Part shown: positions 1-51,948 of the stretch, piece after piece
Layout: each line of letters starts with the position of its first letter
Position numbering within the stretch: the stretch's first letter is position 1
NCBI GenBank assembly: GCA_003024175.1
Contig: MDYQ01000198.1
Location: forward strand, 1-51,948
Length of the DNA stretch: 51,948 bases
Source of the DNA: Planoprotostelium fungivorum
Lineage: Eukaryota; Evosea; Variosea; Cavosteliida; Cavosteliaceae
Direction of reading: 5' to 3'
The notes under the pieces: model-generated
Seen by the model: only the letters and a program-made list of their open reading frames with translations
What the model was told of the DNA's origin: nothing
Database searches by the model: none
Program-made: the position numbers and the translations under genes

Positions 1-302
1 GCTCCAAACCCTAAGCACGTCATCCCTACCACAAAAACTGCCAAGAGAAAGGCTGACCAGATTGGTTGCAAGAGCTGGTTGTCATCGAAGACGACGATTC
101 TGAGCTGAACCACCCACCGTCCAACAGCCCTGAGACGTCGCGTTCTGCTTCGTCCACCATCAAGGAGTTGCTACAGGCAGGCGAAGCACGCATTCAGGAG
201 CTGAGCGACCAGCTCAAGCGGGAACAGGACCGTGTAGACCTCCTCAAGAAGGGAGCCACCACCTTTGGCGAAGAGTTCATCTTTGGAAGCTTCTTCTGTT
301 GA
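1..302 (+). CDS. 3' end of an unidentified coiled-coil protein (partial, frame broken)
   Basis: The gene runs in from beyond the left edge. Frame 1 is open from base 1 to about 60 (…TAKRKADQ). From about 62 to the stop at 300-302 the open frame is frame 3 (…ELVVIEDDDSELNHPPSNS…). The two halves join smoothly if one base is missing near 61, so a one-base assembly error or a real frameshift is likely; no intron boundary is visible there. The last 55 residues are charged and helical (IKELLQAGEARIQELSDQLK), typical of a coiled coil, after a Ser/Pro-rich acidic stretch. The protein ends GSFFC. The TGA stop overlaps an AATAAA signal at 302-307. No family is recognised and no function is proposed. 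Confidence 0.55.
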
Positions 303-307
303 ATAAA
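302..307 (+). promoter_or_regulatory. AATAAA polyadenylation signal overlapping the stop codon
   Basis: The hexamer begins on the last base of the TGA stop at 300-302, leaving almost no 3' UTR before the signal. The same arrangement recurs at other genes in the window. Confidence 0.5.
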
Positions 308-919
308 TCATGTTACACGCCGCAATCGTCCTGTTGTCTCATATGATGAATCCAAGAATATAGGAAACATTACGTTGGTGATCAAAGAAAATTGGCTGAA
401 AAGCAGACGAAATTTCAGTGAACGAAAACTGAGCGAAAACTGAGTACTTTTATTTTATTGGTGTGAAAACGAACCCGCCGAACAATAATATCTTCTTACC
501 TCACAAAGAGATCCACCCCAGGCCTGGAGAAACGAAGTCAGCGTCAGTCGTTAAGAAGGGGAGATAACACCCACCTGGCTCAACTGCACGAGCCTCTCCT
601 CTGGCTCACCTGAACTGCGAGGACAATCACATCCCATCATCTTGGGCTCAACATTGCTGTTTCTTCAGCGAGTTTGTCAATCCGATCGGTCTTCCCTCAC
701 CTTTGATACATCCATGTGACCGCTGCAAAGCCACACCTTATACGAATCGTCCCACCAAATTTATAGATCGTCTGCTCGACGTCATAATAAGAGCGATGTA
801 ACAGCAGGGCTTATGATGTTGTGATGATGTGATCTTCTGTGCGGGGAGAATCGATTGATCCGAATTTTCCAGGGAAAATGAAAAAGTGACTGTCACCAGA
901 AGCAGATCAGCCCCAAACA
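308..919. other. Intergenic region, no gene seen
   Basis: This stretch separates the coiled-coil gene from the CorA-like gene. It has frequent stops in all frames and only weak short ORFs (for example 738-965 on the minus strand) with no recognisable protein character. A short direct repeat of CGAAAACTGAG lies at about 423-444. The upstream promoter of the CorA-like gene presumably lies at the right end, but no clear element is visible. Confidence 0.5.
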
Positions 920-3900
920 ATGGACGACCACGAACACGAGAGGGATGAGGTGCAACCCGATCCATTCACTATTCATGTCTCACTTCCTGCAGAAACAACC
1001 TCTGTTACGGGATTCGATCAACTCCAACAGGTTAGAACGTGGGGAGGTGATTCAATGCTTTGCTATCCATCTAAAATGATTCCAGATCGGTAGCGAGCTC
1101 TCGTTCAAGAAAGGAGGAAAAGCCTTCCATACCAATCTGCACCAGCCACTGTTCAATTCTTCCTCAAATACATCTTCCCCACGTGTCAGTGCACGTCGAA
1201 GGGCGAACACTTTAGAAAAGGTGAATATCATCCAGATCTCATATACATCGAGAACACTCTGCGCTGAGTTAGAGGTCAGTTGAGACACAGTTTCTCAGCT
1301 TCAGAAATGCAGGAATTCACAGACTCTCCGAAAGCACCACTGAGAAGGGCTCTTTTACGTCCACAACTTCCCGTAGTCAATTATCTCAGAGGCATCGACA
1401 ATGCCACTTGGGATGGAGAGGGAGAATCTGTCAACAAGACTCCTCTGTTGAGGAGAGCACGACTCACCAAGAAGAAGAGGAGGGCCTACACACAGACGGC
1501 CCCCACCCTCGTTTACAACGAAGAATCGACAGAGACACCAGCGGTAGTCCACAGACAGGTGCTTCATGTGTTCTCGCCATCATCGTCTATATTCCATGTG
1601 TTCATGATCGGGATTGAAAACGAGAACAGAGATACAAACAACCACCGCCATCCAAGTTGAGCATGTCAGACGAAGAAGAAGAACACAGCACACCCGATAA
1701 CATGTCAGAGACTCAATCTTCAAAGACGGACACGGCTCCAGATGATCTAGAGGTGATCATCGTCTCCCACGATGTGTCATCCGTTCGACGTTGGATGTCA
1801 TGAGACCAAGTGATGATGTTGACGATGAGTAGATGATGGAAGACGAGGGAATCAAATGCATCGTAGCGAGATCTGCGTTGATCTTGGGTTTCAGCTATAA
1901 GAGGGACGGTGTACAGGATAAGATGCACATCTTACGCGAACTTCAACAGAAACGAACCATCGTCTACAACAAAGAGGTGACCCACATTCCTCCTCTCCCA
2001 TTGATCCACACGATCGTATCATGTACTGATCCACTGAACAGACCAATGCAATGGATGATGTGAAGATGTGGAAATACCGAGAGAGGTTACCGAAAGAAGT
2101 GGGAGACCTGAATCCCCTCTTTCGTGGTGTATTGGGGTGAGCTTTTCTCTCGCATCAATACAACGATTCGATCAATAGTGGATGAGCTGAAAATGAAACA
2201 GATGGAAGGATCCACCGAGTGGACCACCCACAGGTAGTCGAGGACCAAAGATGAAGGAACAACCCGAGGGAGTGAGTGAAATGCTTCTCCCGATGATGAT
2301 GATGATGATGACATCTGATGGCAACGATGAGAATTTGACTGATGAGATGTCAGACGTGGACGGCTCATCGTATGATCTTGAATCCAACAGTCCTTCGTGA
2401 TCTGTTCTCGGATGGAAAGTTAATGACCGTGCAGAACAGAGAGGAGATCACCTATGACGTCAAGATCGAGAACATCGAGTTGATGTTGTACCCTCTCGGC
2501 TCTGCTTTCCTCGTCTTTCATGTCGATTGGACGGGTGGAAGGTAAGATCTCTATCCCTCTTTCGTTCGATCCATGCTTTCCATCTCTTTGTTGATTCACA
2601 CGTCTCAGCAACAGTCTATCTCTTCCAGACATCCGAACTTTGCTGTTTGTATCCAAGTACAGACACAAACTGGAGGGTCTATCCCTCGGCTGGTGCTTCA
2701 CCACGGACGCCACGTCATCTCTCAAAGAGGTGAATCCATCCATTCGATCCCTCTTCTCATCCATTCAGGTCATCGAAGATGAGAAATTTGGAAAGTACCG
2801 TTATACCACGGGTGACTTGTTTCCCGCCAGGTGAAAACTCGAGGGCTGATCATGACTGATGAGATCAGATACATGAACGGTAAGGTGTCTCTGTCTTGCA
2901 TCGGGAATTGGCTTCTGTGCGGATTAGAGGAGAACCCCACTTCACCTCCGTCACGATTCGACTACCCCAGACACGGTGAGACACGAAGAGAGAGAAAAAT
3001 AACGACTACAGCCCACCATCACTCGACTGTAGTGTTAGACAAGGAACCATCTTCGAATGTCCTCCAAGAGTACTTGTTCCATCTCAGGAGAGCTTTCGGT
3101 CAATCGAACAGACCTCCCATCGAGAAATCCACTGGGTGAGTCGATTCTCCTTTCACTTTGTCTCTTCTCGATGAGATTCTCTTGATGATGTGATTGATGT
3201 GGACAGATCTGCCCTGGGACAGACGTTGATATGGAGAGTGAATCGATACGTTGGTGTTTCGAGAGAAGGTGAGAAGGGAGAGAAGAGAAGAGATTGACGA
3301 TGAATAGGTACGGTGGCATTGTCGTGGCCGTTGTCCGACAACGCCAATGACTTCGAGAGAGTGGCATGGCACACAAAGTTCCAGGGAATCTATTTGATCC
3401 TTCAGATCCACACCATGGCCGAGAAGGTATTCATCTCATTCTTACATCGACATCACATCACACATCAACATCACATCACATCAACATCACATCACATCAA
3501 CATCACATCAACATCACATCAACATCACATCATCACATTAACATCACATCATCACATCAACATCACATCAACATCACATCAACTGAACTCACATGATCAC
3601 AGCTTGTGTTCCTGGAACTCTCGGATATGGCAGCGATCAACGCAGAGAGACTGCAGATGGTGGGAGGAAGGGAGAGCAATTCGTTCGACAACATCAAGGT
3701 GAGATGAGATGAGAGAGAGAGAGACGAACGAAACAGGGTATACGAGATCAACTGAGAGAGCTGTCCTCCAGACTGGTACGATACACCATCTCCATGAGCA
3801 CCAACGATTGCGGAGGAATCTCCGAATACTCCGAGTTCTTCGGGAAACTTCGTGACACCTTCGGAATCCCCGAGTTACGTAATGAGATCAGTGGAGAGCT

Positions 3901-4419
3901 GAAAGGTGAGGAGAGGGGATGTACTCGACTGAACGATGCAGACTTCTTGGCCTTACTCGAATCCTTCTACTGGGAGGAAGAGAAGAGGAAGAGAGACGAA
4001 GCTTCGGTGCAGAGACAGAAGGCAGCGTCGCAAGTGAAAGAAGACAAGGACAAGAGAGATGCGAAGGACAGGAGATTTGAGCTGGTCGTATCGATTCTGG
4101 GTGAGAAGATACGAATGGAGGATATCCTGTGACAGCAAGAGGAGACTGACCTTCTATAGGATCGATCACGGTACCCTTTGCGGTGGTGGGAGGAATCTTT
4201 GGAATGAACAACGACGATGTTCCCACTTACATCCCCTTCTGGATCGTCATGGGGGTCACGGGGGCATTCTCCCTCTGTCTCTTCTTGACCATGTTCCTGT
4301 GGAGGGCCAGGCTGGGAGATTGGATCTTCTCGAGGGGACAGCAACAGAGACACCAGAGGAGACGGGAGAGGGTGGAGGCGGAGGAGGACAAGAGAGAAGA
4401 GACGGCTAGAGGAGAATAG
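920..4419 (+). CDS. CorA-family magnesium transporter-like membrane protein
   Basis: This multi-exon gene is predicted to encode a CorA-type divalent cation channel. The last exons give the hallmark end of the family: a long charged helix (about 3915-4118, rich in E, K and R), then TM1 ending in the GMN signature (VPFAVVGGIFGMN at about 4165-4208), a short acidic loop (NNDDVP) and TM2 (FWIVMGVTGAFSLCLFL), with a basic cytosolic tail. The GMN loop is the Mg2+ selectivity element in known CorA proteins. Upstream exons fit the cytosolic domain: LPDIRTLLFVSKYRHKLEG (about 2625-2680) and AMDDVKMWKYRERLPKE. Introns are short (35-70 nt) except one of about 175 nt at 3427-3601 made of tandem repeats. 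The N-terminal 300 residues are acidic and low complexity, and their exon borders are less certain. TAG at 4417-4419 is followed directly by AATAAA. The start at 920 is the first ATG of an open exon. Confidence 0.8.
3447..3590. repeat. Tandem ATCACATCAAC-type microsatellite inside an intron
   Basis: About 145 bp is built from units of ATCACATC and AACATC in slightly varying order. It fills most of the intron (about 3427-3601) between the exons ending MAEK and beginning LVFLELSDMA of the CorA-like gene. It is AC/AT-biased on the coding strand. It has no conserved spacers and no inverted symmetry, so it is a simple repeat and not a CRISPR array. Confidence 0.85.
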
Positions 4420-4425
4420 AATAAA
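4420..4425 (+). promoter_or_regulatory. AATAAA polyadenylation signal abutting the stop codon
   Basis: The hexamer starts on the base after the TAG stop at 4417-4419 of the CorA-like gene. Confidence 0.5.
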
Positions 4426-4737
4426 TCGGTAGTTGGAGTAAAACTGTGACACGTAGAACAATCTAAAGGTCACCGATCGCGAGAGTTCAACTCCCCGCTG
4501 TCACAGACCCGCTTTTTGTGTGCAACCTCGCTCTTCACACCCATCTTCTGTTCTGATATACGAGCTATAGCTGACGAGTGACGAACGCGAGACGTAGGCG
4601 GAGAAGCTTCGTTTGTAACAGCTTTTTGAGTGGGAGCTTTCGGTGTGTCCAGAACGCAATGCCATCGGTTAAAGAATTCGTCAGGGAGAGTTCTAAGGTC
4701 CAACAGACAAAGAGAAGTCATTCTTTGCAGCACCAAG
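4426..4737. other. Intergenic region, probable promoter of the glucanase gene
   Basis: Just over 300 bp lies between the CorA-like stop and the ATG of the GH128 gene. Short ORFs on both strands look random. No clear TATA element or RNA gene was seen. Confidence 0.45.
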
Positions 4738-6309
4738 ATGAGGTAAGCCACCCCTCGATAGAACGTTCCTATTTACTGATGGGTTCAGATCCTTCTTCCT
4801 CTTGCTGTTGGTGGCAGTGGCGCTATCCGCTATTGCTAACAATCAAACTCTGTTCAAGAGAGGAAGAAAGAGCAACAAGGTTAGAGATGTCCCGTGTTCA
4901 ATGATGTTGATATCCATCAGTGTGGTGTGGCCTCTGATTTCCAAGGGAATGTCGGCGCGCTCACAAGTGGTGGTGCCATCAGCTGGTACTACACCTGGTC
5001 CGCCTGGAGTGAGCAGATACATTTTCGTGTGCACCGATTGGCTGATATATGTCATAGAGGATGGTAAGGCTGGAGGTACCGAATTCGTCCCCATGTTGTG
5101 GGGAGAGAAGACCATCGGAGAGTGGAACAATGCTTTGGGTCAGGGTGTCTTCAACGATGCGAAGGCCGTCCTGGGTTTCAACGAGTGAGCCAGAGAAATT
5201 CTCTCTGTCGGAAGCTGAAGACGATGCAGGCCAGAGAGAGGAGATCAGGCCAACATGTCTCCCGAGAGAGCCGCTCAGCTGTGGAGGCAATACATGGAGC
5301 CCATGAAAGACAGAGGTAGTCCACCTCCTTTCCCTCTCACTCACCTCTCACAGGAAAGAGACTGGGAGCACCTGTCGTGTCTTCTGCCCCTGAGGGAAAG
5401 CAATGGCTTCAGAGATTCTTCAGCGCCTGCGGAGGTTGCCGCGTGAGTCGACGTCCATCACCAACCATCTTCACTCACCTCTACAGATCGATTTCGTGCC
5501 CCTTCACTGGTACGGAGGCAGTGCACAGAACTTCATCAACTATGTCAGCGACATTCACAACTCTTTTGGAAAGCCCATCTGGGTGAGTCTTCGATGAATC
5601 ACGGCGTGCTGATGACATCCGAAGGTGACTGAATGGGCTTGCGTCGACTACGGAGATGGAAGATGCGACCAGAATTCCGTCTACTCTTTCATGGGACAGA
5701 CCACTTCTTGGTTGGACTCTGCCGCTTTCGTCGAGAGGTGATCATCATCCTCATGATCTCTCATCATCTCCCTTCACTGTCATCTCTCCCGTCTCCTCAT
5801 CTCTTTCGGTGTGATTCAGCCTCTGATCGATTCGAACAGATTCGCTTGGTTTGGAGTTCGTGTGAACGGTATTCCCGGTGAAGACGCACTATTGGACGGC
5901 TCTGGAAACGGAAGAACTGCCCTGGGTAACCAGTACGCCGTGGATGGTGGTCACGATGGAGGAAACAACGGTGGTGGCACCAGCAACGGAGGTGGAGGTG
6001 AGGAGGGAGGGAGTGACGTAGAAAGTAACCATTACAGGCGATCCATGTCACGACATGTACAACGGACTGCAGTGCAGGACGTACACCGAGGACCCCAACG
6101 GAATGGACGGAGGGGCCATAGGAAATGCATTCAACTGGATCTGCTCCAACTACGGCTCCAGCTGCAATGATATCCAGCCGGGTGCTCGTTATGGAGGCTG
6201 CAACAACGCACAGAGGTTGTCTTACATCATGAACATCTATTACCAGAAGTACAAGGGTAGCCAAGGAAACAGTGCCTGTGACTTTGGAGGATTAGGAAGA
6301 GTCCGTTAA
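4738..6309 (+). CDS. Secreted GH128-like endo-beta-1,3-glucanase with C-terminal CBM43/X8 domain
   Basis: The first exon is only ATGAG; after a 48-nt intron it encodes a signal peptide (SFFLLLLVAVALSAIA). The catalytic module matches the glycosyl hydrolase catalytic core called Asl1/GH128. It shows GAISWYYTWSAW, FVPMLWG, the acid/base site LGFNEPE, then IDFVPLHWYGG and the nucleophile site WVTEWACVDYGDG. A Gly/Asn-rich linker (about 5925-6000) leads to a CBM43/X8-like domain with paired cysteines: WICSNYGSSCNDIQPG, NIYYQK and SACDFGGLG. GH128 enzymes hydrolyse beta-1,3-glucans and X8/CBM43 modules bind them, so the domains suit each other. The product is probably secreted to digest fungal or algal walls, or to remodel the organism's own cyst wall. 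Introns are about 35-85 nt. AATAAA follows at 6312-6317. The last 65 bases recur after the N at 6560. Confidence 0.85.
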
Positions 6310-6559
6310 AAAATAAAGATCTTCTTGTAAGCCTCTTCCAAGCCCTTGTTCTCTTTCAAAGAAAAGGAGAAATTCGAAAAAAGATCGTTTGTAGAAGGTG
6401 AACGAATTTTCCCTCCAAAACACACAATCTGACTCCTCACAACAACATGGCAGGATTTCTGAGGGGGCTTAAGACTGCACTCCTTGGATCTTATCCTGAA
6501 AAATTATATACCGTAGAAGACGCCACTTTATCCCTTCCAACTCCTGGACATACCATTCT
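6245..6559. repeat. First copy of a 315-bp direct duplication (assembly overlap)
   Basis: This block covers the end of the glucanase gene, the intergenic spacer and the first codons of VID27. It is repeated at 6561-6875 with only five substitutions and no indels. A single N at 6560 lies between the copies. The VID27 start codon in this copy is at 6447 and its reading frame runs into the N. Equal length, a few SNP-like differences and the N point to overlapping contig or haplotype ends that were not merged. Confidence 0.85.
6447..6559 (+). pseudogene. Duplicate 5' fragment of VID27 (probable assembly artefact)
   Basis: It starts MAGFLRGLKTALLGS, identical to the intact gene start at 6763, and is cut off at the N at 6560. 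It differs from the intact copy by two synonymous changes and one Thr/Ser change. It should not be counted as a separate gene unless long reads confirm it. Confidence 0.8.
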
Positions 6560-6560
6560 N
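6560..6560. other. Single ambiguous base marking a scaffold join
   Basis: This is the only N in the window and it sits exactly at the border of the two 315-bp copies. It looks like a placeholder for a gap between contigs that in fact overlap. Confidence 0.8.
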
Positions 6561-6875
6561 AGAAGTACAAGGGTAGCCAAGGAAACAGTGCCTGTGACTT
6601 TGGAGGATTAGGAAGAGTCCGTTAAAAAATAAAGATCTTCTTGTAAGCCTCTTCCAAGCCCTTGTTCTCTTTCAAAGAAAAGGAGAAATTCGAAAAAAGA
6701 TTGTTTGTAGAAGGAGAACGAATTTTCCCTCCAAAACACACAATCTGACTCCTCACAACAACATGGCAGGATTTCTGAGAGGGCTCAAGACTGCACTCCT
6801 TGGATCTTATCCTGAAAAATTATATAGCGTAGAAGACGCCACTTTATCCCTTCCAACTCCTGGACATACCATTCT
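6561..6875. repeat. Second copy of the 315-bp direct duplication
   Basis: It matches 6245-6559 base for base at a constant offset of 316, apart from five substitutions. Its left part repeats the glucanase 3' end without the rest of that gene. Its right part is continuous with the complete VID27 gene. Confidence 0.85.
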
Positions 6876-9847
6876 CATGTGACCCATTACGTTCTTAGCC
6901 GTGCATCTTATATTCTAACTCTTTGAAAGATTTGAAGAATGTTCGATCGAGATACAGAGGACAGCCGAGTTCAAATCCATCATCAAAGTCACAGGATTTC
7001 CTCCTGGAGAAGAGGAAGAAGAAGAATATATCTTTGATGTCTCCGATACGTTGGGGTGATTGATCTTCAACATCCAATCACTAACGGATTAAGATTCACA
7101 AAAGAGCCATCTCCTTCCGTTGATAATACATACAGCTGGTTGAAGACCATTCCAGAGAGGGAAAGGTGTAATGTGCACGTGATCTGAAGATCTGAATGAG
7201 TACAGGTTCCTTGTTGAGTTCGATGACGGCGAGAAACAGAACGGTGAGAAACAGAGCGGTCATGAATTCGAAGTGGCTCTGTGTAAAGCGATCTACGAGG
7301 TGATCAGAAGTGATCACCACTTCTGTATTCTCATCACTCTGAACAGAGCCGATATCAAGCGTCCTCTGCTGGAGTCAGCACGGAAGATTTAAGCCAATTC
7401 ATCGAGACGAACGAAGAGCCGCCCAAGAGAACTCCGGCAAAGGGAACTCCATCCAAGGCCCCTAGCACTCCAGCGAAAGCAATGGACACGCCGGTCAAGA
7501 CAGTGACCCCAATGGCCTCTGAGAAGAAGATCACCACACCCATCATCACACCCATCACACCCTCTAAGGGAAGTTCAACACCCACCTCAACGACTCCCTT
7601 CAAGTCGCCAATGGGTACGGGATCAGTCGGATCGGTTAGACCCAACCCCAGAGTCAAGTATGGATCCAACTATCCCGTTTTGGACGGCGCATCAGATGAC
7701 GAGGAGATGGTGAGTATTTCCCGTCACATCTATCTGATGTGATGTAGGTTGTCCTCTCTCCCAAGTCTCAATTGTATCAATTTGACGAGCAAGAGAGAGG
7801 GTATGTCCTTCGTGATGACGTCAAGTGCTCTCTTGTCTCCCTGGGAGATGGAAAGAAATCCTTCATCTGTGAGTGACACACTCTCCTTTTTACGTGTTGA
7901 ATTTCACGCAGATGATCTGGTCATCCATCGACTCTCTGACGACAAACTCCTTTTGCGAATCCGAATCAACTCGGATCTCAACATGACCTTCCACCATGTA
8001 CGTTCAATCGTTTGAATGTATTTGACCTCCGAATAGAAGGAGGGATCTGTCGTATGGACAGAGAGGATTGGAGAGGTCACGTGGCCGTGGAGTCTGGCAT
8101 TCGACAGCAGCACTGAAGAGTTTTATACCTTTGAGTCTGCTTACAAGGAGGCCCTCTGGGAGACCAATTCGCAGAAGCCTTATTCTTCCTTGAAGGTATC
8201 GTTCGTTCATCTCCTGTTTCTCAATCTCTTGCAGGCAGAAGACCAGAAGTACGTCGTCTTTGAGCCCGAAGAAGAAGAGGAAGAAGAGGAATCCGAATCA
8301 GAGGTCGAAGTCGAAGACGGTGAGGGATATCATCCAGAAGAGGCTCACCCTCCATAGAGTTTGATCGTTTGGGATTCGGTGAATCTGAGCCCGAGAAAGT
8401 GAGAGTCACGAGAGCCATGGAGGAGCCCACCGAGGGTATCTCTGCATCCCGTAACCAACTCTTGACTGTGGGGTGAGCGATCCTCTCACATCACACAGAG
8501 CAACATCCACACGAGAGTCTATTCTAACCATGAACAGAGGAAAGAACGACAGAACGTTCGTCTCTCGAGGATCCAGAATCGGAGTGTTCAAGAACGACGA
8601 GAATGACGTTGAGTTTGTCTCCACCATCGATCGACTCAAGACCCCCGATGGAAAGTACTTCTCACCCAAGAGAGTGAGTCACCCCTTCCTCTATGTGCGA
8701 TTGAAGAGGTGACAGATGATGTTACACAAGGAAGAGAAGAGCATGCTGTTCCTGCCCGGTGAAGTGAAGGGCTCCACCCCATCGAACAAGGTGGTCTATA
8801 AGATGGACTTGGAACGTCCCGATATCGTTGAAGAATGGGTGAGCCCTCCCCTCTCCATCGGCTAATAGAGATAGAACTTGGGAGACCATCCCGTGCAAGA
8901 GTTGTTCCACCAGACCAAGTTTGGAGAGATGAAAGATCAGGACGGTATCACCGGTCTCAATCTGACGGGATTCGTACACATCGACCCCAGAACCCAAGAC
9001 AAGGTGGTCAACAGGTGAGATGGAAGCACTGAAGAGGAAAGCTGATGAAGATAGCCAATACTACTCGGCTACAACGAAGCCAGCGTTGAGCTGTGCGGCG
9101 ACAACCAAGACGGGAGATCTGGTGGCAGGATCAAAGAAGGGAGAGATCCGAATGTACTCGGCAAAGACCTTCCAATCCTCTGCTGGTGCTCCCAGGGCCA
9201 AGACCAACCTTCCCGGATTCGGAGGTGAGAGTGGTTCGTTGTAGATGGACTGATGGGGATAGATCCCATTCTGTCCATCGAGACGACAGAGGACGGAGAG
9301 TGGATCTTGGCCACGTGCAAGAACTATCTCGTTGTCATTCGTTCAGAGAATAACGGCATCAATGGTTTCCAGGTGATCCTTTGTCTCTCGACGAGAGGGA
9401 CTGATGGAGATAGAAACCATTGGGTAAGGATAAGCCAGCCCCGAAGAGACTGCAACTGAGCCAAGCGGACATTGTGAACATGGGAGGACAGATCAGCTTC
9501 ACTCCTGCAAAGTTCAATGGAGGTGCAGGACAAGAGAAGGCCATCGTCACCTCCACTGGTCCTTATGTCGTCACGTGGAACTTCTCCAAGGTGCTGATGT
9601 TCTATCCATTCCTTCTACATCTCATTGATTCTATGAGTGGATGTTGAGATGGATGTAGATCAAGAAGGGGATCTACGATGCATACGATGTGAAGGAGTAC
9701 TCTGAGGATGTCATTGGAGATCAGTTCAAGTACAGGAGTGACAAGTCCATCGTTGTGGCCACTGATAACGATGTCTCTATGGCCTCTAGGAACAGACCCG
9801 TCAGAGAGTTTGGTGATCGCAGGAGGTCATCCATCTTTAAAAGATAA
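6763..9847 (+). CDS. VID27: VID27-family cytoplasmic protein
   Basis: The protein has the three-part layout of yeast Vid27. The N-terminal domain is MAGFLRGLKTALLGS, LYSVEDATLSLPTPGHTIL, IEIQRTAEFKSIIKVTG. A Thr/Pro/Lys-rich linker (about 7430-7660) follows. Next is a PH-like middle domain (YPVLDGASDDEEM, VLSPKSQLYQFDEQERGYVL, TWPWSLAFDSSTEEFY) with an acidic run. The C-terminal WD40-like domain includes ALSCAATTKTGDLVAGSKKG, DGEWILATCKNYLVVI, ISFTPAKFNGG and IVTSTGPYVVTWNF, near-diagnostic of the family. In yeast the gene is linked by name to vacuole import and degradation, but its molecular role is poorly known. Intron 1 needs the acceptor after GAAAG near 6932; using the earlier TTCTTAG would leave an in-frame stop. 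One intron (about 9017-9056) is only about 40 nt. Another (about 9225-9264) carries CGTTGTAGAT. The start is the ATG shared with the duplicated fragment. Confidence 0.92.
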
Positions 9848-10038
9848 ATTCATGTCTCTTCTCTCTGTTCTCTCTCGTGCATTCTTATGGATCATCTCAA
9901 GAGTATCTCTGACATGGAATAGCCTCTCATGAACAAGTTCACTGCTGATTGTTTAAAAGGGGATTAATTACCCTGAATTTCACAATTGACGTGACAGATC
10001 ACACACAACCCATCAGATCCCATTTCACAAAGCATACC

Positions 10039-10545
10039 ATGATTAGTCGGCGTGTGGCTACGCGATTCATCGTAGTAGAGGCTCTAGTGATCCTTCTACT
10101 GGCAAGACTGTATGTCCTATACCTCGACTCACAGACGGACACAGAGAAGGCAACACTCTTCGAAAGACTCAAATCCGGTCCTCAGGTCCACGTACCATCC
10201 ATCAGAGAGCAGCTGTCCAGGGCCATCGTCGATTACGAACTCCTCATTCTACTGGGCAGCGGAGCTCTCTTCCTCTCTTCCTTCTATCCACGCATCGGTA
10301 AGCCAGGAACACCTCCGAGGTCACCGAAAGAGAAGACCTTCTCTTGGGCATTATCTCATCCCTCTCCCTCTTCAAGAAGAGTCGACTCACCCAAGCTCTT
10401 CTCGAAACAGACGAGAAAGGGAGGCAACAACTACGCAAAGAGTCTAGAGGACTCCACATTATCTCTCCTCAAAGAGGCAAAGAGGAACCAATTCAACATG
10501 AAGAAGTCCGTCGACAACAGCTGGATGGATAAAGCAGATTTATAG
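10039..10545 (+). CDS. Intronless small two-helix membrane protein, unknown function
   Basis: A single open frame of 168 residues begins at the ATG at 10039; the frame is open further upstream but offers no ATG. Two hydrophobic stretches are clear: TRFIVVEALVILLLARLYVL near residues 8-30 and ELLILLGSGALFLSSFYP near 70-88. They are separated by a polar loop, and a basic Ser/Lys-rich tail follows (SPKLFSKQTRKGGNNYAKS). The topology suggests a hairpin membrane protein with a long tail. It lies 190 bp after VID27 on the same strand and has no introns, unlike its neighbours. No family is recognised. Confidence 0.6.
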   Translation: MISRRVATRFIVVEALVILLLARLYVLYLDSQTDTEKATLFERLKSGPQVHVPSIREQLSRAIVDYELLILLGSGALFLSSFYPRIGKPGTPPRSPKEKTFSWALSHPSPSSRRVDSPKLFSKQTRKGGNNYAKSLEDSTLSLLKEAKRNQFNMKKSVDNSWMDKADL

Positions 10546-10747
10546 AGGTCTCTGCGGCTGTGTACTCTGTCCATGCCTGAGTTCGTCCCGTGTCACGTGT
10601 TCTCCTTGAATTTACCCCGAAACTTCAGTAAAGTAGCGGAGAAAAGAGTTAGCAGCGTTTAGGAACAGAGAACCCTACAGACGAGCTCATTGGACCAACC
10701 TTGTGAGCAGACGCTGGTAGAAGAAAATTACCGTCTTCATTTGAAAC

Positions 10748-13131
10748 ATGCAACAACATTGGGGGAAACGAAACATAGAGACACTCGAGGAGCTAGGTAG
10801 GAGGACCACACGCTTCAACCCTCCATGTCACACTAAACCCTCGCCCCATTGACAATTCACATCACAAATGATGCGACATATCTGATATGTGAAACAGAGT
10901 GTCGTCTCTATTTAACTTCCGCCCTGGAACGCTGCACTTCAACTGTTGTCAGAGAACAGCTGCAGGGCATTTCCATCTTGTACGACATCTTCTCGAGACC
11001 AAGTGAGCCGCTCATCATTTGCACCTCTATGTCAGGGGTTCACAAAGGAAGAAACTAACACGAACACAGTCGACAAGAGCGTGCATTCGAGGGTTCTGCG
11101 AGAGATAGGGGGTTTAGCCGTCCTCATTTCCCTCCTCGGTTCTCAAGAAGTCCATGGAAAAATCAAAATGAAAGTGCTGTACACCCTCTGGAACTTATCC
11201 GCCTTGTGTGAGTATGATTGATATCATCATTACGCCATGTGATTCGGTGTTAATCTTCTTGCAGCGGATAACAAAGTGATATTATACGAAGAGGGGGTGG
11301 CAGAGGTGAGGCGAAGAGACATGATTAAGGAGTGATCCGATGCAGGTTCTATTGAAACTGGAGATACCAACGGAGGGAGACCACATCCTAGTCGGTGTGA
11401 TAGCCATCATGCAGAACATATCGGAATACAAATTCGGTAGAGGCAAGAGAATACATCAATGACATCTCGTTATCATCGAATGAGATCAGACACCATCACC
11501 ATAGAGGACTGAAAGGAGAGCAGGAGAGCGCAACCCAAACCAAGTTCACCTGTACCAGTGTGGAGTGTTCAATTATGTGGCGGAACGCATGACACACAAG
11601 GATATCTGGGTCAGATTTCTATCCTGTATGGCTGTCGCCAACCTGGCCAACAATCATTTGGTTCGAAAGATGATCTCTGCCGACGGTTGTGAAAGCGTTT
11701 TGCAACAGGTAACTCATCTTCTCATCACACCATCACATCGATCACATAGACATTCATCGTCTTATCACATAATACGACATCGTTATGATATGTACACCAT
11801 CATGATGAAAGCTGATGAGAACACAGTTGACGGACTTTGTGATGGAGTACAAGAGGGCAGAGAAAGCGGAGACGGAGCTATTCAAGGGATGGCTGTCTCT
11901 GGAGCCCCACATTCCCCTCTTATGCTCTAACGATGAACCCATACTCATATGGTCTTTGTTCTGCGTATGCGAATTCGCTAAGCTGGCCACGACACAAGAT
12001 GCTTCTCTGGAACATTCTTCTCTGTCGCAGATCTGGCATGATCTTGGACTCAACCAAGGTGAATTTCGTTGATCTCTCCAACTCTATGTCTCTTCATCTC
12101 TATGTCTATTCATCTTTATGTCTCTTCATCTGTAGAATCACAATAACAAATATCTCACACGACGCTGCAGGTGTTGCACCGATCCGAAAACTCTCGAAAT
12201 CAAAGAATCAAACGATCTCCCACATGGCCAACAGTCTCATCAACCTCTTGGACATCAAAGGTGAGAAGAGAGAACATGAGAGAGGCTCACACGATAACAG
12301 AGGAAGTGGACATGATGACAGAGACTGTCTCTTCCGTGGGATCTGACTTTTATGCGGGGCTGATGGGTGGAGCCTACACGGACATCTCGTTCAACTGCAA
12401 CGGTTCGGTACTCCACGCACATCGAATCGTCCTCGCCTCCAGATGCCCCGCACTGGCAGCCATGTTCAGCAACGGTCTCGCTGAATCCTCCATGAAGACC
12501 ATTCCCATACACTTTTCGAAACAGGTGACTTCGATGTCACTGGAGCGTAACTGACGAGGGTAGGTCTTTGCGACTTTCATCCAATTCCTGTACACTGCGG
12601 ATGCGCCTGACATCGATCCTCCCACCGCTCTGGAGCTGCTCGATTGTGCGGACATGTTCAACTGTGCTGATCTCAAGCTGCACGTGGAAGATTTTCTGTG
12701 GAATTTCATCGAGCCTTCGAACGTATGCATGGTGAGTCATCGATCAAGAAGGAGAGCTGAGGTCATTTCAGATCTTCTTGGCAGCTCTGACACATCACTG
12801 CGCTCGATTGGAGGAGATGTGTGTCAAATTCATCTTGAGAAACTTTCGTAAATTGCAGAACACGGAGGAGTACCGATCTCTGGATATCTCCACCCGCAAC
12901 AAGCTCACTCAGATGTGGGAGGACACACAGCCACAACACAGAGTATGTATCACTTCTCACTCGATCTCTGACGACGGACAGCCCTCATCACATCTCCACT
13001 TGTCTTTCACACCCAACATGAACCAACCCCAGCCGATGGTGGAAGAAGAGAGGAATGATTATCACGCGATAGTGACTGCATATAACCCTGTACATTCTAT
13101 GGTCGGCATCACTGCTGCTCCTGTTGGATAA
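10748..13131 (+). CDS. Armadillo-repeat / BTB-BACK protein
   Basis: The N-terminal half is a helical repeat region of armadillo type: GGLAVLISLLGSQEVHGKIK, MKVLYTLWNLSAL, VGVIAIMQNISEYKFG, RFLSCMAVANLANNHLV. The C-terminal half starts a BTB/POZ fold near 12350: YTDISFNCNGSVLHAHRIVL, ASRCPALAAMFSNGL, FIQFLYTADAP, ALELLDCADMFNCADLKLHV. BACK-like helices (FLAALTHHCARLEEMCVKFI) and a short disordered tail follow. ARM-BTB proteins in plants and amoebae act as adaptors, often substrate receptors for cullin-3 ubiquitin ligases; that role here is inferred from architecture. About ten introns of 40-110 nt are present. The first exon ends LEEL and joins ECRLYLT after a roughly 100-nt intron. The gene is convergent with the next one: the stops are only 24 bp apart. 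Confidence 0.85.
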
Positions 13132-13135
13132 TAAA
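13130..13135 (+). promoter_or_regulatory. AATAAA signal overlapping the stop of the ARM-BTB gene
   Basis: The TAA stop at 13129-13131 provides the first two bases of the hexamer. The transcript end therefore probably extends into the 3' end of the convergent gene. Confidence 0.5.
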
Positions 13136-13154
13136 AACGCATCGTGACCTTCTC

Positions 13155-13160
13155 TTTATT
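13155..13160 (-). promoter_or_regulatory. AATAAA signal overlapping the stop of the WH2 gene
   Basis: On the minus strand the hexamer contains the TAA stop at 13156-13158. Together with the signal at 13130 it makes a tight convergent terminator pair. Confidence 0.5.
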
Positions 13161-15872
13161 CCAGTTTCTCCACTCGGCCCTGCGCCCTCCCCTGCATGAA
13201 TCCGTTCCTCTTCTTCAGGTTGTCCAATATCTTCTTCGCCTCCGTCTCCATCCCGTAGGATCTCTCCTTCGTCACCACTGGCTTCCTCTCCCTGTTCCAC
13301 TTCATCACTCATCCCTCTCATCTCCCACTCACACTTTACGCAGATGTCTTCCTCCCGCCTTCAACTCGGCCTGCAGTCTCGAGGCGAGGCTCTCCACCGG
13401 TGCGGCAGGTTGGTTCGTCGGGGGAACTGCCAACTTCTTGGCACCTGAGGAGGGCATTGGGGGTGGTGGTGGGGGTGCAGGTGCGGCGGGTATGGAGACC
13501 ACCATGGCCTCCTCCTCTTCCTCCTCTTCCTGCTACACGTGAATATCTTTCTATTGGATCAGTACGTACCACTGGAGTGTAGCCAGGGAGGGACATCTCC
13601 ACATCAGCAATCTTCTTCATCACGATGAATCTGAGAAGATTCAGTCGTTGTAGATGAATGAGGTGTTCGTTGTAGATGGATGAGAGGGTACCTTCCGAAT
13701 TGAGCAATGTCTTCTCTCTCTTTGGTACGGAGGAAACGGAAGAATGGATCACGGTTGGTGGTGGAGAGGGAAGCGATACGAGTGGCCAGATCGGACACAC
13801 GCTCAATCTGTGAGATGGCCCTGTCAAACACTCCATCTACTAGCGTGGAACACAGATCTGAAATCTGAGCCGCGCGTCTGCTCTGGAGAGATTCCCACAG
13901 ATGATCGTAGAAGGAGGTACGTAACCATCCAGAGATCATCTCTGTATCTACAACGCGTCACTTTTAGATCTCCACGAAATCTCACCTTTGACGGGATCGT
14001 TTCCGGTGGGGAAGGTCTTGGCGTGGATCTGCACCTGAATCGTGCGGATGCGAATTCCCAATCCCAGATCAGCGAGATAACTCTGATCTCCCAGTGTCTT
14101 TCCCTCGTATCTCAATTCATAGTAGTGAGCCTGCCTCTTCACGTTCACCTTCTCTCTTCAGTCTCTCCATCACTTTGTACATCCATCGTTGTAGATGTTC
14201 TCATTGTCGTGTATAGATGTGACTCACCTTGGCACAGACGTGGTTGATGAGCATGTGCACTGGCATGTATGCATCCACTCGTATCACCTTCTTAGACAAT
14301 CCAGCCCACTCTTCAGGAGGTAACAACACCTCCACGTTGAACATACCCGTTCCAGGATTACCTTCCATTCCGTCATTCATATCTCATTCTATCTATTCGA
14401 TTCACTCACCCTTCAATTCTAGTTTGAGCTGCCACGATTCGAAAATAGAACCCAGGCCGTAAGAGGCGAGAGGCTCGTTCTCTGAGATGCCTCTCCCTCC
14501 CAGGGTGGCCAGACTATATTTAGACGAATCACTCAAGTTCATCTTCTCACACAGGAACCTGAGTACCTACAACATCAGTCGACATCTCTATGACATTTCA
14601 CCTGTGTGCACTTGTGGTTCTTGTCGATGTTGAACGATTTGTAGTGCAGACCCTTGAATTCAGGGGAATCGGGTAGAATGAACTCTACGATGTGCATGTT
14701 GCCTGTGCCCATGGCTCTCACCAGATTGTTCTGCTTCACGATCACCTGTTCTCTCCTTCAGTCTGCTGCAGAGATGTCGTACGATGTCTGTTGTGTAGAG
14801 ATATCTGGTGTGTAGAGATATATGATGTGGATATGTACACACCTGTAGATCAGGTTGACCGTTCCAAATGTCCTGTGATAAATATCAATAAAAGTGAATA
14901 AAATGAGAATCATGAAGAGACGAAGATAGATGAAAATCGATGAAATACCGTTTCAGAGAAACCAGCCATGGCCAATTGCTCCAGAACGGGACCCAGTCTC
15001 AATTTCTACACCGTTCAGTTCCGTCTACAATCTGCCACTCACATTAGAGAATGGACTGTCTTGCACGGCTTCCGATCCCATGATAGTGTATTTCGTGATG
15101 GCAAATACGCTCTGACCCTTACTGATCTACAACGAGTCATTCTCTCCCCCTCTTCCTCTCCCCACCTCCGTTCGCATTCTGTCCCTGCCTCGTTGTAGAT
15201 AGTCGATGATGATCATCATTCCCTTCGTCTTCCCTGCTGACAGATAATTCGCATTGCTGCTGCGTCCCACTAAGAGGAATAAACCTGCCATAGAAGAGTC
15301 CATCGCCACTTCCTGATTTGACGTCAGCGTTGTAGATGAACACTTGTGATGTCACCTTGATATCGGTGTACAACATCTGTGTGAGGACAGCCAGTGGATC
15401 GATCTGCAACAAGAACACCTGCCAGAGTCATCTTTCTGCGAATGCGAATGGATGCGACACCTGTCGTTTGGTGAACACCAAGTAGACGAACACGGTGACG
15501 TTTCTCTTTGGCTTAGCCACAATCTCCTGCAGGAGGGTAACAAAGTTGACCACGTCATCGTTCTGGATCTTCTTCTTCTTTCTCAGCCACTTGGTCAACA
15601 TCACACTCAATCTCAATCGTGACGTGTTGACCTGTTACAAGTCAGCTGTGACATCGCGTGAGACATCTCACTTGTTTTCCCATGGGATCTTGTGGGTACT
15701 CGTTAAGGTGAGCTACGGCAGATCTCTCCTTCTTTGCCAAGGCAACTGCGGCAGCAGTAGATGTACCTTGAGGAGCATTGTGGATGACGGGGGAGGAGAT
15801 GCTCATCTCTTGGATGGATGCTCTCGGTGTCAAACTGCCACTCAGCTTCTCTCTCAGTGTGGCGAAACCCAT
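13156..15872 (-). CDS. Protein with ubiquitin-like modules, proline-rich segment and C-terminal WH2
   Basis: The minus-strand gene starts MGFATLREKLSGSLTPRASI. Visible parts in order: a Ser/Ala-rich start; a helical segment (LRLSVMLTKWLRKKKKIQND, then LLQEIVAKPKRNVTVFVYLV); a beta-rich region (VTSQVFIYNADVKSGSGDGL); two segments with the spacing of ubiquitin-like or FERM-F0/F1-like folds (VLRFLCEKMNLSDSSKYSLA and YELRYEGKTLGDQSYLADLG); a helical bundle (LVDGVFDRAISQIERVSDL); an acidic run; polyproline (PAAPAPPPPPPMP); and a WH2-like motif (SLASRLQAELKAGGRHLRKV) that would bind G-actin. It ends GRAQGRVEKLE. An actin-regulatory role is inferred from the WH2 and polyproline alone; the ubiquitin-like calls are pattern-based. 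At least six introns hold the ATCTACAACG motif, in either orientation. Confidence 0.65.
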
Positions 15873-15973
15873 GGTGATTCTACGTGATTTCCTGTCTCCA
15901 TCAGCACCTGTACCGTGATACCATGCATATAGAATAGAATAGAATGACGTCATTGTCGATAGTGTTGATGTTC

Positions 15974-18900
15974 TCACTGTTCGGGGGCGGAGAAAGATGC
16001 AGTTCTGGCGATGGTGATAGGTGGAGCGTTCAGATTATTACCAGAGCTAGTACTTGTCCCGTTGTAGTTGTCCACGATGGGTGGCAATTGCATCGTGGTC
16101 ACCACCGGAGCAGATGAGCTCGCAGATATGTTCGCATTCGCACTGTGTGGCGGAGTGGAGGGAGGGGAGTCGGTCTTGAGACTGGGAGATGATGACACGG
16201 GTGTGACAGCCGTCTTGACCATGGAAGGTACGCTGGTGATGGCAGTTTTCACTGAATTTCCGAAGCTGCTCATCAGATTGGCCGACGAAGAGAGAGGATT
16301 GGTCTTGGGAACCTCTGGGGTGGCAGGTGTCGGTTGTGAATCTCTTATTCTCGACACGTCAGTCTCCCAGGTGGACAAGTGAGGGCGTAAGGATTGCAGA
16401 TTGGCGATGATGTACCCCGTCAGATTCTTGGCATCTTCGGTATCGCTGATGACAGTGGGTGAATTGATGTCAGCGCAGTACAAGTTGGGACCCTGTTTGT
16501 CCATCAGAATTTCTATCATGTTGATGTCCTGTGTGATAGAGGAAGGATGATGGGATAGAGGGAGACTGACCCATACTACACCGAGGTTGTTGGAATTCAT
16601 GAGATTGATTTCACTCTTCTGATTGATGGCATCCAATAGTTGGAGTAGTCTCAGTAAGATGCTCCTCTTCTCCGTAGATACCTTCTCGATGTGTCCTGCC
16701 AACACCTTGCAGATGTTTTCTACCTGAATTGTATCAACATCATGATGATCGATGTGATCTGATACGATGTGATGATGTTGATGATGTTGATGTTGATGTG
16801 AGATCCCACCGTATCCTCCACTTTGGTGGCTTTGTTCATATCCATCCAGACATTCGGTGGGATGAGAGTGTCCTCTTGGTCTCTTATGTACAATTTCAAC
16901 GCAGATGCCAGCAACAACACGTCTTCACTCTCCATATCCATTCCCTCTGTCACCTGTCACCCTTCCGATCCATCTCAGAGACATCACCTGCCCTGAATTT
17001 CTCCCAGAATGATCTGAGAGCCATGGCTCCCACGGATAAACGGAAGATTCCCTCCTTCTCCAATCCCCTCCTCTCGATCTCCCTGACCAGTCTCTCCACC
17101 TTGTACAACTCCAACTTGACTCGATCTAGACCTGATGAGGGTAACACTCTCGTGGCCAGGAGAGTATCTGCTGAGGGTCTGCTGCTCAGCAGTCCACTCA
17201 GACGGTTGCCCATGGCGACGATCATCCTGCTACTGCTCTTCTTCACCTCGCTGTTGGGTTCTTCCTGTACGAGCGTCACGATGGCTCGTTGTAGACGGAG
17301 GACTCACCTTCGGTTTGGGGCCGACGCTCTTTCGGTTACCGAGGAAAGCGTTGAGTTTGTTGCTTCTCCTCTTGAAACTGGTCTCCTGCAGATTCAAAGA
17401 AGAGAGAAGGTTCGCTTCTCCACTGATCAATGGTGCAGATGATCCTTGTGCTCGCATGTAATCGATCGTTGTCTGAACATCCATCAGACCCTCAATCATT
17501 CTCTACATTTCATTTTCGTGTAACGTCTCACCCCAAAGTGAGGAATGAAAGCTTGCAGAGACTTCCAGTGGTTGATCAAGAAAGACAACAGATCCACTGA
17601 CTCTTGCATGTCGTTCTTTTCAGCGTCAGACATTATTACGTGTTGGGGAGTCAAGTGGAACGCACCTTGATACCCGAACTATCTTCTTGATCGTATCGGA
17701 ATAAATTGGGTGCCCACACTACCGCAATTCCATCCGCTCCGAAATTCTGTGACTGATCGCCCACCTGTTTTCGTCAATCTACAACGCGTACGATGTCACG
17801 TGAGATGAAGTACCTGTCTGAGAAGGTTGAGGAGATAGATGAATATGGTTCTGTCGTCATCGGACATCAATTCGAAAGCGGAAGCAGTTCTTCTGTATGC
17901 TTCCTCGTCTGATTCGATCTCTGTCTTACATCAATCTACATCATCCACCGAAGGGTCCATTCACCCAGAGCAGAGGAGAATAACTTTCTCTGTTCTCTCT
18001 TCACGATGGGTTCGTCTTGATCTCTGAAATATCTCTTGAGGCAGGCGGCAATGATGTGTATGTCTGTGTTCTCCAGATCGTATCGATCTACTCTCGTCGG
18101 TTGGAATTCATCTACAACGAGACCCACTCTGTAGATAATTCTCCCAGAAAAGTGTCGTCTCTGCCCCCGTGGGAGACACCCGAAATAGATCTATTTGAAT
18201 CAATCTACAACGAGACAGAACGACTCACTGTCCGTCGGCTTGACCCTCTTCTCCAAGCTATAGATCAACTGTCCCGCCTTCACCGGTGACATCGTTAGAC
18301 CCGTTCCCTTGTTCTGCTGGGACACTTCCTCCATCACTGGAGGTGGTTGCATCTCCTACTCCCATCACCCTCCATCTCATCTGTTCTCTCACCTTGTTTG
18401 CAGCCAGTGCAAAATTCACGGTGGATCTTCTCTTCCTACGATCATCGTTGAGAGAGGGACTGTTCAGTGGACTCTTCGTGGGCTCTACGATGACCATGGG
18501 AACTGTACGTGTCAATGTGGATCGTCGTGTGACAGTCACTCTTCTCCTTGACTACGCTGGATTCTGAACTGCTCTGCTTGACGGGTTGGTGTCTCAAGGT
18601 GGATACACTGTCCCTTCTGATCCGATGGTGTGACATCTGATCGACGTGAGTGACATCTCCCTTCTCCATCATCTCGTGGAGAATCTACCCTCCGATGAGA
18701 TGGATGATCACCTTCTTCATGAACGGCAGAATGACTTGATAAGAAGGGATGTGTCCTGATATATCGTGGATGTGAGTGATCATATAAGAGACCAATTCCT
18801 TCGATTGTGTGGTGTCGTGCAGGATGTTGCTGGGATTCGTACGGATGAGATTGGGTCCCCACACGACGCCCAAGTTATCGGCGCTCATTCTCGTCTTTGG

Positions 18901-19922
18901 TGAATTGGAGATCAATCGTAATGTCTGTGCACTGTTCAATCGATGCCATCGAAATAGATTCCTTATTTCTCATGACGTATGCCTTGATGACGATCGTCGG
19001 ATGAAGAGAAGAACTGACCTCGAACAGATAGAGGAATACACCCCTGGGGATCTCTGGTAGGATCTCTATGGTACTTCCCATCTCTTTGAAATCATCCTTC
19101 TCTGGTCTCTTTCACTCGTTGATTCATCGAGAGAGGTTCTCACCCATGCCTTGCAGGAGTTTATCAAAGTTGATAGACGATAGAATGGGTTGTTCTTGTT
19201 CTCTGATGTACATCTTCAACGAGGCGGCCACGATGAATGGGTCCGCTTTGTCAAAGTTGGCCCTCCCTGATTCGATCAGCTCGATCACCAATGAGAGTCT
19301 CACCGCTAACGAAGGTGCTCCACCACTCTCTCTGCTCCACGGCGGAAGGAGAGATACGGAAGACACCTGTGATGGTCAGTTGGAATGCAGATGATGTTCA
19401 TCGGATCACCCTCTTCAGCTGGGCCCTTGTTTTCTAATACGCCGATCAACAGTGCAGCTCTCGTCGCAGTGAGAGGTAATTTCTCTTGACCTAGAATGGT
19501 GGTTGGTGTCATTCGTTATGCAATGCAATTAGAAAGTAGAAGTGACGACAAAAGTTCCATAAGCTCTATCGAAATGCGTTGTATACCTGTGGAGGGCAAG
19601 ATACCGCGAGTGACCAGATCCGCGGCGCATGGACGATTTGTAATCAAGTTGCTCAGCATCGACGCACCGTAATCGAATATATTGTATCGTCGCTCTGTCG
19701 TCTGCTTCCTCTCCACTTCGTTCATGTCCTAACACAAGTTAAATGATGGCCCGACCATCTATTTTCATTCTATATGATTATGATATCGTATAGAACAGAC
19801 GTCTGATGATCACGACTGAAAGGAGTGGTTCATCACAAAGGGAATGATGCATGGAAGATCAATTATCTACGATACGAGTATATATGACTCACGGGAAGGT
19901 CAACGACTGTAGCTCGCCTCAT
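15974..19922 (-). CDS. Triple RhoGAP-domain protein
   Basis: Three RhoGAP domains lie in one minus-strand gene. Domain 1 (about 18680-19720): arginine-finger loop EGVFRISPSAVEQREWW, DPFIVAASLKMYIREQEQPI and MSADNLGVVWGPNLIR. Domain 2 (about 17560-18240): DLFRVSPTGAE, IHIIAACLKRYFRDQDEPIV and GIAVVWAPNLFRYDQ. Domain 3 (about 16400-17160): GIFRLSVGAMALRSFWEKF, VLLLASALKLYIRDQEDTLI and LMNSNNLGVVW. All three keep the finger Arg, so all may be active. RhoGAPs switch off Rho/Rac/Cdc42 GTPases. Domains 1 and 3 are preceded by a shared segment (SNLITNRPCAADLVTRGILP and SGLLSSRPSADTLLATRVLP), which points to internal duplication. A Ser/Pro/Thr-rich tail of about 150 residues ends in SAPEQ. The N-terminus is MRRATVVDLP. 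The stop lies about 100 bp upstream of the next gene's start. Confidence 0.88.
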
Positions 19923-20221
19923 TTCCTTCTCCTGCAAACGTCCCACCACACCCGATGATGGCAGTGGCCTTGATTACCAGTTGTAGTCAGTCACCGAATA
20001 TCCCAATTTCGAACCACTTTACCATCTTTTCCTCCATCACAACCACCCGATTCGATTCATGTTGCTGCTCTGTTACACCATCAAGCTACTGTCACAGGGT
20101 ACCAATGGACGGCTGTCCTCTGTGACGACACATTATCTACAATGCGGCGGTTTGTTTTGGAGTTGAAGAAAAAAAGGGGAGCTGTCAACCAACGTTGTCT
20201 CATTCATCAAAAGGGAACAAC

Positions 20222-21504
20222 ATGGTGAACATCCTTCAGGAGTTTCGTGCGGCCGAAGCACGCTGCCCCGAGCCATGGTCCGATAATAAGGTCGTTGTCT
20301 ACCCATCGACGACGATCGTGTGTTCTATCTTGGCGATAATCTGTCTACTGTTCGCTCTGATAATAGGAATCCGTTACAATACTGTTCGCGTCTTCAACAG
20401 AAGGGTAAGTTTCGTAGACCATCTATTCTCAAAATCTGATATAATTCATTAGTTCTATACACGCAACACGACCATCAATGGACTTTGGATCTTTTCTTAC
20501 TTTTTGGCCGGTGTGAGGTGAAGACGAGTGAAATGTGAAGAATCACATCGATTGAAAGTCAATAGTGCATCACTATTGACGGTCCACCATGCATTGAGAG
20601 AAGAGACGGTCAAGACCTACGAGGAGGTCTACTTTCTCATCTATTACATTATCACTGGCATTCAAGCCGCGTCATTGGCAGCCAGCATCAACATGCAGAG
20701 AAAATTCAAGAATGCCGCTCCTGCTTCTGCACAGACCACTTCTCCCACCGAACCACTCATCCCAAGGTGATGTCGTTTTGGCGGGAAACCTCATCTCAAG
20801 GTTCTCAGTGGTTCACCACGACCCTCAACGGGCAACAAGTTCGGCATCTCCGACTTGATCATCATCCTCTTCCTCATCGTGTACCTCGTCATCTTCTTGG
20901 TCTACACTCTGTGAGCTCTCTTCTCCATCACCTCCACATCGCTCTTCTCATCTTCTCCTCATCACCTTCGTCATCGATTTACGTCTGAAGAAGAAAACAG
21001 AGTGGATGGAAGGAACATGTACATTGCATTCACCGTGGTCTATGCGGTACAGAGGAGTCTGGTTCCTCTCTTCATCCTCCTCCTGATCCTTACACCCAGC
21101 TCACAAGAGAGAACCATCAGCATCAAATCGAAGGCTTTCATCGGTGTAGCTGCTCTCTTCCACTTGCCCCTCGCCCTGGTGAGTCCACAGACGATTTTAT
21201 TCTATTTTATTGTCACATCACTCTTCACTCGAACGATGGGAGTCTGAGTCATGTTCAGCCCGTTGTAGTTTGGACCTACTTCATCAGGGGAAGCTGCATC
21301 ATTTGGATCGCTAATGGAACGGACTTGATGATCTTACCTTATATCTTGTCTTACCTCTTCCTCTTCCTCTTCATACGATCAGAGTACATCAGAAACATGG
21401 AGCAGTGCATCTGGGACACCGTCACGCAGATCCAGGTGAGGGTTCTCGTTGTAGATGGAGCTGACGCATCGCAGGACAACTTTGACTTTAGAAAGTTTAC
21501 ATAA
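20222..21504 (+). CDS. Multi-pass (about seven-helix) membrane protein, unknown
   Basis: The protein starts MVNILQEFRAAEARCPEPW. Hydrophobic helices in order: IVCSILAIICLLFALIIGI; GLWIFSYFLAGVSASLL; VYFLIYYIITGIQAASLAAS; LIIILFLIVYLVIFLVYTL; YIAFTVVYAVQRSLVPLFIL; AFIGVAALFHLPLALP; and ILSYLFLFLFIR. A cytosolic-type loop after helix 3 is rich in Ala, Thr and Pro. The seven-helix count is compatible with a receptor-like fold, but no GPCR family signature such as DRY or NPxxY was found. Five to six introns are present. The last one, 39 nt long, carries CGTTGTAGAT. The protein ends DNFDFRKFT. The gene is divergent from the RhoGAP gene across a 300-bp spacer. Confidence 0.7.
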
Positions 21505-21685
21505 AGAGCGTCCTTGTATCTGCTGTCTCCATTCTTTCTCCTTCTATCATCGTGTTATGTAGTGGAGTTCCTTCAAATGATATCGAATGGGTAACCTGGT
21601 AACCTTGGATGGGGAAAATCTGGCGTAAGCGGTGCAAACCCCTTTCCATAACAGTGGCACACTAAGAGACCACAAAGGGGGTGGG

Positions 21686-22252
21686 ATGACTGTCTACGCC
21701 TATCACTTCTCAGAGAGCGCTGAACCAGATCCAATTCCATGGTGATGTATCGATTTCATTGAAATACCCACGAGTTGATGTCACCTTGTGGGCTAACATC
21801 GGAACCTGCGTCGGTGTCTGCAGAAGGGGTAGGACTGTTTTCATTTTTCAGGAGGACACCATACGAGCATGCCCAAGCCATTGCTAACCATACGCGATCT
21901 CATCGAAGAGCACAAAACACGCACAAGCCACATAGAGAAGAGAATCTTCTTTTACAAGGTAGATAACACCGGTCGCATAACTATCGACAAGACAAAGACC
22001 CACACTCTCAGCTTCAATCGTCCACTGAGATAACTAATAAATGAACTCTTCTCTGAAAAGAAATTCGAACAGCTACTGTATGCTAGCTCTCTCTTTCGAC
22101 CTGATGGCGATGTGATGGTCTTCGGAATTCGTATTCCAAATGGTTCCAGAACCCAAGTGGTGCTCCCACAGTCGGTTGACGACATCCCCAATACACCGTG
22201 TGAGATCTACAGATTCTCGGATCTATGTCCCCGCAAGCCCAAAGTGTTCTGA
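21686..22252 (+). CDS. Small hypothetical protein, exon model uncertain
   Basis: Three coding-looking pieces lie in order: MTVYAYHFSESAEPDPIP (from 21686), PKPLLTIRDLIEEHKTRTSH (from about 21871), and FEQLLYASSLFRPDGDVMVF with a tail ending DLCPRKPKVF and TGA at 22250-22252. The pieces have protein-like composition, but I could not find a set of GT-AG introns that joins all of them in frame. The last junction (about 22010-22055) has no good donor. Either splicing is unusual, the sequence has an error, or the gene is decaying. No homologous family is recognised. Confidence 0.4.
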
Positions 22253-22328
22253 CTACAAACTACAAAGCACCTCCGTGTAGAAATAATGAAACGGCAGCAC
22301 AGTTGCATTTATCATCCAATGCGTGATA

Positions 22329-25300
22329 TTAAGCGTATGGATCGTATTCCATGATGGAGGATGGAAGCCTGGGACTGCCTCCCATGGCTAACCTTGGTGT
22401 CTTCATCCTCGGTGTCGTCTTCCCACTGGATAGGAGGGGACTGTCCGCCGTCTCATTCTCGTTGACATCGTAAGCCATGATCTGCTGTGCCTCTCCTCCG
22501 TACTCTTCACTCTCTCCTCCGTACTCTTGAGCCTCTTCCCTCCTCTCTCCTCCGTACTCTTCGGTCTTCTCTCCTTCTCCCTCCTCTCCACTCTCCTCTT
22601 CATCGGATAGAAACTCTTCGATGGATTCGGTCACGTTGTGGAATGTGGGACGATCCTTTGGCTGTGTCTGCCAGCACATCTGGAGGAGTTTGTTGACGTG
22701 GTCCGGTACTTTCTCTGTCACTTCTAATCTTCGTCCCAGACCCACAGATGTGACCACCTGTTCATGTCAGACATCGATTTGTGTGCCAGGGTGGTACCTC
22801 AGAGTTGGTCAAGGATTGATAGGGCACTTCGCCTGCGTGAATCATCTCCCTAGGATGACGTCAGTTGTAGATCGTGTGAATCATCTCACCATACGACTAC
22901 ACCGAATGCCCAGACGTCGCTCTTGGTGCTGTACTGATGGGATCTCAACACTTCTGGTGCCTGTAACGTGTTACTTGATGTGTCATCCGTCTGATACTCA
23001 CGCTCCATCGAACTGATTCCTTGTGAGGATTCTGCACCTTGGAGGGGGAGGACATCATTTCCCTCGCCATGCCAAAGTCACACAACTTGATTTGGTACGT
23101 TCCTTTGCGATCTGATTTGATCAAGATGTTGTCACACGTTAGGTCTCCGTGGACGATCCCATTCGAATCCAAGTAGGACATTGCAGATGCGATCTGTCCC
23201 GCCCTGCATCATGTCACGTAGAGTTACGAGATGTGAATGAAGAGAAGGCCATTCAATTGGCTCACATGGACCAGATGACGTGAATCTCAAATTTAGATTT
23301 ACGAAGTGCGTGCGAGAGAGTTCCTCCCGTGACCATCTCTGAGATCATGCACAGACATCCATCTACATCTTTGTAGACACCCATGTACTGTATGATCGAT
23401 GGATGATGGAGTCGCTGCCGTACAATGAGTCGAAGATAAAATCGAAGATGAAATCCACCTGCAGCAGAGAAGCTTCGTGCATTCCTCCCTTGTTGAATCT
23501 CTTCACGGCAACTTCCGCCGTACCGTTGATGAGAGCAGAGTAGACGGTACTGCCGGTACCCACGTGAACCTTCTCGATCAACACGACGTCATCTCTATTG
23601 AAAGAAGAAGCCGAGTTGTAGAACTCGAGCTCCACGTTCATCCTGCTCTTCCTCATCAAACTCCTCTTCCTCAAGGCAACGAAGACGAGAACCTACATCC
23701 ACATCAGCCATCACATCATTAAAAACGAGATATAGATCATCACCAGAGACAAGAGAACAAAAGCTGCAGCGCAGGCGGCTACGATGGGAATTGCAATGGA
23801 GCGGTTGCTCTGGGGGACGGAAGAAGCATCCTCTGCCTTTTTGGGAAATATTCCCACGGAAAAGTTGGTGAGGTGAGAGCACGAGCACAGGATGGAGTCT
23901 CCGTCTACAACGGTGTCGCAGTCTCGGACCCACAGGCTGTTCAGCCCGGACCAGTAGACGCATTCCACTGAAATTTCGTCGGAATTCCGAATCTTCGATG
24001 GGGTCTCACCTTGTGATTCGGATGGTACCGTTGTAGATAGAAGGGGCATGCGTAAGACGATCTTCTGAGATACACCCTGGACGCTCAATTCCTTTCCATC
24101 GAGATCTAACACCTGTTGGGTGTCAGATTTATCCGTCTACAACGATTCACCTCCAAGCCGTGGATATCTGATACGAGATTTGTGGCATTGCTGATTCAAA
24201 TCATCAATTTGTGATGAAAACGAATAGAACTCACCTGGTGACAAAGAGAGAGCCAAAGTGAGAGAGAGACATCTTCTGGAATACGACGTATCCACTCTCG
24301 ATGCTCATGTCAGTGAACACCTGCTGAGGGACAGAGGCTGATGATCCCTTCCCTGCGATCGACAGGGACACACTCTGACTGGTCACGTGACCGACAGATA
24401 ACGACAGATCGGATCCGGAGTATTGTAGATCGACTTGGCCGTTATCTCTCAAGGTGTTCACCACCAACTGGAATCCATCAATTCACAGATTCGAATAGTA
24501 CTCGAGTGCAACTCACTCGATTTAATGATTGGAAGATCTGTGGGGCAGGAGTCTCTGATAAAGACTCTACGATAATTCCGACCAACTGTGGAGGTACCAC
24601 ACGATCGGAGGACAGATACTGTCCGATCGATGTCTTACATCCGTTCAGGATCAACTGTCCCTGAGGTATGATCAGGAGAGTGAGGGAGAGGAATACATCA
24701 GGTGATGTCTCACCATGTAGAGAGGAGAAGAAGAAGAGTTGAGTAGGATGGAGCAATATCCATCGATGGTCAGAGCAACAGGTGGGATTACCGTGGTCGA
24801 ATGGATACCATCTACAACGATTGTCGTGTTCCCTTCGAGAGAGTTCCTCTGGATCTGACACAAGATCTGTTCTTGGTGAGAAGGAGATGAGATGGACACA
24901 CTCACTTGAGATTGATTGACGAGAATCGAAGTGTTCAGACACATCACATCTCCATCGAGTACTCTCAACAGACTGTTGTTGTCTCCAAAGTTGTAACCGA
25001 GTAAGAAGAGATAGTGGGTTCCATTCAGTGAGTAAGAGGACAGCTGGAGGATGTCAGATCGTCATGATATCGCAGTGAGATCGTCGTGACATCTCATCGA
25101 CTCACTTGGGTGATGGTGGGTGGCATGAAGGATACGGAAGAATTGGAAGAAACTCCGTCGACTGACAATTGTAGACCGTGACGACCTGTACCGGCGGGAA
25201 ATGCGAAATAAATGACAGTGTCATTCTCCAAGATCGTCCCATTGTAGACGATACCGTCTACTACGATGCGTAAAAGGTCGGAATTTCTACCGAAATTCTT

Positions 25301-28300
25301 TCCTCGTAAGATAACCTTTGAGTATTTTAGTCGTTGTAGATGAATGCACTTCATTACCTGTCCTCCAGTAGTATTGGGAGATGAGCTCGAAACGATCTCG
25401 GGCGCGTTGTAGTTGAGGGTGCCAGCTTGTGGATTCGTTTGATTATTCACGGTCAGGCTCACTTGGTGTCCCCTTCCTGTTCCAGGAACATGGATGCACG
25501 TTACGTTCAGTACGTAATCCGTAACGCTGATGGAAGTGAGAAAGGGAATCAAATGAGAAACACTCACCTTCCCGTGACATTTCCTACCGTACACACACGA
25601 CCATCGATCTTGACGACGTTGCTCGTTGTAGATGGAGAGCAACCCACACAAGACAAGACGATGGGTGTCGATCCATCGGTATCCATGGTGACCACCTTAT
25701 CGATGAGATAAGGAGGGAGGTAGTCGTAGCTGACACTGGTGGTCGATTGTAAACCAGCAGAGATCTCCAGCTGATGATTTCTTCCACTACCGGGCAGGAT
25801 CGACACCACCATCCATCGTGCATCTACAACGAGGATCTTGACAGATGTTCCATCGAAGGTGGCAGTGGTCTGTCTGCGCTCAGTCGATGTCGTTGAGATG
25901 TCTCTCACCTGAGAGGTCACGTGACCGAAATAACCGGATACGTTGAGGGAGATGGGAAGATCTTGGATCTGTAGGAGACCATCTACGTACATCTTGGGTT
26001 CGTAGAACATGGCCACGGAGACGTAACTGGAGGTGTAGGTGATGCATTGTACGCTGGATGCCCCGGAAGAAACGGTGATCACGTCATTCATCCAAATCTT
26101 CGCGTTCGTGTCCCATCGAACACATTTGACTGTTTGTCATCAGATGAGTATGATGATGATGATGATGATGATGATGACACCTGTGTAATCGATAGGAATC
26201 TGATCGTAGGAGACATCGAACAGAAAAGTGTACTCTGTGACATTGGATGCGCTCGACAATCCAGAATTCTTGATCTGGGCATTGTACACGTCTCCGACGA
26301 TGGTCCTGTATCAAGTCAATCTCCTCCATCTACAACCTGCCACTCACAGGTTCACACGATCGGTGAAGATGGAAGGAGCTATGTTCCTGCTGATCCTCTC
26401 GATCTGAATGTAACCCGATGTCAGATTACTTCTCAGAGCGTTGGGAACTGATAGGGTGAGGCTGTGGTTGTCGTACCAATCGTATGTCATCGCGGTGATA
26501 TCGATGGTGGTGGACAGATGCCAGGGAGTAGCATCAGATGAGGTGTAGTTGAACAAGTTCAATGCGGATACAGACATGTCAATGGCTCGAGCGTCTAACG
26601 AAGGGAGAGTCTGATCATCGGCAAAGATATCGTTCACCATCTGATCGGTCATCATCATCTGATCACTGGGGTGATCAGACCCACCTTGTTGACGGACACG
26701 AGAGGATCGTAGATGTTTCTAAATGTCACGATCTCCTCTAATAATGAATCTGCCAGGGAGAGAGGTACGGGAGTGACGTCATCACCGTTCAGATAGAAGA
26801 TCGTCAGATTTCCACAAGAATTCATCAGCGAGTATCCCTGATCAAATCAGACGCTGTGAACCATCTACAACTCACAAAGAGGTAGTCGGTATCGAATTGG
26901 TCCGTCAGCAGTAAGAGATTGCAAAATTGTGAATCTGAACTGAACTGAACTGGATATCTCAGATTATTCGAAGACTGTCCGGCCAGATAAAATTGAGCGA
27001 AGGAATTGTCTGTCACGTTGACTCCTCCATCTACCAGACACAACACCTGTTCGTCTCAATCTCGGTGTCTGATCGATGCGACTGCACCTGCGAATGCGAT
27101 TGGATCAGGCTGATGTTTCTGCAGGTGACGTTCTGGATGTCAACTGACATATCTGACATGACTGTTCCCATATTGTCTCCGTTCAACAATACGATCTGTC
27201 CCATGGGGTTATCGTGGCTGTACAGCTGTATATGGTTAATGAAATGAATGAAGTCAAATGAAATGGATTGAAATGTACCGATAAGATGGTGGGAGGTAAG
27301 AAGTACATGTAAGAGGCTTGAGGAGTACCGTTGACTACCACGTTGATGACGTTGATGCCTGATCCTGCGCCGACATCGAAGTAGAGAGATGTGTCGTTCT
27401 TGTATACAACGACATTATGGTAGACGTTGGGGTCACGTGACAGACCGATCGAAATATCGGAGCCCTTCCTTCCAAAGTTATTTCCGGTGATGTCCACCTG
27501 CGCTCGTTAGCCCGTTGTAGATGGACGAACGTCACTCACTCTACCTCCCCGAGTTGAGGGCCTTGATATGGTGCTCAGTATGGGTGGATTGTACGAAAAT
27601 ATTCCGGCGTTGTAGTTGGTCTGATTTCCCGCCGTGATGCTGATGATTCTACCTCCACCCGTACCCGGTACGTACTTGCATTGTGTCGTGTGAATGTATT
27701 GACTCCTTCGAGAAGGTCAGGGTGAGTCACTCATGATCCATCTCACCCCTCTTGTACGTAAGATGTGATGACACAGGGGATGCCTCCGATGGTGATGGAC
27801 ACATTGTTCGAATAAGGTCCACACAGGGCACAGTGGAGTAACACTGTGGCCACAGCATCCGTGTTACACGGTGTGGTGGCAGAGGAGAAGTAAGGGAGGG
27901 GGTAAGAGAAATTGTACACCATGTAACTCTGAAGGCGCTCAGTCGATGGCGTGGAGAGTTACGCACCCCATACAGAGTGGAGATGGTGATCACGTGACCG
28001 TATCCGATTCCCGCGGGAATGTTGAGCGTAACGTACGTCGGGGACGTCTGAGCGAAACTCGCCTTGACTCCATCGATAGTTACATTGCTCTGTAGATCGT
28101 CAGCACCCTCTTCAAATCACCATGGTTACCGAAGCAGGGTCGACGACAGCAAAGAGACCCGTCAGATTGACCACTGTGGGTATCTTACTGACGATCGTGT
28201 ACGTACGTAAGACGTACACGCTGCTGACGTTGGTGTGGAAGGGAGTCCACATGGAAGTCAAATTCGAATTCGTCGCCCCGACGAGCAGCTGATTTTACGT

Positions 28301-29242
28301 CAAAGAATGAGACGAGATGATCTACACTCACAGATTTAGAGGCGATGGGACCATTGATGAAGCAATAGAGAGAGCTGGTGTTCGAATTAAAGGTAGAGCC
28401 TACACATTCTCTTCCGTTCAACGTGATCACTCCACCAGCCAGGTTGTCTCCGTACACAGTGATGGCTCCTGTCGACGGTGAATATTCTGTGAAGAGTTGA
28501 AGGACATCACCTCCGGCAAAGGTGAACTGAGCGTCGATGGAAGTGATGTAGGGAGAGATGAATAAATCACAATTGACGACAAAGTTGAATATCGGGCCAC
28601 ACTTGCCTTGCTGCTGTGACCACCCTGCATTCGTGTCAACTTTCATCATGAAATGGATTGAAATCTATTCATCTCATGTCCTCGGGCTCACCGAGATAGA
28701 TGAACTGTGGATCCATGATGGAGATGGAGCTGTTGCACTGATATACGATGAAAGCCGTGTCAGGCGAAGAACACTTGGAAGAGTCGGTATTAATGAGGGG
28801 AGAAGAACCTGTAGAGGGTGAGAGGTCTCGCGGTGGCTCCGCACCATTGCTTTGGATGAGAGTGGGAACGAGACCTTTATATGATGTTTGAGGAAGAATA
28901 AATAAAATCGTACCAGTGCTGAGTATCAAAAAAGGACTCGAGTACCCTTTCACGACTCTGTGACCTGTGTCAATCGACTGTTGAAGGAGATTTACGCACC
29001 CGCATGGATTATAGTAGTATCGGCTGTTGTTAGAATCAGATGCATTCCATACTGAACTGTCGCAGCTCAGTCGTGTATCTACAGATACTCGATACTCACT
29101 TGTAGGGTCCTCGATTCGTGAGATAATCGGTGTGCAAGATCGGTCCGTCCGGTTGATTCAACTCACACGAAGGTATAGATGCAGAGGTTAGTACAATAAA
29201 ATAGATACAAAGAAAGAGAGCTGACGTTGGGGTGCGCATCAT
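22329..29242 (-). CDS. TIG-repeat receptor kinase with GPS autoproteolysis motif
   Basis: The N-terminal signal peptide reads MRTPTSALFLCIYFIVLTSA. The long ectodomain (about 29150-24150) contains several IPT/TIG-like repeats, recognisable from G-x-NFG turns and PPTI boundaries: ITGNNFGRKGSDISIG, VILRGKNFGRNSDLLRIVVD, TVYGDNLAGGVITLNGREC, FLPPTIL, FMPPTITQ. Before the membrane is a GPS motif: CVYWSGLNSLWVRDC, then CSCSHLTNFSVG with the HL/T cleavage triplet. One helix (SIAIPIVAACAAAFVLLSLV) and a basic stop-transfer (RKRSLMRKSR) follow. The kinase is tyrosine-kinase-like: VGTGSTVYSA, AVKRF, HGDLTCDNIL, CDFGMARE, SDVWAFGVVVWEM, CWQTQPKDRPTF. HRD is changed to HGD. The tail has acidic EYGGE repeats and a Pro/Ser/Thr-rich end, MEYDPYA. 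About 30 exons are present. It is probably a self-cleaving adhesion or allorecognition receptor; the ligand is unknown. Confidence 0.85.
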
Positions 29243-29529
29243 GTAGGGCTGCGACGGATGCTTCGTCTCTGCGGTTTTTTATCTGCACCCTTGAGGTGCA
29301 AAAACGATAGAGATTTCCATAAAAGGAGGAGCAAAGGGGGAGCCGTTTCCAAGACAATGTCGTAAATAGTGTCAGACACGGCAGGCTAGAGGAGTATGCT
29401 TGTGGTGTACCGAAATAGAACCAAGAACCACCGATTTAGTAGGGACAATAGTGTGAATTCTCATATCATTCTCCTTCCATCGATGCATAAGAGGGCGATT
29501 AATACAACACAGGGTTTGTATTCGATGTT

Positions 29530-30719
29530 CTACTTGGGAGAGCCTGGTGCTGTGTTCTGCTTCTGTTGCTGAAGCCACAACTGTCCTGCGATCTTGTCGA
29601 ATATTGGAGTAATACCTTCCCCGGTCTTTGCGCTGCACTCCGCAAACAAGCAGTCGTTCTGTTGCGCAAACTGTCGCACCTGCATCATCTCAGATCATCA
29701 TCATCGACGCAGCATCCACCTCATCTGTGTCCACTGCACGTCGATCGCTGAGATCCAACTTGCATCCAACCAGGTAGATGATGGCTTTCTGTTCGCATCA
29801 TCAGAACATCACATGATGCTGTGTCACTGTATTTCGTTTTCTATACATGAAAGAGGTTCACCGTTCCATTGGATCTCAATTCTGTGATCCACGTCTTGGC
29901 TCTCTCGTATGTGTACTGTGCGAATGGTTCATTGAAAATAAATCAGAATGAATTCACATATTGTGTAATGTCGTAGACGATGAGAGCAGCGAAACTTCCA
30001 CGGTAGTACATCGGGGCTAATGAGTGGAATCCTAATTCTCGTCAGCACGCGACAGACGAACAACATCAGATGACTCACTCTCTTGACCTGTAGAGAAATA
30101 TTTAGCTCATTGGTGTTGTTCACATGCAGCGGATTAGTTCTGTTTATGGATGATGACATCACCTGCTGTGGGGGTGTTAGAATACTAAAGACGTAGAGAA
30201 AACCTCACCTGTATCCCAAATCTCAAACTTGGTTGTGCGTTCGTTGGAAATGTGACTCTTCGTTGCGAATGCGGCTCTGTATGATTCAGTTGAATGATTC
30301 GTCAGTCGGCTCCTCACCCGATGGTTGGTGCCTCTCCATCGAAGAATTCCTGAGAAGAGTCACGAAGAGGAATGAAAAGCAACATCATATCACCCCTCTA
30401 ATATAACGGTTAAGGATGGAAGACTTTCCTGTCGAATAGATCAATCTCCAGGCTCTCACGGACGGTGAAGAACTTACCTACAGCGGCCTCACCCAACATA
30501 CATAATTTCACACCCTTGGACGGATCGACAACCGATCGAGAAGATGCAATTCCTTGGACTAATTCACATATTCAGAAGAGTTTTAGAGGTTCGATATGAG
30601 CAGAATCGAATATGGATATCTTCATGGCGACGTAGAAATGGATTACCCGAAACAGTTTCTCTCTTTCCTCTCTTAGAACTACTTCCTCCACAACATGATT
30701 TGCTCTCTCCTTCCGACAT
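29530..30719 (-). CDS. Rab5/ARA6-like small GTPase with N-terminal cysteines
   Basis: The exon-joined product starts MSEGESKSCCGGSSSKRGKR. G1 is LGEAAVGKSS; switch I is GEAPTIGAAF, the Rab5-type effector loop; switch II is WDTGQERFHSLAPMYYRG; G4 is GCKLDL, with Cys for the usual Asn; and G5 is ECSAKTGEG. It ends QKQNTAPGSPK with no C-terminal cysteine for prenylation. The N-terminal extension of about 37 residues carries a Cys-Cys pair. Plant ARA6 (RABF1) is the known Rab5 relative that lacks the C-terminal lipid site and uses its N-terminus for membrane binding, so this gene is either ARA6-like or convergent. It lacks the MGC start of ARA6, so myristoylation is not predicted; palmitoylation of the CC pair is inference. 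A 9-nt microexon at 30079-30087 supplies the switch II Gln-Glu. The likely site of action is early endosomes. Confidence 0.88.
30079..30087 (-). other. Nine-nucleotide microexon (GTCAAGAGA) in the Rab gene
   Basis: Read on the minus strand, the upstream exon ends GATACAG and the downstream exon begins GATTCCACTC. Only insertion of GTCAAGAGA between them gives the invariant Rab sequence DTGQERFHS. The microexon is flanked by CTACAG acceptor and GTGAGTC donor sequences. Confidence 0.85.
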
Positions 30720-30967
30720 CTGGCGCGTCAAATTTCTCTCGTTGATGACAAGGGTCTTGTTGTTTGTAGACGGTTTCAGCCGAATGAATTCCACCAATAC
30801 CCAATAGGTGGGTGGTACAACATAGTCTACCGCCTCTACTTATCTTTAGGAAGAGACGATTCTCGTTCATACAATTTATGTAACAGGGGTGTTCTCTCTG
30901 AACAGTGTACAGGTGGCGATGCAAAATGCGAAATCGATGCAAGAGGTGAGAGTGCTGTGCTCGTCAC

Positions 30968-31873
30968 TCAAAGTGAGGCGGGGGCCAAATCATGTATAGG
31001 AGAGGTGCTGCGGGATCCGTGGCAAGAAAGAGCTCTCGGTGATCCAAGGGTTGGCGATCTCGGTGTCATGATGGGCATCCTCGTGGATCCTTTCTTCATG
31101 AATTTGTGAGCCAAAATTCCTTGGATATCGATCCTCTTCGCGGCGTTGAATTCCAACATCTTGGATAACAGGTCGGCGGCCTCAGGAGGGACTTTGATGT
31201 GATCGGGGAAGCTCGGTGCCTCCAGTGAGAAGTTATCCTCTTTGTAACTGAAGGGAAAGACGCCAAAGAGGAGGGCGAAAATGGTGACTCCCAGAGCCCA
31301 CACGTCGGCTCGCTTGGGGCAGTATGGACCCGTTCCAGCGAGGAGTTCTGGTGCGGCATACTCTTTCGATCCGGCGTAGTCGGTGCTGAATTCCTTGTCT
31401 AAAACGCAGAGTCCAAAGTCAATGAAGCTGGCCTTCCTCTCTACATTGTCCCAGATGACGTTCTCGAGCTTGATGTCTTTATGGGCGACTCCCTTCTCGT
31501 GGATCTTTCCGAGTGCCGTAGCCAGTTGAGAGAGGATGACACGAACGACTCTTTCGTGCATTGGTCTAAATTCAGATTCTGCCATGGAATGATACAGATC
31601 GTGTCCGGGGGCAAAGTCAAAGACCAGCCAGTGGTGATTGCTGGTTTCAAAGTGGGTGCGGAAAGGGACGACACCTTCCACGTTCTTCAGTCTCTGCCCC
31701 GCCAAGATCTCGGTGGCGATGCGAACAGCATTCTGCTTCTTGTTGATCTTCTTGATGGCGATGAGACGACCTCCTGGTTCCTGGACGCCAGAAACAACTT
31801 GGCCGTAGTCACCTTCCGACAGGTACTGCAGGTTGGTGTAAGAGCAATCAGGACCGACGATGGTGTTGCTCAT
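30968..31873 (-). CDS. Intronless protein kinase (Ser/Thr type)
   Basis: A single 301-residue frame starts MSNTIVGPDCSYTNLQYLSE. Kinase landmarks: G-loop SEGDYGQVV, in which Ser replaces the first Gly; the VAIK-type lysine in IAIKKI; catalytic loop VAHKDIKLENVI, with HKD in place of HRD; FIDFG; an activation segment ending YAAPEL; and DVWALGVTIFALLFGVFPF. The fold therefore looks complete and the DIKxxN core suggests Ser/Thr specificity. The Lys in HKD keeps a positive charge, so activity is possible. The tail contains SP/TP motifs (MTPRSPTLGSPRA). Lack of introns in an intron-dense region suggests a retrocopy or a horizontally acquired gene; the sequence cannot decide. Its promoter region is shared head-to-head with the monooxygenase gene. 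Confidence 0.85.
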   Translation of the reverse strand: MSNTIVGPDCSYTNLQYLSEGDYGQVVSGVQEPGGRLIAIKKINKKQNAVRIATEILAGQRLKNVEGVVPFRTHFETSNHHWLVFDFAPGHDLYHSMAESEFRPMHERVVRVILSQLATALGKIHEKGVAHKDIKLENVIWDNVERKASFIDFGLCVLDKEFSTDYAGSKEYAAPELLAGTGPYCPKRADVWALGVTIFALLFGVFPFSYKEDNFSLEAPSFPDHIKVPPEAADLLSKMLEFNAAKRIDIQGILAHKFMKKGSTRMPIMTPRSPTLGSPRALSCHGSRSTSPIHDLAPASL

Positions 31874-32311
31874 GTTCTTTGTTGGGTTTGCAAGAGAATG
31901 TTAGATTGGTGGGCCATCCAGTTCGCCCACGTCCTTTCCATTTGATCCCTTTTTCTCACCTTCAGGTGGCCCTTCTCTCAAGAAATTCTATGTCATCCGG
32001 CTTAGGAGCTACTAAAGTGAACGAGGGCCCAATCGTAGGGACACACCACGGCTCCCCCGTACACATTTAGCTTCGAACTCACTGGTCGCCATGGGATCGT
32101 GTTTATGAAACATATGGAAACATTTCATGAAGATGATTCTAAGTGCGCTTCCCAGCGCATCCAGCGTAAGAATTGAGCTCCTCTTCCTGGAGAGCGAAGG
32201 ATTAGATTCAAAGTCCCACAAAGTCCGTGAGGAGAAAAGGAATAAAAAGACGGTAGAGACAGGTTTTATTTCTCCCTGCCAGCAACGACATCAGTTCCCG
32301 ATGTCCTCATC
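31874..32311. other. Divergent intergenic region between kinase and monooxygenase genes
   Basis: About 440 bp with no convincing ORF. It must hold both promoters. A short direct repeat (CCGATGTCCTCAT) occurs at 32299-32311 and again inside the first exon at 32326-32338. No clear core promoter element is seen. Confidence 0.45.
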
Positions 32312-34973
<2,662 letters not shown>

Positions 34974-35072
34974 CGCATCACATTCGTCATCAAGATTTTT
35001 CCTCTGTATCTATCGCTTGATGTCCCTCGGCTCGTACATAACATGATGTATTGTGAAGATAAAAAAGTATGT

Positions 35073-37055
35073 TCAATCTTTTATCGGCAGTTGTTTCGTC
35101 GCGTAGACGAGGAGAAATTTGAGATCGGTGAGGAGATATTTGAGTGATTTCGTCCACGTTTCCTCGTTGTTGAACTGTAGCTTGATCGACATGTCTCCAA
35201 TCTTCTCCTTCTCGATCCTGATCCATGTCATCCGATATTCATCGAGAGGTTGGTCGATGATGAGAAGAGATGATGAGAAGAGACGATGAGAAGAGATGAT
35301 GAGAAGGCATGATGAGAAGAGATGATGTCACCTGTATGGCAATTTGAAGGTCTTGTCTTTCGATTCTGCGTATTCACCAATCTCTGAGACACAAGAGAGG
35401 AACGCGGCCATACCTGAATCGAATCTTCTGTACCAAAACAATCTACCCAGACTCAAATCACCAGATCCATACCTACACCCGTCACCCACATGATCGACGA
35501 AATTTCCTCGAGATCTCTCACAGTTCGTAAGGTGAATTATCGCTGATTCTCTCCATCTTTGATGAACTTCCCATGGGAAGCAGTCGGTATCTACAACGGT
35601 CAATCTTTCGATCGTGAACTCATACTCACGTGCTGAATTTGAAAGCCAATTTCCTGGAAATGGTGTACAAGAGGAGTGTGGCCTGTCCCCACGCCGCGTT
35701 GATCTCGTCCCAATGGACGGGTTGGCTGGGCAACCGTCCCAATCTACACCCATTGATCGTCCCAAAATGTCCGTCGTACCTTTTCGATCAGTTTCTTCTC
35801 CCTCGATCGACTCACGAGATGTGGAAGGTGTCATTGTAGATGTTCGTCTCTCGCAGTGATTTCAGATCTTCCGTCGCATTTGTCAATCGAATGTGAACGG
35901 CCTCGTTATCATCCAAGTAATTCTGATAGTCTCCCTGGTACTCTGCAAAATGTTCCAAGTATCTGAAATTTCGTCGGGATTTCGATCACGTGACGTGGAA
36001 TGGACTCACTTGGTTTCGAGTCGATCGATCTCCTCTTCTTCTTCTGTGACGTACTTGTGTTCTTCCTCTAAGACTGCCCTCTCCCTCATCAGATCTTCCA
36101 TCTGTGACATCAACCTCTTCTCCTCCTCTTCCATCTATTTCCCTTCAGATGACTGTGCGAGCGAAATCTCGTCGAGATCTCGCGGACTCACCGCTTTGAT
36201 CTCAGCGTCCAATTCTTCTTCGCTGAGTTGGGATACATTCTCGTTCTGGAATCGTTGCAATTGTTCCTCGTAGATCTCCCTCTCTCTCGTGTAGACATCG
36301 ACTGACGACACATGAGCATGAGCACCATCATCATCCGTCTCCTCACTCTTTCTATCTGTTGCCCTCTGGACTTTGATGACACATTCCCTGCACAGGGGAT
36401 GTTCTATGGTCGTCTCGTCTGATATAAATTCGAAGAGAGCGTGAGCTCGTGATAATTTCGCGTGGTCGTGTGGTTCTTTGTGGGGGTGATGCGCTGTTTG
36501 TCTTCACTCTCTCATCGTGTTGACGGACTCACTCATGGGACTGGTCGGTGATGACATGTACAAGGCACCTTGTATGTGAACGGGTGGAGAGATAGCGTTG
36601 TGGTCCAACATGTTCGGTTGGGATGTCTGTAGGTGTTGACTGGTGGTCGTCAGTGATGATGGATGCATACAGATGGAAGAGGTGACGCACCGAAATGGTC
36701 TTTTGAAGAGTGAGAGAGCTGCGGATTGTAGAGAAGAAGGGAGGTTGTCTGAGTGGGACAGATTGTGAGGTTGTTTCTGATGAGTCTGAATGATAATGAG
36801 TGGAGTCATCAGTTGTCGGCATCACCTGTTGAGAAGAGGATATCTCTTTGACGTGAGCTTCTGTTTCACGAAGTTTTGATTCCACCTCTAATGATGTGTT
36901 AGGTCGATTGGAACATGCGAGACATGAATATAATATGTTTTACCTTCTAAACTCGAAAATGCAACCTGGTTCCGAGAGAGATCAAAATCGAGTATGTGTT
37001 CATCCATTATGATTGGTTTGCGACATGTTGGATTTTGGCAACAAAATTCGGTCAT
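35073..37055 (-). CDS. ATG6: Beclin 1 / Atg6 (Vps30)
   Basis: The start is [20 protein letters not shown]; with the later [16 protein letters not shown] it supplies the paired cysteines seen at Beclin N-termini. A central coiled coil follows ([53 protein letters not shown]). The evolutionarily conserved C-terminal domain is clear: [66 protein letters not shown] and [20 protein letters not shown]. Beclin is a subunit of the class III PI3-kinase complex with Vps34 and Vps15, which makes PI3P at autophagosomes and endosomes. About nine introns are present. One near 35260-35330 is built of GATGAGAAGA repeats. The gene is divergent from the tetraspan gene; the 115-bp spacer contains CGTTGTAGAT at 37118-37127. 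Confidence 0.93.
35260..35328. repeat. GATGAGAAGA-type tandem repeat in a Beclin intron
   Basis: Roughly four to five units of GATGAGAAGA(GAT) lie in an intron near the 3' end of the Beclin gene. The purine-rich strand is the plus strand, so the transcript carries a pyrimidine-rich tract ahead of the acceptor side. Confidence 0.7.
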
Positions 37056-37170
37056 GATGTGTGCTGTTTCTTGTCTCTATGCTCATTCGGATGGATCTCC
37101 TCCCCCGCAATGTGAGACGTTGTAGATCACGAAAGACAAACACGGCCGCTTTCAGACACAAGAGATCAAC

Positions 37171-38102
37171 ATGGGAAGAGTAACATTGTGCTGTTCCTTG
37201 GGCATTCTTATCGCTGTTCTAGTCATCGTGAGAACGACACGAGAATGAGCATCATATCATCTGACTTCGACAGGCCGCCGCTTCTGGCCTGAGCTATCTG
37301 ACGTTCTTGGGCAACAGAGAGCAACGTGAGACATCGCCTCTATTTCGAACTTGCGTCATGTTGATCGAAGCGAACAGTGGTCACCTCCGATGGCAGCACT
37401 CTCGTTGTGGGTGGAAACGCGACCAACTGCGATGCTGCCGCCGAACACATCTCTCGCCCCTTCCTGCTGAAGGTGATCGAACATCACGATTAAGAGTGGC
37501 GTCGAACATGCTACAGGTGTCCGAGGACCCCGAGAGCTTCTATTGTGGATGGTCTGGCAAGAGCACGATCGTCAGAGGACTCTCCCTCTTCGCCCACTTC
37601 TTCTTTTCCATGTTCATAATGCTGTCCGCAATCCGCAGATTCCGCTCTTACATCATCGTCGTATCCTATCATCCATATCCATCCTCTCTGCATGTCTTCT
37701 CCTTCACTTTCAGTCCATCATCCTGTCCTTCGCACTGTGTGCCATGTCATTTGCCGTCCTCGCATACGATTTCACCAGCACTTCAGGAACGAGAGCTTGG
37801 TGTAATGACAACCACCCCGGTCAGTCCATCACAATCTACAGTTCACGAGTTGACGTATCACAGGTGCTACGGTCCACACAAAGACAAAGGGAACCGTGAC
37901 CGACATCACATGTGATCTGATGAACTTCTATCTGACCATTGGAGGATCTGGTCTACTCGGAGTGTTATGGGTGAGTCTGTGATGACACCATCAAGTGACA
38001 AGGTCACAGATCATCTCGTTCATCATTGGCATTGGATTGTTCAGAGAGACTGCAAAGCCGGCTGCATCAGAGGAATCAAAGTCGTTGTTGATAGACGATT
38101 AA
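37171..38102 (+). CDS. Four-helix (tetraspan-like) membrane protein
   Basis: The first helix is at the N-terminus (MGRVTLCCSLGILIAVLVIA). A large loop with Cys and an N-glycosylation-type site follows (LVVGGNATNCDAAA, DPESFYCGWSGKST). Then come helices LFAHFFFSMFIMLSAI, SILSFALCAMSFAVLAY, and FYLTIGGSGLLGVLWIISFI with IGIGLF, and an acidic tail ending SLLIDD. A second loop also has Cys (TRAWCNDNHPG, DITCDLMNFY). Two cysteine-bearing extracellular loops and short ends resemble tetraspan families such as claudin-like or tetraspanin proteins, but the CCG motif of true tetraspanins is absent. Exon 2 joins exon 3 at the acceptor just before TGGTCACC. Five introns of about 40-70 nt. Confidence 0.7.
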
Positions 38103-38198
38103 AGAGACGGCTCTGATGATAACGGGTAATTTAGTGTTGATTTCTTAAATAGTGGGAGCATGGCGATGAGTCCCACCACTCGAGGTTCAAGATCTGAC

Positions 38199-38204
38199 TT
38201 TATT
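38199..38204 (-). promoter_or_regulatory. AATAAA signal overlapping the stop of the GILT-like gene
   Basis: On the minus strand the hexamer contains the TAA stop (38200-38202), the fourth such overlap in the window. Confidence 0.5.
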
Positions 38205-39004
38205 GTGACACGATGATCGGTTGTGTGCAAGCGGCAGGCTTACTCTCTCCAGTGTAGTGAGAGCAGAGGTATTGAACGATCTTCTTCTCATCGTGTGTCT
38301 TGCACTTCTTCCAAGTTCCATCATGAACGCAAAACAGTTTGCCCTGAATGAACATGGTGCAAGATTTCCTGTATTTTGTCAATTCTCCTCATCGTGATCG
38401 ACTCTTCTTCACTTGACTCCCTTTGATTCCGTGTATCGAAAGGATTCAGACAGGAGCTGGGCTCCTCGTTGACTGATGGCGCACTCTCTCAAGGCGGTCG
38501 TATTCCAATCTGATAAATCAGGAGGGTGTAGTGATGATGCATCTCACCATTTGACGTTGCGGTAGACGCTCCTCCGTCTTGTTCGATGACGAAATCCCAC
38601 CATTTTTCTGTCTGCTCTCTGGCACACAGCTGCATACGGTTGTCCATACACTAGGGTGACGTAAGATGACTAATTGACAACAACAACAAATACTTCACCT
38701 CAGTAGGGCCGTGCATGCATTCAAATTGACCATTCTTCTCACCCCCAATGTAATGCATGCTGACGTTCAGAATGGGTGCCAATTGTTGAACGATTGGATT
38801 GAAGAAGCGCTCGCAAAATCTTGCATCTTGATTGAAGTCAGTTCTCTCTTGGAAGAGCATCGAATCAATCACGACTGCACCTGGACAGTGTGACATCACG
38901 AAGAATTCCAGAGATACTTTTTGAGGCTCTCCAGCTGCGTCAGTGGCATCATTGTATCCTAACAGAGATACCAATAGTATAGTTGTCGTAAGCAGCCCCT
39001 TCAT
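38200..39004 (-). CDS. GILT-like secreted/lysosomal protein with altered active site
   Basis: The signal peptide is MKGLLTTTILLVSLLGYNDA. The thioredoxin-like start reads SLEFFVMSHCPGAVVIDS, where GILT enzymes have CxxC; here the second cysteine is Ala (CPGA). The GILT signature with spacing C-HG-EC-N-C is present across an intron (CMHGPTE then CMDNRMQLC). Further family-like segments: WWDFVIEQDGG, WNTTALRECAISQRGAQLL, and a C-terminal Cys-rich extension (KSCTMFIQGKLFCVHDGTWK, QYLCSHYTGESKPAACTQP). GILT is the lysosomal gamma-interferon-inducible thiol reductase that reduces disulfides of endocytosed proteins. With one active-site Cys gone, this copy may act as a monothiol or binding protein. 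The stop TAA at 38200-38202 lies within an AATAAA signal. Confidence 0.82.
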
Positions 39005-39094
39005 GTTTCCGCGGAGCAACGCGACGATAAGGATTGTAGTGGACGAGATTATTCAAATAAAAAACACAAAAGAGGGCCTCGGTTTCTCAGAGGC

Positions 39095-42000
39095 ATGACA
39101 GAGGCCATCGCAACTGAAGCGCCTCACATTCGAATACAGCAGGGAATCAACAGGTTGATTAAAGAGGTACCCAGAAAGTCTGCACAGCTAAAGACACAAC
39201 TCCAAACCGCATACGGTAAGAATCCTAACACCCGTCGGTACTGAAAATAGAGTCACAGATACACTAGAGAAGCAGAAGGATGAGGGAACGAAGGGGTTAG
39301 TTCTTTTGTGATAGACATACGATTCGGGGATTGATGATGATGGCAGGTCTTCGGGTGTTCCTACAAATCCAACGGAGCTAGACAAATTGGCCAACAAACT
39401 CGTGTCTGCCCTACGACAGGCCTGTGAGCTCAAAAACGCAAAGATCACTGGAATTGCATTGGACATTACACATGTGCGTGGACAAACACCTCTCATTGTT
39501 ATCATCTTCTCTTACTTTTATCCCTCATATCACAGAATATTCTCGAGACACATGTTGATATCCCACAGAAACTGATGGATTACGGGTATCTGAGAGGAGC
39601 AGCCGTTGACGAAGAAGACGGCAAGAAGTTGATGCCAAAAGTCATCGCTATGATCAGCACCTGCTTCGACCAATCAGATGATAACGTCCAACTCCAGATC
39701 ATCAAAGCCTTCCACACTGCAGTCGCTTCACCCATCTGTGACGTCCACGAGGCTTCCCTCTTGACGGCCATTCGCACGTGTTACAACATCTTCTTGGTCA
39801 GCCGCAATCAGGTAATCGACCCCATCCTCTCCCTCCTCATCTCGATAGGTCAACCAGACCACTGCGAAAGCAACATTGACTCAGATGTTACACATCATCT
39901 TCTCTCGTATGGAGTTGCAGATGTCACCCGACATTGTGATCGGTGATCGCCCTCACAACTCACTCTCAATGACACCCTCTCCAGGTATCGACGACACCTT
40001 CGAAGAGGACATCGATGAGCAGATCAAACAGATCGAAGGTGGCAACGATGGAACGCCCACTAAGCCCAGAGCCACTCGTGAGGCCTCCGTCTCAGACATT
40101 CGAAAGGAATTAGAGAGGCAGCAACAAGCGGAGAAGATCAAGGAGAGACAGCAGAAGGAAGAAGAGGCCAACACAGTCGAAGGTTTCGCGCTGCAGACCA
40201 TCCAAGGCATCATCGATAAACTCACGGAGAGACCCAACGAGACGGTGAGCCACTCCCCGTGGGTCCTGCGGCCGAGTGGGTCTGATCGTTCTGCAGAACG
40301 GTGACACCGCCGCTGCAGAAGAAGCTAGGAGTGCGGGACATCACGTGTTCACCGATTGCTACTTGGTGTTCCGCGCCCTGTGCAAGAGATCTATGAAGGA
40401 CCCATCGAAAGAGTGAATCTACAACCCGCCACGGAAGAATGACGGAAAACAGGTCCGCCGCAGACATGAACTCGATCGATATGAGGAGCAAGATCTTGTC
40501 TCTGGATCTCATCTTGGGCATCTTGGAGGGATCTGGTCCCGTCTTCAAGAGTTGTGACAAGTTCATCAACAGTGCCATCAAGAAGTACCTCATCATCTCT
40601 CTTCTCACCAACGGTGTCTCTTCTAATCCTAGAGTCTTCCGTCTGTCCCTCTCCATCTTTCTCTCTCTCGTCTCTTCTTTCAAAGATTATCTAAAGGTGA
40701 GAATCTGATGCACATCTCCTTGGTTTCAATTGAAATGATCACACACCGTTCATTTCCAGTGCATCCACGATGACACATCCATCACTGAAACATCACATCG
40801 ATGAAATCTGATGCATCGACAGACCGAACTGGGAGTGTTCTACACGAAGATCTTCCTCTTCATCTTGGAGAGTGGTAACAGCACCATCCAGCAGAAGTGG
40901 ATGGTCCTCCAAGTCCTCCTTCAGATCTGCAAGAATCCCCAGGCACTCGTGGACATATTCATCAACTACGATTGTGACATCGATTCAAAGGATGTCTACG
41001 AGAGGATCATCAACGATCTCTCTCGCATCGCTCACGGCAGACACACCCTGGGTGGTGATCCATCCTCTGAGATGAAGTTGAAGATATTGGGATTGGAGTG
41101 CATGGTCACCATCATGAGATCTCTCGTCGATTGGTCCAAGGATGTCAGGAAGCAGAACGAGAGTCTGTCTGTCTTGGAGGAGACCGTGGATACGAACGCG
41201 AACGGTATCGCGACACCGAAGAAGGCAAAGTCGAGTGAGGGAGCTGGATTGGGTGACAGCGTCGAGTTAGGTGAGTGTCTCTACAACGAATCTCAGTGGT
41301 GTCTTTTTTTCCCTCCTCTCCACTGTCGTCACCGTCCTCGCGATGTCTCTTCTCTCTCGATGATGTCATGACATTTGACAGGTAACACGACACCCGTGAG
41401 AACACCGAACAAGGTCCAAGTGGGTCCAGATTTCAACGCGGCGAGACAGACCAAGATCCTCTTGTCCGAGGGTGTCCGAAAATTCAACTCGAATCCAAAG
41501 AAGGGAATGAAATTTCTCATCGAATCCTCCTTCGTGGAGAACACACCCGACTCCGTCTCCAGGTTCCTCAGGAACCAAGAGAACTTGGACAAGGCCGCCA
41601 TCGGTGACTACTTGGGAGAGAAGTGATCGACATCTATTCGACGTGACACTGATTCAAACAGGGACCCCTTCTGCATCTCTACCCTCCACAGCTACGTCGA
41701 CGCTTTCTCTTTCGAAAATCTCGCTGTGGATCTGGCTCTCAGAAAATTCTTATCACCGTTCCGTCTTCCAGGAGAGGCTCAGAAGATCGATCGTATGATG
41801 GAGAAATTCGCCGAACGTTATTTCTCTCAGCACAGCAACGTTGGATTCGCCAATGCAGATTCGGTGTACATCTTGGCCTTCTCGATCATCATGTTGGCAA
41901 CGGATCTACACAGTCCATCCATCAAGAACAAGATGACGAAACAGATCTGGATCGAGAGACAGTCCAAGAACAACGGGGGAGGGGGTGGGGGAGGCCGGTG

Positions 42001-45000
42001 GACCAAAACATTGATCCATCCCAGATTACGACGGGAAATTTCTTTCCGAAGTGTTCGATCGCATTGCGGCCAGTCCGATCAAGTTGCAAGACCAAGAGGA
42101 CAACGATGATGATCTGGGTGATCTGACATCTGCAGACCCGAAGACGAGGAGGAAGAAGTTCCAGCGTGAGATGGAGAGAACCATCACGAAATCGGCCCAA
42201 GTGATCAAGGAGAAGAGCAAAGACAAGGGAACCATGTATTATCGAGCCAAGCAGACGGAATTGGTTCAGCCCATGTTTGATATCGCGTGGAGACCCATGT
42301 TGGCAGCCTTCTCTGTATTGATGGAAGACAGTGACGATCCAGAGGTGAGATCATGATGATGATCATGATGACGATGACGATGATGATGATGACGATGATG
42401 ATGATGATGATGATGACGATGATGAAGGTGTACATGTTGTGTCTGGAAGGATTGAGACAGAACACCACTCTCAGCTGCACCTTCAACATGGACACCGAGA
42501 GGAACGCATTCGTCACCACCGTCACCAAATTCACCTTCCTCCAACAGTCAAAGGAGATGAAGCAAAAGAACATCGAGAGCATCAAGACCCTCATGGACGT
42601 CGCCCTCACCGATGGAAACTACCTCCACGACAGCTGGCTGCAGATCTTAAAGTGCATGTCTATCCTAGAGCAGCTTCACTTGGTCGGATCCGGTGCATCG
42701 ACTGAAGCCATTCCTCGTTTCAATTCGGATGACATGAGAGGGTCCACCGGTCTCAGCCGTAACTCGGCTTCCACGCGAGATCTCAAGAGACCCGTCAGCA
42801 TGCAGGTGGGTCACGTGACCTCGATCTTAAGTTGAAATGTGGGACAGGTCAATTACGAGATGGCCAACGCCCAGATGATTGCAGAACACATCAACGCTGG
42901 TGCCATCGACAAGATATTCTCGAACAGCGTCAATCTGAATTCCACTGCCATAGAAGAATTCACGAAAGCCCTGTGTCAGGTCTCCATCGAGGAGATTTCA
43001 TCGGCAAATCCACGAATTTTCAGTCTGCAGAAATTGGTCGAGTTGGCACACTTCAACATGAACCGAGTGCGTCTCGTGTGGTCGAGAGTGTGGAACGTCC
43101 TCGCGGCCCACTTTACAAAGGTGTGACGAATCGTGACGTCATCACTCACTCTGTCAGGTCGGCTGCGACAAGAGCCCCCACATCTCCATGTACGCCATCG
43201 ATTCACTGAAGCAACTGGCCTTCAAGTTTTTAGAGAAGACGGAATTGGCCAACTATCACTTCCAGAAGGAATTCTTGAAGCCGTTCGAACTCATCATGGC
43301 CAATCAATCGGATGTAGCCATCAGGGATATGGTCATCCGATGTCTATCCAACATGGTCTTGGCTCGATCGCACAACATCAGATCGGGTTGGAAGAGCATC
43401 TTTGTCGTATTCACGGTGGCGGCAACGGATCACGACGGTGAGTGGGATCTACAACGTTGTAGAGAGTGACGTGGGACAGAGGCCATCGTGAGGTTGGCTT
43501 TCGACATGGTGCAGGAGATCAATCAGAAGTACTTCCACATGATCGCAGATTCCTTCTTTGTCGATTGTGTCAACTGTCTCGTCGCTTACGGCAACGGTGT
43601 CATTTTCATCGACGTCGCGTGAGTCTTCCAAACAGTTTCACATCCATCATCTCACATCGAAACGCAGATTGAAAGCCATCGATTCCCTGAGCCAATGTGC
43701 GAAGAATCTCGCCGAGGGGAAGATCGTATCGGTGGAAGCCGTGTCCCCCACGAATCCAAAGGTAGTCTTCACCGAGAACGACAGACACCTGTCACTATGG
43801 TTCCCCGTTCTGACAGGTCTATCTGGTATCGTGGGACACTCCCACATTGACATCAGAACCTCGTGAGTCACACTTGTCCTTCGTGGAGATCTGATGGAGA
43901 TTTCCCAGGGCTCTCAGATCTCTGTTCACCATCTTGGAGACGTACGGCTCCATGTTCAATCGAAATTTCTGGGAATTGATGTTCCGCGGAGTCCTGCTGC
44001 CCATATTCGACAACGTAAGGTACGCAGGGGGGGCGGATTTGCTGAAGGAGGACAACGAGTGGCTCACTACAACCTGCCTCTTGGCTCTCAATTCTCTCAT
44101 CGAGCTCTTCTCCGCATTTTTCGTAGACATTTCCTTCCTCCTCGGAGAATTTTTGAACCTGCTGGTCAGCTGCATCCTACAAGGTAAGCCATTCGAAATT
44201 TCACTTTACGTATTCCGCTGACGGGGCTGACAATCGTTGTAGAGAACGAGAGTCTGGCTCGCATCGGGGCGACTTGCTTCTTGCAATTGGTGATGACGAA
44301 TGGAACTAAATTCGACGAAGAGATGTGGACTCTGGTCTGCACCAAGTTATCTCACATCTTGGAGAACAACTCCCCAGTGGAATTGACCTCTCACTCTTCT
44401 GATTTTCAGAAGATCGTCAGCGACACTCCTGCATCCCCTGTCATCGTTGAAGGTATGTCATCACATCATCACATCATCACATCACATCATCACATCATGA
44501 GATCTAAAGATAGAACACAGGAACGGAAGACATCAGCAGCCGAAGCACCATGGTAACCACGGCCAAAGGACTGAGAAGCAAGTGCACCGTTCAACTGGGC
44601 CTCATCGAAGCTCTCAACGAGATCGCCTTCACTCACTATCTCAGCCTCACCACCGATCACCTCTCCGCACTCTTGGACAGCTTAGAAAAATGTTACGCCT
44701 TCTGTCGACAAGTCAACCACGATCCCACCATCCGAATCCGCATCGAGAAATACGGTGATCATCCGTCTACATCGTTGTAGATTGACAGAGACAGGTCTCG
44801 TGGACTTGATGTTGAGGAAAGAGACGACGGCGGTGTCCTGTTACCTGAGAGTTTTGTTCCGTATGTACGGAGAGACGCAGAAGGATTCGGCCAAGCGAAA
44901 TCAGCTGGCCGAGGCCAGATTATTCACGTGAGAGCTGATGGTTTGATGATGGAGATTGAATGTGTGCAGGAAATGTTCCGAGATCATCACAGATTACATG

Positions 45001-45288
45001 AAGAGATTCGGTGATTCGGCTTCGGTGAAAGTGGACAACAAGAAGATCATCACCGTCTACAATCACATCATCATCCAGATCATCAAGGGTCTGTTGGAAA
45101 CCTACGACGAGCAGGTGATGTGAGAGAGAGGGGATGATGCTGAGACGAAACAGTTGAAGAAACACACGAGTAGCCTCTATCCCCTACTGTGTGAGCTCAT
45201 CTTGTGTGACCAGAGCAAGGATCTAAGAGTTGTCCTGCGCAAGATGATGATCAGGATGGGTACCATCCACGAATTGTGCCCTCAGTAA
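39095..45288 (+). CDS. BIG-type Sec7-domain Arf guanine nucleotide exchange factor
   Basis: The N-terminal region is helical (DCB-like, from MTEAIATEAPHIRIQQGINR). The HUS-type region is seen in ILSLDLILGILEGSGPVF, KYLIISLLTNGVSSNPRVFR and SIFLSLVSSFKDYL. The Sec7 domain (about 41390-42130) shows FNSNPKKGMKFLIES, VSRFLRNQENLDKAAIGDYL with the catalytic GEKD glutamate, FRLPGEAQKIDRMMEKFAER, and ADSVYILAFSIIMLATDLHS. A 40-nt G-rich-donor intron near 41985-42024 must be removed to reach DYDGKFLSEVFDRIAASPIK. Downstream HDS helices run to MRMGTIHELCPQ (VVRLVWSRVWNVLAAHF-type segment, VRAIRDMVIRC-type segment). BIG/Sec7p proteins load GTP on Arf1 at the trans-Golgi for vesicle coat recruitment. 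Around 20 introns are present, several carrying the ATCTACAACG motif. Confidence 0.92.
42350..42428. repeat. GATGAT/GATGAC trinucleotide run in an intron of the Arf-GEF gene
   Basis: About 75 bp of ATG/ACG triplets lies between the exons ending EDSDDPE and beginning VYMLCLEGL. It is open in several frames, so automated prediction may wrongly translate it. Confidence 0.85.
43447..43464. repeat. Near-perfect ATCTACAACGTTGTAGA(G) palindrome in a 42-nt intron
   Basis: The intron spans 43438-43479 of the Arf-GEF gene. Seventeen of the 18 dyad positions match the palindrome at 33334-33351. Confidence 0.85.
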
Positions 45289-45322
45289 AGTCATTTAGTC
45301 GTTTGTCTCTTTCTGTTCAAGA

Positions 45323-45537
45323 ATCGATTCCATCATCAACGCCGCGAAAGTTCCTGACCTGTTTTAGACCGGTAAGAAGACTCTGGGATTTATCAACCCT
45401 CTCTTGTACAAGGATGCCGTTCCACAGGGTAGAACTTATCACGACGTCACCAGCGGTAAGAACGGTGGCGAGACTGCCCCGGTTTCGACGCAGTCGCAGG
45501 ATGGGGCCAATGAGCGTACTTTCCAAGCACATCGTAA
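45323..45537 (+). pseudogene. Decayed C-terminal fragment of a sedolisin (S53 serine-carboxyl peptidase)
   Basis: One frame reads DSIINAAKVPDLF, a stop, then TGKKTLGFINPLLYKDA and TYHDVTSGKNGG, which closely follows the sedolisin consensus GKKPLGFLNPLLY…DVTSG. A different frame then gives CPGFDAVAGWGQ, a stop, and AYFPSTS, matching the sedolisin end GFDAVTGWG. Two stops, a frameshift and no upstream catalytic portion (the Arf-GEF gene ends 35 bp before) show that this is a relic. The first stop could be spliced out only with an implausible 18-nt intron. Sedolisins are acidic lysosomal or secreted peptidases of the TPP1 type. Confidence 0.7.
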
Positions 45538-46490
45538 AGGTAGAGTTGAACTGTGTAAGTGTTGCTATTGTTCGGTGTGGTTCGTGCTTTCGTCGAGGTG
45601 ATGAGAGTGGGACGATGAGGTGATGAGGTGTGGGGAACGAAAGAAATGTGGAGAGAAAAAGACACACGAGTTGTTAGATGTGTCTCAGAGCTCTGAGAAA
45701 TTTCGTCGTTCCTCTCGTGTAGTTGTCTCGTGGCTTGCCCACATTTAGACCCCGGCTCACTTGTCACAATTTCAGTTCACGTAAACAACAGAAGCAGTAC
45801 AGGAGGTCAAGCAGGGGACGAGCAGCTCATGGTATGTAGACTTACAGAACGTCTTTCATCTCCCCGGGTAGTCGACTCTGTTCGGGATGTCGAGATCCTC
45901 ATTGTCATCACGAATCACGAGAACATGCTGAACAATAAGGCAGATTCTTTGTGACTAGAACCATAGAGAAGAAGACAAATGGCCGGTCATATGATCTGAT
46001 CCAATCTTGATTGCCAAACATGGCAAGACAAAGTCACGACGTCGAAAGCCGCCTCCTTGGACGTCAATTGCCCACATTCCCACACGTCGATAGACCACTC
46101 CCCTTCCTTCTCAGGTGTCATCGAATAATACTTCTTCTTTTCCTGTCAGTTTATTTCATTGTAGATTCACACCTGCAGACCTGTGGTCTGCGAATGCGAA
46201 TCGAGCCAACCGAATTTCTTCCTTGCCACAACAAACGCAACTGCAAAACAGTCACGTTAAGGCTACGACTCAGCTTATCGTGCACGATTCAGGTTCGTTA
46301 CATCATCCCATCCATCTTCCACATTTCTTTCCATCCTCACGAGCAAGATCTGCTTCAAACGACTTCGAAAGACTTCGAACGACTTCTTTTTGTCCTCTAA
46401 AATGAAGATTCTTCATATATATATGAGATCTGCATAGAAGAGACTTCCAGAACCATCACACTCCAGTGTATGATAATGATCTTCCTCAGG
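45538..46490. other. Long intergenic region before the USP array
   Basis: About 950 bp, the longest gene-free stretch here. Open frames such as 46011-46400 have no protein-like features. Visible elements: one copy of TGCGAATGCGA at 46189-46199, a CATTGTAGATT variant near 46158, CGACTTCGAA-type direct repeats at about 46357-46388, and a TATATATAT run at about 46415-46424, roughly 70 bp before the likely ATG, that could be a core promoter. It may contain an unseen 5' UTR exon or remains of the sedolisin gene. Confidence 0.5.
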
Positions 46491-49400
46491 ATGAACTACG
46501 AGACGTTTCAACAGATGGAAATAGCTTCAGAACCCGAGGGACTCAGGTCCCACTTGGTGATGGTCTCCCCTTCAAATGAGATGCTGAACGTAAGACAGAA
46601 GAAGAAGATGGAGGACGACACATCCAGACCCGCCAAGAGACCCGGATTCTCCATCCACGTGAACGATGTACAACTCACCCCCTCGAAGATGAAACTGACG
46701 GACGTTCACAGGAGGTCCTGGAACAGACGAGCCGCTTCCCGTTCGGTATCGTCAACCGAGGCCGAGACTCCTTCATCGTGGCAGGCCTCCAGTCTCTCCT
46801 GGTCAACGAACAATTTATGACTTGGCTGTACCGTATCCCCAACGGAATGTACCACGACGAGTGGAAGCAATACGAGCAGAAGGGAATGGTCAGTCAAGTC
46901 CACCTCACTACCGAACTGAAGAAGTTCGCCACGGAATTTCGAGGCGAAGGATGGTCGACGGCACCCGCTCGCATTCCCGAGGTGAGGGCGCGTTGTAGAT
47001 CGAGCTGACGGGGTGACAGGGCTTCTGGAAGGCCCTCGAGGGCATCGACGCAAATCAGTGGGACAGCAGCGTGTTCCAAAGAGCCGTGTGGGCCGCCTTG
47101 TCCACCACGATCCACGTGGCTTATCCAGTCAATTCATTCGCGGACAGTCACCAACTGACTGTGGAGACGACCTTCACTTGTCAGGTGATGAAGATGATGA
47201 AGGTGATGATGATGGAACTGATGAGAGTTGTAGAACTGTGGATATCTCCACAAGAGTGAGACGAAGGAGAGCGGCATCGAAGCCGTCTGCATCAAGCCCA
47301 AGGATGTAGGCCCTCACGAGAATCTGGACAACGCACAAGCCGTGCTAGACAACTACTGGAACATGAACGGAAACTATGGCACCTGCAACATGTGCCAGTC
47401 CAAGAAGGTCGTGACGAGGAAGGAGATGAAGGGAGATGGACCCGAAGTACTGCAGATGTACATCCAGAGGTTCAATGTCGACCAGGTCAGTCTTCATCAA
47501 GATCATGATGAAGATCATGATGATGATGATGAAGAAGATCATCATGATGGTCATGAACATCATGACTCATAACTACCCCATCACATAGATGATAACATAC
47601 TGATCCATACAGAGCACACCCGGCATCACAAAGATCCTACACCGTGTGGAGATGCAGGACAGACTGCAGATCGGTAACGTATCCTATCGACTCCAATCGA
47701 TCGTACTCCACGCAGGAAAAGCTGCACAGGGTCACTACATCACAGAGGTCAACAGAGGCGGCCGCTGGTACAGAATCATCAACGAGACCATCCACGAGAT
47801 TGCCTCCAAAGACGTGAGACGACAGAGAGAGAGAAGTGAATGACCACGTGACAGGTCAACGGACTGGCAGAGCTACAAGTCAGCTCTGCGATCTACGTGA
47901 AGGACGTATTACAGGAAAGACAAGAAGAAGAGACCAGCGAGGTGAGTGAGGGGGGAGCGAAGAAGGAGAAGAAAAGAAGAGAGACTGACGGGAGAGAAGC
48001 AGTTTCGATTCGGACTATTGAAGACCGCAAGTGGAGAGAGGAAGAGACGCGCCGAGAAGAAGAGAGAGGCGGCGAAGACAGCGGAGAGGGACAGAAAGAA
48101 GAACGAGAGGTGTCCGTGGGCACAGAGAGCACCCAGAGCTCACCGTCCTCACAACACTGCACAACGCAACAATGCACTATCCAGCTGTATGACCAAGCCT
48201 TCGAGTGGCAGCCGACTATTCATCGACCAGCTGATCTATCGTCTCATCTGCCTCCTCGAGAAGATGTTCCTAACCAAATCAGTGAGGAGAAGAGATCATT
48301 TCGAGAGACTGAAGCGAGACAGTTGAAGAGGAGGGCGGAAGACGAGACCTTTGTCGAGGCCGTTCACATCGACAAGCGTACAGAGATCGAGGTGAATCAT
48401 CTCCCGCACGAGGCACAGCCAGTGGAATCAAGCCAGGAGAGTCCACAACCAGTGAGAGCCCTTCCACCTCGAGCAGAAGCAGTAGAGAGTGGACCATCCA
48501 TCCTATCTCCCATTGGAATCTCAAACAGAGGATTCAACTGCTACGCTGCAGCAGGCCTGCAGTCTGTGTTGGCCAACGATCACTTCGTCGCAGCAGTGCT
48601 CCATTTTCCGGACGGGGTAAAGAAAGAGCATTTCGAGTCGTTTGGACAAGAACACGGAGAGACGAAGAGAAAACAGTCACAGCTGTTACACGAGCTGAAG
48701 AAATTCATCCTGCACATCCGACAGCTCGAACAAGAAAGAAAGGCGACGACACACATTCCCCTGGTGAGGTGGATTGTAGATCGAGCTGACAGGGCATAGG
48801 AGATCTGGAACGCCCTGAGGGCTATCAGGGTGGACTACAACTGGAACGTTCAGCAAGACAGCTCAGAGATCCAGAGCGTGATGTGGGAAGCATTGGATGC
48901 CGTCATGCCCATCCTCAATAGTGGTGCTTGTTTCTCACAAGTCCACAACGTGAAAGTCAATACCATCTTTACGTGTCAGGTGATGAAGATGAACACGATG
49001 ATGAACATCACCCGATTGATCTGATTCACAGATATGCCAAGGCACACACAGTAAGGAAGATGAGGAGGAGAAGGGGCTCCATATGAGTTGCGCCAACGGA
49101 GAGAGGGGAGAGTTCGTACCGTACATGAGTGTGCAGAAGATGGTGGATCATCACTTTGATGTAGAAGGTTCATACAGCAGATGCGAGAGCTGCAAGGTGA
49201 ACTCAGTGACAAGGAGGCGAGCGATGAAGGGAGAAGGCCCAGATGTCCTTCCAATCTATTTGGTTAGGGCTGTACACGATCAGGTATGTTTCATGAATCT
49301 GTTTGTACTCTATCGTTCATCTCCTCTGACTCGATGTGATGGATGTGTAGGGTGTAGGGTGTGGGTACCCCTTGACCACAACGTAGAGACATGTCACTGA

Positions 49401-51715
49401 ACGACACAGTACCACAGAATGATCAAGCTGAACCACCGCATCGAAGTGCAGGAGAGGCTGTGGGTGGGAGAGGTATCATACCGTCTCGAATCTCTCAACT
49501 TCCACATCGGAGAACGTGCTCTCAGCGGTCACTACATGGCCGAAGTGAAGAGGGGCAATCGTTGGTACAGAATCAACGACCACGAGGTGACAGAGATCGA
49601 CTCTGACAAGGTGAGAGGAAACAGAAGAGAAAAGAATGACGCAGAGATAGGTCAACCGAGAGAAGCATCTCCAAGTCAGCTCTGCAGTCTACGTGAAGGA
49701 GAGAATGAGTGAGGAGGATGAGAGTAGCATTGAGGAGGTTATGGCCTGTGGCCTCTCGATGGGGTACTCATTGAGCAGGAGATGTATCGTGGAGGTGTTG
49801 GCATCATGTGAAGCGAAAGACATGAGGGATGTCGTCGAGAAGGTGAGAAGGGAAAGAGCGAGGGGGGAGAAGAGATGATTTTGAGAGACTGAAGCGAGAC
49901 AGTCGAAGAGGAGGGCGGAAGACGAGACCCGTAACGAGGACGTTCACATCGACAAGCGTACAGAGACCGAGGTGAATCATCTCTCGCCTGAGGTACAGCC
50001 TGTTGAATTCGATCAGGAGAGTCCACAACCAGTGAGAGCCCTTCCACCTCGAGCAGAAGCAGTGGAGAGTAGTCCATCCATCCTATCCCCCATTAGAATT
50101 GTGAACGGAAAGTTCAACTGCTACGCTGCAGCAGGCCTGCAGTCTGTGTTGGCCAACGATCACTTCGTCGCAGCAGTGCTCCATTTTCCGGACGGGGTAA
50201 AGAAAGAGCATTTCGAGTCGTTTGGACAAGAACACGGAGAGACGAAGAGAAAACAGTCACAGCTGTTACACGAGCTGAAGAAATTCATCCTGCACATCCG
50301 ACAGCTCGAACAAGAAAGAAAGGCGACGACACACATTCCCCTGGTGAGATGGATTGTAGATCGAGCTGACGAGGTATAGGAGATCTGGGACGCCCTGAAG
50401 GCCATCAACAGGAATTACGACTGGGACGTTCAGCAAGACAGCTCAGAGATCCAGAGCGTGATGTGGGAAGCATTGGATGCTGTCATGCCCATCCTCAATA
50501 GTGGTACTTGTTTCTCGCAAGTCCACAACGTGAAAGTCAATACCATCTTTACGTGTCAGGTGATGAAGATGAACACGATGATGAACATCACCCGATTGAT
50601 CTGATTCACAGATATGCCAAGGCACACACAGTAGAGAAGAGGAGGAGGAGAAGGGTCTCCATATGAGTTGTGCCTACGGAGAGAAGGGAATGTTCATGCC
50701 GTACATGAGTGTGCAGAAGATGGTGGATCATCACTTTGATGTAGAAGGTTCATACAGCAGATGCGAGAGCTGCAAGGTGGACTCAGTGACAAGGAGGCGA
50801 GCGATGAAGGGAGAAGGCCCAGATGTCCTTCCAATCTATCTGAAGAGGACTGCACACGATCAGGTATGTTTCATGAATCTGTTTGTACTCTATCGTTCAT
50901 CTCCTCTGACTCGATGTGATGGATGTGTAGGGTGTAGGGTGTGGGTACCCCTTGACCACAGTGTAGAGACACGATGCTAAACGACACAGTACCACAGAGT
51001 GGTCAAGCTGAACCACCGCATCGAAGTGCAGGAGAGGCTGTGGGTGGGAGAGGTGTCATACCGTCTCGAATCTCTCAACTTCCACATGGAAGAAGGTGCC
51101 CCCAGCGGTCACTACATGGCCGAAGTGAAGAGGGGCAATTGCTGGTACAGAATCAACAACGACAAAGTGACAGAGATCGGTCCCAAAGATGTGAGAAAAG
51201 AGAGAAGAGAAAAGAATGACGCAGAGACAGGTCAACCGAGAGAAGCATCTCCAAGTCAGCTCTGCAGTCTACGTGAAGGAAAGAATGAGTGAGGAGCAGG
51301 AGAGTAGCATTGAGGAGGTTATGGCCTGTGGCCTCTCGATGGGGTACTCATTGAGCAGGAGACGTATCGTGGAGGTGTTCGGATCATATAAAGCAAAAGA
51401 CATGGAGGATTTTGTCAAACAGGTGAGAAGGGAAAGAGCGAGGGAGGAGAAGGAAGAGGCGAGACTGACAAGACGAACAAGGTCAATTTCCGGCAATCAT
51501 TGAGAGCATCACAGAAGATCAATGATGATAGGAAAAAGAAGGACATACAGAGGAGAGTCGAGAGGCAGGAACTGAAGAAGAATCGTGAGGTGACCGGTAA
51601 CGCTGAGTCACAGAAGGTTCCACCTCGTCCATCCAAGCCCAGACAATCTACCTGCAGCAGAGCCGAGCCTCAGAGAGTTCACAGACCTACGCGCATGCCC
51701 GACACACTCATCTGA
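46491..51715 (+). CDS. Three tandem USP-like ubiquitin protease units in one polypeptide
   Basis: Each unit has a USP Cys box, a middle with Zn-type cysteines and a His box. Unit 1 (about 46680-47830): VNRGRDSFIVAGLQSLLVNE, with catalytic Cys changed to Ser, a single CNMC, and VLHAGKAAQGHYITEV. Unit 2 (about 48510-49610): SNRGFNCYAAAGLQSVLAND, TCQICQG and CESCK, FHIGERALSGHYMAEV, WYRIND. Unit 3 (about 50090-51190): VNGKFNCYAAAGLQSVLAND, FHMEEGAPSGHYMAEV, WYRINN. Units 2 and 3 keep Cys and His, so they may be active; unit 1 is a probable pseudoenzyme. Both active-like units are followed by a UBA-like helix set (SSIEEVMACGLSMGYSLSRR). A charged linker rich in E, R and K joins units 1 and 2. Introns splice in frame across the unit borders (VVEK to SKRRAED). 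USPs remove ubiquitin from proteins. An alternative ATG lies at 46470. Confidence 0.8.
48290..49870 (+). repeat. Copy A of a 1580-bp tandem duplication (USP unit 2)
   Basis: The region matches the next 1580 bases at a constant offset: for example CCATTTTCCG at 48601 and 50181, CAGGTATGTT at 49281 and 50861, TGAGGAGGTT at 49731 and 51311. Introns are conserved as well as exons, and no length change was found at the points checked, so the duplication is recent. Confidence 0.88.
49871..51450 (+). repeat. Copy B of the 1580-bp tandem duplication (USP unit 3)
   Basis: This copy begins after the intron that links units 2 and 3 and ends near the KQ/VNFRQS junction. Differences from copy A cluster in the first 200 bases and around the charged loop; the Cys box region is nearly identical. 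Confidence 0.88.
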
Positions 51716-51815
51716 GGATAACGGTGAGGATCTTATTTCTCCTGCACTCATTTGTGAAACAGAACAAACGTCCGGCCTAGCCTGAACACCCCACAACTGT
51801 AGAAATAGTGTACAT

Positions 51816-51821
51816 AATAAA
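51816..51821 (+). promoter_or_regulatory. AATAAA polyadenylation signal of the USP array gene
   Basis: It lies about 100 bp after the TGA stop at 51713-51715, a longer 3' UTR than most genes here. Confidence 0.45.
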
Positions 51822-51875
51822 ACAAAAGGATCGTCACGTCTTCCTCTCTTTGTACAACAGTAGAACACTCTTTTA

Positions 51876-51948
51876 TCACACGCCCTCCTTCTTTCCTTCT
51901 CTCCTCTTCTGTGCTATCCACTCTTGTATCTCCCCCTTCAACTTTTCA
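51876..51948 (-). CDS. C-terminal end of an unidentified minus-strand gene (partial)
   Basis: Read from the right edge, the frame gives EKLKGEIQEWIAQKRREGKK followed by EGV and a TGA stop at 51876-51878. It is charged and helical. The piece is too short to identify; it could be the tail of a coiled-coil protein convergent with the USP gene. Confidence 0.4.
   Translation of the reverse strand, partial: EKLKGEIQEWIAQKRREGKKEGV

Follow-up and report, generated by a model that had tools for sequence, protein, structure and literature searches.

Adhesion GPCRs, including latrophilin, BAI, CD97 and GPR56, have adhesive repeats facing outward, a GAIN domain before the membrane and a GPS motif with HLT, all of which are shared by the amoeba receptor described here, but they have seven helices and couple to G proteins, whereas the amoeba receptor has one helix and a kinase. 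Polycystin-1 likewise differs from this single-pass kinase in being a multi-helix protein. For polycystin-1-like proteins, the cited passages of PMC13197933 describe a GAIN domain outside ordinary GPCRs, and this non-GPCR context is common to them and the amoeba receptor. Kinases fused to GPCRs (GPCR-TKL/K and GPCR-TK) occur in choanoflagellates, oomycetes, amoebozoans and sponges according to the cited part of PMC12716839. These fusions also combine a GPCR-type part with a kinase, but they retain the seven helices, whereas the amoeba receptor joins the extracellular GAIN part alone to its kinase.

The nearest architecture is that of rk3 of Dictyostelium, which we take to be the same gene as VSK3. 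In the cited portion of PMC1420674, rk3 is given a signal peptide, a TIG domain, one helix and a TKL kinase; the amoeba receptor likewise has a signal peptide, TIG repeats and one helix, with a kinase that may be of the TKL or the TK type. VSK3 is required for phagosome maturation (cited portion of PMC3135261); these portions of the two papers make no mention of a GPS or GAIN. Since rk3 has the nearest architecture (TIG-helix-TKL) and VSK3 has this role in phagosomes, phagocytosis is, by analogy, a plausible setting for the amoeba receptor. Its source, Planoprotostelium fungivorum, is an amoebozoan of the class Variosea and presumably the same organism as Protostelium aurantium var. fungivorum. 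The genome under the latter name is listed in the cited part of PMC10445921, and Protostelium aurantium is described as fungivorous in that of PMC11237637.

Gene model and domain order

The stretch of DNA analyzed (the window) is an entire contig, C145, of 51,948 bases, from an assembly that totals 36.9 Mb over 471 contigs. The receptor gene is on the minus strand, with its start codon at 29242 and its stop codon ending at 22329, and the final predicted model, which splices exactly from the window DNA at GT..AG junctions, has 33 exons and encodes 1804 aa. It was derived from an automatic spliced model that was corrected by hand at three kinase/helix junctions and afterwards combined with the deposited protein P0001. 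The introns are 38-67 nt long with the single exception of one of 105 nt, which is our reading of a zero-length exon in the splice output at 28874/28875; all 32 are packed into <7 kb (29099-22758). At aa 257/258 the exon-intron choice departs from the deposited protein and is provisional.

The deposited P0001 (2035 aa) is named as a Rab GTPase and is a mis-fused model in which a Rab gene runs into the receptor. It steps over the stop of the Rab frame (...GSPK-stop, ~29,530), is without the receptor's signal peptide, and lacks nine kinase N-lobe residues, RLHHPSIIQ, that are encoded in the DNA. The receptor has been hidden in databases partly because of this false Rab-receptor join. The Rab gene itself, 5' of the receptor and also on the minus strand, ends at ~29530 with ...QNTAPGSPK-stop, without C-terminal cysteines, and SCC is present in the deposited N-terminus of the Rab part of P0001. 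A separate kinase reading frame was also identified near the receptor gene (window 30968-31897, minus strand; Pfam Pkinase 3.1e-44).

The features assigned to the receptor were as follows:

22329..29242, minus strand: whole receptor coding span, 1804 aa, 33 exons (spliced models)
29180..29242, minus strand: signal peptide, aa 1-21 (hydrophobic window at aa 8)
24798..28538, minus strand: extracellular TIG/IPT region, ~aa 150-1150, limits approximate (Pfam TIG 3.3e-23)
~27293..27017, minus strand: best TIG stretch, aa 483-543 (Pfam TIG)
23840..24800, minus strand: predicted GAIN domain, ~aa 1150-1394 (AlphaFold2 model, Foldseek, VIA-align)
23852..24010, minus strand: GPS motif, aa 1352-1390, CVYW...W..DC...CSCSHLTNFSV (Pfam GPS 23.2 bits, translation)
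23858..23875, minus strand: HLTNFS, aa 1383-1388, with predicted L/T cleavage (sequence; mechanism per the cited part of PMC13062082)
23678..23797, minus strand: single membrane helix, aa 1409-1431, then ALRKRSLMRKSR, with a 51-nt intron inside (hydropathy 3.0 at aa 1413)
22605..23590, minus strand: kinase domain, aa 1461-1713, with beta-3 Lys, HGDLTCDN and DFG (Pfam 9.5e-62)
22332..22604, minus strand: acidic cytoplasmic tail, tyrosines in EEYGGE, QEYGGE, EEYGGE and EYDPYA (translation)

A preliminary description of this DNA had proposed a receptor with a signal peptide, TIG repeats, a GPS, a single helix and a kinase, and each of these was recovered in the predicted protein, as were the kinase strings AVKRF, DFG and SDVWAFG that it had singled out. 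Pfam profiles matched the final model in the order TIG (3.3e-23), GPS (1e-4) and PK_Tyr_Ser-Thr (9.5e-62, spanning aa 1465-1707). The TIG score rose from 56.5 bits in the first model to 81.9 after the corrections, with six TIG stretches in the first model (under a laxer limit) and three in the final one. The GPS match (PF01825, aa 1353-1389) scored 23.2 bits against a cut-off of 22.5 and is borderline taken alone. Kyte-Doolittle windows reached 1.6 at two places, one being the signal peptide and the other a helix at 1413, and seven membrane helices were not found by hydropathy in the window receptor, which has one helix only. There are 38 N-glycosylation sequons before the helix versus three after it. 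The protein, in sum, has a signal peptide, a single helix and an intracellular kinase with its catalytic residues, and its tyrosine-bearing cytoplasmic tail may have a signalling role.

As the splicing of the receptor is predicted, and as the deposited model at this very locus is wrongly fused to the Rab gene, it could be argued that a secreted TIG/GAIN protein and a neighboring kinase gene, separate in reality, have been falsely joined. We consider this very improbable, given that one exon (23967..23744) encodes the GPS together with the beginning of the helix, and the following exon (23692..23459) encodes the remaining helix plus the beginning of the kinase, with a 51-nt intron between the two. 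Further evidence against a false join is that a kinase-like domain follows the GPS in 36/40 modelled loci, that the order LRR-GPS-kinase is found in another deposited protein, P0020, and that GPS-kinase order is found in P0019, a transcript from another organism.

Predicted fold of the GAIN domain

The preliminary description had made its reading depend on a GAIN-like fold ahead of the Cys/Trp motif, and a fold of this type was predicted there by AlphaFold2, Foldseek and VIA-align. The structure models were built on five sequences and are of middling confidence; in them the GPS is preceded by both GAIN subdomains, A and B, with a short helical part in the window protein. When the window model was compared with the PDB by Foldseek, the ten best matches were all GAIN chains of adhesion GPCRs. 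On the evidence of these models the window protein has a GAIN-like fold. The relative P0019 is also predicted to fold as a GAIN domain, although its GPS is below the Pfam cut-off.

In the same structural comparisons, axonemal doublet-microtubule subunits (sperm, Chlamydomonas and trypanosomatids) scored level with the lowest GAIN chains, at rank 12 in VIA-align and ranks 11-12 in Foldseek for the window protein and at ranks 11-12 for P0019. A GAIN-like fold may thus be present inside flagella, judging from the modelled matches.

Determinants of self-cleavage

According to the cited part of PMC13062082, the determinants of GAIN self-cleavage are an H-X-S/T triad, an aromatic residue stacking on the histidine and a Gly before the conserved Cys, the Gly being present in cleaving human receptors; at the stacking position of latrophilin-1, Phe, Tyr and Trp all support cleavage, and BAI2 has an HLS triad yet was crystallised uncleaved. 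We compared these positions in the window protein and in 45 relatives from the genome, selected as described below. The triad is HLT in the window protein and HLT (44/45) or HFT (1/45) in the relatives. The stacking site was taken as C-x-[F/Y/W]-W from the 33-residue F803-H836 spacing in latrophilin-1, a place that we assume, partly from the latrophilin sequence, to be that of F803. It is occupied by Tyr in the window protein and by F/Y/W in 43/45 relatives, with His in the other two. The Gly of the Gly-Cys motif is present in 44/45 relatives (one of these with Ile for Cys) but was not found in the window protein, which has Asp instead.

The published determinants of GAIN self-cleavage, a process that the preliminary description had invoked, are therefore kept in nearly all 45 motifs of the sampled family. 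Judged by these residues, self-cleavage is likely across the family, whereas for the window protein itself it is uncertain, and this copy may cleave poorly because Asp replaces the Gly before the conserved Cys. The GAIN domain of the window protein might even be an uncleaved stalk that merely transmits binding or force, with cleavage taking place in its relatives. This would fit the Asp, where 44/45 relatives have Gly, and a GPS score scarcely over the cut-off, but we regard it as rather doubtful in view of the retained HLT and of the Tyr at the stacking place, a residue that keeps cleavage in latrophilin-1 (cited part of PMC13062082).

In keeping with this, a DNA pattern for HLTNF occurs at 171 places in the genome and its reversed form at 57. 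Among the first 100 HLTNF places listed, 77 fall inside the 150 GPS places described below. A looser pattern in which the N was varied gave 401 places versus 223 for its reversed control and was too unspecific to use.

A genome-wide family of GAIN receptors

The receptor architecture put forward in the preliminary description held, but the receptor is no lone oddity: it is one of at least 150 GPS loci, many of them with degenerate kinases. A profile search of the P. fungivorum genome, in which 150 of 176 candidates were scored, gave at least 150 GPS matches exceeding the curated Pfam cut-off, a lower bound in that the window's own GPS and six further places matching the window GPS-helix part are absent from the list. 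The 150 listed places are spread over 85 contigs, and 59 of them are within 10 kb of another versus 12 expected if random; we therefore conclude that tandem arrays are present. Two pairs of contigs (C5/C120 and C335/C196) resemble duplicates, so the genes may number fewer than the loci.

Forty loci were modelled. They are a non-random sample consisting of the best 30 GPS scores (which take in 6/7 sites on C1 and 6/6 on C196), the seventh C1 site, six C351 sites (bringing the coverage of C351 to 8/10 GPS sites in all) and three low scorers. Five extra loci, on C34, C362, C394 and two on C149, were chosen for a nearby kinase match, bringing the total to 45. The GPS peptides among the 40 loci are of 32 distinct kinds. 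The window's GPS-to-tail part matched 37/40 loci by BLASTP at <=1.5e-6, with the match in a few cases confined to the GPS region.

In forward gene models, the kinase-like domain was found behind the GPS in all but four of the 40 loci (C196:626, C283:19032, C351:52113 and C351:55341), and on earlier models the kinase profile matched 34/41 versus 0/41 shuffled versions. C196:626 runs off its contig, which ends 625 bases on, and C283:19032 looks like a poor gene model. At C351:52113 and C351:55341 the models continue past the helix into the neighboring gene; these may be truncated receptors. After the GPS, one strong hydrophobic window was present in 32/40 loci, two in four and none in four, so that no seven-helix pattern was found there in the 40 relatives, the maximum being two such windows. 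No helix >1.8 was found in the models of C335:1273, C196:26027, C283:19032 and C109:175681; we tentatively take the splice models to be wrong at these four.

Two other approaches gave fewer pairs. An initial tblastn with the P0001 and P0003 kinases exceeded 40 bits in 7/53 GPS loci, and the profile search of spliced models was then used. Pairing of Pfam coordinates yielded at least eight of the 150 GPS places with a kinase match within 5 kb downstream, a small number that we ascribe to three causes: only 134 of 1388 kinase candidates were scored, the listing covered 150 of 169 matches, and there are degenerate kinases.

Among deposited proteins, a search with the GAIN part matched P0001 and P0020 only, and the matches in another protein search were mostly kinases. 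P0020 has Pfam LRR, GPS and kinase matches and has been named after the plant-type LRR receptor-like kinases, from which it differs in having a GAIN/GPS between the LRR and the helix. LRR stretches were also found in the C351 array, where models continue into the following gene.

State of the kinases

The window kinase keeps all four residues checked (the beta-3 Lys, the catalytic Asp, the Asn and the DFG Asp). Against solved sequences, 59 of the best 60 matches listed were tyrosine kinases, including an EGFR-labelled entry, a long tyrosine-protein kinase entry, TYK2, a Src-Abl ancestor, LCK, ITK, BMX and ABL1, and one was MAP3K12. The catalytic loop of TK-type kinases reads HRDLAARN or similar; it is HGDLTCDN in the window protein versus HRDLAARN in P0003 (another P. 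fungivorum receptor), P0018 and P0019.

At the positions that could be aligned, the relatives keep the beta-3 Lys in 17/18 cases, the catalytic Asp in 3/34, the Asn in 2/31 and the DFG Asp in 17/32. All four residues are present in only one modelled relative, C109:175681, and two of the three that retain a catalytic Asp (C196:42487 and C1:310224) share one GPS peptide. One of the five extra loci, C149:202326, reads HGDLCAAN and ADF, and P0020 has HTHLTASS in place of the catalytic Asp region. By the usual residue rule the family, in this non-random sample, is likely to consist mostly of pseudokinases with a few members that are likely active.

Relatives outside the P. fungivorum genome

Two further relatives, P0018 and P0019, were found with the GAIN part of P0003, to which they are 43 and 40 percent identical. 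P0018, of 1454 aa, comes from the JGI collection, where its contig is 4388 bases long, whereas P0019 is a EukProt transcript; both have HLTNF, a single helix and an HRDLAARN kinase, all in one frame. They are foreign to the P. fungivorum genome, where their best places, on C351, are at most 74 percent identical. A GPS match above the Pfam cut-off was not found in P0003, P0018 or P0019. The tails of these three proteins have repeated acidic tyrosine motifs (for example EDIYSYSD, DDIYSFSD and EDIYSYGD), resembling sites at which phosphotyrosine-binding proteins dock.

Mechanism and significance

What the sequences and models show is the order of domains within a single predicted gene, a GAIN-like fold in the predicted structure, a family spread across the genome and kinase residues that are retained. 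We think it probable that the window protein is a single-pass receptor kinase in which a GAIN domain joins a TIG-rich ectodomain to the helix, and that the amoeba has greatly expanded the family to which it belongs, one of GAIN receptor kinases and pseudokinases. Its cleavage, kinase activity and force sensing are what we infer in the following scheme. The GAIN domain would cut itself at HL/T in the secretory pathway and the two pieces would remain associated. Binding of the TIG part by prey or another cell, perhaps with pulling, would loosen or remove the large piece and leave a stub of ~25 residues, the helix and the kinase. The freed stub could then form pairs, either of two copies or with an active or pseudokinase relative, and phosphorylate the acidic tyrosine-rich tail. 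A part in allorecognition or prey sensing, as suggested in the preliminary description, would be hypothetical too. The tethered agonist of adhesion GPCRs works through the seven-helix domain, and because the window receptor is without one, that mechanism would not be transferable to it unchanged.

Only a little short of an even prospect, in our judgment, is that the receptor is cleaved constitutively as it matures, because folding or transport requires the cut, as in polycystin-1. Activation would then occur when a ligand induces pairing, in the ordinary manner of receptor tyrosine kinases, with no release of the ectodomain as a signal. No sequence feature demands release, and the stub left after the cut has one helix and no seven-helix domain on which a tethered agonist could act. 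The determinants of cleavage persist even in members with a degenerate kinase, as would suit a structural role, but this conservation is also compatible with a release mechanism.

Returning to release, an extended form of it is that cleavage-primed GAIN receptor kinases are a new class and the main recognition repertoire of the amoeba, with >100 self-cleaving single-pass receptors (TIG, LRR and other ectodomains), mostly pseudokinases pairing with a few active kinases, from which prey contact pulls off the ectodomain. As a whole this is unlikely; if true, GAIN cleavage would be a general extracellular switch independent of GPCRs. The family, which includes tandem arrays and combines varied ectodomains with many kinases that look dead, is a candidate repertoire for prey or cell recognition.

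Each part of the receptor is known, as are the TIG-helix-kinase order and fusions of seven-helix receptors to kinases (cited part of PMC12716839). The order that the preliminary description had called unusual was hence partly familiar from rk3 (cited part of PMC1420674), the GAIN domain being the new element. That description knew of no family with the order GAIN-helix-kinase, and none was found in the literature searched, which was only partly aimed at it; nor did the literature searched, with the amoeba's genome paper outside it, describe GAIN domains with single-pass kinases in such numbers. GAIN cleavage in the cited literature is that of seven-helix receptors and polycystin-1, where its effect is hard to part from the tethered agonist, and a one-helix family would let that effect be asked about directly, free of a seven-helix domain.

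A dispersed 12-mer

A 12-mer, CCATCTACAACG (reverse complement CGTTGTAGATGG), occurs at 26 places in the window at <=1 mismatch versus 0.25 expected. The copies extend from 9237 to 47002 (e.g. 24808, 25624 and 27513), on both strands and in exons and introns. Genome-wide there are 2351 exact copies versus eight for the reversed pattern; these repeats may represent a dispersed element, be a motif carried by introns, or serve as a binding site.

Follow-up and report, generated by a model that had tools for sequence, protein, structure and literature searches.

So far, work on the GAIN domain has concerned its place at the front of seven-helix and polycystin receptors, in which cutting, release of the cap and tethered agonism are hard to separate. 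In polycystin-1-like proteins, the GPS/GAIN unit lies ahead of the membrane in a non-classical receptor with 11 helices. A GAIN domain together with a tethered agonist is described for polycystin-1-like proteins in the excerpt of PMC13197933, and the excerpt of PMC12716839 gives the tethered-agonist consensus as TxFAVLM. According to the latter, the GAIN domain and the seven-helix part of adhesion GPCRs were first combined in holozoans, both also being encoded by other genes elsewhere; an earlier study that it cites (Arac et al. 2012) had already reported GAIN domains from some proteins outside the animals. The GPCR-kinase fusions found in choanoflagellates, oomycetes and amoebozoans have seven helices, and that same excerpt describes no GAIN domain on them. 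In the excerpt of PMC13091385, which makes no mention of GPS, LRR-RLKs are recorded for Amoebozoa too, where they fall into a basal "others" group. Here, a predicted GAIN domain, known from seven-helix and polycystin receptors, is found on single-pass receptor kinases of Planoprotostelium fungivorum, an amoebozoan of the class Variosea. The initial annotation of this locus knew of no described family with such a domain order, and our literature searches agree: they gave no description of GAIN/GPS on receptor kinases (the genome paper of the species, reportedly Hillmann et al. 2018, lay outside their coverage), and a search that paired "GAIN domain" with "pseudokinase" found nothing.

The window, that is, the whole 51,948-nucleotide stretch of DNA analyzed, is contig C145 of the searched genome, a 36.9 Mb assembly of 471 contigs. 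The species is called Protostelium aurantium var. fungivorum in the excerpt of PMC10445921, and P. aurantium is described as a fungivorous amoeba in the abstract of a paper. The interval 22329..29242 on the minus strand is one gene, and the signal peptide, TIG-like repeats, GPS, single helix and kinase that the initial annotation had placed there are all present, as judged by the spliced model, Pfam and hydropathy (Table 1). The revised spliced model contains 33 exons and 32 introns, all GT-AG and 38-62 nt in length, and an open frame of 1830 residues that starts with the ATG at 29242 and closes with a stop ending at 22329. Introns were taken out by eye from three-frame translations; the first model had 31 exons and 1858 residues, and two introns were added after comparison with the public model P0001. 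The revised model is favored because the TIG score rose from 73.3 to 82.9 bits with the two added introns. P0001, which was made by others, carries the ectodomain, GPS, helix and kinase on one transcript and is 96% identical to the window receptor across the GAIN-to-kinase region. This model of 2035 residues is a complete upstream Rab gene merged with the window receptor: the Rab gene, also on the minus strand, has its own stop ending at 29530, past which P0001 runs. Because the model begins inside the Rab gene, the record is labeled "Rab GTPase", and GPS is absent from its listed domains. A separate feature of the window is the word GTTGTAGA, which frequently takes the form GTTGTAGATGG or its complement. 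The two strands of the window together contain 39 copies, in exons and introns; 30 first-order Markov simulations gave 1.5 on average and at most 4.

Table 1. Features of the receptor gene in the window (minus strand; residue numbers refer to the revised protein; the slash in the cutting site marks the predicted cut)
Feature	Position	Strand	Basis
Whole coding region: signal peptide - TIG repeats - GAIN/GPS - one helix - kinase - acidic tail	22329..29242	-	Spliced model; order agrees with P0001
N-terminal hydrophobic stretch, residues 1-22, likely signal peptide	29177..29242	-	Hydropathy
TIG-repeat region, about residues 143-1204	24714..28639	-	Pfam TIG
Predicted GAIN domain, about residues 1225-1415	23855..24600	-	Profile match to adhesion GPCRs; AlphaFold model; Foldseek, VIA; sister GAIN query
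GPS motif, residues 1379-1415, Cys-Trp-Trp-Cys...Cys-x-Cys-x-HL/T	23855..23967	-	Pfam GPS
Predicted cutting site, H1409-L1410/T1411	23867..23875	-	Revised model
Stalk after predicted cut, residues 1411-1434, TNFSVGIFPKK...	23798..23869	-	Revised model
Single membrane helix, residues 1435-1459; intron 23693-23743 inside	23672..23797	-	Hydropathy (first model); coordinates from revised model
Kinase domain, residues 1488-1737	22611..23587	-	Pfam 9.8e-62; residue positions from revised model
C-terminal tail, acidic, bearing tyrosines, residues 1738-1830, and stop	22329..22610	-	Revised model

By the gene models, a signal peptide, an ectodomain, one helix and a cytoplasmic kinase are encoded in a single gene, and the hydropathy of the first model shows two hydrophobic windows only, the N terminus and the helix. 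The ectodomain matches Pfam TIG at 1.6e-23, with three stretches at E ≤0.01 in the revised protein and five at E ≤1 in the first model. Neither LRR nor PLAT is among the Pfam matches of the window receptor. Between residues ~26 and 165 (window ~28570-29168, minus strand) lies a Cys-containing stretch, YYYNPCG...CSSPDTAFIVYQC, that no Pfam family matches at E ≤1; our model and P0001 draw its exon borders differently, and nowhere is the gene less certain. Elsewhere in the genome, very long TIG-packed open frames, one of 5674 residues, are present on the minus strand of G000 contig C98 (about 16480-43771).

The kinase domain begins 29 residues past the helix, matches Pfam PK_Tyr_Ser-Thr at residues 1491-1733 and displays the motifs AVK, HGDLTCDN, DFG and APE. 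The catalytic residues are present (Lys1516, Asp1600 in HGDL, Asp1622 in DFG, and APE), and the Arg of HRD is replaced by Gly. The nearest solved structures by sequence are mostly those of tyrosine kinases, a likeness that does not decide between Tyr and Ser/Thr specificity.

Ahead of the helix, Pfam GPS scores 23.2 bits on the revised protein, barely above the cut-off of 22.5. The surrounding region has a profile match to adhesion GPCRs, and the AlphaFold model, Foldseek and VIA all point to a GAIN-like fold, in which the predicted cut falls between the last two strands. The initial annotation's supposition that the GPS sits within a GAIN domain is thus borne out at the level of prediction, the modeling having returned such a fold in front of the Cys/Trp motif. 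A chance GPS-like motif was considered and rejected: the GAIN domain of a sister gene, used as a query, matches the GPS exon of the window receptor at E 7.6e-12, and this match and the modeled fold together indicate that the GPS is more than chance. The cutting triad HL/(T or S) is intact in the window receptor and at all 41 sister loci that were read, a count that has to be read with care, since the search model favors intact GPS motifs.

Two adjacent genes, one for the ectodomain and GPS and one for the kinase, could have been wrongly joined. Linkage of GPS and kinase rests on gene models, and public models of this genome do merge neighbors, as in P0001 with Rab and in P0118, P0124 and P0125, which carry unrelated domains. 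Against such a join, the reading frame and splice sites of the window receptor run on unbroken from the GPS across the membrane helix to the kinase, and our model and P0001 agree on one gene, as the initial annotation had proposed, with separate genes not seen in either. At a sister locus, C466:45524-46003, similarity spans the GPS, the helix and the start of the kinase (query 10-157) in one open frame with no stop. With a kinase HMM built here, 39 of the 41 read GPS places gave a same-strand match within 1.4 kb downstream, as against 0/41 for each of the three controls (the opposite strand downstream, the same strand upstream and the opposite strand upstream). These 41 places are not a random sample: they comprise the best 20 GPS matches, then a batch from the end of the contig list, plus included neighbors. 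No kinase match was obtained with this HMM at C1:314081 and C99:259892. We regard wrongly joined genes as a very improbable explanation.

The genome contains at least 150 GPS places (of 176 candidates, 150 were scored and all 150 matched), a lower bound because the window's own GPS is absent from the list. Gene numbers are uncertain because near-identical pairs, C120 with C5 and C185 with C187, may be assembly duplicates. Among the matches listed, at least 59 of the other 109 places are followed on the same strand by a kinase at a distance of up to 1.6 kb, one has a downstream kinase on the opposite strand and none has one upstream. A kinase thus follows at least 98 of the 150 GPS places (39 read and 59 by position). 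The 50 of 109 unread places with no kinase among the matches listed mean little because the positional method, applied to the read places, detects just 15 of 41 and so undercounts. The reverse comparison, in which five GAIN places from the sister GAIN query were added to the 150 GPS places, finds a GPS/GAIN place upstream of 26 of 28 and 17 of 18 kinase clusters (two sister kinase queries), with no GPS upstream of the clusters on C186, C286 and C204. The window receptor is thus a divergent member of a big family and not a lone oddity; a kinase tree (11 of the 16 public sisters described below and 18 of 90 other domains) joins it to the LRR-GAIN pseudokinases at only 86/73.

The ectodomains upstream of the GPS places vary. 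LRR_8 lies within 4 kb upstream of at least 38 of the 150 places and downstream of at least 10 (150 of 1179 LRR candidates scored); in the same set, no opposite-strand LRR place lies within 4 kb upstream. TIGs are observed upstream of three GPS places, on C142, C124 and C362, with no kinase there among the matches listed. On the plus strand of G000 contigs C124 (55586-61676) and C362 (103039-109110), TIG arrays occupy open frames of ~1400 residues, and the GPS lies 1.5 kb past the last listed TIG, again with no kinase among the matches listed; these two may be TIG-GPS proteins with another ending. GPS places also stand in tandem arrays on C196, C335, C1, C351 and C58, with at least 12 on C351 alone, which suggests recent local duplication.

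The GAIN domain of one sister, used as a query, returned 16 public proteins at E ≤1, all from P. fungivorum. Each of the 16 carries a GPS and a kinase, and 15 have LRRs. No other species gave a match at E ≤1; because this protein search needs shared five-residue words, the result does not establish restriction to P. fungivorum. The window's own GAIN domain returned its own record alone, and the first protein search, which scored the 7985 candidates sharing most words, gave 109 matches, mostly unrelated kinases. Ab initio models of the sister genes often lose frame in the kinase and were used only for one search query. In a structure model of P0114 (pLDDT 74.9, pTM 0.44), an LRR part can be seen along with the helices and strands of a GAIN domain, a single long helix (567-601) and a kinase-like region, with HL/T placed between strands 529-534 and 540-546. 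Alignment A2 includes 12 of the 16 sisters, the models of P0110, P0118, P0122 and P0123 having seemed to lack part of the GAIN domain, and alignment A4 includes 15, with P0118 left out.

The readable sister kinase domains mostly look like pseudokinases. The Asp of HxD is kept in 0 of 14 readable sisters (the stretch is missing from models P0118 and P0119) and that of DFG in 0 of 16, and the Lys is kept in 15 of 16 and the Glu of APE in all 16. At the DNA level, independent of gene models, HxD is readable at 17 of 41 loci, with Asp at two, both as an odd RDIDL (C1:310224 and C196:42487); DFG is readable at six loci, with Asp at one, and Lys is present at all four loci where its position can be read. 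HLTNF is kept in 16/16 sisters. Retention of HL/T where catalysis is lost points to selection on the cut, though the preference of the GPS search model for intact motifs has to be borne in mind; in sisters with decayed catalytic motifs, the invariant site suggests that the cut matters more than phosphate transfer. The fourth GPS cysteine is lost in eight of the 16 sisters, P0116-P0123 (CxC to CQT or CQS), and the second in four of those eight; the second is never lost alone, which fits a disulfide whose partner decays later.

We consider it fairly probable that the window receptor is a cap-removal switch, a single-pass receptor kinase whose GAIN domain is predicted to cut itself at HL/T and whose cap is likely pulled off. 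The domain order in the gene models, the predicted GAIN-like fold, the intact kinase residues and the many GPS-helix-kinase sisters form its basis, and from these we infer cleavage, cap removal and the events downstream. The GAIN domain would cut itself during export, after which the TIG-bearing cap would be held by non-covalent contacts alone, via the last strand. Once prey, another cell or a surface has hold of it, the cap would likely be pulled off, so that ligand and pull would act together. Its loss would free a short stalk and helix, the membrane fragments would pair, and the paired kinase would fire by trans-phosphorylation. Dead-kinase sisters would sense likewise and signal by pairing with live-kinase members.

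The GAIN domain could instead fold and remain uncut, or its cutting could be irrelevant, so that it serves as a rigid membrane-near spacer and adhesion module and ligand dimerizes the receptor in the manner of ordinary receptor kinases. Uncut GAIN domains are known in some adhesion GPCRs, and the BAI2 structure, a match of the fold search, is described as an uncleaved state. In addition, an N-F-S/T sequon follows the predicted cut in 17/17 proteins and at 25/41 loci; it counts against self-cutting because a glycan there, if present, might hinder cutting, and the loss of GPS cysteines in half of the sisters could also weaken it. The invariance of HLTNF in all 16 sisters despite decayed kinase motifs, and that of HL[T/S] at the 41 loci, search bias allowed for, speak against an uncut domain, which we regard as unlikely. 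A further alternative accepts the cut and has the freed stalk act as a tethered agonist on a partner, such as a seven-helix receptor or co-receptor, in place of pairing by the kinase itself. The buried strand TNFS/T-[VIL] is conserved after the predicted cut, as in adhesion GPCRs, and pseudokinase sisters need another output; later residues, however, depart from the consensus, since the window stalk reads TNFSVGI against TxFAVLM, +6 is G in 16/17 proteins and +7 varies, and no partner is known. We judge this alternative improbable and prefer cap removal: a seven-helix pocket is lacking, and past the buried strand the agonist residues are not kept.

Extended to the family, the cap-removal reading leads to a more tentative proposal, which we think possible and somewhat doubtful: about 150 or more GAIN-capped single-pass receptors would form a class of pre-cut, force-released sensors, many of them LRR-bearing with dead kinases, that signal by pairing with a few live-kinase members, the TIG-bearing window receptor among them. 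If so, the amoeba would possess an innate recognition network built like plant LRR receptors and armed with the cutting module of adhesion GPCRs, and it would follow that neither seven helices nor a tethered agonist is needed for GAIN release to signal. A family in which the cutting site is kept and a single helix with a kinase stands where seven helices would be pulls the questions of cutting, cap release and tethered agonism apart, and allows a direct test of whether release of the cap suffices for signaling. This single-celled predator has a large receptor expansion in which LRRs of the plant-like kind, TIGs and a cutting module of animal type are mixed; public names such as "Rab GTPase" and "ring finger protein" conceal part of it.

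An adhesion GPCR with unseen helices was rejected, as hydropathy gives one helix; a 7tm_2 search matched nothing anywhere, controls included, and hence shows nothing. A polycystin identity was also rejected: of the seven channel places in the genome, none was seen by eye to lie close to a listed GPS. Similar to adhesion GPCRs (latrophilin, CD97, BAI, ADGRG, ADGRF), the window receptor has a predicted GAIN-like fold, a GPS with HL/T before the membrane and a large adhesive ectodomain, but after the GPS it has a single helix followed by a kinase where they have seven helices, and it does not keep their agonist consensus. Polycystin-1-like proteins likewise place GPS/GAIN before the membrane, which the window receptor crosses with one helix rather than 11, and it has no PLAT match. 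GPCR-kinase fusions share the joining of a membrane receptor to a C-terminal kinase, with seven helices versus one. With receptor tyrosine and TKL-like receptors, the window receptor has in common the signal peptide, ectodomain, single helix and cytoplasmic kinase; it adds GAIN/GPS between ectodomain and helix, and its catalytic loop is HGDLTCDN, in contrast to HRDLAARN in receptor tyrosine kinases. Several plant receptors have non-catalytic kinases, like many kinases of the GPS-kinase family. As in plant-type LRR receptor kinases, 15 of the 16 public sisters combine LRRs, one helix and a kinase fold, whereas the window receptor has TIGs instead, and all 16 sisters carry GPS/GAIN.
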